Source: Roseibium sediminicola
GTDB lineage: Bacteria > Pseudomonadota > Alphaproteobacteria > Rhizobiales > Stappiaceae
Reading direction: 5' to 3'
Assembly (NCBI RefSeq): GCF_023156505.1
Contig: NZ_JALNMJ010000006.1
Coordinates: 124,001-188,000 of the forward strand
Length of the DNA stretch: 64,000 bases
The notes below the pieces were generated by a model that worked only from the letters and a program-made list of their open reading frames with translations, did no database searches and had not been told where the DNA came from. Below are positions 1 to 64,000 of the stretch, piece after piece. The translations under genes were made by a program, and so were the position numbers. The stretch's first letter is position 1; each line of letters begins with the position of its first letter.

Positions 1-774
1 CATCGGGTCGACGTTCTCGATGGAACAGATGATGATGCAGTTGTCCGCCTTGTCGCGGACGACTTCCATCTCATATTCCTTCCAGCCCAGCAGGCTCTCA
101 TCGATCAGCACCTGGCCGACCGGCGAGGCGTCGATGCCGGAGCGCACGATGGTCTCGTATTCTTCCCGGTTATAGGCAACGCCGCCGCCGGTGCCACCCA
201 GCGTGAAGGCCGGGCGGATGATGGCCGGCAGGCCGATCTCGTCGAGCGCGCGCATCGCCTCCAGATAACCGGCATTGCGGTCGTATCCGGTGATCTTGCC
301 GTCTTGGCCGCGGATGGCGGGCGAGGAGGCGATAGCAGCGCGCGGGTTCTCCAGGCCGATGGCGTCCATGGCGGCCCGGAACTTCTCGCGGTCCTCCGCC
401 TTTTCGATGACATCGGCGCGGGCACCGATCATTTCGACACCGTATTTTTCCAGAACGCCCATTTCCTGAAGATCGAGCGCGCAGTTGAGCGCGGTCTGGC
501 CGCCCATGGTCGGCAGCAGCGCGTCGGGGCGCTCCTTTTCGATGATCTTGGCGACGAGCTCGGGCGTGATCGGCTCGATATAGGTGGCGTCGGCCAGGTC
601 CGGATCGGTCATGATCGTCGCCGGGTTCGAGTTCACCAGGATGATGCGGTAGCCTTCTTCGCGCAGCGCCTTGCAGGCCTGAGTGCCGGAATAATCGAAT
701 TCACAGGCCTGACCGATGACAATCGGACCGGCACCAATGATCAGGATAGAAGAGATATCTGTGCGTTTGGGCAT
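1..774 (-). CDS. carB: Carbamoyl-phosphate synthase large subunit, N-terminal part (runs off window)
   Basis: This is the first 258 residues of the ATP-dependent subunit that makes carbamoyl phosphate for pyrimidines and arginine in the cytoplasm. The start [20 protein letters not shown] is the usual CarB N-terminus. The segment [13 protein letters not shown] at about residues 85-97 and the glycine-rich ATP-grasp loop FTLGGTGGG at about 190-198 are in place. The gene continues beyond base 1, so only roughly a quarter of a normal 1,080-1,160-residue protein is seen. Its partner carA lies 3.1 kb upstream on the same strand with three unrelated genes between, so the two are probably not co-transcribed. 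Identification is secure. Confidence 0.97.
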
Positions 775-945
775 CTCGGCTCGCAGCTCGCAGCGGCCAA
801 TCCGGATAACGGGGGCGTTATTCGGTCTGACTCGGACTTGAGGTGAATGACAATGTTGGCTGAGCGCGTCTTATAGGGAAAAGCGTCGCGCTAGGAAACC
901 CCGCCTAGGCGCGAAGAAGACGTTTTCCGGGGCGGAAATGCGACT

Positions 946-1224
946 TTATTCAGGTTCTTTGCTTTCGGCCGGCAAGGGAACCGTACTTTGACCGTCAAAG
1001 TCACCGATGCCTTTGGAGAGCGCGTAGCAGGCAAGGCGTATGGATTTGGGGATCTCGACGGGCCGTCCGTCGCGGTTGCCCTTCTCGTAATACTGGATCA
1101 TGCGCTTCTTCAGACCCAGCCGGTCCGCGGCGTCTTTTTGCTTCAAGCCGAGTGCCCGACGCCAGTGACGGAATTGTTGCGGGGTCATGCCGGGCGCAGC
1201 GTCTTTGGATTTCGATTCGGCCAT
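946..1224 (-). CDS. Small XRE-type helix-turn-helix regulator
   Basis: A 92-residue protein with one helix-turn-helix of the XRE/Cro type at about residues 15-60 (FRHWRRALGLKQKDAADRLG, then KKRMIQYYEKG). No second domain is visible, so it is probably a simple dimeric DNA-binding protein. It stands alone in a long, partly AT-rich intergenic region downstream of the carA side and upstream of carB. A TTGACC-N4-GGTCAA palindrome lies about 160 bases upstream of the start, and an ACTTTGAC-C-GTCAAAGT palindrome lies inside its 3' end. Either could be its operator (inference). Target genes are unknown. Confidence 0.8.
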   Translation of the reverse strand: MAESKSKDAAPGMTPQQFRHWRRALGLKQKDAADRLGLKKRMIQYYEKGNRDGRPVEIPKSIRLACYALSKGIGDFDGQSTVPLPAESKEPE

Positions 1225-2095
1225 TTTGTCTTATTCCGGAAGTGCTTGGTTTCATGCGCCCGCGTGTTGCAGCGCACGTGCCATCCTTTTGACAAAAATA
1301 ACCTGGGCGGCGAATTGTCAATCAAGAAGTGCACAATGTGCTCTTTTTCTGTGGTCTCGGACGGCTGCTTCCGGCCGGAAACTTGACCGTAGGGTCAAAA
1401 ATGATATCAGCTCGCTTCTGGTCGACAGGCATGAGCCAAGCGGTAATATGCAACCAACGACAAGCTGGCGCCGAATGCCTCTTCAGCGAGGGTGTGTATC
1501 AATTTTATTTCTACATAGTGCCTAGGGAATTTTGGCAGCCTGTAATAAATGTCAGGGTTAATATAAAGAGACTTAAGTAATTTTCCGGCGTAAAGTGCCG
1601 TGAGGTTAAGAAAACTTGCTGGGGATAACCTTATTCAAGAAAAGTCTATTTATTAGTTTCAGATTATCGATAATTAATATTTATGCCCGTATCGGCTCTA
1701 AACCTTCCGTTTTAACATTCGCAGTTGTATGTCCTTTTCGCCTCTTTTGAGATTTAGCTTTCATAAGACTGAATCTTTTGCGGAAAATTGCCAATAATTC
1801 CAAATTTGTCGTAGATTTTAACTGTTGATCCGGTGTATTACACTATTGCTTAGTCTCCTATAAGTTTGGTGTTGGGGGCTTCTTAAGCGGTAGCATTGCG
1901 CTGCAAGCTGCGGAGGCTGTTTTTGCCGTGCTAGTGGGACCTGGTGGACCGGAGGTGGGACCGGAAAATCAGGAGCACTGCAAGACCCAGCCAGACTTGG
2001 AACAAAAAGACAAGATCGGGCTTAAAAGAATGAACAATGTAGCAACCAAAATGGTCGTGGTTCCGGATATTGCAGGTCCGGGGCAGGAAGTGGTC
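1225..2095. other. Intergenic region, AT-rich in the middle
   Basis: No convincing gene is seen here. Bases from about 1500 to 1860 are markedly AT-richer than the surroundings and should hold the promoters of the divergent XRE and MerR genes. A TTGACC-GTAG-GGTCAA palindrome sits at 1383-1398. The open frame from 1928 that runs into the MerR gene lacks a good ribosome site and family likeness, so I treat 1928-2095 as leader. Confidence 0.5.
1383..1398. promoter_or_regulatory. TTGACC-N4-GGTCAA palindrome upstream of the XRE gene
   Basis: Perfect 6-base arms with a 4-base spacer. A related palindrome, ACTTTGAC-C-GTCAAAGT (985-1001), lies inside the XRE gene. Sharing the TTGAC half-site suggests an autoregulatory operator pair. 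This is an inference from sequence symmetry only. Confidence 0.35.
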
Positions 2096-2467
2096 ATGGA
2101 AGATCGCGCTCTTGCGATTTCCGAAATGTCGGAGCGCTTCGACGTAACGCTCCGGACCCTGCGTTTTTATGAGGAGAAAGGGCTCCTCAATCCTGTGCGC
2201 AAGGGTGCGCGCCGGTTCTACGGTGCCCGGGACGTGTCGCGGATGCGCGTGATCCTGCAGGCCAAGAAAATCGGGCTGACGCTGGCGGAAATCCGTCGGG
2301 TGATCAAACTGGTCGAAGGCGGCACCAAGCGCGACGACCAGTATAAGGAGCTTCAGGAAATCTGCCGTGCGCAGCAGGACATCCTGGTCGAACAGAAGCA
2401 GATGCTTGATGAGCAGATTGCCGAGGTCGGGCAAATCCTGACCGCCTTCGACGAATTGGTGGGCTGA
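2096..2467 (+). CDS. MerR-family transcriptional regulator
   Basis: A 123-residue protein with an N-terminal winged helix-turn-helix typical of MerR (AISEMSERFDVTLRTLRFYE, then EKGLLNPVRKGARRFYGARD) and a C-terminal helical dimerisation segment (about residues 80-120). No cysteine cluster for metal sensing is present, so the effector is unknown. The ATG at 2096 has AGGAAG five bases upstream. Other in-frame starts at 2030 (ATG) and 1928 (GTG) would add 22 or 56 residues without a good ribosome site or family likeness. A strong terminator follows directly, so the gene is a single-gene unit. Confidence 0.85.
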   Translation: MEDRALAISEMSERFDVTLRTLRFYEEKGLLNPVRKGARRFYGARDVSRMRVILQAKKIGLTLAEIRRVIKLVEGGTKRDDQYKELQEICRAQQDILVEQKQMLDEQIAEVGQILTAFDELVG

Positions 2468-2490
2468 TCCGCCAGACGTTTCCAAGAAAA

Positions 2491-2520
2491 CCCGGCATGG
2501 TGTTCCATGCCGGGTTTTTT
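2491..2520. terminator. Bidirectional rho-independent terminator
   Basis: The stem CCCGGCATGG / CCATGCCGGG with a TGTT loop is followed by six T on the plus strand. On the minus strand the run of A before the stem gives TTTTC. It ends the MerR gene and also the convergent secreted-protein gene. Confidence 0.9.
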
Positions 2521-2555
2521 ATTGGCCGGCCGCAGGGCCGCCACGTGTTTGAGGA

Positions 2556-3389
2556 TCACTGTCCAGGCTGAAGTGTGAGCTGAAACGCGCTGCCGCTCTC
2601 CTTGCCGGTCACCTGCGCGAAATAGGCGCTGTTATCCTTCGCGCGCAGCAGCCAGACATCGATCGGGTCGGATCCCTTGATGATCAGGCGGTAATGCCGG
2701 GTTGAGACCCGCGCCGTGCCGATAGCAAGGTTGTCGTTGCCGTGATCCTCGACGCGTGTGCTGAGGATCATCATGTCTTCGGTATCGAAAACACGCAGTT
2801 TCCCGGGCAATTGATAGCCGCTGCGTTCCCAGTAAAAGGGCAGTCCGGCCAGACTGGTGTCAAAGCTTCCCGCGGTTAGCCTATCGTGTTTCGGGTTGTT
2901 CCTGTCATCCGATAGCAACAACGTTCCAATTTCGATCACGTCGCCGGCTCCGGGAACAAGCACGGTTACGACACCTTTTGCGAGGCTGGCGAGCTCGTCG
3001 ATGTCTTTCTCCTCGTCGCTCTTCATCTGAGCGCGGAAGGAAAGATACTCATCGCCGGAACGTGAGAGCTTGCTCCAGTAGACCTTCTTGTTTTCCCGAA
3101 TTTTGCTGCTGGCTTCCTGAAGCGTTCCCTCGGCGGAGATTGTTTCTTCCAGCGCACCTGCAATGTCGAGGCTGCTCCAGAAGCCGGAGGTCTTGATCCT
3201 CAGGTTTTGGCTTATCTTGCGTCCTCCCTTCGGCAGAGCTTCCGACAGCAAGTTGATCGAGCCGATCTCCTTGTTGTCGACTTTCAAAGTGTAGTGTTTC
3301 CGGGTTTGAGCCGCGACAGCGCTGCAATTTATAATCAGGACGATCGCCAACACGGCTTGAATGGCTTTGGCAAGGGAACTTGGTTGCAT
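2556..3389 (-). CDS. Secreted protein of unknown function, DUF6134-like
   Basis: A 277-residue protein starting MQPSSLAKAIQAVLAIVLII, a clear signal peptide cut near AVAAQ. The ATG at 3389 is preferred because upstream in-frame codons would bury the signal peptide. The mature part opens with HYTLKVDNKEIGSINLLSEA, the 'V..(D/N)..EIG' pattern I associate with DUF6134-like periplasmic proteins, and has late beta-rich stretches (HYRLIIKGSDPIDVWLLRAK). It contains no catalytic motif I recognise. It is transcribed toward the shared terminator. Family assignment is tentative; secretion is well supported. Confidence 0.7.
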   Translation of the reverse strand: MQPSSLAKAIQAVLAIVLIINCSAVAAQTRKHYTLKVDNKEIGSINLLSEALPKGGRKISQNLRIKTSGFWSSLDIAGALEETISAEGTLQEASSKIRENKKVYWSKLSRSGDEYLSFRAQMKSDEEKDIDELASLAKGVVTVLVPGAGDVIEIGTLLLSDDRNNPKHDRLTAGSFDTSLAGLPFYWERSGYQLPGKLRVFDTEDMMILSTRVEDHGNDNLAIGTARVSTRHYRLIIKGSDPIDVWLLRAKDNSAYFAQVTGKESGSAFQLTLQPGQ

Positions 3390-3434
3390 CGGGTCTCGCA
3401 CTTCAAATTTTCCGATTGTGGTGGTGTTTGAGAT

Positions 3435-3462
3435 GGAGAGCGCAGCGAAAGCTGCGCTCTCC
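3435..3462. repeat. Perfect 12-bp hairpin with GAAA loop
   Basis: GGAGAGCGCAGC - GAAA - GCTGCGCTCTCC. Read on the plus strand the loop is a GNRA tetraloop. On the minus strand it lies about 45 bases upstream of the secreted-protein start, in its leader. No T-run follows, so it is not an obvious terminator. Confidence 0.6.
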
Positions 3463-3546
3463 GGGTTTCTGACAGGGGTTCCGCAACGGGCTGCATGCGC
3501 GGCATGCGACACCAGCGGCCCGGAAAGAAAGAAATATATATCAATT

Positions 3547-3562
3547 GAGCGAACGTTCGTTC
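3547..3562. promoter_or_regulatory. Operator-like palindrome
   Basis: GAGCGAAC-GTTCGTTC has one mismatch in 16 bases, a form common for TetR-type operators. It sits in the presumed promoter region of the secreted-protein gene. No TetR gene is adjacent, so any regulator would be encoded elsewhere. Confidence 0.4.
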
Positions 3563-3831
3563 TCTATGGTCGAATAGCACTGATTTACCTTGGAGGTCAA
3601 TGGCCGGAAAGGACGTTGGGGACCGTGTGTTGCTCAGGTGCCGGGTTGAGAGATCTTTACCCGGAACGATCCTGCGGCACTGGATGAATGCCCGGTCAGC
3701 TTGAGCGGCCGGTGCTTGAGACCGGCTTCCGCCGACGATCCGGCCAGTCACCCCGGGGGGCTGGAGAAGTCAGGCCAAAGACCCAGGTGAGAGGGTCGGG
3801 CCAGTCAGGATCTTTGATCGCCAAACGCAAA

Positions 3832-3854
3832 ACGCCGGCCCAGAAGGCCGGCGT
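3832..3854 (-). terminator. Terminator of carA
   Basis: ACGCCGGCC-N5-GGCCGGCGT. On the minus strand it is followed by TTTGCGTTT. It lies 36 bases past the carA stop. Confidence 0.75.
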
Positions 3855-3889
3855 CATCTTCATTACGTGCATTGCACCGCAGAGGGCGT

Positions 3890-5071
3890 TTACGCCTGAC
3901 GCGTGCTTTCCATGAGGCCGGTGAACCGCTTGAACAGATAGTGACTGTCGCGCGGGCCAGGGGAAGCCTCGGGATGGTACTGCACCGAGAAAACCGGCTT
4001 GTCTTTCATCGCCAGGCCGCAGTTGGAACCGTCGAACAGGGACACATGGGTCTGTTCGACATTGTCCGGCAGGCTGTCGGCATCCACCGCGAAGCCGTGG
4101 TTCATCGAAGTGATTTCCACCTTGCCGGTGGTGTGGTCGAACACCGGATGGTTGGCGCCGTGATGGCCCTGATGCATCTTCACGGTCTTGCCGCCCAGGG
4201 CCAGCGCCAGCATCTGGTGGCCAAGGCAGATGCCGAAGGTGGGCACGCCCTTGTCGACGATTGTCCGGATCGTTTCGACCGAATAGGTGCCGGTCGCGGC
4301 CGGATCGCCCGGGCCGTTGGACAGGAACACGCCGTCCGGCTGATGGGACAACACATCGTCGGCGGTTGCGGTGGCCGGCAGAACTGTTACGTCGCAGCCG
4401 GCATCGGCCAGAAGGCGCAGGATGTTGCGCTTGATGCCGTAATCGATGGCGACGACCTTGAAAGTGCTGTCCTTGGCTTCGCCATAGCCTTCATCCCACT
4501 TCCACGTGGTCTGCGACCAGGGATGGGACTGGGTGGTGGAGGCGTCCTTCGCCAGGTCCATGCCGACCAGACCGGGCCAGTTCGCCGCCGCCGCTTTGAG
4601 CGCATCGACGTCGAAGTTTCCGTCCGGAGCATGGGCGATGACGCCGTTCGGCACGCCCTTCTCGCGGATCAGGGCCGTCAGCGCGCGCGTGTCGACGCCG
4701 CTGATGCCGATCAGGTTGCGGCTCTTCAGCCAGGCGTCGAGATGTTTGGCGGCGCGATAGTTGGCCGGGTCGGTGATCGCGGCGGCCAGAACCACGCCGC
4801 GAATGCCGCTGTCGGCCGCCATGTTGACGGTCTCGATGTCCTCGTCATTGGTGCCGACATTGCCAATATGCGGAAATGTGAAGGTGATGATCTGGCCGGA
4901 ATAGGACGGGTCGGTCAGGATTTCCTGATAGCCGGTCATGGCGGTGTTAAAGCAAATCTCACCAACGGCTTGGCCGGTGGCGCCGAGGCCCCGTCCCTCG
5001 ATAACGTTGCCGTCGGATAACACAAGCAGGGCGGTCGCCGGGGTCTCTGACCATGCGTCTGCAGTCGTCAT
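3890..5071 (-). CDS. carA: Carbamoyl-phosphate synthase small (glutaminase) subunit
   Basis: A 393-residue subunit that hydrolyses glutamine and channels ammonia to CarB. The N-terminal CarA domain (about residues 12-150, with GEICFNTAMTGYQEILTDPS) is followed by a class I glutamine amidotransferase domain. The triad is Cys282 in GICLGHQ, with His366 and Glu368 in YHPEASPGP. The ATG at 5071 gives MTTADAWSETPATALLVLSD, matching the family. A start at 5146 would add 25 residues with no ribosome site. The gene is followed by its own terminator and is separated from carB by three genes. Confidence 0.97.
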   Translation of the reverse strand: MTTADAWSETPATALLVLSDGNVIEGRGLGATGQAVGEICFNTAMTGYQEILTDPSYSGQIITFTFPHIGNVGTNDEDIETVNMAADSGIRGVVLAAAITDPANYRAAKHLDAWLKSRNLIGISGVDTRALTALIREKGVPNGVIAHAPDGNFDVDALKAAAANWPGLVGMDLAKDASTTQSHPWSQTTWKWDEGYGEAKDSTFKVVAIDYGIKRNILRLLADAGCDVTVLPATATADDVLSHQPDGVFLSNGPGDPAATGTYSVETIRTIVDKGVPTFGICLGHQMLALALGGKTVKMHQGHHGANHPVFDHTTGKVEITSMNHGFAVDADSLPDNVEQTHVSLFDGSNCGLAMKDKPVFSVQYHPEASPGPRDSHYLFKRFTGLMESTRQA

Positions 5072-5304
5072 GTCTTGTTTCCAGATCTTGTTGGTGACAT
5101 CATGCGCTGCAGGAAAGGCGTCTTGGGCGGGCTTGGAAGCCTGCATATGGCCGTCTGCATTAAGCGCGGGACTCTATGGGAAGCGGCTTGGATCGTCAAT
5201 ATTGATCCTCTGAAAAAAGATCTTTAAAATTCAATAGCTTGTCTGGGAAGTGTGACTGGCGCGGATCCGCGTCATCCCTCAGCGCGGCAGGGGTGGGGTG
5301 AACC

Positions 5305-5811
5305 ATGCGCAAAGAGATGCGCGACAGAATCAACGCGGCCTTGAAGGTAGCGCAGGACGATGGCGACAAGCGCCGATGCGCGACCCTTCGGCTGGTCCAG
5401 ACCGCGGTGAAAGACCGCGAAGCCGCCGCCCGCGAAAACGGCAAGGACGGCGTCGATGAAATCGAAGTGATTGAAATCCTTCAAACGATGATCAGCCAGC
5501 GCGAGACCTCGGCGGTCGAATTCGAAAGCGGCGGTCAGCTTGATCTTGCCGAACAGGAGCGCACGGAACAGGACATCATCCGGGAGTTCCTGCCGGTTCA
5601 GCTGAACGAAGACGAGATGCGCTCCATTTGCGAGGAGACCGTCAGGGACATCGACGCCCACGGTCTGCGCGATATCGGCCGATGCATGAGCGAATTGAAG
5701 ACGCGTTACCCGGGGCAGATGGACTTCGTCCAGGCTTCCTGCGTCGTCAAGGACATGCTTCGGGCCGATGCCAAGGCGGGAAACGGCACCGATGACGGTG
5801 ACGGCAGCTGA
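5305..5811 (+). CDS. GatB/YqeY domain protein
   Basis: A 168-residue cytoplasmic YqeY-family protein, an all-alpha domain related to the tail of the GatB amidotransferase subunit. The N-terminal MRKEMRDRINAALKVAQ and the central LQTMISQRETSAVEFESGGQ and REFLPVQL are typical. Its exact role is unresolved in the family; loose links to tRNA-dependent amidation have been suggested. It precedes dnaG and rpoD, a conserved order in alphaproteobacteria. The start at 5305 could instead be the ATG at 5317. The C-terminal tail (NGTDDGDGS) is a variable extension. Confidence 0.92.
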   Translation: MRKEMRDRINAALKVAQDDGDKRRCATLRLVQTAVKDREAAARENGKDGVDEIEVIEILQTMISQRETSAVEFESGGQLDLAEQERTEQDIIREFLPVQLNEDEMRSICEETVRDIDAHGLRDIGRCMSELKTRYPGQMDFVQASCVVKDMLRADAKAGNGTDDGDGS

Positions 5812-5984
5812 TCCGGCTGCCGCTGTTCCGGTTGTTCACAGGCTGTCCATAGCGCTGTGAGATGATGGTTGGGCCTCTGGCATCCCCCTTCAAGACCCTC
5901 TATTTTGACAGACCGGCCGGCGTCCAATCCTGCGATGCCGCCGGATCCTGGTGTTTCCAATAAGCCTTGGGCTGACTGTGTTCC

Positions 5985-7916
5985 ATGCGTTTCGAACCGC
6001 GCCTTCTTGATGAAATCCGCGCCCGTCTGACCCTGTCGGATCTGGTCGGGCGCCGTGTGTCCTGGGACCGGCGCAAGACCCAACCCGGCAAGGGCGATTT
6101 TTGGGCCTGCTGCCCGTTCCACCAGGAAAAGAGCCCAAGCTTTCACGTCGATGACCGGCGCAACCGCTACAAGTGTTTCGGCTGCGGTGCCTCCGGCGAC
6201 CATTTCACCTTTGTCTGCGAGACCGAGGGCTTAAGTTTTCCCGAAGCTGTCGAACGGCTGGCGGAGCAGTCCGGCGTCGCGTTGCCGGCACCCGACCCGC
6301 AGGCCGCGCGCCGGGAAAAGAAGCGCGCGGGGCTGGCCGATATCTGCGAAATGGCGGCGCAGTTTTTCCAGCACGAATATGCGGGGCCGCGCGGCGAGGG
6401 AGCGCGTACCTATTGCGCCAAGCGGGGCCTGGCACCGGAAACCTTGCGGGAATTCCGTTTCGGCTTCGCACCCGACAGCCGCGACGCGCTGAAATCCTTT
6501 CTTTCTGCCCGCGAGATCCCCGAAGCGGCGATGATCGAGGCCGGCCTGGTGATCAAGCCTGAGGACGGCCGTCCGTCCTATGACCGCTTCCGCGGCCGGC
6601 TGATGATCCCCATTCAGGACGACCGCGGCCGAGTGGTGGCCTTTGGCGGCCGGACCCTGTCGCCCGAAGGGCAGCCGAAATATCTGAACTCGCCGGAAAC
6701 GCCGCTGTTTCACAAGGGCATCATGCTGTTCAACGCCCACCGGGCGCGCGAGCCGGCCTTCAAGTCCGGCGAAGCGGTGGTGGTGGAAGGCTATCTCGAT
6801 GCCATCGCGCTGTGGCAGGCGGGCATCCACCATGTGGTCGCTTCCCTCGGCACCGCCTTCACCGAGGATCAGATCCTCCGGCTGTGGAAATTCGCGACCG
6901 AACCGGTGATCTGTTTTGACGGCGATGCGGCCGGTGTCTCGGCCGCCCACCGGGCGATCGACCGGATCTTTCCGGTGCTCAAGAGCGGCTACTCGTTCCA
7001 GTTCTGCTTTCTGCCCGACGGCATGGACCCGGATGATCTCATCAAGCAGCGCGGCGTTTCCGGATTCCATACGGAGGTTTCAGCCGCGCAATCGCTTTTC
7101 GATGTGGTCTGGGACCGGGAAATCTCCGTCGCCCGGCTCGACACGCCGGAGCGCAAGGCGGCGCTGGAAAAACGCTTTGACGACCTGATCGGCACCATTC
7201 GTGACGAACGGGTGCGCCGGCGTTATCAGTTGGACCTGAAGTTCAAGCTGTCCAATCTGTTTTTCGAGCAGGCGCGGCAAACGCGGAAGGGCGGTGCAAA
7301 GGGGGCGGAGACTGTCACCTCGCTCGGCAAGGCGCGAGAGCGGGTGGCCGCCAGCGATGATTTCGGCACCGAACGCCTGGTGCTTGGCCTGAGCATGCGT
7401 TACCCGCATCTGCTTGACCGGAATTTCGAACGCTTTTCCAGGTTGCCGTTTGCCAACGACCTGCACCGTCAGCTGCGCGATGTCCTGTGCCGCATCGTCG
7501 ACGATCTCGAGGCGACGCCGATCGCCGAACTGACCGGAGCCTTCGACGAGCCGCTCAGGGACATCATGTATGAAATGATGGCGGAAACCATCGGGCTGCA
7601 GGAGCAAAAGGGCGCGGAATTCTCCGCGCTGATCCATCGCTTCCCGCTCCTCAAGTCCAATCCCCCGGAGGATTTCATTGAGGCGGCCTTTCTGCATTTC
7701 CTCGATGTCCTTGAGCTGAATGCTCTGGAGGAGGAGCTGGCGTCGGAGCTTGCCGTTGCCGACGATGAGATCGACGAGCATTCCTGGTCGCGCATCCAGG
7801 CGCTGACCCAGGATCTGAGCCGTCGGCGCGAGGAATGCGCGCGCGACGAGGGCGATCTGGCCGAACGGGCCAAGAAAATCCGCACCGCGCCTCCCGTAGC
7901 TGTTGCCCTGCCTTAA
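5985..7916 (+). CDS. dnaG: DNA primase
   Basis: A 643-residue primase that lays RNA primers at the replication fork. The N-terminal CHC2 zinc ribbon (CPFHQEKSPSFHV, then YKCFGCGASGDHFTF) uses Cys43, His46, Cys64 and Cys67. The catalytic core carries the TOPRIM motifs EGYLDAIAL (about residue 268) and DGDAAG (about 312). The C-terminal helicase-interaction region (about 470-620) is more divergent, as usual. Length is normal. It lies between yqeY and rpoD, the classic macromolecular-synthesis arrangement, with a long gap before rpoD that allows separate control. Confidence 0.97.
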   Translation: MRFEPRLLDEIRARLTLSDLVGRRVSWDRRKTQPGKGDFWACCPFHQEKSPSFHVDDRRNRYKCFGCGASGDHFTFVCETEGLSFPEAVERLAEQSGVALPAPDPQAARREKKRAGLADICEMAAQFFQHEYAGPRGEGARTYCAKRGLAPETLREFRFGFAPDSRDALKSFLSAREIPEAAMIEAGLVIKPEDGRPSYDRFRGRLMIPIQDDRGRVVAFGGRTLSPEGQPKYLNSPETPLFHKGIMLFNAHRAREPAFKSGEAVVVEGYLDAIALWQAGIHHVVASLGTAFTEDQILRLWKFATEPVICFDGDAAGVSAAHRAIDRIFPVLKSGYSFQFCFLPDGMDPDDLIKQRGVSGFHTEVSAAQSLFDVVWDREISVARLDTPERKAALEKRFDDLIGTIRDERVRRRYQLDLKFKLSNLFFEQARQTRKGGAKGAETVTSLGKARERVAASDDFGTERLVLGLSMRYPHLLDRNFERFSRLPFANDLHRQLRDVLCRIVDDLEATPIAELTGAFDEPLRDIMYEMMAETIGLQEQKGAEFSALIHRFPLLKSNPPEDFIEAAFLHFLDVLELNALEEELASELAVADDEIDEHSWSRIQALTQDLSRRREECARDEGDLAERAKKIRTAPPVAVALP

Positions 7917-8357
7917 AAAATCGGCAACTGCGGGATCTGACGTCTTTCTGGCGGCAGATGGCTCAGAAAAACGCTTTTTCCGATTGACCTGTGACGAATC
8001 ACACTTGCGAATCGTGCGCGTCGAGCTAAATAGAACCTTTGCAGCCTTTATGCGCCGCAGCCATATGAGCCTGCTCGCGGCAAAAATCTCAGACGAGCTG
8101 CAACCCGTATGACTATCTCCTCGGCATTCGTTCTTTGAATGCGGACAAAAAAGACCGTGTGCAGCGTTGATGCCGAAATTTGTCAATGTCGAAAAGTGTA
8201 CGGTTAATTGGGACTTAAGGGACACGGCTTACAAACCTATCCACAATGATTCCTTTGGACGCCGCCGCTTTATTAAGCTGGCGCGCTGAGGACGAATTGG
8301 GTTGAAGCCAAACACTGGGCGCGGCGTGGCTGGCGTGGCCACGAACTGGAGCACGAT
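7917..8357. other. Long leader/promoter region of rpoD
   Basis: 441 bases without a credible gene. Long upstream regions before rpoD often hold several promoters. Candidate TTGACC at about 7984 lacks a clean -10 at standard spacing, so no promoter is called. Confidence 0.4.
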
Positions 8358-10352
<1,995 letters not shown>

Positions 10353-10384
10353 GAGCTGGCCGGGACTTCGAGCAATACACTTTG

Positions 10385-10414
10385 AAAAAACCCGGCGGCA
10401 ACGCCGGGTTTTTT
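10385..10414 (+). terminator. rpoD terminator
   Basis: CCCGGCG-GCAA-CGCCGGG followed by six T, preceded by six A, so it may work on both strands. Confidence 0.9.
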
Positions 10415-10568
10415 GGTGCAGACTGCCGCTTTGAGGCATTTCGAGAATTGTTTGATACAAACTTTGCCGACTTTTGCGTTCGAGGCAGAGCCGAGAGGCA
10501 GCTAAAGTCGGCTCAGGCTTTTCCCGAAAAGCTTTAGCGACCACGGATTTCCAACCAAGGACTTTGTT

Positions 10569-11753
10569 TTGGCCCTCGTTGCCGACATGGACCATGAGAT
10601 ACAGGCGCGCCAGGCCGAAGACAGTCCGGCTTTCCGCTGGGGGCTGGTCACGTCCATCTGTCTGCATGCTCTGGCCGCGCTGGTTTTGACCGGCGTGATC
10701 ACCGGCCATGTCACGGAGCCACTGACGGACACGGTTGAGGTGGAGCTGGTGCCGCCGCCACCGCAGGAAGAGACGGAACCCGCGCCAGAGCCGGAAGTTC
10801 CGGAGGTTACGCCACCCGAGGAACAGCAGACCGAGGAACAGCAGACGCAGGCGGAAGAAGCGCCGCCACCCCCTCCGCCACCGCCGCCGCCATCCTCCGC
10901 TGAATCCGCCGAGGCCATTGAGCCCGCCGCGGATGTGCCTGTCCTGCAGCCGGTTGAGCAGTTTGGCGAAGAGGACACCGCGCCGCCGGAATCAACCGAG
11001 GATGAACCGCTCGATCCGACCGAGCCGCAACAGGAAGCGGGTGAGGCGGAAGAGCAGGCGGAGTCCCCGGAGGCGCCTACTGTGGAGAATGAGGCGGTGG
11101 AGGACGCGCCGCAGGAGACCGTCGAGGAGCCGGCCCAAACGGACGTGACCCAGGAAGCGGAAGCCGCCGAAACCGACGCAGCTGAAACCGATGCGCCCGA
11201 AACGGAGGAAAGCACCGAACTGGCCTCCGGAACCGGTGCTGACAGCGATGTCGGCATTGCGGACGCACCGTCGGTCGAGGATTTCGGGATCGTCGGCCCG
11301 ATCGTGACCGACGCCACACCGGGCGTGAAACCGGCCGCACCGGCCCGGGCGGCGCGCCAACAGGCACCGGCGGCAAGCAGCTCACCACCAGCCGGCATGC
11401 TGGCGGCGCGAGAGCTTTATTCCCGCGTCCTGCTGGACGATCCGGAAGCCCGCACGGCCATGCGCGGCATGTCGGAAGGCCAGCGGCTGAACCTGCTGTG
11501 CATGACCGAGCTTCGGGCGCAGATCGCATCGGTCAGCGCGTTGCCGCCCGAACTGCTGCCTTCCTTCCGCCCGCGCGGCGGAACCGTCCTGCAACCGCGC
11601 AATGCCGCCTTCCGCAGCCTTGGCCGCTGGTTCGACGTTGCGTTCCGCTGTGAAACCGATGCCGGGGTGACGAGGGTTGAGAAATTCGCCTTCAAGATCG
11701 GCAATGAAATTCCGCAGAGCCAATGGCTGGAGCGGGGATTGACGGGGTTTTAG
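10569..11753 (+). CDS. TonB-like anchored protein with C-terminal DUF930 domain
   Basis: A 394-residue protein. A short cytoplasmic head is followed by one membrane helix (about 25-45, GLVTSICLHALAALVLTGVI), a very long Pro/Glu/Ala-rich linker with a ten-proline run (about 50-280), and a C-terminal domain (about 285-394) ending FKIGNEIPQSQWLERGL that matches DUF930. The layout resembles TonB, but the end domain is not a TonB fold I recognise, and no ExbB/ExbD genes are nearby. The TTG start at 10569 has AAGGA seven bases upstream, while the later ATG at 10587 has no ribosome site. Its function is probably in the envelope and periplasm-spanning (inference). Confidence 0.8.
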   Translation: MALVADMDHEIQARQAEDSPAFRWGLVTSICLHALAALVLTGVITGHVTEPLTDTVEVELVPPPPQEETEPAPEPEVPEVTPPEEQQTEEQQTQAEEAPPPPPPPPPPSSAESAEAIEPAADVPVLQPVEQFGEEDTAPPESTEDEPLDPTEPQQEAGEAEEQAESPEAPTVENEAVEDAPQETVEEPAQTDVTQEAEAAETDAAETDAPETEESTELASGTGADSDVGIADAPSVEDFGIVGPIVTDATPGVKPAAPARAARQQAPAASSSPPAGMLAARELYSRVLLDDPEARTAMRGMSEGQRLNLLCMTELRAQIASVSALPPELLPSFRPRGGTVLQPRNAAFRSLGRWFDVAFRCETDAGVTRVEKFAFKIGNEIPQSQWLERGLTGF

Positions 11754-11855
11754 GCGATCAAGCGTGGCGGTCAGGCTTCCCCACGGAAACACCGAAGGTT
11801 CACCTCATCCCGTTTATGCTCGCCAGACCGGCTTCTCCTGAAACGGGGGTATGAC

Positions 11856-13342
11856 ATGAGGGACCATCAGACACCGGCGGACGCGGTGCCGGCCACGGCA
11901 TCCGGATCCGTTCGGCCCCAGACCTATATCGAGGAGACGCCGCAATGGCGGGATGGCACGGCCGTCGACTCTTCGGTTCTGACCGGGATGCAGTGGCGGA
12001 TCTGGTGGCTGGCCAGCGCGGGCAAGTTTTTCGAGGGCATGGTCGTCTTCATGACCGGCATCGCGCTGCCGCTGATCGGCCGTGAATTCGGCTTGAGCGC
12101 TTTGGAACACGGGCTGGTCAGCTCGGCGGTGCTGTTCGGCATCCTGATCGGCGCGACGGCACTCGGCGGCCTGGCGGACCGGTTCGGCCGCCGCATCATG
12201 TTCATTGTCGAAATGGCATTGTTCATCCTGTTTCTGCTGCTGCTGGCCGCAGCTCCGAGCCTCTCGATAACACTGCTTGCTCTCTTCGGCATTGGCCTGG
12301 CGCTCGGCTGCGACTATCCGACGGCGCATATGGTGATCTCTGAAAACATTCCGGCGCGGGCGCGGGGAAAGATGGTGCTGGGCGCTTTCGGGGTTCAGGC
12401 CATCGGTGCCACATAACCGGCACCGGCATTGCCTTTCTGACGCTGACCTGGTTTCCCGATCCGGAATCCTGGCGCTGGATGTATCTGGTGGTTGTTCTGC
12501 CGGCGGTGCTGGTGCTGGTCGGCCGGTTTTTTGTGCCGGAAAGCGCCAGTTGGCTGATGGTCAAGGGCCGGGTTGCCGAAGCGGAAAAAGCGCTGTTGCA
12601 GCTGTTGAACCGGCAGCCGACCTATCCGACCGATATCACGCTTGGTGCGCCGGCCGGAGCACAAGGCAGCCCCGAGGTCAAAATCAGTTTCCGGCGGTTT
12701 CTTGGCGATAAAAAACTGCGGCGAGCGACGCTCTTTGCCACTGTGCCCTGGTTTCTGCAGGATCTCGGCACCTATGGCATCGGTATCTTCACGCCGTTGA
12801 TCCTCACAAACGCGATCGGCGTGAAACGGGAGCATGTCGGCTCGGTCGCCGGACTGGTCTATAACGACCTGCTGGCGGCCAAGGGCGCGGCACTGATCGA
12901 TGTGCTCTTGATTGTCGGCATCCTGGCCGCCATTTTTCTCACCGACCGGGTCGGACGGGTGCGGCTGCAGATGATCGGTTTTCTGGGCTGCGCCGCCGGT
13001 CTGGCGATTGCCGTGACCGGGAACAATGCCGGCACGGGCTGGGACATTCCGCTGATCTTTGCCGGTTTCATGCTGTTCAACTTCATGACCAATCTGGGAC
13101 CGAACGCCCAGACCTATCTGATTGCAGGCGAGGTCTTTCCGGCGGCCAATCGCGGCGTCGGTGCGGGCTTTGCGGCTTCCTTCGCCAAAATCGGTGCGGT
13201 GACGACCGCGTTCCTGTTTCCGGTTCTTCTGAAAAACATCGGCACCGACGCGCTGCTGATCGCCCTGGTGGCGACCTCCGTGCTGGGCGCGTTCATCACC
13301 TGGGTGTTCCGCATCGAAACGAAGGGTGTTTCGCTGGAGTAA
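11856..13342 (+). pseudogene. MFS transporter (sugar-porter-like), broken by a one-base frameshift
   Basis: Two reading frames together encode one major-facilitator protein of about 495 residues. The first frame (11856-12416) holds the first transmembrane half, with GGLADRFGRR between helices 2 and 3, and ends at AIGAT-stop. The second frame resumes within a few bases as TGTGIAFLTLTWFPDPESWR and runs to 13342 with LTDRVGRVR and a sugar-porter-like ending. Restoring one base near 12415 (for example GTA in place of TA) joins them perfectly. The break may be a real inactivating mutation or a sequencing error. All other signs (codon use, membrane segments) look intact. Confidence 0.85.
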
Positions 13343-13392
13343 GGGAAGGCAAGTCGTTTGGTTTCATTTGTGAGGCTTGCTCCGATCTCTCC

Positions 13393-13521
13393 TTCGTCTT
13401 CCCGGCCAAGCGCAGCGCGAGCCGGGACCGGGGAGCCAGGATCCTGTTTTGGAAAAGTTGTTCCTCAGGATCGTCCTTGGCTCCCCGGTCCCGGATCTTC
13501 GCTGCGCTGCGTCCGGGATGA
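13393..13521. repeat. Long imperfect palindromic repeat
   Basis: The left arm (from 13403, GGCCAAGCGCAGCG... with GGGACCGGGGAGCCA) is largely complementary to the right arm (TGGCTCCCCGGTCCC... to CGCTGCGCTGCGTCCGGGA). It sits between the convergent ends of two MFS genes. It resembles the 'CGTCATCCCGGACG' class of repeats common in Hyphomicrobiales intergenic regions. It could also serve as a transcription stop. Confidence 0.7.
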
Positions 13522-15006
13522 CTATGGAGAGGGAAGTTCGACGGAGCGCAGGGTCTCTCCAACTTCCTGCCGGATCAGCCTTCGGCGCAGGACCAGCATG
13601 GCGACAGCCGGCACCAGTGTCAGGCCGGCATTGATGTAAAAGACAGTTGCCCCCGACTGGACCACCGCCGTGCGGGTCAACAGCGTGCTGTCACCGGCGG
13701 CGACCAATCCCGTCATGATCGCGAGCAGACCGGTCAGGCCACCGCCGATGGCAATGCCGGCCGAGGAAATGGTCGGCAGAATGCCGGAGACGAGGTTCCG
13801 GTCCTCGCCGTCGGCGCCATACATCAGCGAACGCATCAGGATCTGGTTGCACAGGCCATGACCGGCCCCGGTCACGACCGAGGCCGCGGCAAAGGCCCAG
13901 AGCGCGCCATAGTCGATGGCCAGCGCCGTCAGGCCGAGGCCGGCGGCGATCAGGAACGGACCGATGCCGAGATAGGTCAATTCGCGCTGCCGGTTGGGTG
14001 CCCGCGAGGAGATCATTGCGAAGATCGACCAGGAAAAGGCCAGCAAGGCGGCAACATAACTCGCCTGCGTGACGCTGAGCCCCCAGAGCACCTGGCCGAT
14101 GGTGGTCACGAAAATGGCGCGCACTGCGGCGGCGACAGAGATCAGGATGACGATCCAGGTGCCGAGGCCAATCAGGGTTCGGGGCCTGAAGGCATCCTTC
14201 GGGAACAGGCGCCGCGCACTTGCCGCGTCGACCCTGAAGAGCAGTCCGGCCATGGCCAGTCCGGCCAGCGTTGTCAGAGCCAGCGGCAGCGGTTCATGCA
14301 GCTCGCCGATCACCGTCAGCAGGAAGATGCTGACAAGGAGCAGCAAAAGCCTCAATCCGAACCGGCCGGTTTTTCCTGGTTTCTCTGGCGCTGGCGCGGG
14401 TTTTGCCGCACCTGCCGGCAGCGCGGTGTTCATCAGGACGAACAGCAGCAGTACCAGCGGCAGGTTGATCAGAAAGGCGGCGCGCCAGGACCAGAGCTCG
14501 GCCAGGAGGCCGGCCGATACCGGGCCGAAGCCGGCTGCGATGGCCCAGACACCGGCCAGCAGCGCAAACACACGCGGCACCAGCACCTGCGGAAAGAGAT
14601 CCGGGATCAGCGCATAACAGAGCGCGATGATCATGCCCTCGCCAAAGCCCTGCAGCGCGCGCCCGGCGATCAGGCCCTCTAGCGACGTTGAGAAGCCCGC
14701 GAGCACAGACCCGCCGGCCAGCAGCAGCGCCGCCAGCAGAAAGGGCAGGCGTGCGCCGAATTTCACTTTCGCGGCGCCCGTCAGACAGCCGGCGAGGATC
14801 GCCATCATCTCGAAGGAGGAAAACACCCAGAAGGCCCGGTCCTGGCCGCCGAGATCCCGGATGATGTCCGGCAGAACAGCGGTGGTGACAAAACCGTTGA
14901 CGGCATGGGACCCGACCCCAAGCACCAGTGCCAGCGTCCCGGCGGCGCGTTCGGGCGCAAACAGGGACGGGCTGGCGGGCGCTTGCGCTGGCGATACGAC
15001 GGACAT
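13522..15006 (-). CDS. MFS drug-efflux-type transporter, DHA2-like
   Basis: A 494-residue inner-membrane transporter with about 14 hydrophobic segments, the number typical of the DHA2 (EmrB-like) drug:proton antiporters. Typical features are GSHAVNGFVTTAVLPDIIRDLG in helix 1, LIAGRALQGFGEGMIIALCY in helix 4 and LLAELWSWRAAFLINLPL at the helix 5-6 turn. No EmrA-like partner is adjacent, so the substrate cannot be named. The upstream region is very AT-rich and probably holds its promoter. Its 3' end abuts a palindromic repeat. Confidence 0.85.
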   Translation of the reverse strand: MSVVSPAQAPASPSLFAPERAAGTLALVLGVGSHAVNGFVTTAVLPDIIRDLGGQDRAFWVFSSFEMMAILAGCLTGAAKVKFGARLPFLLAALLLAGGSVLAGFSTSLEGLIAGRALQGFGEGMIIALCYALIPDLFPQVLVPRVFALLAGVWAIAAGFGPVSAGLLAELWSWRAAFLINLPLVLLLFVLMNTALPAGAAKPAPAPEKPGKTGRFGLRLLLLLVSIFLLTVIGELHEPLPLALTTLAGLAMAGLLFRVDAASARRLFPKDAFRPRTLIGLGTWIVILISVAAAVRAIFVTTIGQVLWGLSVTQASYVAALLAFSWSIFAMISSRAPNRQRELTYLGIGPFLIAAGLGLTALAIDYGALWAFAAASVVTGAGHGLCNQILMRSLMYGADGEDRNLVSGILPTISSAGIAIGGGLTGLLAIMTGLVAAGDSTLLTRTAVVQSGATVFYINAGLTLVPAVAMLVLRRRLIRQEVGETLRSVELPSP

Positions 15007-15110
15007 GGCAACCCCAATAAAGAAAAATTTCTCTTTTTATATGGCGGGGTGAGCAATAAAGAAAGTTTTTTATTTTTTTATTTTGTTAACGGCTGCGCTT
15101 CCCCCAATGT

Positions 15111-15240
15111 CGCCATCCTGAGGAAGTGCGTCAGCGCTGTCTCGAGGGATGGGCAACATGCTCCTGAGCAAGAGGCCGGATCTACCCGCCTTCGCGGGCA
15201 CATGCTTCGATACGGGCCTTCGGGCCTCCTCAGGATGGCG
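15111..15240. repeat. Dispersed palindromic repeat, copy 1
   Basis: Begins CGCCATCCTGAGGAAG and ends CCTCCTCAGGATGGCG, so its ends are inverted repeats. The inner segments GCGTCAGCGCTGTCTCG and CCCGCCTTCGCGGG are shared in part with the copies at 15930 and 25384. It lies between the MFS promoter region and the 3' end of kptA. Confidence 0.8.
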
Positions 15241-15275
15241 AAATGAGGGAAATGGAATTCCCCAAGTCTCCCGGT

Positions 15276-15821
15276 TCACCCCTCCACCAGCTCCAGAAAG
15301 GTCGGCGGCACAGCTTCCGTCAGCCAGACGCCGTTCCCGGTCTGGAAAAAGGCATGACCGGCGGCGTGCATGGGGCCGGCGGCCACTTTGAGAATGGCCG
15401 GTTTGCCATGGCGGGTGCCGACGTTGAGCGCTGTCACCGTGTCGGCGGACAAATGCACGTGGTGGCGGTTCATGGGTTTGAGGCCGTCGTTCAGGATCGG
15501 CGGAAGGAACCGAGTGGCGGTGCCGTGGAACAGGATGTCCGGCGGCGTGAGCGGTTCCAGGCCGAGGTCGATCTTGACCGAATGGCCCTGGCGGGCACGG
15601 ATCCTGTCGCCGTCTTCGGAAAACTCGAAGCGCTTCTTGTCGTTGGTGTCGACAACCCGCTGCAGCTGGTCATGGCTGCTGCCCAGGCCGATGCGCTCGA
15701 GGGCGTTCAAAACGTCCTGGGTCTTGGCCCAGCCGTCTTCCGTCAGGCTCAGGCCGGCGTCCTGCGGTTGATGCCTCAGCCAGAGGGCGAGGCGTTTGGA
15801 GATCTTTGTGTCTGTTTTCAT
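15276..15821 (-). CDS. kptA: RNA 2'-phosphotransferase (KptA/Tpt1 family)
   Basis: A 181-residue enzyme that removes a 2'-phosphate from RNA using NAD+, releasing ADP-ribose cyclic phosphate. The N-terminal part has the family pattern SKRLALWLRHQPQDAGLSL with GW following. The C-terminal ADP-ribosyltransferase-like part has LFHGTATRFLPPILNDGL and RHHVHLSADTVTALNVG. In bacteria without tRNA splicing the natural substrate is unclear; RNA repair and NAD-dependent RNA decapping have been proposed. The ATG at 15821 (MKTDTKISKRLALWL) is preferred to one 34 codons earlier. It is flanked on both sides by palindromic repeats. Confidence 0.92.
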   Translation of the reverse strand: MKTDTKISKRLALWLRHQPQDAGLSLTEDGWAKTQDVLNALERIGLGSSHDQLQRVVDTNDKKRFEFSEDGDRIRARQGHSVKIDLGLEPLTPPDILFHGTATRFLPPILNDGLKPMNRHHVHLSADTVTALNVGTRHGKPAILKVAAGPMHAAGHAFFQTGNGVWLTEAVPPTFLELVEG

Positions 15822-15929
15822 TGTCTTTTCTTGAATTGAATAGGTGCAAAGGTAATCGTGACGAAATATTGTGCCGCGCCGCGTATGCGGGACGAAAAAG
15901 GATTTTGCCATCCAGTACGCCAATCACTT

Positions 15930-16037
15930 CGTCATCCTGAGGAAGCGCGTCAGCGCTGTCTCGAAGGATGGGAAACGCGCTCAGGAACAAGTTTCCGATC
16001 CTTCGAGACGGACCTGGCGGTCCTCCTCAGGATGACG
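15930..16037. repeat. Dispersed palindromic repeat, copy 2
   Basis: CGTCATCCTGAGGAAGCGCG at the left and CCTCCTCAGGATGACG at the right are inverted. The inner GTCAGCGCTGTCTCGAAGGA matches copy 1 (one change) and copy 3. It lies in the upstream region of kptA. Confidence 0.8.
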
Positions 16038-16079
16038 CTGCAGGGTTGGGCCAACACCGGGTTTGTTAGACCGTAATCG

Positions 16080-16110
16080 GAAACGGCGCAGGTGTCCCCG
16101 CGCCGTCCCT
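16080..16110 (-). terminator. Probable terminator of the slipin gene
   Basis: On the minus strand ACGGCGC - 10-base loop - GCGCCGT is followed by TTTCC. The T-run is short, so this is only a likely terminator. Confidence 0.55.
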
Positions 16111-16112
16111 TT

Positions 16113-17267
16113 TCACCCGGTGCTTTCGTCGCGCAGCCGGACGAGGTCGTTCATCAGGCCGCCGGTGCCGTTGTGGACCGTCAGCTTGTCGACCTTGCCG
16201 GCAATGGCTTCCAGCGCTTCCAGCTCCTTCAGCCGCAGCATGACCGGGTTTTCGGCCATGACCTTGGCGGTGTTCAAAAGCGAACGGGTAGCGTTCGTTT
16301 CTTCCCGGCGCCGGATCACGTTGGCTTCGGCTTCCTTTTCCGCCGTCACCACCTTGTTGAGGATCTCACGCATTTCGCCCGGCAGGATCACATCCTTCAG
16401 GACAATGTCGGAGACCTCGACACCGATCAGGGCCATGTCGGCCCGGATCTTTTCGGCGGCGTCCGCGTTGACCTCGCCCTTCTTTTCAAGGATCTGGTCG
16501 AGCTTCAGCGCACCGAGCTGCTTGCGGAACACAAGCTGCAGCGCCCGGTAGAGCGTGTCGGTGAAGTCCTTCACCTCAGTCGCGGCCTTCACCGGATCCA
16601 CCACGCGGTAGTCCGCGGAAAGGTTGATCCGGATGGTGACGCGGTCGAGCGTCAGGACTTCCTGACCGGTGACGTCAAGCGCCTGCCGCTTCAGGTCGAT
16701 GACCTTCTGAGTGATGGTCCGGCCTGCCTTCCAGAAGGCGTGCACGCCGGCCTCAAGCACCTTGGTCAGGACGCCGTCGGCGAAGAGCAACGCAACGCTG
16801 CCTTCCGTCACCGGCACGATGACAAACTGCTGCGTCTGCCGGGCCTCGCCCAGCCGGCGCATCAGCTTCTGCGGCAGCTCCGGTTCGGCCTCCGTGTCGA
16901 CGGTGGTGAAGGTCCACGGACCTGCCTCCGTCCACAGCACAAGCCGCTGGTCCGAGCCGAGCACGGTGTGGATCCGGTTGTCCCGTTCCACAATGGCGAC
17001 TTCGCCCTGATGGGTCCGGATCACCGTCAGGTGCTCGTCAGCGACCTCCGGAAGCTTATCGAACAACGCCTTCTCGAAGGTCGACCGGAACTCGGAGCCT
17101 GCCAGGGCGTGACGCTCGACCACCAGGGTGCCACGGCCGTTTTTCAGGCTGTGTTCTCCCGGTCCGAGAATGCCTCGAAGCTCGCCCTTGCAGATATGCA
17201 GGGCCCGTTCGGTTTCAGAAATCACTACGCGGGTGCGGCCGCGGATCTTGTCGAGAAAAGTCGTCAT
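16113..17267 (-). CDS. Slipin-like SPFH/band 7 domain protein
   Basis: A 384-residue protein of the slipin branch of the SPFH (stomatin/prohibitin) superfamily, which forms membrane-associated oligomers. The SPFH domain covers about residues 180-300 (QEVLTLDRVTIRINLSADYR, then DPVKAATEVKDF and YRALQLVFRK). A helical coiled-coil region follows (KVVTAEKEAEANVIRRREET). Unlike classical slipins it has no clear N-terminal membrane helix, and the first 170 residues (including GPGEHSLKNGRGTL) form a beta-rich extension. No NfeD protease gene is adjacent. Its role in membrane organisation is an inference from the family. Confidence 0.88.
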   Translation of the reverse strand: MTTFLDKIRGRTRVVISETERALHICKGELRGILGPGEHSLKNGRGTLVVERHALAGSEFRSTFEKALFDKLPEVADEHLTVIRTHQGEVAIVERDNRIHTVLGSDQRLVLWTEAGPWTFTTVDTEAEPELPQKLMRRLGEARQTQQFVIVPVTEGSVALLFADGVLTKVLEAGVHAFWKAGRTITQKVIDLKRQALDVTGQEVLTLDRVTIRINLSADYRVVDPVKAATEVKDFTDTLYRALQLVFRKQLGALKLDQILEKKGEVNADAAEKIRADMALIGVEVSDIVLKDVILPGEMREILNKVVTAEKEAEANVIRRREETNATRSLLNTAKVMAENPVMLRLKELEALEAIAGKVDKLTVHNGTGGLMNDLVRLRDESTG

Positions 17268-17659
17268 GTCGATATTCCTTCCGGTGCTAAGGCACTTGGA
17301 GTCCTTTCATGAGGTTGAAGTCGGTTGGAGGGTGAAGGATCCGGCTGCTCCCATGGAACGGCCGGGGCGAAATATGAAAAGCAATGAGACCTGAAGAGAG
17401 CACAAAGTCTCCCGACGGGCCTTGGGCCAGTGGGCCGGGCGGCGAACAAGCGGGGCACGCCCGTTCGAAAACAGGCGGTTCCGGCACGATCGCGGCGCAG
17501 TCTTCGCCGAAGGCCAGGCGAGGCACCCGGCGTCCGCGGGCACCGCTTCATGCCGGAGCAGAGAGCGCCACCTGCATCTGCAAGTTCTCTTCAGGACCCG
17601 CAATGGAACAGCTTGGAAAGCTGCTGGCTTATCAGGCCAGTCCGGTTTTCAAGGCCGGG
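17268..17659. other. Intergenic region
   Basis: Upstream of the slipin gene and downstream of the tRNA-like pair. Several short overlapping frames lack ribosome sites and family likeness. I see nothing further in it. Confidence 0.4.
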
Positions 17660-17732
17660 TTTTGGAGAGGGACTCGAACCCCCATAATACGGAACCTAAA
17701 TCCGACGCCTTTACCAATTTGGCTATCCAAAA
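17660..17732 (-). tRNA. tRNA-Leu(TAG)-like gene with a short variable arm
   Basis: The 73 bases fold as a tRNA. There is a perfect 7-bp acceptor stem (TTTTGGA/TCCAAAA), a D-arm GCC...GGC with AAATTGGTAAA, an anticodon loop TTTAGGT (anticodon TAG at 17696-17698, U33 present), and a T-arm GGGGG-TTCGAGT-CCCTC. The D-arm and anticodon loop closely resemble bacterial tRNA-Leu(UAG), but the variable region is only about five bases, whereas bacterial tRNA-Leu has a long variable arm. No CCA is encoded. It is AT-rich and sits one base after a second tRNA-like gene, suggesting a phage-borne or mobile origin. Confidence 0.6.
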
Positions 17733-17733
17733 A

Positions 17734-17805
17734 TCACAAGACAGGAGTCGAACCTGTGACCCTCAGGCAACATGCCTGATGCTCTACCCTCTGAGCTACA
17801 AGTGC
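17734..17805 (-). tRNA. tRNA-like gene, anticodon position TGT, degenerate acceptor stem
   Basis: 72 bases with a good D-arm (GCTC-AGAGGGTA-GAGC), anticodon stem (TCAGG/CCTGA) and T-arm (ACAGG-TTCGACT-CCTGT). The anticodon loop CATGTTG would read TGT (Thr) but lacks the usual U at position 33. The acceptor stem GCACTTG/CTTGTGA has three mismatches. It may be a decayed tRNA, or one needing editing. It is separated by one base from the next tRNA-like gene, so the two would be made as a dimeric precursor. The amino-acid identity is uncertain. Confidence 0.5.
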
Positions 17806-18176
17806 TGGTATCCGATCTTCCGGTGCAGCATCCGTACATGAGGCAGCAGGGCTGGAACATGCGGGTGGCGAAAAAATGGCCGAACCATTGATGTCTGCGC
17901 CGGCTCGGTGACCGGTGAAAGGGTGATACAGTCAAAATGGTCCCGCAGGCAACTGACAATTTCATGACAGGGTGAAATTGATGCTTTTGAGTAACAGTAT
18001 GTTGCAGAATGGCAACTTTGCGTTTGAGGGCATGACTTTCCCGGTTCAATAGGTTTTGTTTGTTTTGAAGAGGTTTCGGTGAAGATCCGTAAACCGCAAT
18101 CCTCTCTCCCTCTTGCGCGGGGGCAGGCGCGCAGGCACACTCGCGGCCAAATTGCAGATTGCGGCAGAGAGGACCC
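17806..18176. other. Intergenic region
   Basis: Upstream of the tRNA-like pair (minus) and of the NTF2-like gene (plus). Apart from the ribosome site GAGAGG at about 18167 I see no identifiable element. Confidence 0.35.
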
Positions 18177-18617
18177 ATGGCCAACAAGCAGTCCCGGTTT
18201 CTGATCGACACCTATTTCGCGGCCTTCAACGCGGGCGACACCAAAAAGATGGAAAGCCTGGTCGCCGACGATCTGGTCCATGACGTCAATCAGGGTGAGC
18301 GCCGGGTCGGCAAGGACAAGTTCTGGTCCTTCAACGTCCATATGACCCGCTGCTACAAGGAACGGCTCACCGAGATCGAGCTGTTCGTCAATGAAGACGG
18401 CACCCGCGCGGCGGCCGAATTCATCGTCAATGGCAGTTACATCAACACGGATACCGGACTGCCGGAAGCCAAGGGGCAGACCTACAAGCTGCCCGCCGGC
18501 AGCTTCTTTGAAATTCGTGACGGCCATATCGCCCGCATCACCACCTATTACAACCTTCAGGATTGGATAGATCAGGTGAAGGAAGGCGAGGGCGAACAGG
18601 TGCCGGAGGAGGCCTGA
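18177..18617 (+). CDS. SnoaL-like/NTF2-fold protein
   Basis: A 146-residue cytoplasmic protein of the ketosteroid isomerase/SnoaL superfamily (an alpha+beta cone fold). The N-terminal helix region FLIDTYFAAFNAGDTKKMES and the following LVADDLVHDVNQGER are typical, as are the late strands ADEFI-like AAAEFIVNGSYI and FFEIRDGHIARITTYYN. The fold serves many enzymes and binding proteins, so no substrate can be named. ATG 18177 has GAGAGG upstream; a codon at 18159 is less likely. It precedes an SDR gene by about 110 bases on the same strand, a possible pairing. Confidence 0.85.
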   Translation: MANKQSRFLIDTYFAAFNAGDTKKMESLVADDLVHDVNQGERRVGKDKFWSFNVHMTRCYKERLTEIELFVNEDGTRAAAEFIVNGSYINTDTGLPEAKGQTYKLPAGSFFEIRDGHIARITTYYNLQDWIDQVKEGEGEQVPEEA

Positions 18618-18730
18618 CGCTTTCCGCCTCACAGGCTTTTCATCTGCCTGTCGTTCGCGGCGGATGAATTCCGGCTGACCGGGCCCTATATGGGAAAAAA
18701 CCCTTTTTTCTCGTCTCCGGGAGCCATTTC

Positions 18731-19420
18731 ATGTCGAAAAACGCCCTTATCGTCGGTGCGGGCGCGGGGCTCAGCGCCTCGCTGGCGCGTGTCTTTGCGC
18801 GCGAAGGTTATGCCATTGCACTGGCTGCCAGGAACAAGGACAAGCTCGGTGAGCTGTGCGCGGAAACCGGGGCACAGGCCTATGCCTGCGATGCGTCGAA
18901 CGCGGAGAGTGTCGCCGCCTTGTTTTCAAGCCTTGACGCAGCCGGGGCGGCTCCTGATCTGGTCGTCTACAATCCGAGCGGGCGGGTGCGTGGACCGATC
19001 GCCGAACTGGATCCGGCCGCAGTGCGGACGGCACTCGAAATAACGGCCTTCGGCGCGTTTCTGGTGGCCCGTGAGGCCGCAAAACGCATGGAGCCGAAGG
19101 GCGAGGGCACGATGCTCTTCACCGGTGCTTCGGCCGGTATCAAGGGCTTTGCGCAATCGGCTCCTTTTGCCATGGGCAAGTTCGCCTTGCGGGGCCTGTG
19201 CCAGTCACTGGCCCGCGAACTCCATCCCAAGGGCATCCATGTGGTTCATTTTGTCATCGACGGGGCGATCCACAATCCGGCTCGCGGCGCGCCGCATGAT
19301 GACCCGGAGAAAACCCTGCATCCGGACGCGATCGCGGAGACTTATCTGGCCATGGCCAAGCAGCACCGCAGCGCCTGGACCAACGAGGTTGAGCTCAGGC
19401 CGCACATAGAGAGATTCTGA
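18731..19420 (+). CDS. Short-chain dehydrogenase/reductase family protein with Phe in place of the catalytic Tyr
   Basis: A 229-residue Rossmann-fold protein. The cofactor motif is ALIVGAGAGLSASLARVFAR at the N-terminus, and the later VVYNPSGRVRGP fills the NNAG region. The catalytic Ser lies in LFTGASAGIKG. The YxxxK element reads FAMGKFALRGLCQSLAREL, so Tyr is Phe while Lys is kept. Classical SDR chemistry needs that Tyr, so it may be a divergent enzyme or a binding protein. I recall similar proteins being widespread, so this is probably a subfamily trait. The gene is followed by a shared terminator. Confidence 0.88.
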   Translation: MSKNALIVGAGAGLSASLARVFAREGYAIALAARNKDKLGELCAETGAQAYACDASNAESVAALFSSLDAAGAAPDLVVYNPSGRVRGPIAELDPAAVRTALEITAFGAFLVAREAAKRMEPKGEGTMLFTGASAGIKGFAQSAPFAMGKFALRGLCQSLARELHPKGIHVVHFVIDGAIHNPARGAPHDDPEKTLHPDAIAETYLAMAKQHRSAWTNEVELRPHIERF

Positions 19421-19426
19421 ACGGAA

Positions 19427-19451
19427 AAACCCCGGCGCTGCGCCGGGGTTT
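19427..19451. terminator. Bidirectional terminator between the SDR gene and metK
   Basis: AAACCCCGGCG-CTG-CGCCGGGGTTT. Runs of A before and T after allow termination of both convergent genes. Confidence 0.85.
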
Positions 19452-19462
19452 GGTGTTCAACG

Positions 19463-20650
19463 TTACTCGGCTGCGTCGGCGCGGGCGCCGAAATGGCGGG
19501 CAAGGGCGTCGGCGATGTCGGTCTTTTCCCAGCCGAAGCCGCCATCGGCATCCGGGGCCCGGCCGAAATGGCCATAGGCGGCGGTGCGGGCGTAGATCGG
19601 TTTGGTCAGGCCGAGCTGCTCGCGGATGCCGCGTGGTGTCAGGCGGACCATCTCGCGCAAGGCCTTTGCGAGCGCGACTTCATCCACCTTGCCGGTGCCG
19701 TGGGTGTCGACATAGACCGCGACCGGCTCCGGCACGCCGATGGCGTAAGCGAGCTGGATCAGGCATTTGTCGGCGAGACCGGCTGCGACCACGTTCTTGG
19801 CAAGATAGCGCGACACATAGGCAGCCGATCGGTCGACCTTGGTGGGATCCTTGCCGGAGAAGGCGCCGCCGCCATGAGGCGCTGCGCCGCCATAGGTGTC
19901 GACGATGATCTTTCGACCGGTCAGGCCGGCATCGCCGTCCGGTCCGCCAATGACGAAGCGGCCGGTCGGGTTGATGTAGATCCGGTTTTCCGGGATGGAC
20001 CAGCCGACAGGCAGGGCATGCAGAATGAAGGGCAGCACCGCTTCGCGGACCTCTTCCTGGCTGACATTTTCGCCGTGCTGGGTGGAAACGACAACCGCGT
20101 CGATGCCGGTTGGTTTGCCGTTTTCGTAGCGGAGCGTGACCTGGCTCTTGGAATCCGGCTGCAGCCTGGGTTCCTTGCCGGACTTGCGGGCCTCGGCCAT
20201 TGTGCGCAGGATCTTGTGCGACATCAGGATCGGCGCCGGCATCAGCTCCTCGGTCTCGTTGCAGGCGTAGCCGAACATGATGCCCTGGTCGCCGGCGCCT
20301 TCCTCACCCTTGTCGCCCTCATCGACGCCCATGGCAATATCGGCGGACTGCTGGTGCAGGCGGTTGACCACTTCCATGGTGTTCCAGTGGAAGCCATCCT
20401 GCTCATAGCCGATGTCCTTGACCGCTTCGCGCACAAGATCCTCGACGCTGTCGAGGACTTTCTTGGGGCCGCGCACCTCACCGGCGACGGTGACGTGATT
20501 GGTCGTGGTCAGGGTTTCGCAGGCCACGCGAGCATTGGGTTCTTCGGCCAGAAAGGCATCCAGGATGGTGTCGGAAATCCGGTCGCAGACCTTGTCCGGA
20601 TGGCCCTCGGAAACGGATTCACTGGTGAACAGCCAGGATTTCTGCGTCAT
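19463..20650 (-). CDS. metK: S-adenosylmethionine synthetase
   Basis: A 395-residue enzyme making S-adenosylmethionine from methionine and ATP. Visible motifs are [17 protein letters not shown] near the N-terminus, [12 protein letters not shown] in the middle, and [19 protein letters not shown] in the C-terminal half. ATG 20650 has AAGGAG upstream; the 21 codons before it are leader. It lies 100 bases downstream of the glycine methyltransferase gene on the same strand with no terminator between. The two probably form an operon in which metK supplies the three SAM molecules used per betaine made (inference). Confidence 0.97.
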
Positions 20651-20701
20651 TGCGCACTCCTTGTTGTTGGGAAATAGCCAGGTTGTTGGAAGATGTCGGA
20701 T

Positions 20702-20733
20702 GCTGTCCGCCACAGTTCAAGGTGGCGGACAGC
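20702..20733 (-). promoter_or_regulatory. Perfect 12-bp hairpin between the betaine methyltransferase gene and metK
   Basis: GCTGTCCGCCAC - 8-base loop - GTGGCGGACAGC. It has no T-run, so it is not a standard terminator. It could stabilise the 3' end of the upstream transcript, be an RNase processing site, or be part of a control element for metK. It does not match the SAM riboswitch consensus sequences as I know them. Confidence 0.6.
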
Positions 20734-20750
20734 GTCCATTTTCATAAATG

Positions 20751-22445
20751 TCATTCAGGCTTGCGGTACATCTGGATGCCCCAGGCGAGCTGGCCGGCAT
20801 CGGCGCTGTCGACCCAGTTCTTGAGACCCGCGGTCATCTTGTCGAGATATTCGGCCGAAGCACCTTCACCGCGCAGCTTGTCGTAATTGGCCAGAAGCTC
20901 CTCGCGCACCCGGAAATAGTGGTTTCGGAGCTGGTTGGTCATGTCGCGCTGTTCGCTGATCTCGAATCCGAGCGCCTGTGCCGCTTCGCGGTAGAAGCGG
21001 AAAGACCCCAGGCTGTTGAGCTGCAGACGGTCATAGACGGGCTGAAGCGCTTCCGGGTCGGCATCGTCGGCCTGCATCGGATCGGTGAAGATGAAGTAGC
21101 CGCCCGGCTTCAGCACCCTGTGGACTTCCTTCAGGACCTGGTCACGCTGGTCGGAGTGCAGGATCGCGTCCTGGCTCCAGACGATCTCGAAGCTTTCCGG
21201 CTTTTCCGGAATGTCCTCAAAGACACCGTGGACGACCCTGATCTTGTCCTTGAAGCCCTGCTGGACATTGCGGTGCCGGTTGGTGTCGTTCTGGACATCG
21301 GAAATGTTCAGGCAGACGGCCTCGCAACCGGTCTCTTTGACCACCTTGCGCATGGCGCCGCCATAGCCGGAGCCGATGTCGAGCACCTTGGCGTTCTCAT
21401 CGAGGTTCGGCAGCATCTTGACCATCTCGTCGATGGTCAGATCGGAGGCTTCGCGGATGTTGCTGGTGGTGTCATAGAGACCGATATGCAGGTCCTGCCC
21501 GCCCCAGACGACACTGTAAAACGTGTCGGCGTCGTCGCTGTCGTAATAGGTTTCGGCGACTTCGCGGATGTCCTGCTTGCCGTCCTCGAGCTGCGCACCG
21601 CCCCAGCGCACCAGGTGCAGGCTGGATTTTTCGGCAATGTGGATGAAGAAGTCAGGGTCGGTCTCGGCGAAGGTTTCCTGGAAATCGCCATAGGTGCGTA
21701 CGCGCTCGAAGCCGGCCTCGGAGAGCAGCTGTCGCATGTAATTCTTGCGCACGGGGCACATGTTGAGCGTAAATTCGGCGCCGTCCGGGAAGCTGTATTT
21801 GAACCGGGCGAGACCCTCGTCCAGATAGTCCGGCTCGGCCGTCACCTTCTTGCCGGCATAGTAATACTTGTGCTTGTTGGAATAGTCCTTGTTGTCGAGC
21901 ATCGCATCGTAATTGCGCTGGTCGATGATCAGGATGCCGTCATGCTTCAGGGCGGCATAGAATTCGGCCAGTGCCCGGCGGCGGTCCTTTTCGTCATGCA
22001 GGTGCGTGAAGGAATTGCCGAGACAGATGATGGCGTCGTATTTGCCCTGGATGTCCCGGTTGAGCCAGCGCCAGTCGGCCTGTACGGTCTTCAGGATCAT
22101 GCCGCGTTTCTGGCCGTTCTCGAAGGCCTTTGCCAGCATGGCGGCAGAGCCGTCCGCGGAGGTGACGTTGAAACCGGCCTTGGTCAGGCGGACGGAATGG
22201 AAGCCGGTGCCTGTGGCGACATCGAGGACGGTTTCCTTGCCGCGGGCGCGCAGCACGTCCATGAAGAATTGGCCCTCGCTGTCGGCCCGGGCATCCCAGT
22301 CGATCAGCTCGTCCCATTTTTCAACGAAGGACATGATGTACTCGCCGCGATAAAGGTCGGTTTCTCGGTCCGCGATCGGATCCTGACCATACGCCTGCTC
22401 GTCCAGTTGCAACTCGGCATTTGTCGCCAACTGTTGTGCCTGCAT
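20751..22445 (-). CDS. Fused glycine/sarcosine and sarcosine/dimethylglycine N-methyltransferase (betaine synthesis)
   Basis: A 564-residue fusion of two SAM-dependent methyltransferases. The N-terminal half (about 1-275) is a glycine/sarcosine N-methyltransferase with SAM motif TVLDVATGTGFHSVRL and LYRGEYIMSFVEKWD. The C-terminal half (about 285-564) is a sarcosine/dimethylglycine N-methyltransferase with VLDIGSGYGGAMRKV and DIGLYDT-like context. Together they methylate glycine three times to glycine betaine, a compatible solute. Single-chain fusions are known in some halophilic and marine bacteria; Halorhodospira has separate enzymes. The gene leads a likely operon with metK. The start has GGAGAA six bases upstream. 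Confidence 0.93.
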   Translation of the reverse strand: MQAQQLATNAELQLDEQAYGQDPIADRETDLYRGEYIMSFVEKWDELIDWDARADSEGQFFMDVLRARGKETVLDVATGTGFHSVRLTKAGFNVTSADGSAAMLAKAFENGQKRGMILKTVQADWRWLNRDIQGKYDAIICLGNSFTHLHDEKDRRRALAEFYAALKHDGILIIDQRNYDAMLDNKDYSNKHKYYYAGKKVTAEPDYLDEGLARFKYSFPDGAEFTLNMCPVRKNYMRQLLSEAGFERVRTYGDFQETFAETDPDFFIHIAEKSSLHLVRWGGAQLEDGKQDIREVAETYYDSDDADTFYSVVWGGQDLHIGLYDTTSNIREASDLTIDEMVKMLPNLDENAKVLDIGSGYGGAMRKVVKETGCEAVCLNISDVQNDTNRHRNVQQGFKDKIRVVHGVFEDIPEKPESFEIVWSQDAILHSDQRDQVLKEVHRVLKPGGYFIFTDPMQADDADPEALQPVYDRLQLNSLGSFRFYREAAQALGFEISEQRDMTNQLRNHYFRVREELLANYDKLRGEGASAEYLDKMTAGLKNWVDSADAGQLAWGIQMYRKPE

Positions 22446-22921
22446 GGATTCATTCTCCTTTGGGTCGGTTTAATTTGGCTCGGGATGAGCCGCAGAGCGC
22501 ACGCGCTCATTCACCGTCCGTGTCTGGGCGGTGTGGTTCGGAACTGTTCAGTTTCAGGTCCGGCGACAATGTGCAGCGGTGCACGGGACGGAATTCAGAC
22601 AGCCCTTCGCGCGAAGGGCGGGGTGCCGGACCATGTGGCAAGAGGCGCGCCGGAGCAGCTCAAGGTGGCCGCGAAGAGACCGGGTCGACATGCACTATCG
22701 ACCGGTTCGGCAGAAGGGCGCTCCCATCGGCCATAAGGTGGCGGGACCTTAACAAACGCCTGAGTCATTACAACAGCTGGTCCAGGACGTTCCCGAAGCG
22801 GGGAAGAGGTCAGGCGGTTAAGAGGCTGATTTTTATGGGGAAAATTTTTTGTAAAAGTTTTCTGACAGGACTCTGCAGCGTTGCTGCGATGGAAAATCAA
22901 CCGCAGAAAGCAACGCCGGTG
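22446..22921. other. Long leader region of the betaine operon
   Basis: 476 bases with no credible gene. It contains the perfect palindrome GCCCTTCGC-GCGAAGGGC (22602-22619) and a looser inverted pair CGGGTCGA...TCGACCGG (22680-22704). An AT-rich stretch near 22829-22860 could hold a promoter. A control role (osmotic or SAM-related) is possible but not shown. Confidence 0.45.
22602..22619. repeat. Perfect 18-base palindrome in the betaine operon leader
   Basis: GCCCTTCGC-GCGAAGGGC, about 160 bases upstream of the methyltransferase start. It may be an operator or an RNA hairpin. Confidence 0.5.
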
Positions 22922-23248
22922 TCAGCATTTGCCCGCCGGCTGGCAGCAGGCACGCACCGTGTCGTTGTTGTTGCAGCAATCCTCCAGAAGATAGCGGATG
23001 AGCGCGCCCATGGCGGAAAAATCGACCCGGTAGCTGATCTGCCGCGACTGCCGGCTTGAGGTGAGCAATCCGGCCTCTGCCATGTTGGCCAGGTGGAAGG
23101 AGGCCCTCGACGGGGTGGCGCCGACCAACACCGCGATTTCACCGGCCGTCAGGCCGTCAGGCCCAGCCGCGACAAGCGTCTTCAGGATGCGCAGGCGGGT
23201 TTCGCTCGAGATCGACGACAGCGCGGCAAGGGCATCGGCTTCAGTCAT
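22922..23248 (-). CDS. ArsR/SmtB-family repressor with Cys-rich tail
   Basis: A 108-residue winged-helix repressor. The recognition part is LTAGEIAVLVGATPSRASFH at about residues 33-52. The C-terminal tail DCCNNNDTVRACCQPAGKC carries five cysteines in two CC pairs plus one, suited to trivalent arsenic/antimony or another thiophilic ligand. The gene is divergent from a DUF6428 gene. The 78-base gap holds two identical inverted-repeat operators (ATTTCAA-N6-TTGAAAT), one ending directly at its start codon. This indicates autorepression and control of the partner. The exact inducer is inferred, not shown. Confidence 0.92.
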   Translation of the reverse strand: MTEADALAALSSISSETRLRILKTLVAAGPDGLTAGEIAVLVGATPSRASFHLANMAEAGLLTSSRQSRQISYRVDFSAMGALIRYLLEDCCNNNDTVRACCQPAGKC

Positions 23249-23268
23249 ATTTCAAACTTTCTTGAAAT
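23249..23268. promoter_or_regulatory. ArsR operator 1
   Basis: ATTTCAA-ACTTTC-TTGAAAT, perfect 7-base arms, abutting the arsR start codon. Confidence 0.8.
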
Positions 23269-23293
23269 TTGTTTCGGTCTGTGTCACGACTAT

Positions 23294-23313
23294 ATTTCAA
23301 CAAACCTTGAAAT
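23294..23313. promoter_or_regulatory. ArsR operator 2
   Basis: ATTTCAA-CAAACC-TTGAAAT, same arms and spacer length as operator 1, centred 45 bases from it and just upstream of the DUF6428 start. Confidence 0.8.
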
Positions 23314-23326
23314 GAAAGGAGTCGAC

Positions 23327-23809
23327 ATGACCTGCAACACCCTTCTGGAAACCCTGGATACGCTGCCTGAGGACGTGCCACTTGTGTTTGCGACCCCTGA
23401 GGGCGAGATCGGCGACGGTTACCATGTCACCGAGTTGAAGCTGGCACACGTGACCGGGATTGACTGCGGCGCACGGATGAACACCTGGAGCGAGGCGACA
23501 CTGCAGCTTCTGGACGGGACAGGAGAAGGGCACATGCCGGCAGGAAAGTTCGCGGGCATTCTGCGGCAGAGCATCGGCAAGGTATCAGGGCTGGGAGACG
23601 TGCCGCTGCAGGTCGAGTTTGCCCATGACAACAGGGGAAAGAGGCTTTACCGGCTTGAAACCCCGGAAATGACAGATGGGCGGATTGTCATTGGGTTGCG
23701 TGACACGCGCGCACACTGCAAACCCGCGCTCGACATGAAGACCGCGCTCGGTAGTTCGGCAGGATGCTGCGGAAGTGGCGCTGCCGAGTCCGCAGACTGT
23801 TGTCAGTAA
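23327..23809 (+). CDS. DUF6428-family protein with CC-rich tail
   Basis: A 160-residue cytoplasmic protein that I match to DUF6428, a family seen beside arsR genes in alphaproteobacteria. The N-terminal LLETLDTLPEDVPLVFATPE and the core GDGYHVTELKLAHVTGIDCG are characteristic. The C-terminus SSAGCCGSGAAESADCCQ has two CC pairs, echoing the tail of the divergent ArsR. Biochemical function is unknown; a thiol-based metalloid-binding role is an inference from the cysteines and the shared operators. ATG 23327 has AAAGGA upstream. Confidence 0.82.
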   Translation: MTCNTLLETLDTLPEDVPLVFATPEGEIGDGYHVTELKLAHVTGIDCGARMNTWSEATLQLLDGTGEGHMPAGKFAGILRQSIGKVSGLGDVPLQVEFAHDNRGKRLYRLETPEMTDGRIVIGLRDTRAHCKPALDMKTALGSSAGCCGSGAAESADCCQ

Positions 23810-23818
23810 GAAGCCCAG

Positions 23819-23858
23819 GGCTGCGCGCGATTGCCCTGCCGGATCGCGCGCAGCATTT
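23819..23858. terminator. Probable bidirectional terminator
   Basis: GCTGCGCGCGAT - 11 bases - ATCGCGCGCAGC then ATTTGG, between the convergent DUF6428 and enoyl-CoA hydratase genes. The T-run is weak. Confidence 0.55.
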
Positions 23859-23864
23859 GGTGTG

Positions 23865-24656
23865 TCACACACCCTGGTACTCCGGCATGCGTCGCTCGAT
23901 CCAGGCATTGAGGCCCTCATGGACATCTGCCGTTGCCGCCATGCGGGCGAATTGCTCCTGCTCGATCTGAAGACCTTCGGCAATGGTCGTATTCAGGCCC
24001 CGGGTGACGGCGTTGAGAATGCGGGCAGCGGCAAGCGGGGAGTGGCGCAGGATGCGTTGGGCAAGGTCGAACGCCGTCTCCAGAACCTTGTCCGGTGCCA
24101 CCACCTTGTTCACTAGCCCCAGTTCATTGGCGCGGTCGGCGGAAAACGGATCGCCGGTGAGAAGCAGTTCGAGCGCACGTTTGCGTCCGGCCAGGCGGGG
24201 AAGACGCTGGGTGCCACCAAAGGTCGGCGGGATGCCGAGGTTGATTTCCGGCTTGGCGAACAGCGCCGTGTCGGCGGCGACCGCCAGATGCACGGCCTCG
24301 GTGATCTCGCAGCCGCCGCCATAGGCAAGCCCGTTGACCGCGGCGATGACCGGTTTGGAATAGGTTTCCAGCCGGGCGGTCATCGTTTGGCCCCGGCGGC
24401 AGAAATCGCGGACGGCGATGTCGACCCCTTGAGTAATGCTTTGGGCAAATTCATGGATGTCGCCGCCGGCGGAAAAGGCCCGTGGCCCGGCTCCTGTGAT
24501 GACAATGGCCCGGATGCTGTCGTCCAGTTCCAGCGCGTCCAGATGCTGCATCAGAAGGTCGTTGGTGGCGTAGTTGAGGGCGTTCAGCCTTTCCGGGCGG
24601 TTGAGGGTCAGAAGGGCAATCGGGCCCTGGCGGTCCAAGAGCACGGTCTCGGTCAT
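23865..24656 (-). CDS. Enoyl-CoA hydratase/isomerase family protein
   Basis: A 263-residue crotonase-fold enzyme acting on acyl-CoA. The oxyanion-hole segments AFSAGGDIHEFA (about residues 61-72) and NGLAYGGGCEITEAVHLAVA (about 106-125) are present. Glu at GGGCEITEA fits one catalytic acid of hydratases, and PEINLGIPPTFGGTQRLPRL follows as usual. The exact acyl-CoA is unknown. ATG 24656 with GGGAGA upstream is preferred over a start nine codons earlier. The divergent TetR gene and a shared palindrome suggest the gene is repressed by that TetR until its substrate appears (inference). Confidence 0.9.
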   Translation of the reverse strand: MTETVLLDRQGPIALLTLNRPERLNALNYATNDLLMQHLDALELDDSIRAIVITGAGPRAFSAGGDIHEFAQSITQGVDIAVRDFCRRGQTMTARLETYSKPVIAAVNGLAYGGGCEITEAVHLAVAADTALFAKPEINLGIPPTFGGTQRLPRLAGRKRALELLLTGDPFSADRANELGLVNKVVAPDKVLETAFDLAQRILRHSPLAAARILNAVTRGLNTTIAEGLQIEQEQFARMAATADVHEGLNAWIERRMPEYQGV

Positions 24657-24712
24657 GGGTGTCTCCCGTTTCAATTTGACCAAGACAGGCTAGGCGCAGA
24701 GCCGGTTGAAAT

Positions 24713-24730
24713 ATATTCACTGGTGAGTAT
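24713..24730. promoter_or_regulatory. TetR operator candidate
   Basis: ATATTCACT-GGTGAGTAT, an 18-base near-palindrome with two mismatched pairs, ending nine bases before the tetR start in the divergent promoter region. Confidence 0.65.
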
Positions 24731-24739
24731 ACTTTTCGG

Positions 24740-25324
24740 ATGACGGTACGAGCAAGCAGCGCGAAAGAGCGCATCCTGACAACGGCAAACAAGCTGTTCT
24801 ACGCGGAGGGCATCCGGGCAGTCAGCCTGGACGTGATCGCCGAAAAGGCGGGCATCACCAAGAAGACCGTCTACTATCATTTCAAGAGCAAGGACGACCT
24901 GATCGAAGCCTATCTGGCTTCACGCGACCAGCCCAACCTGACCCAGTTCCGCAAGTGGTTCGAGGCAGCCGATGGCGGGTTGCCGGAGAAGGTCGAAGCG
25001 ATCTTTCAGAACATCGCCAAAGCCGCGCGCCACCCGAAATGGAAAGGCTGCGGGTTCCTGCGCACGGCGGCGGAACTCGCGAACATGCCCGGACACCCGG
25101 CGATGACGGTGGGGGCCGCGCACAAGAAGAAGTTCGAGGACTGGATGGCGGCGGAGTTCGAGGTCGCAGGGCTGGACCGGCCCGAGGCTCTGGCGCGCCA
25201 TATGGTGCTGCTGCTGGATGGGACGTTCTCCACCATCCTGGTGCACCGGGACGCGGCCTATGCGGACGCGGCCGGGGAGGCGGCGAAGGCGCTGGTGGCG
25301 GGGGCGATGGGCCGGGCAGGGTGA
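24740..25324 (+). CDS. TetR/AcrR-family regulator
   Basis: A 194-residue repressor. The N-terminal helix-turn-helix (about 8-55) includes ERILTTANKLFYAEGIRAVS and AEKAGITKKTVYYHFKSKDD. The C-terminal ligand-binding part includes HPKWKGCGFLRTAAELANMP, a segment seen in TetR proteins with a C-terminal domain of the YcdC type. It is divergent from the enoyl-CoA hydratase gene with a palindrome between, suggesting control of that gene and itself. The ligand is unknown, possibly an acyl-CoA (inference). GC content rises sharply in the last 80 codons. Confidence 0.9.
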   Translation: MTVRASSAKERILTTANKLFYAEGIRAVSLDVIAEKAGITKKTVYYHFKSKDDLIEAYLASRDQPNLTQFRKWFEAADGGLPEKVEAIFQNIAKAARHPKWKGCGFLRTAAELANMPGHPAMTVGAAHKKKFEDWMAAEFEVAGLDRPEALARHMVLLLDGTFSTILVHRDAAYADAAGEAAKALVAGAMGRAG

Positions 25325-25383
25325 GGCAGGTGGAGTGCACTGACCTTGTTGGGGTCTTTTGAAGGCAGGTCAACCTGCTAGTC

Positions 25384-25512
25384 CGTCATCCTGAGGCAGC
25401 GCGCAAGCGCTGTCTCGAAGGATGGGCGGTTTGTTCTGAACGTGTCACCGGTCTACCCGCTTTCGCGGGTACAGGCTTCGTGATGGACTTGGCGGTCCTC
25501 TTCAGGATGACG
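25384..25512. repeat. Dispersed palindromic repeat, copy 3
   Basis: CGTCATCCTGAGG at the left and TTCAGGATGACG at the right are inverted. The inner AAGCGCTGTCTCGAAGGATG matches copy 2 almost exactly, and CCCGCTTTCGCGGG matches the inner hairpin of copy 1. It is located just after the tetR gene and before the quiC stop. Confidence 0.8.
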
Positions 25513-25535
25513 CTTTGGGTTGGGGGAGTCGGCTT

Positions 25536-27428
25536 CTACCTCACCGGCATGCCCTTGGCGCGGAAGTGGCGTTTCTGGGCGGCGATGCGGAACTGGGCGT
25601 TGGCGGCGCCATAGCCCTTGTAGCCGCCGCGGCGCTCGACAATCTCGAAGAAAAAGCCCTCGCCATAGGTCGGGCTGTAGAGCTGGAAATACTCGCCGGT
25701 CTCGTCCCGGTCATAGAGGATGCCAGCAGATTTCAGCGCATTCAGGAAATCCTCCTCCAGGCCGAAACGGGCATCGAGATCGTCGTAGTAATTCGGCGAG
25801 ATGGCGAGTGGCTTGAAGCCGTTGGCCTTGAGGGCTTTCACGGTCTCAAAGATGTCCGCCGTTTCGAAGGCGATGTGCTGCACGCCGGAGCCGAAGCCTT
25901 CCTGGATGAAATGCCCGGCCAGCGTCTTGCGGTTTTCCGCACCGTTCAAGGTGATGCGCAGGGTGCCGTCCGCGTTCTCGATCGCCTGGCTGCGCACCAG
26001 TCCGGCCGGATCGATGACATCGACCATCGCGGTCTTGTCGGTGTCGAAGATCGACCGGTAGAACAGCAGCCAGGTCAGCATCTCGTCGTAGTTCATGGTC
26101 TCGGCAATGTGGTCGATGCGGGTGAGGCCGGCTGCTCTGGTTGCCGTATCGTCGTTCAGGTAAGTGAATTCGGTTTCCCAGACCCGCGAGAGGTCTTTGC
26201 TGCCGTCGATGAAATGCAGCACGCTGCCGCCGAGGGCACGGATTGCGGGGATCTTTAGTTCACCCGGGCCGACCGGCTGTTCGAAGGTCTTGGCGCCGAG
26301 GCTTTCCGCGCGGGCAACGGTTGCCGCCGCATCGGCTACCTTCAGGCCGATGTCGCAGACATTGGTGCCGTGGGAGAGGTAGGACGCGTGCGCAAAGCCG
26401 CGCGGATCTGTGTTGATGACGATGTTGATGCCGCCCTGGCGCCAGAGTTCGACCTCCTTGGAAACGTGCCTGGCGGAGCGCTTGAAGCCCAGGGTCGCGA
26501 GCATGGCCGTCAGGTCCCTGGCTTCTCTGCGGTCGGCGGCGAACTCGACAAATTCGATGCCGCCGACAGGAACCCTGTCGGGCATGTCAGGCACCGGAAT
26601 GCGGATGCCGGGCTCCGTCCGCCGCACCTGGTCCATCAGGTAGAGCAGCGAGCGGTAGCCGTCGACGGCAATCGACTTAGGCGAGCCGCCGCGGAACTGG
26701 TCGTTGAAGATTTCCAGTGACAAGACACCGTCATAGCCGGTGGCGGCCACCGCGCGCATGAAGCCTGTGACGTCAAGATCGCCTTCACCGGGCATGTTGC
26801 GGAAATGGCGGCTCCAGTAGAGCAGGTCCATGTTGAAGGCCGGTGCGTCGGCCAGCTGCACGAAGAAGATCTTGTCGCCGGGAATGGCGCGGATCGTGTC
26901 CGGATCGGTCTTGCGCGACAGGGTATGGAAGGAATCTAGGATCAGGCCGACATGGGCATGGTCGGCGCGCCTGACGATTTCCCAGGCATCGCGATGGTCG
27001 TTGACGAAACGTCCCCAGGCGAGTGCCTCGTAGCCGATGCGGATGTCAAAGGTGGCCGCAAGGTCGCCGAGCTCATTGAGGTCCGCCGCGGCCCGGTCGA
27101 TGCCGCCAAGCGCGATCGGCGAAACACTGGAGCAGATCAGGAGGAGATCCGCCCCCATCTCCCGCATCAGTTCGAACTTGCGCTTCGCCCGCTCGAAGGT
27201 CCGGCTGCGCTGAGGTTCGGGCATGCCTTCGAAATCGCGGAAGGGCTGGAACAGGCAAATCTCCAGGCCGTGGTCCCGGACCAGCTGGCCGACCTCCTTT
27301 GGGCTGCGGTCGAAGGCGAGGAAATCGTTTTCGAAGATTTCCACGCCGTCGAAACCGGCTGCGGCAATGGCGCCGAGCTTTTCGGCAAGATCTCCGGCGA
27401 TGGAAACGGTGGCGATGGCGGTTTTCAT
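25536..27428 (-). CDS. quiC: 3-Dehydroshikimate dehydratase fused to a hydroxyphenylpyruvate dioxygenase-like (VOC) domain
   Basis: A 630-residue two-domain protein. The N-terminal half (about 1-270) is a xylose-isomerase-like TIM barrel with AAAGFDGVEIFENDFLAF and VGLILDSFHTLSRK. It converts 3-dehydroshikimate to protocatechuate. The C-terminal half (about 290-620) has two VOC units like 4-hydroxyphenylpyruvate dioxygenase, with putative metal ligands in LTRIDHIAETM, GVQHIAFETAD and FFFEIVERR. This fusion is the known QuiC1-type architecture. It is the last enzyme of the quinate/shikimate island and lies 48 bases after the AroE gene. Only the N-terminal activity is predicted with confidence. 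Confidence 0.93.
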   Translation of the reverse strand: MKTAIATVSIAGDLAEKLGAIAAAGFDGVEIFENDFLAFDRSPKEVGQLVRDHGLEICLFQPFRDFEGMPEPQRSRTFERAKRKFELMREMGADLLLICSSVSPIALGGIDRAAADLNELGDLAATFDIRIGYEALAWGRFVNDHRDAWEIVRRADHAHVGLILDSFHTLSRKTDPDTIRAIPGDKIFFVQLADAPAFNMDLLYWSRHFRNMPGEGDLDVTGFMRAVAATGYDGVLSLEIFNDQFRGGSPKSIAVDGYRSLLYLMDQVRRTEPGIRIPVPDMPDRVPVGGIEFVEFAADRREARDLTAMLATLGFKRSARHVSKEVELWRQGGINIVINTDPRGFAHASYLSHGTNVCDIGLKVADAAATVARAESLGAKTFEQPVGPGELKIPAIRALGGSVLHFIDGSKDLSRVWETEFTYLNDDTATRAAGLTRIDHIAETMNYDEMLTWLLFYRSIFDTDKTAMVDVIDPAGLVRSQAIENADGTLRITLNGAENRKTLAGHFIQEGFGSGVQHIAFETADIFETVKALKANGFKPLAISPNYYDDLDARFGLEEDFLNALKSAGILYDRDETGEYFQLYSPTYGEGFFFEIVERRGGYKGYGAANAQFRIAAQKRHFRAKGMPVR

Positions 27429-27476
27429 TGCCTCGATCCTTCGTTCAAAAGGGGGCGGTATTCGGCCGTCGGGCTA

Positions 27477-28346
27477 TCAAAGTCTGGCGAAACAGGCCGA
27501 CATGCGGTTGGGGTCGGCCGCGAGGCCGGTGAAGAGCTCAAAGGCGCGGACCGCCTGGTAAACCGCCATGCCCGCGCCACCCATGACCCGGCAGCCCGCA
27601 GCCTTTGCCGCCTTTACGAGCTCGGTTTCCAGCGGAAAATAGATGACATCCGCGACCCACATGGACGGGCGCAACAGCTCACGCGGGAACGGCAGGCCGG
27701 GCAGCTTTTCCATGCCGACCGGGGTGGCATTGACCAGACCGTCAATGTCCCGGGACGTTGCCGCGATGTCGGTGCTGATGGAGGCCGAGGCAGCGCCTTT
27801 CTGACGGCAGACGGCGTCAACCAGGGTTTCTGCCTTCCTGGGATCCTTGTCGTAAACAGCGAGATGCCCGACGCCGTTCTCCATCAGCGCGAAGGCAACG
27901 GCGACACCGGCGCCGCCCGCCCCGACAAGAAGCGCCCGGTCCAGGGCGGCGCCGGACATGGTCTGCCGGAAACTTTCGGCAAAGCCCCAAAGGTCGGTGT
28001 TGTGCCCGATGCGTTTGCCGTCCCGGAACACCACCGTATTGACGGCGCCGACCGCTTGAGCGTTTTCAGACAAGCCGTCGAGATGCTCCATCACCTCCAG
28101 CTTGAAGGGATAGGTGACGTTCAATCCGGAAAAGCCGCAGTTTTCCGCCGATTTGACCATGTCGCCGATGGAGATCTCCCGTCGGCCGATGCGGTCGGTG
28201 TCGAAGAGCCGGTAGACGTATCGGATGCCGTTGGCGGCGCCTTCCGCCTCGTGCATCGCGGGGGTCCTCGACAAACCGATCCCGCTGCCGACAAGGCCTG
28301 CGAGGATGGTTTTCGGCGTGCCGAGCGGTTGTAGGTCTGCGATCAT
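27477..28346 (-). CDS. Shikimate/quinate dehydrogenase, AroE family
   Basis: A 289-residue NAD(P)-dependent dehydrogenase. The substrate site GLVGSGIGLSRTPAMHEAEG and the catalytic Lys/Asp in GLNVTYPFKLEVMEHL and GHNTDLWGFAESF are present. The nucleotide site is ALLVGAGGAGVAVAFAL. The GSGIGLSRTPAMHE form is typical of catabolic AroE-like proteins, not biosynthetic AroE, so it may oxidise quinate or shikimate. ATG 28346 overlaps the TRAP dctM stop by four bases (ATGA), proving translational coupling. A much longer in-frame ORF reaching 29735 is a shadow of dctM. Confidence 0.9.
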   Translation of the reverse strand: MIADLQPLGTPKTILAGLVGSGIGLSRTPAMHEAEGAANGIRYVYRLFDTDRIGRREISIGDMVKSAENCGFSGLNVTYPFKLEVMEHLDGLSENAQAVGAVNTVVFRDGKRIGHNTDLWGFAESFRQTMSGAALDRALLVGAGGAGVAVAFALMENGVGHLAVYDKDPRKAETLVDAVCRQKGAASASISTDIAATSRDIDGLVNATPVGMEKLPGLPFPRELLRPSMWVADVIYFPLETELVKAAKAAGCRVMGGAGMAVYQAVRAFELFTGLAADPNRMSACFARL

Positions 28347-29638
28347 CCCGGATACCCGAAGAGGCGAGGCAGCCACAGAATGAGACCGGGAAATAGGATC
28401 AGGACGAGCAGCGCCGCGACAAGGACAGCCAGGAACGCCCAGATTTCGGAAATGATCTCCTTGAGCGGGATCCTGCTGACCGCGTTGATGACGAAGAGCA
28501 GGATGCCATAGGGCGGCGTGATCAGGCCGATCATGCAATTGACCACGGCCACGACACCGAAATGGATCAGGTCGATGCCAAGCTCGCGGCAGGTCGGCAG
28601 AAACAGCGGGATGATCACGAGAATGATCGTGGTCGCGTCCAGAACACAGCCGAGCGCAAGCAGCATCAGGTTCACGCCGAGCAGGAACACGATCGGCGAC
28701 ACGTCGAGACCGACAAGCGTTCCCGCCAGAAGGTTCGGAATGTTTTCCGAAGCGACGATATAGTTGAGGATCAGCGCGCCGCCGATCACGAGCCCGACGG
28801 CGGCCGAGGACCGGGCGCTTTCCACGAGGATCCGGTAAAGCGCGCCCACGCTGAGCGCGCGGTAAAACAGACCGGCCAGCAGCAGGGCGTAGGCGGCTGC
28901 AACGGCCGCGGCTTCCGTCGGTGTCGTGACGCCGCCGTAGATCCCGTAAAGCAGGATGGCGGGCATCAGGAGGGCTGGAAACGCGTTGACGGTGTTTTGC
29001 GGCAACTCGCTCAAGGGCACCGGGTCCTCGTGGGCGAAGCCGCGCCGGGTGGAGATGAAGGTGTTCATGGCCATGATCACCACGCCCATCAGAACGCCCG
29101 GCACAATGCCGCCGAGGAACAGGTAACCGATCGACTGATTGGAAACGAGCGCGTAGAGGACCATCGGAATGGACGGCGGAATGATCGGTCCGATCGTCGC
29201 TGAAGCCGCAGTGATGGCGGCTGCATAGCCTCGTGTGTAGTGACCGCTCTTGACCATCATGTCGATGATGATCTTGCCGATGCCGGCGGCGTCCGCGACC
29301 GCTGACCCGGACATGCCCGAGAAGATCAGCGACGCGACCACGTTGACATGGCCAAGGCCGCCCCGGAACCGGCCGACCGTCGCGACGCAGAACTGCAGCA
29401 GCCGTTCCGAGATGGTGCCCGCGTTCATGATATTCGCGGCAACGATGAAAAGCGGCACCGCGAGCAGCACGAAGCTTTCGTAAAGTCCGGCGAGGATCTG
29501 TTCTCCGGCCAGCGCCAGGTCCTGTCCGGCAACGGCCAGATACACCAGCGAACCGGCCAGAATGGCATAGGCAATGGGGGTGCCGATGGCCGCCAGCAGA
29601 AAGAGTGTCAGAAGGCAAAGCGCCAGCTGCAGGCTCAT
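28343..29638 (-). CDS. TRAP transporter large permease subunit, DctM family
   Basis: A 431-residue membrane protein with about 12 segments, the channel-forming unit of a sodium-driven TRAP transporter. Typical stretches are VASLIFSGMSGSAVADAAGI, AAITAASATIGPIIPPSIPM and CMIGLITPPYGILLFVINAV. It overlaps the dctQ stop at one end and the aroE start at the other by four bases each, so the permease and dehydrogenase are made together. Context predicts quinate, shikimate or related cyclitol acids as cargo. Confidence 0.95.
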   Translation of the reverse strand: MSLQLALCLLTLFLLAAIGTPIAYAILAGSLVYLAVAGQDLALAGEQILAGLYESFVLLAVPLFIVAANIMNAGTISERLLQFCVATVGRFRGGLGHVNVVASLIFSGMSGSAVADAAGIGKIIIDMMVKSGHYTRGYAAAITAASATIGPIIPPSIPMVLYALVSNQSIGYLFLGGIVPGVLMGVVIMAMNTFISTRRGFAHEDPVPLSELPQNTVNAFPALLMPAILLYGIYGGVTTPTEAAAVAAAYALLLAGLFYRALSVGALYRILVESARSSAAVGLVIGGALILNYIVASENIPNLLAGTLVGLDVSPIVFLLGVNLMLLALGCVLDATTIILVIIPLFLPTCRELGIDLIHFGVVAVVNCMIGLITPPYGILLFVINAVSRIPLKEIISEIWAFLAVLVAALLVLILFPGLILWLPRLFGYPG

Positions 29639-30141
29639 CCTTCTTCCCCCACATGAATTTCATGAGCGTCGGCGGGGGCGCCATGCCGCAACACATGGAA
29701 GAAGGACCAGGCATACCGGAGCACGACCACGGCAAGAAAGATCGCGTATATAGAATAGATCGTTCGCATGGGGATTTTCAGCGTGGCGCTCTTCTTGATC
29801 TTCAGGAAATCGATCCAGTCCCAGGTCGGCAGAAACGACCAGGCAAGTGCCGATGCAATGGCCAGCGCCGACACCATCGCCATGACCTTCCGGGGCCCCT
29901 TGGGCACCGCCAGATAGAGAATGTCAAAGCTGACATGGTCACGCTCGCGGACGATGAAGGCATTGCCGAAAAAAACGATCCAGACCCAGAGCACGAGGCA
30001 GAGTTCGAGTGTCCAGCCAAAGGGCTGCGCCATCACGTAGCGCGAAAAGATCTGCAGCAGGAAAGTCAGGAACATGGCCCCCAGCATGAGGGCGGCTATG
30101 GCTTCGCCGCATTTCATTCCCCACTTGGATAACAGGGACAT
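29635..30141 (-). CDS. TRAP transporter small permease subunit, DctQ family
   Basis: A 168-residue protein with four membrane helices, e.g. AIAALMLGAMFLTFLLQIFS and ELCLVLWVWIVFFGNAFIVR, followed by the family motif RERDHVSFDIL. It is the scaffold of the large subunit. ATG 30141 lies after GGAGGAG. The TTG six codons earlier overlaps that ribosome site and is rejected. The stop overlaps the dctM start. Confidence 0.93.
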   Translation of the reverse strand: MSLLSKWGMKCGEAIAALMLGAMFLTFLLQIFSRYVMAQPFGWTLELCLVLWVWIVFFGNAFIVRERDHVSFDILYLAVPKGPRKVMAMVSALAIASALAWSFLPTWDWIDFLKIKKSATLKIPMRTIYSIYAIFLAVVVLRYAWSFFHVLRHGAPADAHEIHVGEEG

Positions 30142-30219
30142 GCCTCTCCTCCCGACCAACGGTTGTCTGTTGGCGCCAGTTTGCTGTCTGGGTGAGTAAA
30201 CTCAAGGCGAATGCGCCCT

Positions 30220-30259
30220 GAAAAATTCCGGCCGGTAGACGGGCTCGCACCGGCCGGAA
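30220..30259 (-). terminator. Terminator-like hairpin inside the TRAP operon (between dctP and dctQ)
   Basis: On the minus strand TTCCGGCCGGT - 12 bases - ACCGGCCGGAA is followed by TTTTTC, an 11-bp perfect stem with a T-run. Such hairpins can lower transcription of the permease genes relative to the binding protein. Confidence 0.8.
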
Positions 30260-30334
30260 GTCACGCAGCTGTTCCGCTCGATTGATCAAGCGAAGGGGTG
30301 GGAACCCGTGTTGCCGCGTGACGGCTTTGCAGGA

Positions 30335-31351
30335 TCAGTTGCCGAGGGCGTTGATCTTTTCCAGGAGCCCGTCCGGCCAGTTGGCCGCATAGTCGCTCTC
30401 CAGATACATGCCCTGAACGCGGTCGCGGAACGCGGCGACATCCGGCTCGTAGATTTCCATGCCCTGTTCCTGAAGGAAGGACACGAGATCCTCTTCCTTC
30501 TTCAGCTGGGCCTGCCGCCCCGCTTCCGCAGCGTCGTCCGCGGCTTTCTGGACGGCAGCCTGCTGATCCGGTGTGAGGCTGTCCCAGACCTTCTTGGACA
30601 GGGCGATGTAGTTGAGGTCGACCAGATGAGACGTCAGGATGATCTGGTTCGTGACTTCATAGAACTTGGCATCGACCACGGTCGGCAGCGGGTTGTCCTG
30701 CCCGTCGACGGCACCTGTCTGCAACGCGGTATAGACTTCGGTGAATGCCATGGGCGTCGGATTGGCGCCAAGCGCCTTGCCGAGAAACTGCCACGCATCC
30801 GTGCCGGGCATGCGCAGATTCACACCGGCAAGGTCTTCAGGTGTCTTGACCGTCAGCTCGTCCTTGCTCTGGCGAAGGTTCACCTGACGGCGGCCGAGAT
30901 ACATTACGGACAGCAATTTGACGCCGAGCTCGTCTTCCACCTTCTGCTTGAAGGCGTCCATCAGCTCATTGTTGAAAACGGCCACCTGGTGGGCGGCATC
31001 CTGATGAACGTAACCAGCGGTGAAAATCGAAAATTCCGGAAAGAAGACGGCCAGTTCCTGCGCGGACGTGATCGACATTTCCAGGTTGTCGCGCGCGATC
31101 GCCTCGAGTTCGGTGCCCTGCTTGAACAGCGTGGCGTTCCAATGCGGTTCGAACTCGGCGAAGTCCGCGACGGCCGGGCCGAAGACCTCGGTCATGGCAA
31201 CCGCCCGCTGGTCGGTGGCCGAAGCCGGTGCGGACAGACGCAATTTGATCTTGTCGGCGGCGCTCGCGGCGGTTCCGCCGAGCGTTGACGCAGAAACTGC
31301 AAGGGCCGCTGCTGTCGCAACAAAGGTGCGGCGGTTCAGATATTTCCTCAT
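30335..31351 (-). CDS. TRAP transporter solute-binding protein, DctP family
   Basis: A 338-residue periplasmic binding protein. The N-terminus MRKYLNRRTFVATAAALAVS carries a twin-arginine-like signal ending near ASAADK. The mature protein has the family core GRRQVNLRQSKDELTVKTPE, GVNLRMPGTDAWQFLGKALG, with the conserved arginine that binds the substrate carboxylate in NLRMPG, and GAVDGQDNPLPTV. ATG 31351 follows GGAGGAACC. It is the first gene of the operon after the regulator and is followed by a terminator-like hairpin. The cargo is inferred to be a cyclitol carboxylate. Confidence 0.94.
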   Translation of the reverse strand: MRKYLNRRTFVATAAALAVSASTLGGTAASAADKIKLRLSAPASATDQRAVAMTEVFGPAVADFAEFEPHWNATLFKQGTELEAIARDNLEMSITSAQELAVFFPEFSIFTAGYVHQDAAHQVAVFNNELMDAFKQKVEDELGVKLLSVMYLGRRQVNLRQSKDELTVKTPEDLAGVNLRMPGTDAWQFLGKALGANPTPMAFTEVYTALQTGAVDGQDNPLPTVVDAKFYEVTNQIILTSHLVDLNYIALSKKVWDSLTPDQQAAVQKAADDAAEAGRQAQLKKEEDLVSFLQEQGMEIYEPDVAAFRDRVQGMYLESDYAANWPDGLLEKINALGN

Positions 31352-31480
31352 GTGGTTCCTCCCATATGCGGCGGGCCGGCGAAATCGCAGACGACCACTC
31401 CGCTGCAATCAATTACACAGGAGGAGGTCCGTTTCAACATACATTTTAAGTTTTGTAGGCTATTTTGAATTTTGATCTTG

Positions 31481-32155
31481 TTATGCCTGCTTTTTCTCCC
31501 GGTTGGCGATGCTGTGTTCAACGCCGCCAAGGATATGGGTTTCAAGCACTTTCCCTGCCGTTTCCGCGTCATGCGCAAGGGCGGCATCGTGCAGCAATTT
31601 GTGCTCCTTTGCCGCTTCCTCACCGCGAAAGGTCAGTGTAAGCATCTGATAACGAAGATATTTGTCGAAAACGGCTCCATGCGTCTCAAGCAACGCCCTG
31701 GAGCCGCATCCGGAAATCAGGGCGCGGTGAAACTGCCAGTCGGCATTCTTCCAATTCTCGCGGAGACTGGTTTCACCGGCCAGCATCTTTTTCTCAAGCA
31801 CGTGCAGCTTGTGATAGGCCGCGACCACGCCGGCTTCCCAGTCGAGATCGCCCATTTCGAAGGACCGCTTGAGCGCATGGCTTTCAAGCAGGATCCTGAG
31901 CTCGGCGATCTCCCTCAGGTCTTCGTCGGAAACCGGGGCGACCTCAAAACCCTTTTGGCCTTCCGCCACCACAAAACCGTCTGATGTCAATCGGTTAAGG
32001 ATTTCCCGCAGGGTGGTGACGCTGACATTGTAGCGCTTGCGCAAGGGTTCCAGCCGCAGCCGCTCGCTTGGTTTCAGCTGACCAAAAACGATGTCGTTTC
32101 GGATGTTCCGATAGGCGCTGTCACCGACCGTATCACTCTCTGCTGCCTCGATCAT
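31481..32155 (-). CDS. GntR-family regulator, FCD subfamily
   Basis: A 224-residue regulator. The winged helix-turn-helix (about 8-75) includes AYRNIRNDIVFGQLKPSERL and RYNVSVTTLREILNRLTSDG. The FCD ligand domain (about 80-215) includes ELRILLESHALKRSFEMGD and the late HKLLHDAALAHDAETAGKVL. FCD regulators usually sense carboxylic acids and often bind metal through Asp/His residues. It sits between the TRAP genes and the divergent aroQ, with a perfect palindrome in the gap. It probably represses both arms of the quinate/shikimate island (inference). Confidence 0.92.
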   Translation of the reverse strand: MIEAAESDTVGDSAYRNIRNDIVFGQLKPSERLRLEPLRKRYNVSVTTLREILNRLTSDGFVVAEGQKGFEVAPVSDEDLREIAELRILLESHALKRSFEMGDLDWEAGVVAAYHKLHVLEKKMLAGETSLRENWKNADWQFHRALISGCGSRALLETHGAVFDKYLRYQMLTLTFRGEEAAKEHKLLHDAALAHDAETAGKVLETHILGGVEHSIANREKKQA

Positions 32156-32190
32156 TCCGCTCCAACCTGATCTCGCTCTTGACGGTTTTC

Positions 32191-32209
32191 AAAAATATAG
32201 GATATTTTT
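32191..32209. promoter_or_regulatory. GntR operator candidate
   Basis: AAAAATAT-AGG-ATATTTTT, a perfect 8-base inverted repeat. The core AATATAGGA recurs as a direct repeat at 32213-32221. It lies in the divergent region between the GntR and aroQ genes. Confidence 0.7.
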
Positions 32210-32304
32210 AAGAATATAGGAAATTCAAAAAAACACGCCCTATCGACCAATACCTATCCGCAAAGCCGGCGCAATGTAACCTTCCAGTTCAAGGATCCAG
32301 AGTT

Positions 32305-32772
32305 TTGACTTCGACAGTGTTTGTCCTGAACGGACCCAACCTCAACCTGCTGGGCAAGCGCCAGCCGGACATCTATGGCCATGAGACCTTGAGCGATGTG
32401 GAGACTGCCTGCCGGGAGCAATGTGCCCGCCAGGGGATTGAAATCCGGTTCCATCAATCGAATACCGAGGGCCAGATCATAGACTGGATCCATGAGGCAC
32501 GGGATACCGGTGCGGCCATCGTCATCAATCCGGGTGCCTACACGCATACCTCCGTCGCGATCCTGGATGCCTTGAACGCCTTTGACGGTCCCGTCTTCGA
32601 AGTCCACATATCCAACGTGCACAGGCGTGAGAGCTTCCGGCACCATTCCTATGTCTCGCTGCGGGCGGACGGCGTCATCGCGGGGTTCGGCACGCAAGGC
32701 TATCTCCTGGCGCTTCAGCGGGTTGCACACGTGCTTGGCGTCTCGTCGCCGGTAGCGGGAACGGCGGTATGA
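32305..32772 (+). CDS. aroQ: Type II 3-dehydroquinate dehydratase
   Basis: A 155-residue class II dehydroquinase (flavodoxin-like fold, dodecamer). The motifs are [20 protein letters not shown] with the catalytic region LGKRQP...YG (Arg and Tyr), [31 protein letters not shown] and [20 protein letters not shown] (catalytic His). In this island it would act in the catabolic direction, dehydroquinate to dehydroshikimate. The start is a TTG at 32305, with AAGGA about nine bases upstream. The stop overlaps the next start as ATGA. Confidence 0.95.
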
Positions 32773-33842
32773 CGGCACCCGTGTCCCTTGCGGTTGCCGG
32801 GGCCGGCCTCATCGGCAAACGCCACATCCAGGCGATCGATGCCGTCGGTGACGTGTGCCTGTCGGCCATCGTCGATCCGGCCGCAGGGGCTCAAGATCTG
32901 GCCCATGACCTGGGTGTCGCCTGGTATCCCGATCTGGAAGCCTTGTTCGACAGGGAAACGCCCGGTGGCGTCATCCTCGCCACGCCCAACCAGCTTCATG
33001 TTGCAAACGCGCTTGCCTGCATCGAAGCGGGGGTTCCGGCACTCGTTGAAAAGCCGCTTGCCGCCGACCTGGCCGGAGCGCAGCGGCTGGCAGACGCCTC
33101 GGACGCGTCCGGTGTGCCGTTGCTGGTCGGTCATCATCGCCGCCACAATCCGCTCATTGCCGCGGCAAAGGCAAAACTGGACGAAGGCGCACTTGGAACC
33201 ATCGTCGCGGTTCATGGCATGTTCTGGCTGATGAAACCCGACGACTATTTTGATGTCGCGTGGCGGCGGCAACCTGGAGCCGGTCCGATTCTGGTCAATC
33301 TCATTCATGACATCGACCTGTTGCGCCATCTCGTGGGAGAGGTGGTCTCTGTCCAGGCGCAGGCCTCCAGCATCGTGCGCGGCAACCCGGTCGAGGAAAG
33401 CTGCGCCATCCTGCTTCGGTTCGAAAACGGTGCCCTTGGAACGGTCAGCGTGACGGACACAGCCGTCGCTCCCTGGAGCTGGGAACTGGCGGCCGCTGAA
33501 AACCCCGCCTACCCGGCGACGGGCGAGTCCTGCTACTTCATCGGCGGCACACACGGCTCGCTGGAACTGCCGAATATGAAACTCTGGTCCAATCCGGCCA
33601 AACGCAGCTGGTGGGAACCGATCAGCGCCTGCCGCTTTCCGCAGCCGAGCGGCGACCCGTTGATCCGCCAGATCAGCCACTTCGCCGGTGTTATCCGGGG
33701 AGACGAGGTCCCGCTCGTTCCGGCACGCGAAGGCCTGCGCTCCATGCAGGTGATCGACGCCATCCAGCGCTCGGCCCACTCGGGTGAGAGTGTGCAGCTG
33801 TCCGGTGAACAGCACCCCGACGTGACGCGACGGTCTGCGTAG
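32769..33842 (+). CDS. Gfo/Idh/MocA-family oxidoreductase
   Basis: A 357-residue NAD(P)-dependent oxidoreductase. The nucleotide-binding start is [20 protein letters not shown]. The signature [15 protein letters not shown] carries the conserved EKP, and the active-site region [17 protein letters not shown] has the His-Asp pair typical of the family. It is translationally coupled to aroQ by a four-base overlap, so it should serve the same pathway. Members oxidise sugars, inositols and other cyclitols, so quinate or a related cyclitol acid is a plausible substrate. This is inferred from context alone. Confidence 0.9.
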
Positions 33843-33854
33843 CTGAGACATGCG

Positions 33855-33932
33855 CTAGTGTGGTGAATTTGAAATTCGCCTCATTGTTGCAGCGACCATC
33901 GATGCGAATTTCAAATTCGAAAACCACACTAG
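33855..33932. repeat. CTAG-ended hairpin repeat, unit 1
   Basis: 78 bases bounded by CTAGTGTGGT and ACCACACTAG, with further inner complementarity AATTTGAAATTCGC/GCGAATTTCAAATT. It lies between the Gfo/Idh gene and unit 2. Confidence 0.8.
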
Positions 33933-33945
33933 AAACATATGCTTG

Positions 33946-34021
33946 CTAGTCACCCTTTTGAATCTGAAGCTCGTTCCGAGTGTGCCGGGAAGTAAGACGA
34001 ACTTCAGATTCGGGTGACTAG
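33946..34021. repeat. CTAG-ended hairpin repeat, unit 2
   Basis: 76 bases bounded by CTAGTCACCC and GGGTGACTAG, inner pairing GAATCTGAAG.. with ..CTTCAGATTC. It has the same geometry as unit 1 but different paired bases, so the structure is conserved while the sequence has changed. Confidence 0.8.
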
Positions 34022-34158
34022 CTGGCGAAAGCACTGGGTCCGACCTGTGGGAATGGCTTGTGGCTCCCAGGAGGGCACGGTCGGCCGCAGATTCCGGGAA
34101 TGCGACCGGTGAGACTAACCAGGCACCGGTCCCATCATTCATTTTGCCAAAAGGGGCG

Positions 34159-34956
34159 TCACCGGACCCAGCCCTCTGACGCCATGATTTCCTGGCCTTC
34201 TTCCGAAATCAGGAAGTTGACGAAGTCCCGGGCCTCCGGGCTGGCATTCGGGGCAACCGCCACGCTGATATCGCGCCAGATCTTGCGTTCCGGCTCGATT
34301 TCGACCAGCTCCAGGTCGTCCGGATGGGTCAAAGGCCAATTGGGCCAGGTGATCCAGGCATCGGCGTCCTTTTCCTTGAAGGCGCGGAAGCTGGCGCCGG
34401 AGCCAAGGGAGAAGTCGACAATGTTTTTACGGAAGGCCGCCACATCCTCAAGCTCCCCCAGCCTGCCGGCCACATCTTCCCAGGTGCCGGTGCCGGACGT
34501 GTTGTAGACGCCGGCGCCTTCGGTCACCACGATCCTGATATCCTCGCGTAGAAGATCGTCGAACCCCTTGATGTTCTTCGGATTACCTGTCTTTACCGCG
34601 ATCACGGCGGGGCGCAGGTAGATCGGCTCGACCAAATCGGAGGAAAAGGTCTTGTAGGTCTGAAGGAAGGCCGTCATGGATTGCTCGGACGTACCCCAAA
34701 TGATGTCGGCATCCGCCTGGGCATCCCGCGACCAGCGGCTTTCGGGACCGGCGACGATCTCTACCTCGGTGCCGGTGCGTTCCTGCCAGACATCCGCAAC
34801 CTTCTGAAAGGCCGTGTGTGGCCCGCCGGCGCCATAGAGCTTGACGATACCGTCGAGCGGCTGGTGTTTGATGGATGGGTCATAGAGATCGCCCGCGAAG
34901 GCCAGCCCGGGGGTCAGAAGCAGGGTGCTCAGTGCAATAACTTTCGCGACTTTCAT
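34159..34956 (-). CDS. Orphan periplasmic binding protein, AcfC-like
   Basis: A 265-residue protein with a signal peptide (MKVAKVIALSTLLLTPGLAF, cut near AFA-GD). The mature part matches the accessory-colonisation-factor AcfC group of type II periplasmic binding proteins: KLYGAGGPHTAFQKVADVW, VEIVAGPESRWSRDAQADAD, EPIYLRPAVIAVKTGNPKNI and a late DAWITWPNWPLTHPDD. Members resemble molybdate/sulfate-type binding proteins. No permease or ATPase gene is adjacent, so it may work with a distant transporter or as a sensor. It has its own leader, and the CTAG repeats lie downstream. Confidence 0.85.
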   Translation of the reverse strand: MKVAKVIALSTLLLTPGLAFAGDLYDPSIKHQPLDGIVKLYGAGGPHTAFQKVADVWQERTGTEVEIVAGPESRWSRDAQADADIIWGTSEQSMTAFLQTYKTFSSDLVEPIYLRPAVIAVKTGNPKNIKGFDDLLREDIRIVVTEGAGVYNTSGTGTWEDVAGRLGELEDVAAFRKNIVDFSLGSGASFRAFKEKDADAWITWPNWPLTHPDDLELVEIEPERKIWRDISVAVAPNASPEARDFVNFLISEEGQEIMASEGWVR

Positions 34957-35322
34957 TGTCTGTCTCTTTTCGTTTTACAAGGTCGTTTGATCGTGGCGCC
35001 TCGCTTTCTTCGGCGATGGCGCGGGCAAAATGAGTTGCGAATTGAGGTCAGATTGGGGCTGCCGGATGACGCATATTTAATCTGACGCCAAGATGCCGGT
35101 AAGGTCTTTTAAGTAGTAGGAATTACTTTTGATTTTGCGCTTGAGGTGCTCGATTTTCGGTATCAATTCGATGTCACGCGAACGTGTCGCGGCGACGGTC
35201 TGGACAGGGTTTCGGTGTCGTGGGTGCATCGTTGCCGACGGCAGAACCGACCATGATCAAACATTGACAGCCTTTAAAAAACTATATAACTAGAAATATA
35301 GTTATATCGTGTGAGGCACGGA
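34957..35322. other. Divergent promoter region between the AcfC-like and ArsR genes
   Basis: 366 bases without a credible gene; AT-rich from about 35080 to 35140 and 35260 to 35310. The second part contains the ArsR operator at 35284-35307. Nothing else was identified. Confidence 0.45.
35284..35307. promoter_or_regulatory. Operator of the second ArsR protein
   Basis: ATATAACTA-GAAATA-TAGTTATAT, perfect 9-base arms, 15 bases before the arsR start. Confidence 0.8.
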
Positions 35323-35667
35323 ATGGATCTGGAAATTGCGGCGCAAGGTTTTGCAGCGCTTGGCTCGGAGGCCCGGCTGCAGGTGGTGCTGACCCTGGTG
35401 AAGGCGGGGCAGGGCGGTCTGACGGTGGGAGACATCCAGTCGCGCACCGGCATGGCCGCCTCAACCCTGGCGCATCATCTGAAATTTCTCGCCTCCGCAG
35501 GCCTTGTCATCCAGGAAAAGGACGGCCGTTCGGTGTTCAACCGGGCCGCCTTCGATCATCTGGAGAGCCTCGCCGGCTACATCCTGAAAGAATGCTGCGC
35601 CGACGAGGCCGTTTGTGCGCCAACGTCAACGAAGACCCTTTCCGAGAAAGAGCTTTCCCATGACTGA
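35323..35667 (+). CDS. ArsR/SmtB-family repressor (second copy)
   Basis: A 114-residue winged-helix repressor. The DNA-binding part is LTVGDIQSRTGMAASTLAHH with LKFLASAGLVIQEKDGRSVF as wing. The tail KECCADEAVCAP has a CC pair plus one Cys, as expected for a thiophilic ligand such as trivalent arsenic. A perfect inverted repeat lies directly upstream, indicating autorepression. ATG 35323 is preferred to a GTG four codons earlier. The stop overlaps the permease start by eight bases, so the two are coupled. Confidence 0.92.
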   Translation: MDLEIAAQGFAALGSEARLQVVLTLVKAGQGGLTVGDIQSRTGMAASTLAHHLKFLASAGLVIQEKDGRSVFNRAAFDHLESLAGYILKECCADEAVCAPTSTKTLSEKELSHD

Positions 35668-36766
35668 CACCGTGAACGATCTCAATCCATCGAGCGGTGG
35701 CAGCTGCTGCGCGCCGAAAACTGCCTGCTGTACAGCGCCAAAGCCGAAATGGTCCTGGCAAAACTTCCCGGGCAAGGACTATCTGTTCTCGACCTGGGCG
35801 ATTGTGGTGGGCGGACCGCTCCTGGTGCTGCTGCTCGATCCGGTGCAGTTCGTCGCTTTCGTCACCTTTGCCGTCAAGGCCTTCGGCGGCACGCTGCCCT
35901 ATATCGCCTTTGCCGTTGCGCTGATTGCCTGGCTGAAGGCGTCCGGCGCCGAGGCCTATGTGGGCAAGGCCTTCGAAGGACGTGAGACCCAGGCGATCGT
36001 GCTGGCGGCTCTGTTCGGCGGACTGGCGCCGTTCTGCTCCTGCGAGGTCATTCCGTTCATCGCCGGGCTGCTGGCGGTCGGGGCGCCGCTTTCGGCGATC
36101 ATGGCCTTCTGGCTGTCCTCGCCGTTGATCGATCCACCGACGCTTCTGATCACCGCCGGCGCGCTCGGTTGGCCCTTTGCCATCGGCAAGGCGGTGTTCG
36201 CCGTCGCGCTCGGCCTCTTCGGCGGCTTTCTGGTTTCGGTGCTGCTTCGCGGCGGTGCCTTTGCCAATCCGGTGAAAATGGGTGCGGCGACGGGGGGCTG
36301 CGGCTGCGGGGCGTCGCCCAAGACCGGCCGGCCGGTGTGGCGCTTCTGGCACGAGGACCAGCGCAAGCAGAAATTCGGCGCGGAGCTGAAGGCCAACGCG
36401 TTTTTTTTGATCAAGTGGCTGGCGCTTGCCTATGTGCTGGAAGCCGCGCTGGTGACCTATGTCCCCGCCAACCTGATCGCCACCGTTGTCGGCGGTGATG
36501 GTCTTGGCTCCATCGTGATTTCCGCCCTGGTCGGCATGCCTGCCTATCTGAACAGCTATGTGGCGCCGCCGCTGCTCGCCGGACTGATGGACCAGGGCAT
36601 GAGCGCGGGCGCGGCCATGGCCTTCATGATTGCCGGTGCCGTCAGCTCCATCCCGGCCATGGCCGCGGTCTGGTCACTGGTCAAGCCGCTGGTCTTTGCC
36701 ACCTATCTTGGCCTTGGGTTCGCGGGCGCCGTGCTGTCGGGCCTGATCTTCCAGCTGTTCGTGTGA
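35660..36766 (+). CDS. Permease of the ArsP/DUF318 family
   Basis: A 368-residue membrane protein with about eight helices. The hallmark GLAPFCSCEVIPFIAGLLAV carries the CSCE motif of permeases that include ArsP, an exporter of trivalent organoarsenicals. Later SALVGMPAYLNSYVAPPLLA is also typical. A cytoplasmic N-terminus SGGSCCAPKTACC and a loop GGCGCGA add cysteines that could bind a thiophilic substrate. It is controlled by the coupled arsR and followed six bases later by a transglutaminase gene. Export of an arsenical or other soft-metal compound is the best guess. Confidence 0.88.
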   Translation: MTDTVNDLNPSSGGSCCAPKTACCTAPKPKWSWQNFPGKDYLFSTWAIVVGGPLLVLLLDPVQFVAFVTFAVKAFGGTLPYIAFAVALIAWLKASGAEAYVGKAFEGRETQAIVLAALFGGLAPFCSCEVIPFIAGLLAVGAPLSAIMAFWLSSPLIDPPTLLITAGALGWPFAIGKAVFAVALGLFGGFLVSVLLRGGAFANPVKMGAATGGCGCGASPKTGRPVWRFWHEDQRKQKFGAELKANAFFLIKWLALAYVLEAALVTYVPANLIATVVGGDGLGSIVISALVGMPAYLNSYVAPPLLAGLMDQGMSAGAAMAFMIAGAVSSIPAMAAVWSLVKPLVFATYLGLGFAGAVLSGLIFQLFV

Positions 36767-36771
36767 GGAAT

Positions 36772-37623
36772 ATGATGCGCACCAATGTGACCGTTTCCGT
36801 CGCGCCGCTTGAAGGCCGCACCGGCAAGCTGCTTGTGCCGGTCGGCCTGCCGACGCCGCATCAGTTGCCGGTCGGGTTCGAGGTCACGGGCGGTGACATC
36901 ACCCTGACCGGCGAGGAAACCACCGGCCAGTTTGCGGCCCTGGTGACGCCCGAACCGGGAGAGGACGTGGTTGTCCGCTACGCCTACCGGGACAAGGGCC
37001 CCGGCTATCCAGACGCGCTGTTCCACCCGCGGCGGAACCGCTTTACCAGCGCGGCGCAGGACCTGATGTTCGACGCGATCAACATTGCCGATGCGCAGGT
37101 GAACGGCCATGCGGCAATCCAGGCACTGGTCAACGCGGCAGCGGAAAAATTCCGCTATGCCCATCCGGAGGTGCGCTTCAACGACGGCTGCGAAGAGGTG
37201 CCTTATCTTGCCTGCGGCCTCACGGAAGGCTCCTGCGTCGACATCAACACCTACCTGATCGCGTCCCTGCGCGCTGCGGGTTACGAGGCGGGCTATGTCA
37301 CCGGCTACTTCTTCCCGGAAGAGAAAAACGGGTCTTGCGACGACATGCATTGCTGGGTCGTGACCCGCCATGACGGCGTGGTGCTGGAATGGGACATTGC
37401 GCACCACCTGAAAATGGGCACCAGGGACGTCTCAAGCGGGCTCAACCCGAAGCCCGGCGACCGGGTGGCGGTCGCCCATTCCATGGGACTGAGCTTTCCG
37501 GATCTCGGTATCTCCTGCGAGAAGCTGATCGGCGAACCGGCCTGGGTCGGCGTCGAAGGCCGACTTGAAAAGGCGGAGGTGACGATCCGGCGCGAGGTCG
37601 TTGGCAGGAAGGTGGCGGCATAA
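36772..37623 (+). CDS. Transglutaminase-like cysteine-protease-fold protein
   Basis: A 283-residue protein with an N-terminal beta-rich part (about 1-110) and a transglutaminase core. The triad is Cys155 in EGSCVDINTYL, a His in DDMHCWVVTR (about 193) and Asp in LEWDIAHH (about 208). The layout resembles bacterial transglutaminase-like peptidases with an N-terminal extension. It begins just after the permease stop and has GAGG upstream, so it is the third gene of the arsR operon. No signal peptide is seen. What it cleaves or links is unknown. Confidence 0.87.
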   Translation: MMRTNVTVSVAPLEGRTGKLLVPVGLPTPHQLPVGFEVTGGDITLTGEETTGQFAALVTPEPGEDVVVRYAYRDKGPGYPDALFHPRRNRFTSAAQDLMFDAINIADAQVNGHAAIQALVNAAAEKFRYAHPEVRFNDGCEEVPYLACGLTEGSCVDINTYLIASLRAAGYEAGYVTGYFFPEEKNGSCDDMHCWVVTRHDGVVLEWDIAHHLKMGTRDVSSGLNPKPGDRVAVAHSMGLSFPDLGISCEKLIGEPAWVGVEGRLEKAEVTIRREVVGRKVAA

Positions 37624-37756
37624 GCCCTGTTGCCGGGATCTCCCAAGTGTCCACGGCCCCCAGCGCATAGCCGGCATGTGTGGCGTCAGGCATCAACCGT
37701 CTTGCGCGGCCGTGCCATCCAGCTAGTCTGCCGGTTCACACCGCAGGACGATTCCC

Positions 37757-38854
37757 ATGACTGTTTTGATTGTTGGCGCAGGTATATCCGGCCTTTCCAC
37801 CGCCTGGGCCCTGACCAAGCGGGGCGTACCCGTCACGCTACTGGAGCAGGGACCTATCCCGAACCCGCTGTCCGCCTCCGGCGATCAGCATCGCATCATC
37901 CGCAGGGCCTATGGCGGCCAGGGCGGCTATCAGCGCCGCATCGGCGATGCCTATGATGCCTGGGACGCGATGTGGGCGGATCTTGGTCAAAAGCATCTGG
38001 CCGAAACCGGCTTCCTCCTGATGTCCCAGCAGGAAGGCGATGGCGGCGATGTCTACCGGGACGGCTTGATCGAGGGCGGCTATCCGTTCGAACAGCTGAC
38101 GCCCGAGGAAACGGCAGCCCGCTATCCCTTTGTCGATCCGGCCACCATCCGCTATGGCGCGGCCAGCACCGAAGGCGGCGTGCTGCTCTGCCAGAAGATC
38201 GCCATCGGCCTGAAGGAGTGGCTGATCAAGGCAGGCGCGGATGTGCGCGAGAACGCCAGGGTCACAGCGGTGGACAGCGCTGCCGGAACCGTGACCTTGG
38301 CCGACGGTTCCGAACTTTCCGCCGACCGTGTCATCGTCACCGCAGGCGCCTGGACGCTGGGGCTGTTCCCGAGGCTGGATGTCAGCCTGACCACCTACCG
38401 CACGGCCGTGGTCTATCTGACCCCGCCGGAAGACCTGCGCGAGGCCTGGGAGCGCGCACCGGCGATCCTCGATCCGGGCGGGCCGGTGGATGGTTATATC
38501 CTGCCGCCGGTGGCGGGAACCGGCCTCAAATTCGGTGCCGGCATTCACAAATATACCGCGGCACCGGATCAGGACCGCACGGCCAAAGCCGGTGAGGGCG
38601 AAACCTTGCGGGACTATTTCTCGCCGCCCTTCGCCAGGATCGGCGAATACCGGGTCGATGATGTCGTCACCTGCGCCTACACCTTCACCGCCGACGAGCA
38701 TTTCTTTGCAATGAGCGAAGACAAGGCCACCATCGTGTCGGCCTGTTCGGGACACGGCTACAAGTTCGGTGCCGTCGTCGGTCAGAAGCTGGCGGAAGGT
38801 ATCGTGACCGGGGACATGGAGGCGGCGCGCGTCTGGCTGGAAGCGCGGGACTGA
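37757..38854 (+). CDS. FAD-dependent oxidoreductase, DAO family
   Basis: A 365-residue flavoenzyme of the D-amino acid oxidase/sarcosine oxidase superfamily. The FAD motif is VLIVGAGISGLSTAWALTKR at the N-terminus, and the second GxG-type region ends SACSGHGYKFGAVVGQKLAE. The segment GDQHRIIRRAYGGQGGYQRR resembles monomeric sarcosine oxidase, which has His/Arg in this place. Its substrate is probably a secondary or N-methyl amino acid (inference). It is a single gene, with no subunits of the heteromeric oxidases nearby. Confidence 0.87.
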   Translation: MTVLIVGAGISGLSTAWALTKRGVPVTLLEQGPIPNPLSASGDQHRIIRRAYGGQGGYQRRIGDAYDAWDAMWADLGQKHLAETGFLLMSQQEGDGGDVYRDGLIEGGYPFEQLTPEETAARYPFVDPATIRYGAASTEGGVLLCQKIAIGLKEWLIKAGADVRENARVTAVDSAAGTVTLADGSELSADRVIVTAGAWTLGLFPRLDVSLTTYRTAVVYLTPPEDLREAWERAPAILDPGGPVDGYILPPVAGTGLKFGAGIHKYTAAPDQDRTAKAGEGETLRDYFSPPFARIGEYRVDDVVTCAYTFTADEHFFAMSEDKATIVSACSGHGYKFGAVVGQKLAEGIVTGDMEAARVWLEARD

Positions 38855-38911
38855 AGTGAACCTTGAGGGCTCCGATGGCTGCACGCCACCAGACCCTTTT
38901 TCAGTTGAGGT

Positions 38912-39412
38912 TCACGATCGGGTGGAAAACATCCGCATCAGGCCGCCATCCTTCAGGGCGAACTGGTGATAGAGCGCTCCGAGCACAAGCAGGGACACCA
39001 GCACGATGAACAGGGGTTCGGCCAGTTCGTGCAGCTCTTCTACCGTGTGGATGCCGCCGTACCAGGCAAGCAGCCCGGTTGCGGGAACAAGGATCATCGC
39101 CAGATAGAGCAGGCCATGAACCGCCTTGGCGGCGAGTTCCTGCATGGCGGAGCCGGGCAGCGGCGCAGGCACGCCATAGGCGACCCGGACAATCAGTCTG
39201 ATGACCGTCAATGCCAGAACGGCAATGCCGACCCAGATATGGGCATTGCCCATGAAGGAGACGCCGGCGTCGGGCGTGCCACCATTGCGCAGGGCGCGCT
39301 CAAGCGCGTCCATGCCTTCGCCGAAGACGATCTGAAACAGGACAAGAGCCGCGATGATCCAGTGCAGGATAATGTGGATCGGGCTGTAGGCAACTGGCTG
39401 GGTCCGGGACAT
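38912..39412 (-). CDS. Cytochrome b561-type membrane protein
   Basis: A 166-residue four-helix membrane protein. Conserved haem-ligand histidines fall in SPIHIILHWIIAALVLFQI (helix 1), MGNAHIWVGIAVLALTVIRL (helix 2), ALKAVHGLLY-like AAKAVHGLLYLAMILVPATG (helix 3) and LGALYHQFALKDGGLMRMF (helix 4). This is the bacterial b561 family, which moves electrons across or along the inner membrane, often for quinones or superoxide. ATG 39412 gives MSRTQPVAYSPIHI, which fits the family N-terminus; the longer frame is leader. No partner gene is evident. Confidence 0.9.
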   Translation of the reverse strand: MSRTQPVAYSPIHIILHWIIAALVLFQIVFGEGMDALERALRNGGTPDAGVSFMGNAHIWVGIAVLALTVIRLIVRVAYGVPAPLPGSAMQELAAKAVHGLLYLAMILVPATGLLAWYGGIHTVEELHELAEPLFIVLVSLLVLGALYHQFALKDGGLMRMFSTRS

Positions 39413-39666
39413 GGGGGTGTGTCGCTCCTGGCTGGCTGAGAGATGCTTCGGAATCCTGCCATGTTCGGACGCCGGCAGGGATCCGGTATTTGTACTATTT
39501 GGTAACAGTCTGTACCGGCCGGCCCAGTTTTCGAGAATGGGGACGGGTGCCAACAGGCGGACACCGGGGGCAAGCTGAAGCAAACCGGCATTGACCGCAC
39601 TCACCCGCCGTGCTCGAACCCAGAACGGGCCCACACAGTCTCAGGCAAAGAGGAATGACCCGCGCC

Positions 39667-40254
39667 ATGCCGATCGACATCAGACGCCTGACAGGCGAGG
39701 ATCTGAAAGCCGCACTCGATGATCTTGCCGGCCTCAGGATCTCGGTCTTCCGGGCCTGGCCCTACCTTTACGAGGGCACGCGCGCCTATGAGGCGAAATA
39801 TCTGCAACGCTATGCGGAGACGGAGGGTGCGGTGATCGTCGGTGCCTATGACGGCGTCAGGCTGGTGGGGGCGGCAACGGGCGAACCGCTCGGCGACGAG
39901 CTGGAGGATTTCCGCGCACCGCTGGAGGCGCGCGGCCTTGATGTCGAGAACATCTTCTATCTGGCCGAGTCGGTGCTCGATCCGGCCTATCGCGGTCAGG
40001 GCATCGGCCATCGTTTCTTTGACGAGCGCGAGGCCCATGCCCGCGCGCTCGGTTTCAAGGAGGCGGTCTTTTGCGCGGTGATCCGGCCGGACGATCACCC
40101 TTTGAAGCCGGCGGAGTATGCCCCTCTCGATCCGTTCTGGCGCAAGCGGGGGTATGAAAAACTTCAGGATACGGTGGTACGGTTCCCGTGGCTGGATGTT
40201 GGCGACACGGCGGAAACCGAAAAGCCGATGCAGGTGTGGTACCGGAAATTATGA
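39667..40254 (+). CDS. GNAT-family N-acetyltransferase
   Basis: A 195-residue acetyltransferase-fold protein. The acetyl-CoA motif is LDPAYRGQGIGHRFFDEREA (about residues 118-137, Q/RxxGxG/A), preceded by the strand VENIFYLAESV. The longer form from ATG 39655 is possible; AGGA lies directly before it, so the exact start is unsure. The stop overlaps the next gene's ATG as ATGA, coupling it to a periplasmic binding protein. The acceptor is unknown. Confidence 0.87.
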   Translation: MPIDIRRLTGEDLKAALDDLAGLRISVFRAWPYLYEGTRAYEAKYLQRYAETEGAVIVGAYDGVRLVGAATGEPLGDELEDFRAPLEARGLDVENIFYLAESVLDPAYRGQGIGHRFFDEREAHARALGFKEAVFCAVIRPDDHPLKPAEYAPLDPFWRKRGYEKLQDTVVRFPWLDVGDTAETEKPMQVWYRKL

Positions 40255-41117
40255 CCCGCTTTCCAGGAAACTTCGCGCGTATCGTCAGCGCCTATGCGAC
40301 GCTGAAGGCCGCGGCGCTGGCGGCGGCACTTTTTGTGTCCTGCCTTGCCGGGGCTCCGGCAGGTGCCGGGGATATCCGGTTCCTGACGCTTGAAGAGCCG
40401 CCGACCAACTATCTGGAAGACGGCAAGATCGTCGGAACGACCGTCGACCTTGTCCGAGAAATGGCGCGCCTACTCGGCGAAATACCAGAGATCGATTTCC
40501 TGCCCCCGGCCCGTGCCTTCCTGTTGGCACAGAGCACGCCCGACCGGATGCTGTTCACCGCAGCTTTTACGCCGGAACGCGAGGCGCTCGGCTACCGGGC
40601 GATCGGACCCGTGATCAGCCGACGGCACCTGCTTTATGCCCGAAAGGGCAGCAATCTGAAGATCACGGACGTTGAGGACCTTGTGGCGCAGGGGCTGACA
40701 ATTTCCGGCATGGACGCCGACTGGCGCACGGCCTTCTTGAAGGATGCGGGCGCCGTCGTCGAAACGACACCTGAACACCTGCTCAATCTGAAAAAGCTGG
40801 TGGCGGAACGCACCGATCTCTGGATTTCCTCGGACATCGAGGCACCGGCCATTCTGGCGGAAGCGGGCGTCGATCCGTCGGCCGTTGAAGTCGCCTATGT
40901 GCTGCGAACAGCGCCCAGCTACATTCTGGTGTCGAAGGGAACCGAGCCAGACCGGGTCGCACGCTGGCGCGGGGCCTTCGAGGCCCTTTCCACCGACGCG
41001 GATTTCCTGGAGCGCATGACCGCGAAATGGAGCGGAAAACTGGACATGGAGCTCGGCTTTGCGCCGGCCAAGGGTTTTTTTGTCAAGGCCGCTGCGCGTG
41101 ATGATACGCGGTCCTGA
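40251..41117 (+). CDS. Periplasmic amino-acid-type binding protein (SBP_bac_3), orphan 1
   Basis: A 288-residue protein with a signal peptide ending near APAGAGD. The mature part has the SBP_bac_3 pattern: FLTLEEPPTNYLEDGKIVGT, DFLPPARAFLLAQSTPDRML and YVLRTAPSYILVSKGTEPDR. It lacks the strong arginine/aspartate amino-acid site, so the ligand is unclear. It starts inside the GNAT stop codon. No permease or ATPase gene lies nearby. Two more binding proteins of the same class follow within 2 kb. Confidence 0.87.
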   Translation: MTRFPGNFARIVSAYATLKAAALAAALFVSCLAGAPAGAGDIRFLTLEEPPTNYLEDGKIVGTTVDLVREMARLLGEIPEIDFLPPARAFLLAQSTPDRMLFTAAFTPEREALGYRAIGPVISRRHLLYARKGSNLKITDVEDLVAQGLTISGMDADWRTAFLKDAGAVVETTPEHLLNLKKLVAERTDLWISSDIEAPAILAEAGVDPSAVEVAYVLRTAPSYILVSKGTEPDRVARWRGAFEALSTDADFLERMTAKWSGKLDMELGFAPAKGFFVKAAARDDTRS

Positions 41118-41319
41118 CTTGAGCTCGTCTTGTCTTTTCTGATTTTAGTATTCGCAAAGTAATTAATTGAAATTTTTGCCATGTAAATTGTGCTCATGCG
41201 ATTTTATTGTTTCGATTTAAGGGTGTGATCATCGTTCCTGGCTAAGATCTCGCGCAGTTCGTGCCGGTCAAAAGAGATCTGCGCGCTGGTTCTGTTTGAA
41301 GAGGACGAGGAGCGTGTTC

Positions 41320-42087
41320 ATGTTCGGGAAATCCTATCTCGTTGGCGGTGTCGGCCTTTGCCTGATGGCGGGCGGCTCTTTCGCCCAGGCGGCGGAGTGT
41401 CCCCGCGGCGGAACGCTGATTGCCGGTGCAAGCGACTACAGGCCCTACCAGAAGGTTGAGGGCAAGGAGGTTACCGGCATGGATTTCGAAGTGCTGGAAG
41501 CGGTGCTCGGCAAGCTCGGCTGTTCGCTCGAGGTGCAGGCGCTGCCCTGGGCACGTCATCTGAAAGGTGTTCAGGACGGCACGGTCGACATTGCCTCGCC
41601 GGTCTCCAAGAACGAGGAACGGGAAGCGTTTGCAACCTTCAGCAGCCCCTATGTCGATGCCCAGGAAGTGCTGTTTGTCGCGCAGGGCAAGGAAAACGGC
41701 TTCGATAATCTCGCGGATTTCTTCGAAAACGGTGGCAAGCTCGGCACCATCCGCGAATATGCCTATGGCGGCGATTTCGCGAGCCTGAAGGAACAATATG
41801 GCGGCCAGATCGAGGAGACGGACAGCCTGGAGTCCAACCTGAAGAAACTGGCGGCAGGCCGGGTCGACGCGACCCTTGGCGAAGTCTTCGTGGTTTCCGA
41901 GGAAATCAAGCGGCTTGGTCTCAGCGACAAGGTGGTCGCCTCGCAAACCGTGATTTCGTCCGATCCCTCCTATTACATGTTCTCCAAGGCCAGCGTGCCG
42001 GCGGACTTTGTCGCCGCCTTCAGTACCGAAATGCAGAATATGAAGGACAGCGGCGAATTCGACGGCATCACCGGCAAATACCGCTGA
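41320..42087 (+). CDS. Periplasmic amino-acid-type binding protein (SBP_bac_3), orphan 2
   Basis: A 255-residue secreted protein. The signal peptide is MFGKSYLVGGVGLCLMAGGS, cut near FAQAAE. The SBP_bac_3 body includes ASDYRPYQKVEGKEVTGMDF, DGTVDIASPVSKNEEREAFA and GKLGTIREYAYGGDFASLKE. ATG 41320 has GGAG seven bases upstream and is preferred to the TTG at 41296. It is preceded by a 200-base AT-rich gap, so it has its own promoter. Confidence 0.88.
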   Translation: MFGKSYLVGGVGLCLMAGGSFAQAAECPRGGTLIAGASDYRPYQKVEGKEVTGMDFEVLEAVLGKLGCSLEVQALPWARHLKGVQDGTVDIASPVSKNEEREAFATFSSPYVDAQEVLFVAQGKENGFDNLADFFENGGKLGTIREYAYGGDFASLKEQYGGQIEETDSLESNLKKLAAGRVDATLGEVFVVSEEIKRLGLSDKVVASQTVISSDPSYYMFSKASVPADFVAAFSTEMQNMKDSGEFDGITGKYR

Positions 42088-42251
42088 GGCGGAAGCAGAA
42101 GGTGCGCCTCCATACAGGCGTGCCTGCCCGTTTTAGGAAAACGTCAATCCGTTCGCTTCACTGTGTTGTGCAGGTAGGGACAATGGTGTTCTCTGGGCAG
42201 TCGTCCCTTCCATACCAACAATGAAGGACAAGGCAGAGCGGATTGGTCCCG

Positions 42252-43127
42252 ATGGCCCTCGAATTGTGCTGGACTTTGGTTAATAGCCGCGTGCGATGTG
42301 CCGGCCGGTTTGGGGCTGCTGCCGCCCTGTGCCTGGCCCTGCTTGTAATCGTTGCTTCGACCCAGTCGCTTCGGGCACAGGAGCTGCGCCTGATCACCTC
42401 TCCCTGGCCGCCCTCCAACTATCTCGACGAAGCCGGACGTCCGACTGGTCTTAGCGTTGCGGTCGTCGAGGCGCTGAAGACCCGGCTCGATGTGACGGCG
42501 CCGATTGAGGTCATTCCCTGGGCGCGGGGCTACCTCACGGCACAGACGAAGCCAAATGTGATCCTGTTCACCGCCGGGCGCACAAAGGAGCGGCTCGACA
42601 TGGGATTTGAGTTCATCGGGCCCATCGTCATGTGGTCGCATGTTCTCCTTGCTCCGACCGGGAGCCCGTTGAAGGTGAAGGACCTCGATGCGGCCCGGGC
42701 ACAGAATCTCACGGTCGCGGGCGTACGCGGATCATGGCAGATAAATCTTGTGGCCGATGCCGGGATCAACGTGGTCGAAACGGAAGACCATGAAACGGCA
42801 GCGCGCATGCTGCTCGCGGGCCGGGTCGATCTCTGGATCACCTCGCGCCTGCAGGCCTCCGCCGTGCTGCAGGGACTTGGCAACCGCGGGGACGCCGTCA
42901 CACCGGTCTACACCGTGCGGAAGTCGCCCTCCTATCTGATGGTCTCGAAAGGCACGGATCCGGCGATCCTGAAGGCTTGGCGCGAGGCTTACGCCGAACT
43001 GCTGCTGACAGATTTCTGCGACAAGACCGCTGAAGACTGGAGCGCGAAGCTGGGACTTCCGATCAGCTTCCGCAAAGAGGAAGGGTTTGTCGCCGACACG
43101 CTTGATCTCGGCGACACGGGATCCTGA
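42252..43127 (+). CDS. Periplasmic amino-acid-type binding protein (SBP_bac_3), orphan 3
   Basis: A 291-residue protein with a signal peptide whose hydrophobic core is AAALCLALLVIVASTQSL, cut near LRAQE. The body reads LRLITSPWPPSNYLDEAGRP, VEALKTRLDVTAPIEVIPWARG and VYTVRKSPSYLMVSKGTDPA, closely paralleling orphan 1, so the two are probably paralogues. The start is uncertain: ATG 42252 or a TTG nine bases earlier. A MITE-like element begins within the stop codon's neighbourhood and duplicates the bases CTGAG that contain it. Confidence 0.85.
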   Translation: MALELCWTLVNSRVRCAGRFGAAAALCLALLVIVASTQSLRAQELRLITSPWPPSNYLDEAGRPTGLSVAVVEALKTRLDVTAPIEVIPWARGYLTAQTKPNVILFTAGRTKERLDMGFEFIGPIVMWSHVLLAPTGSPLKVKDLDAARAQNLTVAGVRGSWQINLVADAGINVVETEDHETAARMLLAGRVDLWITSRLQASAVLQGLGNRGDAVTPVYTVRKSPSYLMVSKGTDPAILKAWREAYAELLLTDFCDKTAEDWSAKLGLPISFRKEEGFVADTLDLGDTGS

Positions 43128-43128
43128 G

Positions 43129-43388
43129 AGTCTGGCCCATAAATGAAGCTGACATGGTTTGAGGCGAATTGGTCTCCATCAAGGAGCGAAAGCGCAGGAA
43201 ATGTGGTTCATTTTCAAACCCTTCGCGACGCAGAGGAAGACCAATCCGGTCAAATCCGCAGGACATGGAAATGGCTTCACCCCGTGTCGTCAGCGTGCTT
43301 GGCCGGGCAATAAGCCCGGCCCGCGCACCCTACCTATCGGTGTTTCGCCATTTCTCATGCCATTTCGACTTCATTTATGGGCCAGACG
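43129..43388. mobile_element. MITE-like element, 260 bp, with terminal inverted repeats and 5-bp target duplication
   Basis: The inner 19-base ends GTCTGGCCCATAAATGAAG (43130-43148) and its exact complement (43369-43387) are perfect inverted repeats, with partial matching continuing inward. The direct repeats CTGAG at 43124-43128 and 43389-43393 flank the unit. It contains no transposase frame, so it would depend on a transposase elsewhere. The left copy of CTGAG overlaps the stop codon of the third binding protein. Confidence 0.8.
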
Positions 43389-43405
43389 CTGAGGGCGGTT
43401 TCGGA

Positions 43406-44884
43406 CTAAAGCAGTGAACGGGACGCGTCCCGGACATTCAGCGTCGCGGCGTCGATCTGTGTGGTGGCGGCCGAGATCGACTGCATGTTGCTGGTGACCA
43501 GTTCCACCCCTTGAGCGGCCGTCTGCATGTTGGCGGAAATGTCGTTGGTGACGGCGGTCTGTTCCTCGACCGCCGAAGCGATGCCGGCGGCAATGTCGCC
43601 GATGTTGCGAATGACATCGCGGATCGTTTCGATAGCGGCCACGGCGCTGACCGTGGTTTCCTGGACAGAGTTTACCTGGGCCGAGATTTCCTCGGTTGCC
43701 CTGCTTGTCTGGGAGGCGAGGCTCTTGACCTCGGAGGCAACGACCGCAAAACCCTTGCCGGCTTCTCCGGCGCGGGCCGCCTCGATGGTGGCGTTGAGCG
43801 CCAGAAGGTTGGTCTGATCGGCAATGCCGTCGATCAGCTCTATGACGGAGCCGATGGTCTTTGCGTCTTCGGAGAGGCCGGACATGATTTCGCTTGAGCG
43901 TTCCGCTTCCGAAACCGCGCCCTGCGACACTTCCAGCGCCGTCTGGACCTGGCGGCTGATTTCCTGGATGGAGGCCACCAGCTCCTCCGCGGCGGCGGCC
44001 ACGGTTTGGACGCTCGAGGAGGTCTGCTCCGCGGCTGTGACCGAGCTTGTCGCCTGTTCGGAGGTTGCGGAAATCGACCGTGCGATCTCTTCCAGATCGC
44101 TGTCGATCTGCTGGCGCACGTCAGCGCGTCTGTTGCGCTCGATGACCTGCCCGGTGATGTCGGTGGCGAATTTCACCACCTTGAATGGCCGTCCGCTGGC
44201 ATCGAGGATCGGATTGTAGGTCGCCTGGATCCAGATTTCCCTGCCATCCTTGCCGATCCGCCGGAACTGGTCCGATTTGAAGCGGCCCTCGGCCAGCTCG
44301 TCCCAGAAACGCTTGTAGGCCGGGCTGTCCCTTTCCTCCGGCGCAACAAACAGGCTGTGATGCCGGCTACGGATTTCGTCGAGCGTGTAACCGACCGTCT
44401 TCAGGAAATTCTCGTTGGCATCGACAATGGTGCCGTCGATCTGAAAGTGAATGACCGCCTGTGACCGGTTGATGGCTTCGACCTGACCGGCCGTTTCCGC
44501 GTTCTTCAGCTTCTGTTCCGTGATGTCCGAGGCAACCTTGACGACCTTGACCACCTTGCCGGCCATGTTCAGCACCGGGTTGTAGGACGCCTGGATCCAG
44601 ACTTCCTTGCCGCCCTTGCCGTAACGCAAAAACTCCGCCGATTTGAACTCTCCGGCCGCGAGGTCCTGCCAGAAGGTCTGGTAGTCCCGGCTGTCCGCGT
44701 AAGCCGGCTCGACAAACAGGCGATGATGTTTGCCGCGGATTTCCTCAAGCGTGTAGCCCATCGTGTCGAGGAAATTCCGGTTGGCGGACAGAATGGTGCC
44801 CTCGGGCGTGAATTCGATCATGGCCTGGGACCGGCTCAAGGCCTCGATCACCGCTTTCGATGATCCGGTTTTGAAAAATGTCAT
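43406..44884 (-). CDS. Soluble methyl-accepting chemotaxis protein with two PAS domains
   Basis: A 492-residue cytoplasmic chemoreceptor. Two PAS domains (about 15-130 and 135-250) each hold [20 protein letters not shown] and [24 protein letters not shown] segments with [10 protein letters not shown] / [10 protein letters not shown]. The signalling domain (about 300-490) has the highly conserved tip [20 protein letters not shown] and [20 protein letters not shown]. There is no membrane helix. This layout matches BdlA-type receptors linked to biofilm dispersal, although the ligand (haem, FAD or other) is unknown. ATG 44884 has GGGAG upstream. Confidence 0.92.
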
Positions 44885-45225
44885 GATACTCCCCAAAAGT
44901 ATCTGGAATGAAGTCTTGTTTACCTTTTTTATCGGTAAGGCATTAACGCAATGATACTTGTTGCGCAGTGTTCTTCTTGAAGGGGAAGTTTGGAAACAAC
45001 AGGAGGGAGTGTTTAATAGTTGCTCGTTCACCTAAATAAACTTAGACGGGCAATATAGATAATAAGTAAAAAGAAAATTCCATATTTTCAGCTTCTTATC
45101 TCTTGTGTGGCGATTGGATCAGCTCTCTGTTGATTTATTCCACATTGGAAAAAATGCCTAAACGCACGGCAGGCGCCCACCAGGGAGGCGCCCGCGGCTT
45201 TAGGGAAAAGGTAGTTCCGGGCGTT
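44885..45225. other. Intergenic region, AT-rich
   Basis: Upstream of the chemoreceptor and downstream of the SIMPL gene. An imperfect inverted pair GGCGCC...GGCGCC near 45171-45191 follows the SIMPL stop but lacks a T-run. Nothing else was identified. Confidence 0.4.
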
Positions 45226-45972
45226 TTACTTCAACGACCAGCGGATGGTGACGTTGGCGCCGATGATTTCCTCTCCGGCCTCAACCGGCACCGAGCTGGC
45301 CTTGGCGGCCATCATGCCTTCGGCGCGCATCATCACCGGCTGGGGCATTTCCACACCGGTTTCGGTTATGGAGACGATCGTGCCGAGTTCGACACCGGCA
45401 GCGGCCGCGAACACTTCCGCCTTATGGCGGGCTGCCGCAACGGCCTGCTTGCGCGCCTCGTCGAGTTTTTGCTCCGGATCGCTGACTTCGAAGCGGATGC
45501 CGTCGACCGCGTTGGCGCCGCTTTCCACGGTCAGGGTCAGCAGCCCGCCGAGCTTGGTGAGATCGCGCACCTTGACCTCGACACCGTTGCGGATCTCGTA
45601 GCCGATGATGTCCGGCTGGCGGTTGCTGGAGTTGGAATGGTCATAACGCGGATAGATGCCGAAGCCCCGGGTCTGGATGTCCTTGGTCTCGATGCCCTCG
45701 CTTTTGATTGCCTCGATGACCTTGGCGATGGCCGCGCTGTTACCGGCAAGCGCCTCGGCGGCGTTGTCACCGGTGGTGACGACACTGGCGGAAATCACCG
45801 CCATGTCAGGGGCAACGGCGACCGTGCCGCGGCCTTCCATGGTGAGGCTGCCGGCAGGCATCTGGTCCGCCTGCGCCAGAGCCGGGGCAGCGCCGAACAG
45901 CGCAGCGCTCAGACCGGCCGCCAGAACGGCCTTGCGTAGCAGAGGGACGGGAAGGAAATAGCGGACTTTCAT
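45226..45972 (-). CDS. SIMPL-domain (DUF541) periplasmic protein
   Basis: A 248-residue exported protein. The signal peptide is in AVLAAGLSAALFGAAPALAQ. The mature part carries the SIMPL/DUF541 pattern: LTMEGRGTVAVAPDMAVISA, IKSEGIETKDIQTRGFGIYP, VDGIRFEVSDPEQKLDEARK and AVAAARHKAEVFAAAAGVEL. Homologues (e.g. the BP26 antigen of Brucella, YggE of E. coli) form periplasmic or outer-membrane-associated assemblies with stress roles. ATG 45972 is preferred over the long upstream extension because it places the signal peptide at the N-terminus. Confidence 0.93.
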   Translation of the reverse strand: MKVRYFLPVPLLRKAVLAAGLSAALFGAAPALAQADQMPAGSLTMEGRGTVAVAPDMAVISASVVTTGDNAAEALAGNSAAIAKVIEAIKSEGIETKDIQTRGFGIYPRYDHSNSSNRQPDIIGYEIRNGVEVKVRDLTKLGGLLTLTVESGANAVDGIRFEVSDPEQKLDEARKQAVAAARHKAEVFAAAAGVELGTIVSITETGVEMPQPVMMRAEGMMAAKASSVPVEAGEEIIGANVTIRWSLK

Positions 45973-46166
45973 GGGATTTATCCTTGAAGCAAAAGCGAAT
46001 TTCAAGGTCGCGACCCTCACCCTTGAATGCGGCGCGGTAATGACCGCACCGTTCATCCACCGTTCAGGGGCTGGGCCGCATGCGGGCAATGCCCCCTTCT
46101 TGATGGGGAGGCGGCCGCGCGATTTCAACCGGCCGGCCGATTTGCGTCAGTCTTTGAAAGGCGCGG

Positions 46167-47231
46167 TCAGGTGTCCGGCCTGTCCTCTGGGCGAGGGGCG
46201 ATTTCGCCGGTTTGCGACAGCAATACGGCAATCGGCCGGGCGCCGTCGAAGCGGGCGCAGACGATCACGATCATGACGGTCAGGGGTACGCACAGAACCA
46301 TGCCGACGACACCCCAGATCGCCCCCCAGAAGGCCAGCGACAGCATGATCACCAGGCCGGAAAGATTGAGATTGGACCCCATCAGCCGCGGTTCGATCAG
46401 GTTGCCGATGGCGAACTGGATCAGGCCGAGGCCGGTGGCGATCGCGATGAACGGGGCGAGGCTGTCATAATAGACGATCGCCAGAAGGCTCGGGAAGATC
46501 ACTCCGATCAAGGAGCCGATGGTCGGGATGTAATTGAGCAGGAAGGCGATGAACCCGAAGAGAGCGGCGTAAGGCAGGCCGATCGCGATCAGCACAAGGC
46601 TGGTGAGTGCCCCGGTGGCAACGGAGACCGCGGTCTTGATCGAGAAATAATGCATGATCGACCGGTTGATCTCCGCGCGCATAGCGAAGGCGGCCTCGGC
46701 GCGTTCCGGCGTGGCGAACAGGCGCTCGAACTTGCGGTCGAAGGTGGATTGCTCAAGCACCAGGAAGAGGATGTAGATGAACACAAGGCTGGCCGAGCCG
46801 GCCAGCGTCGTCACCAGGCTGGCCCCAGCGGTCACCATGCGCGGCACCACGGAATCCGGCAGCAGATCCTTCAGTTCGATCGGGTCGTTCAGATCCAGGT
46901 GGGACGAGACCTGGTCGAACAGTTCTTCCAAGCGCCGCTGGTAGGTGGGCGCGTCCTGGGCCAGCTGGGTAAGGTTCACCGTGACGATGTCGAGCACCAT
47001 GGTGGCGGCGACAAAGATCACCAGAAGCGCCAATGTGAGCGATATGAACCCCGGAAGGTGCCAGTGGCCGATCGGGATCGCCCGGATGGCATGGGCCAGC
47101 GCGTTGATCATGTACCAGACGATCAGCGCGATCACGAAGGGCAGGATCAGCGAGCGCCCGACGACCAGCAGCCAGCCGATCAGGCACACCAGAATGAGGC
47201 TCAGCGTGACAGACAGAAGCGGGGATCGCAT
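46167..47231 (-). CDS. AI-2E family (DUF20/PerM-type) membrane protein
   Basis: A 354-residue protein with about eight membrane helices of the AI-2E exporter superfamily. Characteristic segments are ILPFVIALIVWYMINALAHA, LVFIYILFLVLEQSTFDRKF and a C-terminal AFLLNYIPTIGSLIGVIFPS, followed by GNLIEPRLMGSNLNLSGLVI, the family signature. Members move varied substrates including cations, and the AI-2 label is not a prediction here. ATG 47231 has GGAG at six bases; a start eight codons earlier is less likely. The neighbouring tRNA is divergent. Confidence 0.92.
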   Translation of the reverse strand: MRSPLLSVTLSLILVCLIGWLLVVGRSLILPFVIALIVWYMINALAHAIRAIPIGHWHLPGFISLTLALLVIFVAATMVLDIVTVNLTQLAQDAPTYQRRLEELFDQVSSHLDLNDPIELKDLLPDSVVPRMVTAGASLVTTLAGSASLVFIYILFLVLEQSTFDRKFERLFATPERAEAAFAMRAEINRSIMHYFSIKTAVSVATGALTSLVLIAIGLPYAALFGFIAFLLNYIPTIGSLIGVIFPSLLAIVYYDSLAPFIAIATGLGLIQFAIGNLIEPRLMGSNLNLSGLVIMLSLAFWGAIWGVVGMVLCVPLTVMIVIVCARFDGARPIAVLLSQTGEIAPRPEDRPDT

Positions 47232-47438
47232 CGGCACTCCGGGACAGGATGGCATTGCTTTCCTTTAGAGCGCATGCGGCGCGTGAACGGAACCGGTTTT
47301 TGGACCGGCGCATCCGACGGCCCCGCCAGTGGCCGCCTTTCCAGACCTTTTTGCACCTGGCTCCGCAAAACCCTTGCCCACGATTCCCGCCATGGTATAC
47401 GGAAAATAGCGCGGGCCTGCTCATGGCGGTCCTGCCGT

Positions 47439-47515
47439 GGGCCTGTAGCTCAATTGGTTAGAGCCGTCCGCTCATAACGGATTGGTTGGGGGTTCGAGTC
47501 CCTCCGGGCCCACCA
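47439..47515 (+). tRNA. tRNA-Ile(CAT) (lysidine type), with encoded CCA
   Basis: 77 bases: acceptor GGGCCTG/CGGGCCC, D-arm GCTC-AATTGGTTA-GAGC, anticodon arm GTCCG-CTCATAA-CGGAT (anticodon CAT), T-arm GGGGG-TTCGAGT-CCCTC, then ACCA. The CAT anticodon could mean Met or Ile2. The GGGCC acceptor and overall sequence resemble alphaproteobacterial tRNA-Ile2, in which C34 is modified to lysidine. An integrase remnant lies within 5 bases of its 3' end, so it has probably served as an integration site. Confidence 0.9.
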
Positions 47516-47719
47516 CTCCACTTTCGGGGTGTTGGCTTTCTTGCATTTTTTCCTCTTTTTGTCCCACTCGATTTGCGGTGAGAAGTAAGTGGGACATTTT
47601 TTCGTCCCGATGTGTTTTCGAGATGTGCAAACGCCGATCTGGCGAGACGTTCCTGTTCGGCCTTTTTGGTATAGATCCGAGCAGTTTTAGAGTCGCTCCA
47701 ACCGAAGACGGCCATGAGC
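47458..47719 (-). pseudogene. C-terminal remnant of a tyrosine recombinase (integrase)
   Basis: The minus-strand frame encodes YQLMAVFGWSDSKTARIYTK, the end of a tyrosine recombinase: the Gly-Trp fills the H/W box and Tyr in ARIYTKKA is the nucleophile. The catalytic Arg-His-Arg part is missing. The frame starts at the left edge of the IS3 element, and no integrase sequence follows on the other side, so the rest was deleted. The frame runs on into the tRNA-Ile gene before stopping. The position beside a tRNA 3' end fits a vanished integrative element. Confidence 0.7.
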
Positions 47720-47787
47720 TGATATGGACCTTTCCCGGATTTGTACCGCTCCTTTGACTTGGTATTTTGCCACAAAGGAGAATGTTC

Positions 47788-48063
47788 ATGGCATCACGTC
47801 ACGGCGCGGAGTTCCGCGCAGAAGCAGTCCGGATTGCGCTGACCAGCGGCTTGTCCCGTAAGCAAGTTGCCAAAGATCTCGGTGTTGGTTTCTCGACACT
47901 GAACCGTTGGATACAGAAGGGCCGGCGCGATCCAGGGAAACCGGCCACACAATCTGACCTTGAAAAGGAGATAGCGGAGCTTCGCCGAGAGAACCGCCTA
48001 CTCCGGGAGGAGAGGGAGGTGTTAAAAAAGGCCACCCAGTTCTTTGCGGAAAGAAGCAAATGA
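47788..48063 (+). CDS. IS3-family transposase OrfA
   Basis: A 91-residue DNA-binding subunit. The helix-turn-helix is TSGLSRKQVAKDLGVGFSTL with LNRWI, followed by a leucine-zipper-like segment LEKEIAELRRENRLLREERE. ATG 47788 has AAGGAG seven bases upstream. The heptamer A-AAA-AAG at 48024-48030, in the correct reading phase, should allow a -1 frameshift to make the OrfAB transposase, and the downstream -1 frame is open into orfB. The stop overlaps the orfB start (ATGA). Confidence 0.9.
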   Translation: MASRHGAEFRAEAVRIALTSGLSRKQVAKDLGVGFSTLNRWIQKGRRDPGKPATQSDLEKEIAELRRENRLLREEREVLKKATQFFAERSK

Positions 48064-48917
48064 GGTTTGCATTCATCGCGGAGAACCAAGGTGTTTTGCC
48101 GGCTTCCAGATTATGTCATATCATGAACGTCAGTCCCCGGGGTTACCGGTCCTGGCGGGATCGCCCTGTAAGTGACCGGCAGCGTAAGGATTTGGTCGTG
48201 CTTGCTCATATCCGGGAGCAATTTCGGTTGTCGCTTGGCAGCTATGGGCGTCCTCGCATGACCGAAGAACTGAAGGAGCTCGGACTTGATGTCGGTCATC
48301 GGCGCATTGGACGGCTGATGCGTGAGAACGCGATCACGGTGACAAGGAGCAAGAAGTACAAGGTGACAACCGACAGCAATCACAGGTTCAACATCGCGCC
48401 AAATCTGCTGAACCGGGACTTTTCTGCTGGCCGGCCGAACCGGAAATGGGCTGGGGACATCAGCTATGTGTGGACCCGGGAGGGCTGGCTCTACCTGGCT
48501 GTCATCCTCGATCTGCATTCCAGACGTGTGGTTGGTTGGGCTGTGAGCAACCGGATGAAACGCGATCTTGCCATCCGGGCCCTGAACATGGCCATCGCCC
48601 TGCGCCGTCCGCCCAGAGGCTGCATTCACCATACGGATCGCGGCAGCCAATATTGCTCTCACGACTATCAGAAGCTTCTGCGCCAGCATGGCTTCCAGGT
48701 CTCAATGAGCGGAACTGGGAACTGTTTTGATAATGCCGCCGTGGAAACCTTCTTCAAAACGATCAAGGCCGAGTTGCTGTGGCAGAAATCATGGGCCTGT
48801 CGCCGCGAAGCTGAAATGGCCATCTTCGAATACATCAATGGCTTCTACAATCCGCGCCGGAGGCACTCGGCTCTGGGATGGAAAAGCCCCTTGGCTTTCG
48901 AAGCAAAGGCCGCGTAA
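48060..48917 (+). CDS. IS3-family transposase OrfB (DDE integrase-like catalytic subunit)
   Basis: A 285-residue catalytic subunit. The N-terminal HTH_21 region YGRPRMTEELKELGLDVGHR precedes the rve core. The catalytic acids are Asp in KWAGDISYVWTREGWLYLAV, Asp in IHHTDRGSQYCS and Glu in NAAVETFFKTIKAELLW. The end WKSPLAFEAKA is typical of the family. It is intact and not frameshifted, so the element may still be active when made as OrfAB through the upstream slippery site. Confidence 0.92.
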   Translation: MRFAFIAENQGVLPASRLCHIMNVSPRGYRSWRDRPVSDRQRKDLVVLAHIREQFRLSLGSYGRPRMTEELKELGLDVGHRRIGRLMRENAITVTRSKKYKVTTDSNHRFNIAPNLLNRDFSAGRPNRKWAGDISYVWTREGWLYLAVILDLHSRRVVGWAVSNRMKRDLAIRALNMAIALRRPPRGCIHHTDRGSQYCSHDYQKLLRQHGFQVSMSGTGNCFDNAAVETFFKTIKAELLWQKSWACRREAEMAIFEYINGFYNPRRRHSALGWKSPLAFEAKAA

Positions 48918-49171
48918 ATGAGAACTCGGAGCGGCATCAAAACGTGACAGGTCCATCTCACGTAGCTGGCTTGGAAAAAAAGCGCAAGACGCTCCATCGG
49001 ATTTGCCCGGGCAGCGATCAAGTTTCCACCTTCCCAGTCTTTTTGCCGTAACTGGAGCTGGAAATTGGCGGCCGCGGGCGGTATGTGATCAGATAACTCA
49101 AAAACACCGGACCCGGCCGCACCAGCGAACATGGGCAGGCACCCCGGATAAGTGCGAGACACGGACACCCC

Positions 49172-50002
49172 ATGGTCAGCTATATCGACGCCGCCGAAGC
49201 CCCCTTGAAGAACACCGGACAGGTGCGCCTCTACGGCCCCGAGGATTTCGAGGGAATGATGCGCGCGGGACAGCTGACAGCCGCCTGCCTCGACGAGCTG
49301 GCCGATATGGTCAAGCCGGGAACGACCACCCAGGAAATCGACGATTTTGTCTATCAGTACGGCCGGGACCACAACGCTCTGCCGGCGACCCTGAACTATC
49401 GCGGCTACACCAAGTCGAGCTGCACCTCGATCAACCACGTCGTCTGCCACGGCATCCCGAACGACAAGGCCCTGCGCGAGGGCGACATCGTCAATATCGA
49501 CGTCACCTTCATCCTCGACGGCTGGCATGGCGATTCCAGCCGCATGTATCCGGTAGGCCAGTTGAAGCGGGCCGCCGAGCGCCTGATCGATGTCACCTAC
49601 GAATCCCTGATGCGCGGCATCGAGGCGGCCAAACCCGGCAACACCACCGGGGATATCGGCCACGCGATCCAGTCCTATGTCGAGGCCGAGCGCTGTTCCG
49701 TGGTGCGCGATTTCTGCGGCCACGGCCTTGGCCTTCTGTTCCACGACACGCCGAACATCCTGCATTACGGCCGCCCGGGCGAAGGCGTCGAGCTGAAACC
49801 CGGCATGATCTTCACCATCGAACCGATGGTCAATCTCGGCCGGCCCCATGTCAAAGTGCTCAGCGACGGCTGGACCGCGGTCACCCGCGACCGTTCGCTG
49901 TCGGCCCAGTTCGAGCATTCCATCGGCATCACGCCGGAAGGCTGCCAGATCTTCACCACCTCGCCCAAGGGCATTCACAAGCCGGGACGGCCCGACGACT
50001 GA
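49172..50002 (+). CDS. map: Type I methionine aminopeptidase
   Basis: A 276-residue enzyme that removes the initiator Met from nascent proteins. The pita-bread fold motifs are visible: [20 protein letters not shown] (His), [20 protein letters not shown] (two Asp ligands), [18 protein letters not shown] (His) and [13 protein letters not shown] (Glu), with the last Glu in [14 protein letters not shown]. The N-terminal extension of about 20 residues is normal for alphaproteobacteria. It is followed 10 bases later by radC, a conserved map-radC pair in this group. Confidence 0.96.
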
Positions 50003-50012
50003 CCAGGAGCGT

Positions 50013-50723
50013 ATGAACCAGAAGACCTTCGACGAGTTGGCGCCAAAGTCCGAACCGGACCACAAGGGCCACCGCCAGAGACTGAGGCAACGGTTCCGTA
50101 AAACAGGCGAGCAGGGTCTCGCCGACTACGAGCTTCTGGAATTCCTGTTATTCTCCGCCCTGCCCCGCCAGGACACCAAGAAAATCGCCAAGGCGATGCT
50201 GCAGCGCTTCGGCTCGTTTCCGGCCGCCCTCGCCGCGCCCCGGGAACGCCTGAAGGAGATCCCGGGCCTCTCCGACATCAGCATCGATGCGATCCAGGCC
50301 GTGCATGCGGCAGTCATCCGCTATCACAGCGCGGGACTGGAGCGGAAACAGATGCTCGGCAGCTGGCAGACGGTGATCGACTATCTGCAAGCGGCCATGG
50401 GCCATGCCGGTGTCGAACAGTTCCGGGTGCTTTTTCTGGACAAGAAAAACGCGCTGATCGCCGACGAGGTTCAGCAGACGGGCACGGTCGATCACACGCC
50501 GGTCTATCCGCGGGAAGTGATCCGGCGGGCGCTCGAACATTCGGCAACGGCAATCATTCTGGTGCACAATCACCCGTCCGGCGACCCGACCCCGTCGCGC
50601 GCGGACATCAAGATGACGCGGCAGATCATCGACATCGCAGAGCCGCTCGGCATCACGGTTCACGATCACATCATTGTCGGGCTACGTAAAAATGTCAGTT
50701 TCCGTAGCCTAAATCTGATCTGA
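50013..50723 (+). CDS. radC: RadC-family (JAB/MPN domain) DNA repair protein
   Basis: A 236-residue protein with an N-terminal helix-hairpin-helix part (about 20-90, [30 protein letters not shown]) and a C-terminal JAB/MPN metalloprotease-like domain. The metal-binding motif is [19 protein letters not shown] with H-x-H and Asp. The 'RadC' repair role is historic and disputed. ATG 50013 has AGGAG four bases upstream. It lies 10 bases after map and is probably co-transcribed with it. Confidence 0.94.
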
Positions 50724-50884
50724 GGCCTGTCATCTTCTGGCAATGTTCAAAAGCAGCCAAATATCTTTTCACCCTTGAATAAACAAAATCGGCATTTTTT
50801 CCGCTTTACCCTTATTTTACTATAGTTCTGCGGCATTCCTTAACCGAGATCGACAATACTCTGCCCAAACAACTGGGCACGTGT

Positions 50885-53167
50885 ATGTACAATTCGTCTA
50901 AAAATTCAGGTGGCCGTATCGCGAACGCGATCATCATTCCGATGGTCGTGGTTGTCGCGATATCGGTTGTCGGCATTTTTGGGCTGATGCACTGGTCGGC
51001 ACAGCTTTCGGACGAAGCCGCGGAACAGTCGCAGCACAAGCTCATTGCCGGCGCGCTGAAACTGACCGAGAGCTATCTGGTCAAGCTGCAGAACGGCGTT
51101 GTCATCTGGGACGAGGCCTATCACCAGGTCAACCAGCCTGAGCCGGATCAGGGCTGGATCTATGACAACATCATGCATTGGCTGTTTCAGAATCACGGCT
51201 TCACCAAGTCGATCCTGGTGAACCGGGATTTCGAACTGTCGACGGTTTACGCCCAGAACCACACCAGCAAGTGGATGACGCCGGAACTGTTCGCGGCGTT
51301 GGAGCCAGCGCTCGCAAAGGTACGGGCCCGCTACATCACGTCGTTCAGACGCACGCCTTCGGGGCTTTACAGTTTCATTCCCCAAAGCAGCGACGCCCGC
51401 CGGTCGATTGCCGAGACGGGGATCGTGTCCCTGGCCGGCGAACCCTACCTCTTCAGCGCCGCGGCCGTCATGCCGCAGATCCAGTCCATCTCCAAGGACC
51501 GCGAACCGCCGTCGGTCCTGGTGAGCTTGGTGCCTTTGCGCGGTGAAAAACTTCAGGACATCTCCGAGATGTCGCGTCTTGACGGGTTTGTGCTGACGAA
51601 CGTGCAGAACGGCCGCACCGGTGTTGGCCGCTATCAGCTCAAATCGCCTCTCGGCGAAAATGTCGGCCTGATTGCCTGGCAGACCGCCCAGCCGGGCACC
51701 CAGATGATGCGCCGGATCAATCCGTTTCTGGCGCTGGCCGCCTTCATGATCACCGCCGTCGTGATCCTGGTAACGCTGTTCACCCGCCAGATGACCCGGC
51801 GGCTGGCCCGCAGCGAATCCAAGGCGGTGCACGCGGCCCGTCACGACGCCCTCTCCGGTCTCCCCAACAGAGCGCGCTTCCACGCGCTTCTGACGGACAT
51901 CCTGGAAGAAAGCACCTTCAGGGAAACCAATACCGCCGTCGTCTATATCGACCTCGACCATTTCAAGGATATCAACGACACGCTCGGCCATTCCGCGGGC
52001 GACAAGGTCATCGTCGCGGTCGCCCAGCGCCTCCGGCGCGTCATTCCCGAGACAGGCATCGTCGCGCGCATCAGCGGCGACGAGTTCGCAATGGTTATCA
52101 GGGACTGCGAGGACGACGTCTGGCTGGAATATATTCTCGACCAGGTCCAGGACGAAATCGGCCGGCCGATCATGATCGGCCGCCGGGAACTGTTCGCCAG
52201 CCTGTCCATGGGCGCCGCAATTGCCCCGCGCGACGGCAACGATCCGGATGAATTGCTGCGCAAGGCCGACATTGCCCTTTACGATGCCAAGGCCAACGGG
52301 CGCAACCGGCGGTCCTTCTTCGAACCCGGCATGGAACATCATGTCCAGTCCAAGGACAGGATGTCCCGGGACCTCCGGCTTGCCCTGAAAAACGACGAAC
52401 TGGACCTCGCCTACCAGCCCCAGACCGACACCAGCGCGAAGCGCATCGTCAGTGTCGAGGCCCTTGCCCGCTGGACCAAGGAAGACGGCACGGTCGTGGC
52501 GCCGTCCCAGTTCATTCCGGTGGCCGAAGAAACCGGCCTGATCAACGATCTCGGCATCTGGGTCCTGAACAAGGCCTGCGCCAAGGCGCATGAATGGCCG
52601 GGCATCGTTGTCTCGGTCAACGTCTCGCCGAACCAGTTCAAACATCCGCGTTTCGTGGAAAAGGTGATGGCGATCCTGGCGGCCAACAACCTGCCGCCAC
52701 AGCGGCTTGAGATCGAAGTCACCGAGACCGTCTTCGCCGGCCGCAACGATTCCGTCCTGAAGGCCCTGCGCCGCCTGAAGAATCTCGGGGTCAAGGTCGC
52801 CCTGGACGATTTCGGCTCCGGCTATTCCAGCCTAAGCTATCTGCGCCGGTTCCCCTTCGACACGCTGAAAATCGACCGGGATTTCGTCTCGGACATGAAC
52901 GGCAACGCGGAAGCCGAAGCCATCCTGGTGTCGATCATCCAGCTCGGCAAGGCCCTCGGCATGACCATCGTCGCCGAAGGCATCGAGACCATCGAGCAGA
53001 TCCGCTTCCTGCAGGCCCATGACTGCCACCGGATGCAGGGCTACTTTATCTCCAAGCCCCTGCACGAGGCCGCCCTCACCCAGTTTCTGGATGACTTCAA
53101 CAAGGACAGCGGCGGCAACGGTTTCGGCACCGATTTGAGCTTCCAGGCCCGCGCCGCAAAGGTCTGA
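50885..53167 (+). CDS. CHASE4-GGDEF-EAL cyclic-di-GMP protein
   Basis: A 760-residue inner-membrane signalling protein. Helix 1 (about 16-36) and helix 2 (about 280-302) bound a periplasmic CHASE4-like sensor. The diguanylate cyclase domain (about 325-485) has the site RISGDEFAMVI, i.e. SGDEF, a variant that can be active. The phosphodiesterase domain (about 500-745) has EALARW with DDFGSGYSSLSYLRRFPFDT and VAEGIETIEQ, all phosphodiesterase residues present. It could make or degrade c-di-GMP depending on the signal. It has its own AT-rich promoter region upstream. Confidence 0.94.
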   Translation: MYNSSKNSGGRIANAIIIPMVVVVAISVVGIFGLMHWSAQLSDEAAEQSQHKLIAGALKLTESYLVKLQNGVVIWDEAYHQVNQPEPDQGWIYDNIMHWLFQNHGFTKSILVNRDFELSTVYAQNHTSKWMTPELFAALEPALAKVRARYITSFRRTPSGLYSFIPQSSDARRSIAETGIVSLAGEPYLFSAAAVMPQIQSISKDREPPSVLVSLVPLRGEKLQDISEMSRLDGFVLTNVQNGRTGVGRYQLKSPLGENVGLIAWQTAQPGTQMMRRINPFLALAAFMITAVVILVTLFTRQMTRRLARSESKAVHAARHDALSGLPNRARFHALLTDILEESTFRETNTAVVYIDLDHFKDINDTLGHSAGDKVIVAVAQRLRRVIPETGIVARISGDEFAMVIRDCEDDVWLEYILDQVQDEIGRPIMIGRRELFASLSMGAAIAPRDGNDPDELLRKADIALYDAKANGRNRRSFFEPGMEHHVQSKDRMSRDLRLALKNDELDLAYQPQTDTSAKRIVSVEALARWTKEDGTVVAPSQFIPVAEETGLINDLGIWVLNKACAKAHEWPGIVVSVNVSPNQFKHPRFVEKVMAILAANNLPPQRLEIEVTETVFAGRNDSVLKALRRLKNLGVKVALDDFGSGYSSLSYLRRFPFDTLKIDRDFVSDMNGNAEAEAILVSIIQLGKALGMTIVAEGIETIEQIRFLQAHDCHRMQGYFISKPLHEAALTQFLDDFNKDSGGNGFGTDLSFQARAAKV

Positions 53168-53189
53168 ACGACGCCTTGTTCCAACTAGC

Positions 53190-54146
53190 CTAAACCCCCA
53201 GCAGGCTGTTCATGCTCGCGCTGAAGGCGGCAAAGCTTGCGAAAGGCGTCTGCCGGGCCTGCTGTAGCCAGAAAACCTGCTGATCCCGACCGCACAGCCG
53301 CAGCCCGGCCTGACCGTATTGCGTCCGGACCATGTCCCTGAACCATTCCACATGCTGCGCCTGCCGCCGGTCTTTCAGCAGACCGCGCGCAGCCATATGC
53401 GCCCGATGCCCATCCATGTGCGCAACCAGCTCCGGTAGCCCATCCAACGTCTGGGAGGAGACCTCGCAAACGGGCACCTGCCAGCCATCGCCACCCGCGC
53501 GCGCCAGCGACAAGGCTCCCTTGACATCGGACGCGGCCCGGCGCGCCAGCACGCCCATATCCGCCTTGGTCACCGCGACGATATCCGGCAACTCCATGAT
53601 GCCGGCTTTCATGAATTGCAGACTGTCGCCGGAGCCCGGTTGAATGCACAGAACCACTGTGTCGACCGCGTGTTTCAGATCGCCTTCCGACTGACCGATG
53701 CCGACGGTTTCCACGATCAGCCGGTCGCAGACCGCCCGCAGCACCGCGATGGCCGCAATCGCTTCGTCCGACAGGCCGCCGAGCCGGTCTCGGGCGGCCA
53801 TGGAGCGCACGAAGACACCGTCATCGTCCGGATCGGTCTGCAGCCGGGTCCGGTCGCCAAGCAAGGCGCCGCCGGTCACGACCGAGGACGGGTCGATGGC
53901 AAGAACGCCAACCCGGTGCCCTTCGGCCCGGAAGGCTCTGATCAAAGCATCGGTCAGACTGGATTTTCCGACACCGGGCGGTCCGGTCAGGCCAAGCACC
54001 TGAGCCATCGGTTCGGCCGACACCCGGTCGAGAAAGGCGGCCGTCTCCGCGTCACCGGCATGGGTTTCCAGGCGCGTCAGAACGCGCGCCAGCTGGCGTT
54101 TGCCGCCGGCGCGCAAATCCTCAAGCTGCGGAAACTTTCCGCTCAC
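53190..54146 (-). CDS. meaB: Methylmalonyl-CoA mutase-associated GTPase MeaB
   Basis: A 318-residue G3E-family GTPase that guards and loads adenosylcobalamin for methylmalonyl-CoA mutase. The Walker A is GLTGPPGVGKSSLTDALIRA, followed by VLAIDPSSVVTGGALLGDRT, DRLIVETVGIGQSE and VAVTKADMG (the G4 element). The length and the N-terminal helical extension are typical of MeaB/ArgK. No mutase gene lies in the window. It is convergent with the c-di-GMP gene, 22 bases apart, and directly follows ppdK on the same strand with a 40-base gap. Confidence 0.93.
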   Translation of the reverse strand: MSGKFPQLEDLRAGGKRQLARVLTRLETHAGDAETAAFLDRVSAEPMAQVLGLTGPPGVGKSSLTDALIRAFRAEGHRVGVLAIDPSSVVTGGALLGDRTRLQTDPDDDGVFVRSMAARDRLGGLSDEAIAAIAVLRAVCDRLIVETVGIGQSEGDLKHAVDTVVLCIQPGSGDSLQFMKAGIMELPDIVAVTKADMGVLARRAASDVKGALSLARAGGDGWQVPVCEVSSQTLDGLPELVAHMDGHRAHMAARGLLKDRRQAQHVEWFRDMVRTQYGQAGLRLCGRDQQVFWLQQARQTPFASFAAFSASMNSLLGV

Positions 54147-54186
54147 CGGGACCTCCCTTTGGTCCGCGCCTGATCGGACAGGCCGG

Positions 54187-56859
<2,673 letters not shown>

Positions 56860-57234
56860 ATGTCATTCTCCTCGCCTGGGGCAGGTTGCGGCCGCGTGGC
56901 CCTGGACGGCAGGCAACGCCCTGCCAGGATCAACCAACGGCCCGCCCGATGTGCTTTCCGCACGAAAACCGTCAGACCTGGCTGCGCGATCAGCGCGCCC
57001 GGTCTTTTTGCACCGCACATTCCTGCTACGGCAAGTGCCGGTCTTCAAGCCCTTTTTGGCAGAAAGCCGCCTCCACGCACCATTAGTCTTAGTAATTACG
57101 ACGATGAGCAAAATCAAAAGGATTTAAACCGTCAGAAAGTTATCCCGGCCGCCTTGCCGGTCAGCCTTAAAGACGCCATTGTCAAAGGCAATAAGCAACA
57201 ATCCTTCTGACGAAAGACCAAAGTGCGAGGAATG
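56860..57234. other. Divergent promoter region between ppdK and the TPR gene
   Basis: 375 bases without a credible gene. AT-rich from about 57080 to 57130, where promoters are likely. I see no clear operator. Confidence 0.4.
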
Positions 57235-59019
57235 ATGACACAAAAGACCGGCGCCGTTGCGAAACCGGACCGTAAGCCCTTGAGGCTGCAGCTCCTTGCG
57301 CTGGTCAGCGTGCTTGCTCTCGTCCCCGCGGCGGCGGCGGCCGAAACGTCCGCCGAATCGGTCTCCTATGGCACCCCCTCGGACCTGCCCTTCACGCTCT
57401 CCGGCAGCTACTTGTCTGGCCGGCTTGCCGGCTTTGAAAAAGATTTCGGCCATGCAGCCGCTTTCTACGAAGAAACTCTCGCGGCCGATCCCTCCAATGC
57501 AATGCTGCTCGAGCGCACGTTCCTGTTGAAGCTGGCCAATGGCGATGTCGATCAAGCGGTGCGTTATGCCGCCGAGATGGAAGCCGCGGGTCTTCAGAAT
57601 TTTCTTGCCCAGCTGACGCTCGGCGGCGCCAAGATGGTCGAGGGCAACTATGCCGAAGCCGACGAAGCTCTGTCCAAGGGGCGCAACGGTCCGCTGGCGC
57701 AGCTCTCCATCGGTGTGTCCCGTGCCTGGGCCCTTTATGGCAGTGGCAAGATCGATGAAGCGCTGGAGGTGATCGACAACCTGAACGGACCGGACTGGTT
57801 CGAGGTTTTCAAGGCCACCCACAAGACCCATCTGCTGTTTGTCGCGGGCCGGAACCAGGAAGCGCTGCAATCGGCTGAAAGCGCTTATGCGATCGATCAG
57901 GGCGCGATCCGGGTCGTCGATGCCTATGCCCGCGTTCTGGCAGCCAACGGTAGACAGAAAGAAGCCCTGGAAGCGCTTGACCGCTATGACGCGCAGTTCC
58001 GCGGCCATCCCAAGCTCGACGAGACCCGCGCCATGATCCAGAACGGAGACGTGGTGCCGCCGATGGTGACCGATCCCTCCGCAGGCATGTCGGAAATCCT
58101 GTATGGCCTGGGCGCCGTGATCGGCCGGGATGGCGGTGAGGAATTGTCGACCTCCTATCTGCAGCTCGCACTCTACCTCGATCCCACCGCCGAATTCGCC
58201 GCCATTGCCCTTGGCAGCGTCTTTGAGCGGATGGAACAGCCGGACCGCGCCATCGAGGCGCTGGTCAAGGTTCCCGCGGACAGCGTCTTGAAACGGGAAG
58301 CCGAAATTCAGGTCGGTCTGAACTACAACGAACTGGATCAGGTTGAAGAGGCCCGCTCGCATCTGGAAGCCCTCATCAAGGACGACCCGTCCGACCTCGA
58401 GGCGGTGATCGCGCTTGGCAACATCCTGCGCGCCCGCGAGATCTACGAGGACGCCGACAAGATCTACACCCAGGGCCTGGACACAATCCCGGAACTGGAA
58501 AGCCAGCACTGGTTCCTGCTCTATTTCCGCGGCATCGCACGCGAACGGCTGGGCAAGTGGGAGCTGGCGGAGGCCGATTTCCGCAAGGCACTCGAACTCA
58601 ACGACAACCAGCCGCTTGTGCTGAACTATCTCGGCTATTCGCTGGTCGACCAGGGCCTGAAGCTCGACGAGGCGCTGAACATGATCAAGACGGCCGTGGA
58701 TCTGCGGCCAACGGACGGCTATATCGTCGACAGCCTCGGCTGGGTCTATTTCCGCCTCGGCCGCTACGAAGAAGCGGTCAAGGAACTGGAACGGGCCATT
58801 GAGCTGCGCCCTGCCGATCCGGTCATCAACGATCACCTCGGCGATGCCTATTGGATGGTCGGTCGCCGCAACGAAGCCCGCTTCCAGTGGAACCATGCCC
58901 GTGATCTCGGTCCGGAGGAAAAGGAACTCCCCAAGATCCTCGACAAGATCGCCAACGGCCTGAAGGACGTGCCGGGTACCGACGCGGCCAAGGCCGAAAC
59001 CGGCAAGAACGGCGGCTGA
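57235..59019 (+). CDS. Exported tetratricopeptide-repeat protein
   Basis: A 594-residue protein. A signal or membrane-anchor segment is at the N-terminus (LLALVSVLALVPAAAAAETS). The body carries many TPR units, for example FGHAAAFYEETLAADPSNAM (about 80), YEDADKIYTQGLDTIPE and WELAEADFRKALELNDNQPL (near 450). The pattern NYLGYSLVDQGLKLDEALNM, then YIVDSLGWVYFRLGRYEEAV, is typical of alphaproteobacterial envelope TPR proteins. It probably holds partner proteins in the periplasm. The start is ATG 57235 or 57232. It is followed 13 bases later by ispE, likely one operon. Confidence 0.88.
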   Translation: MTQKTGAVAKPDRKPLRLQLLALVSVLALVPAAAAAETSAESVSYGTPSDLPFTLSGSYLSGRLAGFEKDFGHAAAFYEETLAADPSNAMLLERTFLLKLANGDVDQAVRYAAEMEAAGLQNFLAQLTLGGAKMVEGNYAEADEALSKGRNGPLAQLSIGVSRAWALYGSGKIDEALEVIDNLNGPDWFEVFKATHKTHLLFVAGRNQEALQSAESAYAIDQGAIRVVDAYARVLAANGRQKEALEALDRYDAQFRGHPKLDETRAMIQNGDVVPPMVTDPSAGMSEILYGLGAVIGRDGGEELSTSYLQLALYLDPTAEFAAIALGSVFERMEQPDRAIEALVKVPADSVLKREAEIQVGLNYNELDQVEEARSHLEALIKDDPSDLEAVIALGNILRAREIYEDADKIYTQGLDTIPELESQHWFLLYFRGIARERLGKWELAEADFRKALELNDNQPLVLNYLGYSLVDQGLKLDEALNMIKTAVDLRPTDGYIVDSLGWVYFRLGRYEEAVKELERAIELRPADPVINDHLGDAYWMVGRRNEARFQWNHARDLGPEEKELPKILDKIANGLKDVPGTDAAKAETGKNGG

Positions 59020-59032
59020 CCGGAACGCAGTC

Positions 59033-59914
59033 ATGGCCTTTGCCTCCGCTCCGTCTCCCCGGGTGGAACTCGCCCGGGCGAAAGTGAATCTCGCCCTGCA
59101 CATTACCGGCCGGCGCGACGACGGCTATCACCTTCTCGATTCCCTGGTCGCCTTCCCGCAGATCGGCGACCGGGTTGCCCTGGAACCTGCCCCGGCGCTG
59201 GACCTCAAGCTTGAAGGCCCCTTCGCGCGCGAATTGGCGGGTCCAGCCGGCGACAATCTGGTGCTGAAGGCGGTCCGCCGCTTTGCCGAAACCGCCGGCA
59301 TCGACCTGCCATCCCTGCGCCTGACGCTCACCAAGCGGCTGCCCGTCGCCTCCGGCATCGGCGGCGGCTCCAGCGACGCGGCAACGACCTTGCGTCTGCT
59401 GGAGGACTTTACGGGGACCTACCTCACCGAAGAGACCATGCACGTCCTCGCCCTGTCTCTCGGAGCCGACGTGCCGGTGTGCCTCTTTCCCGAACCGCAG
59501 CGCATGCGTGGCATCGGCGACGACCTCTCGCCCGGTCCGGTTTTGCCCAGTTGCGGAATTGTGCTGGTCAATCCCAAGGTCGGCGTGTCGACGCCGGACG
59601 TGTTCAACGCGCTGTCAGAGCGCAACAATGCCGCCCTGCCCCTGATTCCAGACCGTTTCGAGTCGTTGGCCCAGCTGGCTGCCTACCTGGCAAGCTGCCG
59701 CAACGACCTGCAAGGGCCGGCTGTGGACCTGTGCCCGGAGATCGGAGCGGTCCTGTCCGCGCTGGAGGCGGATGCCCGAATAGACTTTGCCCGCATGTCA
59801 GGGTCCGGAGCGACCTGTTTCGGGCTCTGCGAGCTCTCCCAAGCCATGGAAATCGAGCGCGAATTGCGACAGGCGCATCCGCACTGGTGGATCGCCTCCG
59901 GGCCATTGTCCTGA
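59033..59914 (+). CDS. ispE: 4-Diphosphocytidyl-2-C-methyl-D-erythritol kinase
   Basis: A 293-residue GHMP-family kinase in the non-mevalonate isoprenoid pathway. The N-terminal ARAKVNLALHITGRRDDGYH holds the substrate lysine and the DGYH motif. The ATP-binding glycine-rich loop is PVASGIGGGSSDAATTLRLL at about residues 103-122. The C-terminal SGSGATCFGLCE is the third GHMP motif. Length is normal. The gene is followed by its own terminator. Next to it lies the convergent polyprenyl diphosphate synthase gene, which uses the same pathway's product. Confidence 0.96.
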   Translation: MAFASAPSPRVELARAKVNLALHITGRRDDGYHLLDSLVAFPQIGDRVALEPAPALDLKLEGPFARELAGPAGDNLVLKAVRRFAETAGIDLPSLRLTLTKRLPVASGIGGGSSDAATTLRLLEDFTGTYLTEETMHVLALSLGADVPVCLFPEPQRMRGIGDDLSPGPVLPSCGIVLVNPKVGVSTPDVFNALSERNNAALPLIPDRFESLAQLAAYLASCRNDLQGPAVDLCPEIGAVLSALEADARIDFARMSGSGATCFGLCELSQAMEIERELRQAHPHWWIASGPLS

Positions 59915-59926
59915 CCGGGAAAAACA

Positions 59927-59965
59927 AACACCTGCCCCAAATTCTGGAGCAGGTGTTATTTTTTT
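59927..59965 (+). terminator. ispE terminator
   Basis: AACACCTGC - 13-base loop - GCAGGTGTT followed by ATTTTTTT. The stem stands just before the convergent polyprenyl synthase stop. Confidence 0.85.
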
Positions 59966-59986
59966 GAATTCAAAACTTTACGGCGA

Positions 59987-61003
59987 TCAGCTCACACGAG
60001 AGATGCAGAAGGCAACCGCGTCGGCCAGTGCGTCGTTATGCGGTCCGGCCGGCAAGGTCTCAAGAGCCTTCAGCGCGTTGCCGCCATAGGCTCTGGCACG
60101 CTCGACGGTTTCGGCCAGCGCATCGTATTTTTTCAAAAGCTCGATCGCCTGTTCCAGGTCGCCGTCGGCGATGTCCTCGCCCTCCAGGCAACGCTTCCAG
60201 AAAGCCCGGTCGGCGTCGGTGCCACGCGCGATCGCCAGCACCACCGGCAGGGTGATCTTGCCTTCGCGGAAATCGTCGCCGACATCCTTGCCGAGGTCGG
60301 CCGACGAGCCACCGTAATCGAGCGCGTCGTCAACAAGCTGGAAAGCGTAGCCGAGTTCCATGCCGTAGCTGCGGGCAGCCTGCTTCATGGCCTCGCCCTG
60401 CCCGGCGATCACCGGGCCGACTTCGGCGGCGGCGGCAAAGAGCGCCGCGGTCTTGGCTTCGATCACCCGCAGGTAATCGGCTTCGGAGGTGGCGATGTTC
60501 TTGGCCGCACCGAGCTGCAGCACCTCGCCTTCCGCAATCACTGCGGACGCAGTCGACAGAATGCGCAGGGCCTCCAGGGAGCCGACATCGACCATCATCT
60601 TGAAGGCCTGGCCGAGCAGATAATCGCCAACCAGCACGCTGGCCTGGTTGCCCCAGAGCTTGCGGGCCGCCAGTTTGCCGCGGCGCATGTCGCTTTCATC
60701 GACGACATCGTCATGCAGCAGCGTCGCGGTATGCATGAACTCCACGCTCGCCGCCAGCGTCACGTGCCCCTTGCCCTCGTAACCGAACATATCCGCGCAG
60801 GCGAGCGTCAGCATCGGCCGCAAACGCTTGCCGCCGGAGGAAATCAGATGCTTGGCGATCTCGGGAATCAGCTCCACATTTGAGCCGGCCTTGGAAAGGA
60901 TCAATTCATTGACGTCGCCCATGCCCGCGGACACGAGATCCAACAGAGCCTGAATGCTCGGCTGACGCGGCTGATCGTCGGAATAGGTTGCAACAACGGC
61001 CAC
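59987..61003 (-). CDS. Polyprenyl diphosphate synthase (octaprenyl-type)
   Basis: A 338-residue trans-prenyl chain elongase. The first Asp-rich motif is ATLLHDDVVDESDMRRG (about residues 91-105) and the second is AFQLVDDALDYGG (about 218-230). The context GGKRLRPMLTLACADMFGY is typical of octaprenyl or decaprenyl synthases that build the ubiquinone tail. The chain length cannot be read from sequence with certainty; the residues before the first motif (SVEFMHTAT) lack large blocking residues, consistent with a long product. Transcribed toward ispE. Confidence 0.93.
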   Translation of the reverse strand: MAVVATYSDDQPRQPSIQALLDLVSAGMGDVNELILSKAGSNVELIPEIAKHLISSGGKRLRPMLTLACADMFGYEGKGHVTLAASVEFMHTATLLHDDVVDESDMRRGKLAARKLWGNQASVLVGDYLLGQAFKMMVDVGSLEALRILSTASAVIAEGEVLQLGAAKNIATSEADYLRVIEAKTAALFAAAAEVGPVIAGQGEAMKQAARSYGMELGYAFQLVDDALDYGGSSADLGKDVGDDFREGKITLPVVLAIARGTDADRAFWKRCLEGEDIADGDLEQAIELLKKYDALAETVERARAYGGNALKALETLPAGPHNDALADAVAFCISRVS

Positions 61004-61177
61004 TTATGGCACTCCCTGAATATTTGTGCGGACAATATGGCGCCAAGGCCTCCGGGGCAAGCCGCCATTCCATTGACAAACGCTTGAATTGCCGCGATCA
61101 GCGGGTTTTGGTGTAGACCTGTGGTTAACACCCCGAGACGACACTGCTGAAGCCGAACCGCTAACTCCGGGAAACAT

Positions 61178-61414
61178 ATGGAAGAACTCGTCAGAACCAA
61201 CGATCCTGTCCTGATTTCATTTCTGGAATCGATCCTCGAGGAGGCCGGCATCAAACATTTTGTCGCAGATGGCAACATGAGCATTCTGGAGGGCTCGCTT
61301 GCCATGATTCCCAGGCGCATTCTGGTTGATAGCGGCCAGATCCAGGTGGCCCGCATGCTGGTGCGCGATGCCGGTCTGGAACATGAACTGCGCCCGGAAG
61401 GCGGTGAGGCCTGA
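61178..61414 (+). CDS. DUF2007 small protein
   Basis: A 78-residue cytoplasmic protein matching DUF2007, an alpha/beta domain distantly like the PII fold. The N-terminal MEELVRTNDPVLISFLESIL and the closing VARMLVRDAGLEHELRPEGG are typical. Function is unknown in the family. It lies one base before a tRNA methyltransferase gene on the same strand, a conserved neighbour pair, so it may aid that enzyme (inference). Confidence 0.9.
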   Translation: MEELVRTNDPVLISFLESILEEAGIKHFVADGNMSILEGSLAMIPRRILVDSGQIQVARMLVRDAGLEHELRPEGGEA

Positions 61415-61415
61415 G

Positions 61416-62216
61416 ATGACGGTGCCGACGGAATTGGCGGACGCGGTGACCACCCATGACGCGTTTCTGGGCGGCAAGGTCTATGTGCATCAGCCAAGGC
61501 GCGGCCGGCACCGGGCCGGTCTCGACGCGGTCTATCTGGCTGCCGCACTGCCCGACGGCACCAGAGGTCACGTGGTCGATCTCGGCGCAGGTGTCGGCAC
61601 CGCCGGCTTTTGCGCCGCAGCACGCCTGCAAGACATCACCGTCACGCTGGTCGAGATCGACGCGACGGTCCTGGATCTCGCCCGCCAGGGTCTGAAGGAT
61701 CCGGCAAATGCCGCTTTCGCCGACAGGGTCTGCGTGCTGGAAGCCGACATCACCGCCAAGGGCACCTTGAGACACGCGGCCGGCCTGCCCCCATCTCTGG
61801 CTGACCACGCCATCATGAACCCGCCCTATTACGAAGCGGAAAAGTTTCGCGCTTCGCCCAATTCGGCCCGGGCCGGCGCGCACATGCTGGACGATCGCGG
61901 CCTGGAACCCTGGGCACGCACGGCAACGGATATCGTCCGGGAGGGTGGCAGCCTGACCGTGATCTTTCGCGCCGACGGCCTGCGCGAACTTCTGAACGTG
62001 CTGCAGGGCCGCTTTGGCGCGATCGATGTCATTCCCCTGCGCCCACGCCCGGACGCGGCGGCGACCCGCGTTCTGCTGCGCGCCATCCGCGCCAGCAAGG
62101 CTCCCATGCAATTGCTGCCGGGGTTTGTGCTGCACGAGGGCGAAGGGTCCGATTTCACAGCCCAGTCCCGCGCTGTCATGCGCGACGGCGAAGGCCTGGG
62201 ACTGACACCGCGCTGA
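61416..62216 (+). CDS. trmN6: tRNA1(Val) (adenine-N6)-methyltransferase-like protein
   Basis: A 266-residue SAM-dependent methyltransferase. Motif I is VVDLGAGVGTAGFCAAARLQ (about residues 52-71) and the catalytic NPPY is MNPPYYEAEKF at about 133-143. The N-terminal YVHQPRRGRHRAGLDAVYLA replaces the 'Q...YRFSLDSVLLA' stretch of TrmN6. It is expected to methylate A37 of tRNA1(Val) to m6A. Substrate identity rests on family likeness. ATG 61416 begins two bases after the DUF2007 stop region, so the two are co-transcribed. Confidence 0.85.
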   Translation: MTVPTELADAVTTHDAFLGGKVYVHQPRRGRHRAGLDAVYLAAALPDGTRGHVVDLGAGVGTAGFCAAARLQDITVTLVEIDATVLDLARQGLKDPANAAFADRVCVLEADITAKGTLRHAAGLPPSLADHAIMNPPYYEAEKFRASPNSARAGAHMLDDRGLEPWARTATDIVREGGSLTVIFRADGLRELLNVLQGRFGAIDVIPLRPRPDAAATRVLLRAIRASKAPMQLLPGFVLHEGEGSDFTAQSRAVMRDGEGLGLTPR

Positions 62217-62236
62217 CCTCTCCGTCGGGCACCCGG

Positions 62237-62509
62237 TCAGTGAATGACGATTTCACCGTCCGCGTAGCGGAAATCGACTGGTTGAATCAGCCTTTGGTGC
62301 GCGACCCGCACGGAATGGATACTGCCGTCGATTTCCCGTTCCCAGAAATTCAGGAACCGGTTCAGTTCCGGAAATTTCGGCGCCAGGTCTTCCGTCTGCC
62401 ATAGAAAACTCTGCAGCAGCTGGGGATGATCGGGAATGCGGTACAGGATTTCCGCGGTCAGCAGTCCGTAACCGAGAAGCCGCTTTTCAAAGTCAGAGCT
62501 GGTGTTCAT
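62237..62509 (-). CDS. Usg-family small protein
   Basis: A 90-residue protein of the Usg family (first named near tryptophan genes in Caulobacter-like bacteria), function unknown. The core SDFEKRLLGYGLLTAEILYR and LAPKFPELNRFLNFWEREID, then SVRVAHQRLIQPVDFRYADG, are the family hallmarks. ATG 62509 is chosen because it gives the family N-terminus; the upstream 20 codons are leader. The family is a good marker of alphaproteobacteria. Confidence 0.9.
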   Translation of the reverse strand: MNTSSDFEKRLLGYGLLTAEILYRIPDHPQLLQSFLWQTEDLAPKFPELNRFLNFWEREIDGSIHSVRVAHQRLIQPVDFRYADGEIVIH

Positions 62510-62659
62510 GCCAATCCTTTCTTCCTTGAAAGAAAAGAGTGTCACGCCAAACCGGTTAACCAAACCCAACTTTAGGAGAATTCCTGTTCATAAACAGCAC
62601 TTTAGCAGCAGTCGAGCACAACTGCTAACACTACACCGTCTCACGGTCCGCCAACGGCT

Positions 62660-63007
62660 TCACTTGGTTTGGATGGAGCTCAAATAGCCCAAAAAGGCGT
62701 CGATGTCATCCGGGGCGAAGGCAAATTCCGGCATATTGTCATGGGCGGTGACAATGCCCTCGGCCAGCGGCTCTTCCAGACTTTCCAGCGGATAGCGTTT
62801 TGCCAGATCCCGGAACGCGGGCGCTCCTTCCTGCGCGCTGACATCTTCCGCTGTGACGGCATGGCAGGCAGCGCAGTGGATTTCCGCCAGCTCCCGGCCC
62901 GAGGCCAGGCTGACCGGATCGGTCGGATAAGCCCCGTCTGTCGCCAGAGCCGCCGAGGTGGCCCCGATGGCAAACATCAGCCCAAGATACAATTGGCGTC
63001 GCAGCAA
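62660..63007 (-). CDS. Small periplasmic cytochrome c
   Basis: A 115-residue exported cytochrome c. The haem site is AEIHCAACHAVTAED (CxxCH) and the distal ligand is likely Met in HDNMPEFAFAPDDIDAFLGY. The start is a TTG at 63007, preceded by GGGAGAGAGACAC and giving a signal peptide LLRRQLYLGLMFAIGATSAA. A longer frame from 63067 or further would not place the signal at the N-terminus. It probably shuttles electrons in the periplasm; the partner is unknown. It is divergent from the MoxR-type gene. Confidence 0.87.
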   Translation of the reverse strand: MLRRQLYLGLMFAIGATSAALATDGAYPTDPVSLASGRELAEIHCAACHAVTAEDVSAQEGAPAFRDLAKRYPLESLEEPLAEGIVTAHDNMPEFAFAPDDIDAFLGYLSSIQTK

Positions 63008-63177
63008 CGTGTCTCTCTCCCTTGAATCAGTCGTCGTTTTATAGAAGGTTCTGGAAAAGAAGCCCATTAGGGGGAACACGGTGGCCAGGTTTTCTTTTGC
63101 CGACCATCCCGGACCCGTGTTCCGCAGGACCTGCCCGCCTATATTACCAGAACACCGCTTATCCGCTGGAGGAACCA

Positions 63178-64000
63178 TGATCCCGCTGCCCGCCACCATT
63201 GACGACACCCTCGCCCTGATGGATCAGGCCGGTTATGTAGCGGACAGGTCCCTGGCGACCGTGCTGCATCTCGCGCTGAAAATGAAGCGGCCGCTGTTCC
63301 TGGAAGGCGAAGCCGGCGTCGGCAAGACGGAAATCGCCAAGGTTCTGTCCACGACCCTCGGCCGTGACCTGATCCGCCTGCAATGTTACGAGGGTCTGGA
63401 TGTCTCCTCGGCGGTCTATGAATGGAATTACCCGGCCCAGATGGTCGAGATCCGGGTGGCGGAAGCGGCCGGTGACACCGAGCATTCGGAACTCTCCAAA
63501 TCGATCTTTGACGAGCGGTTCCTGATCAAAAGACCGGTTCTGCAGGCGCTCGAACCCTCGCTCTCGGGAGCGCCGGTGTTCCTGATCGACGAACTCGACC
63601 GGGCCGACGAGGCTTTCGAGGCCTTCCTTCTGGAAGTGCTTGCCGACAATCAGGTCACCATTCCGGAGCTCGGCACGGTCAAGGCAACAGAGCCCCCGAT
63701 CGTCATCATCACCTCCAACCGCACCCGGGAGATCCATGACGCGCTCAAGCGCCGCTGTCTCTATCACTGGGTCGACTATCCGGACGCGGAACGCGAACTG
63801 GAAATCGTCCGCCGCAAGGTGCCCGGCGCCGCCGAACGGCTGGCTGCCGAAGTCGTTGCCTTCGTCCAGAAACTGCGGGCCGACGAGGACCTCTTCAAAC
63901 AGCCGGGCGTCGCCGAGACCCTGGATTGGGCGACCGCCCTCTCCGAACTCAACGAAATCGCCCTTGATCCGGACATGGCCTCCGACACGCTCGGTGTGCT
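63178..64000 (+). CDS. MoxR-type AAA+ ATPase (runs off window)
   Basis: The first 274 residues of an AAA+ ATPase of the MoxR/CoxD-like group. Walker A is LEGEAGVGKTEIAKVL (about 42-57), Walker B is VFLIDELDRADEAFEAFLLE (about 133-152) and sensor 1 is IVIITSNRTREIHDALKRRC. Such ATPases usually work with a von Willebrand factor A-domain protein encoded just downstream, here outside the window, to assemble or load metals into enzymes. ATG 63178 has GGAGG six bases upstream. Confidence 0.93.

Follow-up and report, generated by a model that had tools for sequence, protein, structure and literature searches.

A gene island for probable TRAP-fed catabolism of quinate and shikimate to protocatechuate

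We analysed a 64-kb stretch of DNA (hereafter, the window) and found that it probably carries a TRAP-fed quinate/shikimate catabolic island, with protocatechuate as its product and a GntR/FCD protein in control. Conversion of quinate and shikimate to protocatechuate is well supported by the predicted enzyme families, their catalytic residues, extra gene copies and a pca sink; we infer the cargo, the division of labour between dehydrogenases, the operator, the inducer and the activity of an HPPD-like domain. Plants contain large amounts of the ring acids quinate and shikimate, for which the known bacterial importers are mostly MFS transporters. The chemistry of the island is ordinary; the parts worth testing are its uptake route, an extra, unrelated dehydrogenase, and relatives whose QuiC retains an active site in its unexplained half alone.

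All island genes named in the original prediction were found as open reading frames between 25536 and 33842, in two arms that, as it had claimed, are divergent; they part at the gntR-aroQ gap:

25536..27428, minus strand: QuiC, predicted two-domain 3-dehydroshikimate dehydratase (DSD), with an N-terminal TIM barrel and a C-terminal HPPD-like domain (PF01261, PF14696 and PF00903 above cut-off)
27477..28346, minus strand: AroE-like, putative NAD-type quinate/shikimate dehydrogenase (PF08501; PRK12549)
28343..29638, minus strand: DctM, TRAP large permease (PF06808, E = 5.4e-106)
29635..30159, minus strand: DctQ, TRAP small permease (PF04290, E = 9.9e-20)
30160..30334, minus strand: predicted RNA hairpins between dctP and dctQ (MFE -76.6 kcal/mol, z -5.8)
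30335..31351, minus strand: DctP, TRAP solute-binding protein with a twin-arginine-like signal, NRRTF (PF03480, E = 2e-57)
31452..31464, no strand: weak operator-like site upstream of dctP, a 9/13 match to the gntR-aroQ repeat that lends no support alone
31481..32155, minus strand: GntR/FCD regulator (PF00392 and PF07729 above cut-off)
32194..32225, no strand: two direct repeats (32194-32206 and 32213-32225) in the gntR-aroQ gap, possible GntR operator
32305..32772, plus strand: AroQ, assigned to the type II 3-dehydroquinate dehydratases (TIGR01088, 191.7 bits versus a cut-off of 169.85)
32769..33842, plus strand: Gfo/Idh/MocA dehydrogenase, proposed ring-acid dehydrogenase (PF01408, PF02894, PF22725)

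Three junctions (DctM/AroE, DctQ/DctM and AroQ/Gfo) are 4-bp ATGA overlaps. The translational coupling proposed for both arms holds at these points but is only partial, because AroE and QuiC are 48 bp apart and DctP and DctQ 175 bp apart. The flanking genes (enoyl-CoA hydratase, TetR, SBP_bac_11 and ArsP permease) look unrelated to the island, and its limits therefore stay where they had been drawn. Another locus (L163) has Gfo-AroQ-GntR-DctPQM-AroE in the same order as the window at 74-93% identity, with QuiC absent from the 20 kb of that locus covered, and parts of the island core were also found in Hoeflea, Marinovum, Actibacterium and Defluviimonas. The island goes beyond a chance arrangement, since a large part of its genes is found together again in other genomes.

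QuiC matched Pseudomonas QuiC1 (5hmq) at E = 1.3e-185 and, like it and QsuB, combines an AP_endonuc_2 barrel with an HPPD-like domain and keeps all ten DSD active-site residues (taken from the residue list in the available part of PMC7442255); identity to the Pseudomonas protein is 58% in the N-domain and 42% in the C-domain. The HPPD-like triad is also kept (H440/H518/E595). This combination puts QuiC in the two-domain DSD group (QuiC1/QsuB), and with 701.9 bits against the NCBIfam equivalog NF042435, below its cut-off of 1200, the protein is assigned on sequence features to the broader group only. The AroE-like protein scored 393 bits against PRK12549, a broader subfamily with a cut-off of 235, and 251 bits against the quinate/shikimate dehydrogenase model NF010631, short of the cut-off of 515. 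Its best PDB match was the quinate/shikimate dehydrogenase 3jyo (E = 6.7e-68), which we take to be the C. glutamicum enzyme; an 'SRT' motif and an Asp ending the second Rossmann strand are common to both, with 'SRS' and 'NRT' at the corresponding places in the second AroE of the genome. The island protein is, by these residues, one with the predicted features of an NAD-type quinate/shikimate dehydrogenase.

Two aroQ and two aroE matches were found in the genome, one of each in the island (the second aroQ is on contig C1), and no type I dehydroquinase was found in the genome. A pcaDCHG operon, with PcaD, PcaC, PcaH and PcaG above curated cut-offs, lies outside the island (L007). The cluster thus has the additional dehydroquinase and AroE-type copies, and the genome the protocatechuate sink, of a qui/qsu system. 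Because of these further copies and the pca operon elsewhere in the genome, the enzymes look catabolic. The proposed pathway is borne out by the DSD residues, the NAD-type AroE, the extra copies and the operon, but to call the island self-contained was too strong, because protocatechuate ring cleavage is encoded on another contig.

In C. glutamicum, qsuABCD has MFS uptake and LysR control. The island differs in having TRAP uptake, GntR/FCD control and an added Gfo/Idh enzyme; both systems lead to protocatechuate through a two-domain DSD (QsuB, in the available part of PMC7442255), a dehydroquinase and a quinate/shikimate dehydrogenase. In the scheme we propose, DctP would capture a periplasmic ring hydroxy-acid, which DctQM would import using a cation gradient. 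DctP is probably Tat-exported. Neither Arg of its twin-arginine-like signal varies among 18 aligned sequences, the window's included, and across 99 rows only the first is invariant. Either the AroE-like NAD enzyme or the Gfo/Idh enzyme would oxidise quinate to 3-dehydroquinate, and AroQ would dehydrate this to 3-dehydroshikimate, where oxidised shikimate would also enter. The N-domain of QuiC would then form protocatechuate by dehydration and aromatisation, feeding the beta-ketoadipate route encoded elsewhere by pcaDCHG. The GntR/FCD protein would control both arms from the gntR-aroQ gap until released by a pathway metabolite.

The Gfo/Idh enzyme had been given no role in the original prediction. 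It has the PF01408 domain, C-terminal domain and EKP lysine of the Gfo/Idh/MocA family, and its EKP, Asn and His positions show no variation across all 76 aligned rows, which include the window and duplicates. Of the 87 genomes of the host's family, 22 carry a Gfo of at least 48% identity, and in 20 of these 22 it lies at a locus that also has AroQ, TRAP-A or a QuiC, whether intact or dead. Five TctCBA-X-QuiC operons, all from one genus, have Gfo in the AroE slot, a position that suggests a second, non-AroE ring-acid dehydrogenase. We give slightly less than an even chance to the alternative that the Gfo/Idh enzyme acts on another cyclitol or a quinate stereoisomer and leaves the oxidation of quinate and shikimate entirely to the AroE-like enzyme, C. 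glutamicum QSDH being able to oxidise both by itself; Gfo also occurs at dead-QuiC loci in genomes where aroE and aroQ have one match each (G075, G076, G061), and a second AroE is encoded elsewhere in each of the five genomes that carry TctCBA-Gfo-QuiC. A non-AroE dehydrogenase is favoured by the seven Tct-AroE-QuiC loci versus five Tct-Gfo-QuiC loci, with Gfo in the identical slot, and by TRAP-A loci L144 and L145, which have Gfo, AroQ and QuiC and no AroE within 10 kb of QuiC. Missing AroE was rejected as proof of Gfo function, since a second AroE is present elsewhere in the genomes of L049, L077, L056 and L137-L141.

A sister QuiC clade lacks the dehydratase metal acids (E134 and E239, 120 of 120 among the homologues listed) and shows the reverse constraint on the two domains, with the HPPD-like His-His-Glu triad kept. 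The HPPD-like half probably has a catalytic function of its own. The role of this half in two-domain DSDs was called unknown in a 2020 paper (PMC7442255, in its available part), and the sister clade offers a direct handle on it. It further shows that the dehydratase acids are missing from some database entries under the name 3-dehydroshikimate dehydratase (P0252, P0345). It is quite possible, although we lean against it, that two assignments hold jointly, the Gfo/Idh enzyme being a non-AroE quinate-class dehydrogenase and the HPPD-like half of QuiC a functional Fe(II) (2-His-1-Glu) oxygenase whose substrate is a metabolite derived from what this TRAP imports. The sister clade (Rhodobacterales, Roseibium), with its dehydratase half dead, its HPPD-like site kept and an operon in which the shared TRAP, Gfo and GntR are joined by a half-size citrate-synthase-like protein and additional Gfo enzymes, would then represent an undescribed ring-acid pathway that bypasses protocatechuate.

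DctP, DctQ and DctM are encoded by consecutive genes, all above their Pfam cut-offs, and gene context makes quinate or shikimate the likely cargo. Literature searches agreed with the earlier remark that such uptake by TRAP transporters is little described: no report was found in the literature searched, including the available parts of PMC5812351, PMC10054779 and PMC10382565, and KDO, 3-deoxy, quinate, shikimate, Roseobacter and 4PF6 are all absent from the available main text of the TRAP review PMC5812351. The host is a marine alphaproteobacterium. Across the 87 genomes of its family, a binding-protein secondary transporter lies within 10 kb at 30 of the 33 loci whose QuiC has an intact site (TRAP at 18, TTT at 12), a result that would change the annotation of these genes. 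The QuiC genes most closely related to that of the window (L124-L129) lie beside another TRAP, whose DctP is 28-29% identical to the window's. The window's own TRAP subfamily accompanies a dead-DSD QuiC at 37 of 98 distinct loci and a DHDPS-family gene, with no quinate-type marker, at 24 of 98. The cargo originally proposed is likely from context, but the cargo class may be broader, because the subfamily also serves DHDPS loci without quinate genes. A rule of one TRAP, one cargo was rejected, as contexts swap on the DctP tree (12 changes of the QUI label and 8 of DH).

Import of a 2-keto-3-deoxy ulosonate (a KDO-, DAH- or sialate-like pyranose), with the quinate enzymes supplied separately, is unlikely but has several points in its favour. 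Several relatives of the window DctP now bear the NCBI name sialic acid TRAP SiaP, and SiaP entries are its next structural matches (using a model of moderate mean pLDDT, 67.7, that served for structure matching only). The loci that pair this TRAP with DHDPS have another GntR type in 22 of 24 cases. The only close solved relative, the Roseobacter denitrificans RD1_0742 binding protein (4pf6; 230 of 308 residues identical), belongs to the same subfamily and is presumably a KDO complex; on the tree it falls among DHDPS-type loci, apart from the window's nearest kin. KDO pyranose and quinate share a C(OH)(COOH)-CH2-CHOH-CHOH motif, and a single DctP site could therefore serve both. Quinate or shikimate is nonetheless preferred, as the window island has no DHDPS or sialate genes and this TRAP is followed by AroE not only in the window but also in L163 and L169. 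At 7 of 97 distinct loci DHDPS genes are found alongside quinate-type ones, so that the cargo types may overlap, and a search for DctP specificity columns found none that fully separates quinate from DHDPS loci (96 columns invariant, 99 rows). The SiaPQM sialate TRAP binding protein has the same fold as the window DctP at 25-30% identity, but the context of the latter is one of quinate genes, with no sialate catabolic genes among the eight island and nine flanking genes scanned.

The nearest precedent, in the available part of PMC3333776, is a Rhizobium leguminosarum TRAP (pRL120499-500) that serves the same pathway area but imports protocatechuate, shikimate being assigned there to an MFS transporter. 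It is nevertheless very unlikely that the window's TRAP imports this end product while the enzymes serve a separate quinate/shikimate supply, as AroE and AroQ lie beside the TRAP and the pca genes on another contig. Some DSD enzymes, such as AsbF, are anabolic, and at two loci (L150, L155) QuiC occurs in genomes where aroE and aroQ each have one match, and none of the five neighbours scanned per locus is a transporter. Siderophore-like biosynthetic use of protocatechuate is nonetheless barely credible for the window, given its uptake genes, additional AroE and AroQ, two-domain QuiC and a pca operon.

The direct repeats of AATATAGGAWATT in the gntR-aroQ gap are a possible GntR operator: they are the only two matches in 64 kb at up to two mismatches, both exact, compared to 0.34 expected, and two matches were reached in 8 of 100 shuffles. 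The related ATATCNGATAT, with one mismatch allowed, was found upstream of dctP at 35 of 37 ALT loci (0.7 expected), compared to 3 of 18 QUI, 3 of 17 other and 0 of 25 DHDPS loci, and upstream of gntR at 15 of 35 ALT, 2 of 17 QUI and 3 of 12 other loci; DctM coding controls gave 0 matches. On this distribution, a single conserved operator for all loci was rejected. That the operator form is strong in ALT loci and rare in quinate loci speaks against the explanation preferred here. Between dctP and dctQ, the RNA hairpins were more stable than those of all 200 shuffles, and perhaps lower permease expression relative to the binding protein.

The island at window positions 25536–33842 was confirmed, and reading frames and profile matches bore out both the gene content and the coordinates of the original prediction. 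The minus arm carries dctP, dctQ, dctM, aroE-like and quiC and the plus arm aroQ and gfo, with gntR (minus strand) in between and ATGA overlaps at dctQ/dctM, dctM/aroE and aroQ/gfo. The 175-nt gap 3' of dctP had a folding z-score of −5.8 (0 of 200 shuffles as stable). Two exact copies of AATATAGGAWATT lie 19 bp apart in the gntR–aroQ gap; with up to two mismatches allowed, these were the only matches in the window (0.34 expected), and two were reached in 8 of 100 shuffles. The flanking genes are apparently unrelated.

The host genome (6.35 Mb, 62 contigs) encodes two type II dehydroquinases and two AroE proteins, and a search of it for type I dehydroquinase gave no match. Window QuiC has the two-domain layout and keeps 10 of the 10 active-site residues of 3-dehydroshikimate dehydratase (DSD) listed for QuiC1 and QsuB in PMC7442255. 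As a query against the host genome, it retrieved itself and one other protein, which matched the HPPD-like half at 31%. The HPPD-like half of window QuiC also contains His440, His518 and Glu595, which we take to be a triad like that of HPPD. The best match of the island AroE was the quinate/shikimate dehydrogenase 3jyo (E = 6.7e-68), with which it shares an 'SRT' motif and an Asp; the host's other AroE has 'NRT' at the Asp position, a usual sign of NADP as opposed to NAD use. Protocatechuate ring cleavage is encoded outside the island on another contig, where PcaD, PcaC, PcaH and PcaG form one operon, all above curated cut-offs. Based on the QuiC residues, the extra AroQ and AroE copies, the pca operon and the 3jyo-like, NAD-type AroE, the best reading is a route from quinate or shikimate to protocatechuate. 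The original interpretation was mostly right, but the island is not fully self-contained, since ring cleavage lies elsewhere. This chemistry is already known; the transporter pairing, the Gfo partner and the evidence on the HPPD-like domain make the island worth testing.

Across the host's family (Stappiaceae), 40 of 87 genomes had a QuiC match at E ≤ 1e-60. For each of the 39 loci outside the window we took up to 20 kb (14.7, 15.4 and 16.2 kb in three shorter cases); the DSD residues were kept in 32 and not in 7. Within 10 kb of QuiC in the 32 intact loci and the window (n = 33), homology identified TctABC-type transporters (TTT) in 12, TRAP-B in 9, TRAP-A in 6, TRAP-C in 2 and none in 4, where TRAP-A is the window's own subfamily and DctP matches the window's at 26–31% in TRAP-B and 48–50% in TRAP-C. 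Identity was checked with Pfam for TctA, TctB and TctC on loci L092 and L138 and for TRAP-B on L124, the remaining loci being assigned by homology to these and the window proteins. Pfam also revealed another TRAP at L143, one of the four without a homology hit, so that a transporter (18 TRAP, 12 TTT) lies near 30 of the 33 intact QuiC genes. At L142, L150 and L155, a scan of five neighbours per locus found no such component; L142 has a TerC-like membrane protein. At L092:4332–10296 and the TTT loci among L130–L152, QuiC adjoins TctABC rather than TRAP; quinate or shikimate uptake by TTT, if true, would also be unusual. L150 and L155 carry QuiC with an intact site, their genomes have single aroE and aroQ matches, and QuiC there possibly makes protocatechuate anabolically.

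To place the window's TRAP, we compiled 98 distinct TRAP-A loci (108 found, minus 11 duplicates, plus the window), a biased set in which the 80 source loci were the best 80 of 399 and some contigs end early. Of these, 37 carried a dead-DSD QuiC (ALT), 24 had a DHDPS-family gene and lacked any quinate-type marker (DH), 19, the window among them, held an intact QuiC or AroQ (QUI), 15 were partial and 3 had none; besides the 24 DH loci, 7 others combined a DHDPS-family gene with quinate-type genes. Another GntR type was present in 22 of the 24 DH loci. On the DctP tree the labels were clustered yet interleaved, with 12 changes for QUI and 8 for DH compared with shuffled means of 17.7 and 21.7 (0 of 500 shuffles as low). 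The PDB entry 4pf6, presumably a KDO complex, grouped with three DH rows and one partial row (support 100/84). In the 99-row DctP alignment, 96 columns were invariant and no column fully separating QUI from DH was found. We infer that TRAP-A cargo is probably a class of compounds, with a single DctP site that would bind acids bearing a C(OH)(COOH)-CH2-CHOH-CHOH unit, which is common to quinate and ulosonate pyranoses. From its gene context, quinate or shikimate is a likely candidate cargo of the island's TRAP. DHDPS-family genes and another GntR are paired with the window's TRAP subfamily at L010, L054, L075, L173–L178 and L180–L185.

The Gfo/Idh protein (Gfo) at ≥48% identity occurred in 22 of the 87 family genomes, a count that excludes ten weaker matches at 39–41%. 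In twenty of the 22 genomes the gene lay in a locus that also holds AroQ, TRAP-A or QuiC, whether or not the QuiC was intact; genomes G100 (one in-frame stop) and G069 were the two exceptions. EKP and the active-site Asn and His were kept in all 76 rows of the alignment, which took in sequences at 40% or more, among them the window and duplicates. Over the 33 intact-QuiC loci, the dehydrogenase was AroE only in 19, Gfo only in 7, both in 4 and neither in 3. The order Tct–AroE–QuiC was seen at seven loci and Tct–Gfo–QuiC at five; because all five come from one genus, the latter perhaps reflects one event. Elsewhere in each of these five genomes lie another AroE and another AroQ, no more than about 6 kb apart, and the pair adjoins TRAP-C in L164, the one such locus examined. 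From these patterns, the chance that Gfo acts as a second ring-acid dehydrogenase is about even. At L025:6018–6974 and other Hoeflea loci, a divergent AroE-like protein lacks the usual substrate motifs and has TRAP, Gfo and QuiC nearby.

All thirteen DSD and HPPD-like residues were kept in 12 of 12 intact QuiC proteins (10 loci, Pseudomonas QuiC1 (5hmq) and the window) and in 32 of 32 further family proteins. We scored ALT proteins from 31 loci, 7 from the family and, for one ALT protein, its listed homologues (P0241–P0360, the best 120 of 1044, overlapping with the loci). E134 was replaced by a non-acid in 31/31, 7/7 and 120/120, and E239 was lost in all three sets, with Asp there in 1/31 and 3/120; D165 became Asn or Ser and H168 became Phe, Leu or Tyr, while Q191 was retained throughout. 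Among the listed homologues, H440 was present in 120/120 and H518 and E595 in 119 each (one gap each). Mean pairwise identity was 0.80 in the N-domain versus 0.62 in the C-domain for intact QuiC, and 0.59 versus 0.74 for ALT, a reversal for which choosing homologues by similarity to one ALT protein, although a source of bias, hardly accounts. ALT formed one group in FastTree trees of the N-domain, C-domain and full protein (support 0.87, 0.58 and 0.88). This loss of DSD acids with the triad kept argues for the HPPD-like domain catalysing something other than protocatechuate conversion, though the domain may instead play a structural part built on a conserved metal site. For the QsuB C-domain, PMC7442255 found no activity on protocatechuate and proposed a role in oligomerization. 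The 37 ALT loci contained AroQ in 0, AroE in 19, Gfo in 36 and a citrate-synthase-like gene in 35, whose 275-aa product (L013:6932–7759) has a PF00285 match confined to the C-terminal portion of that family. Of the ALT fusions (L013, L015, L018 and others; P0241–P0360), some are named 3-dehydroshikimate dehydratase in databases.

The nearest named relatives of the window DctP are from Roseibium. The six closest QuiC relatives (85–92%) adjoin a TRAP different from the window's, and L163, which comes from the genome of L124 and is the closest relative of the remaining island, has no QuiC beside its genes; on this evidence, QuiC seems to have entered the island separately. Elsewhere in the window, an S-adenosylmethionine synthetase gene adjoins that of a protein with two methyltransferase domains (19463–22445), a pair that we take to be reminiscent of glycine betaine synthesis, and a short regulator-like frame (ArsR-like by eye) is followed by an ArsP-like permease (35311–36766).
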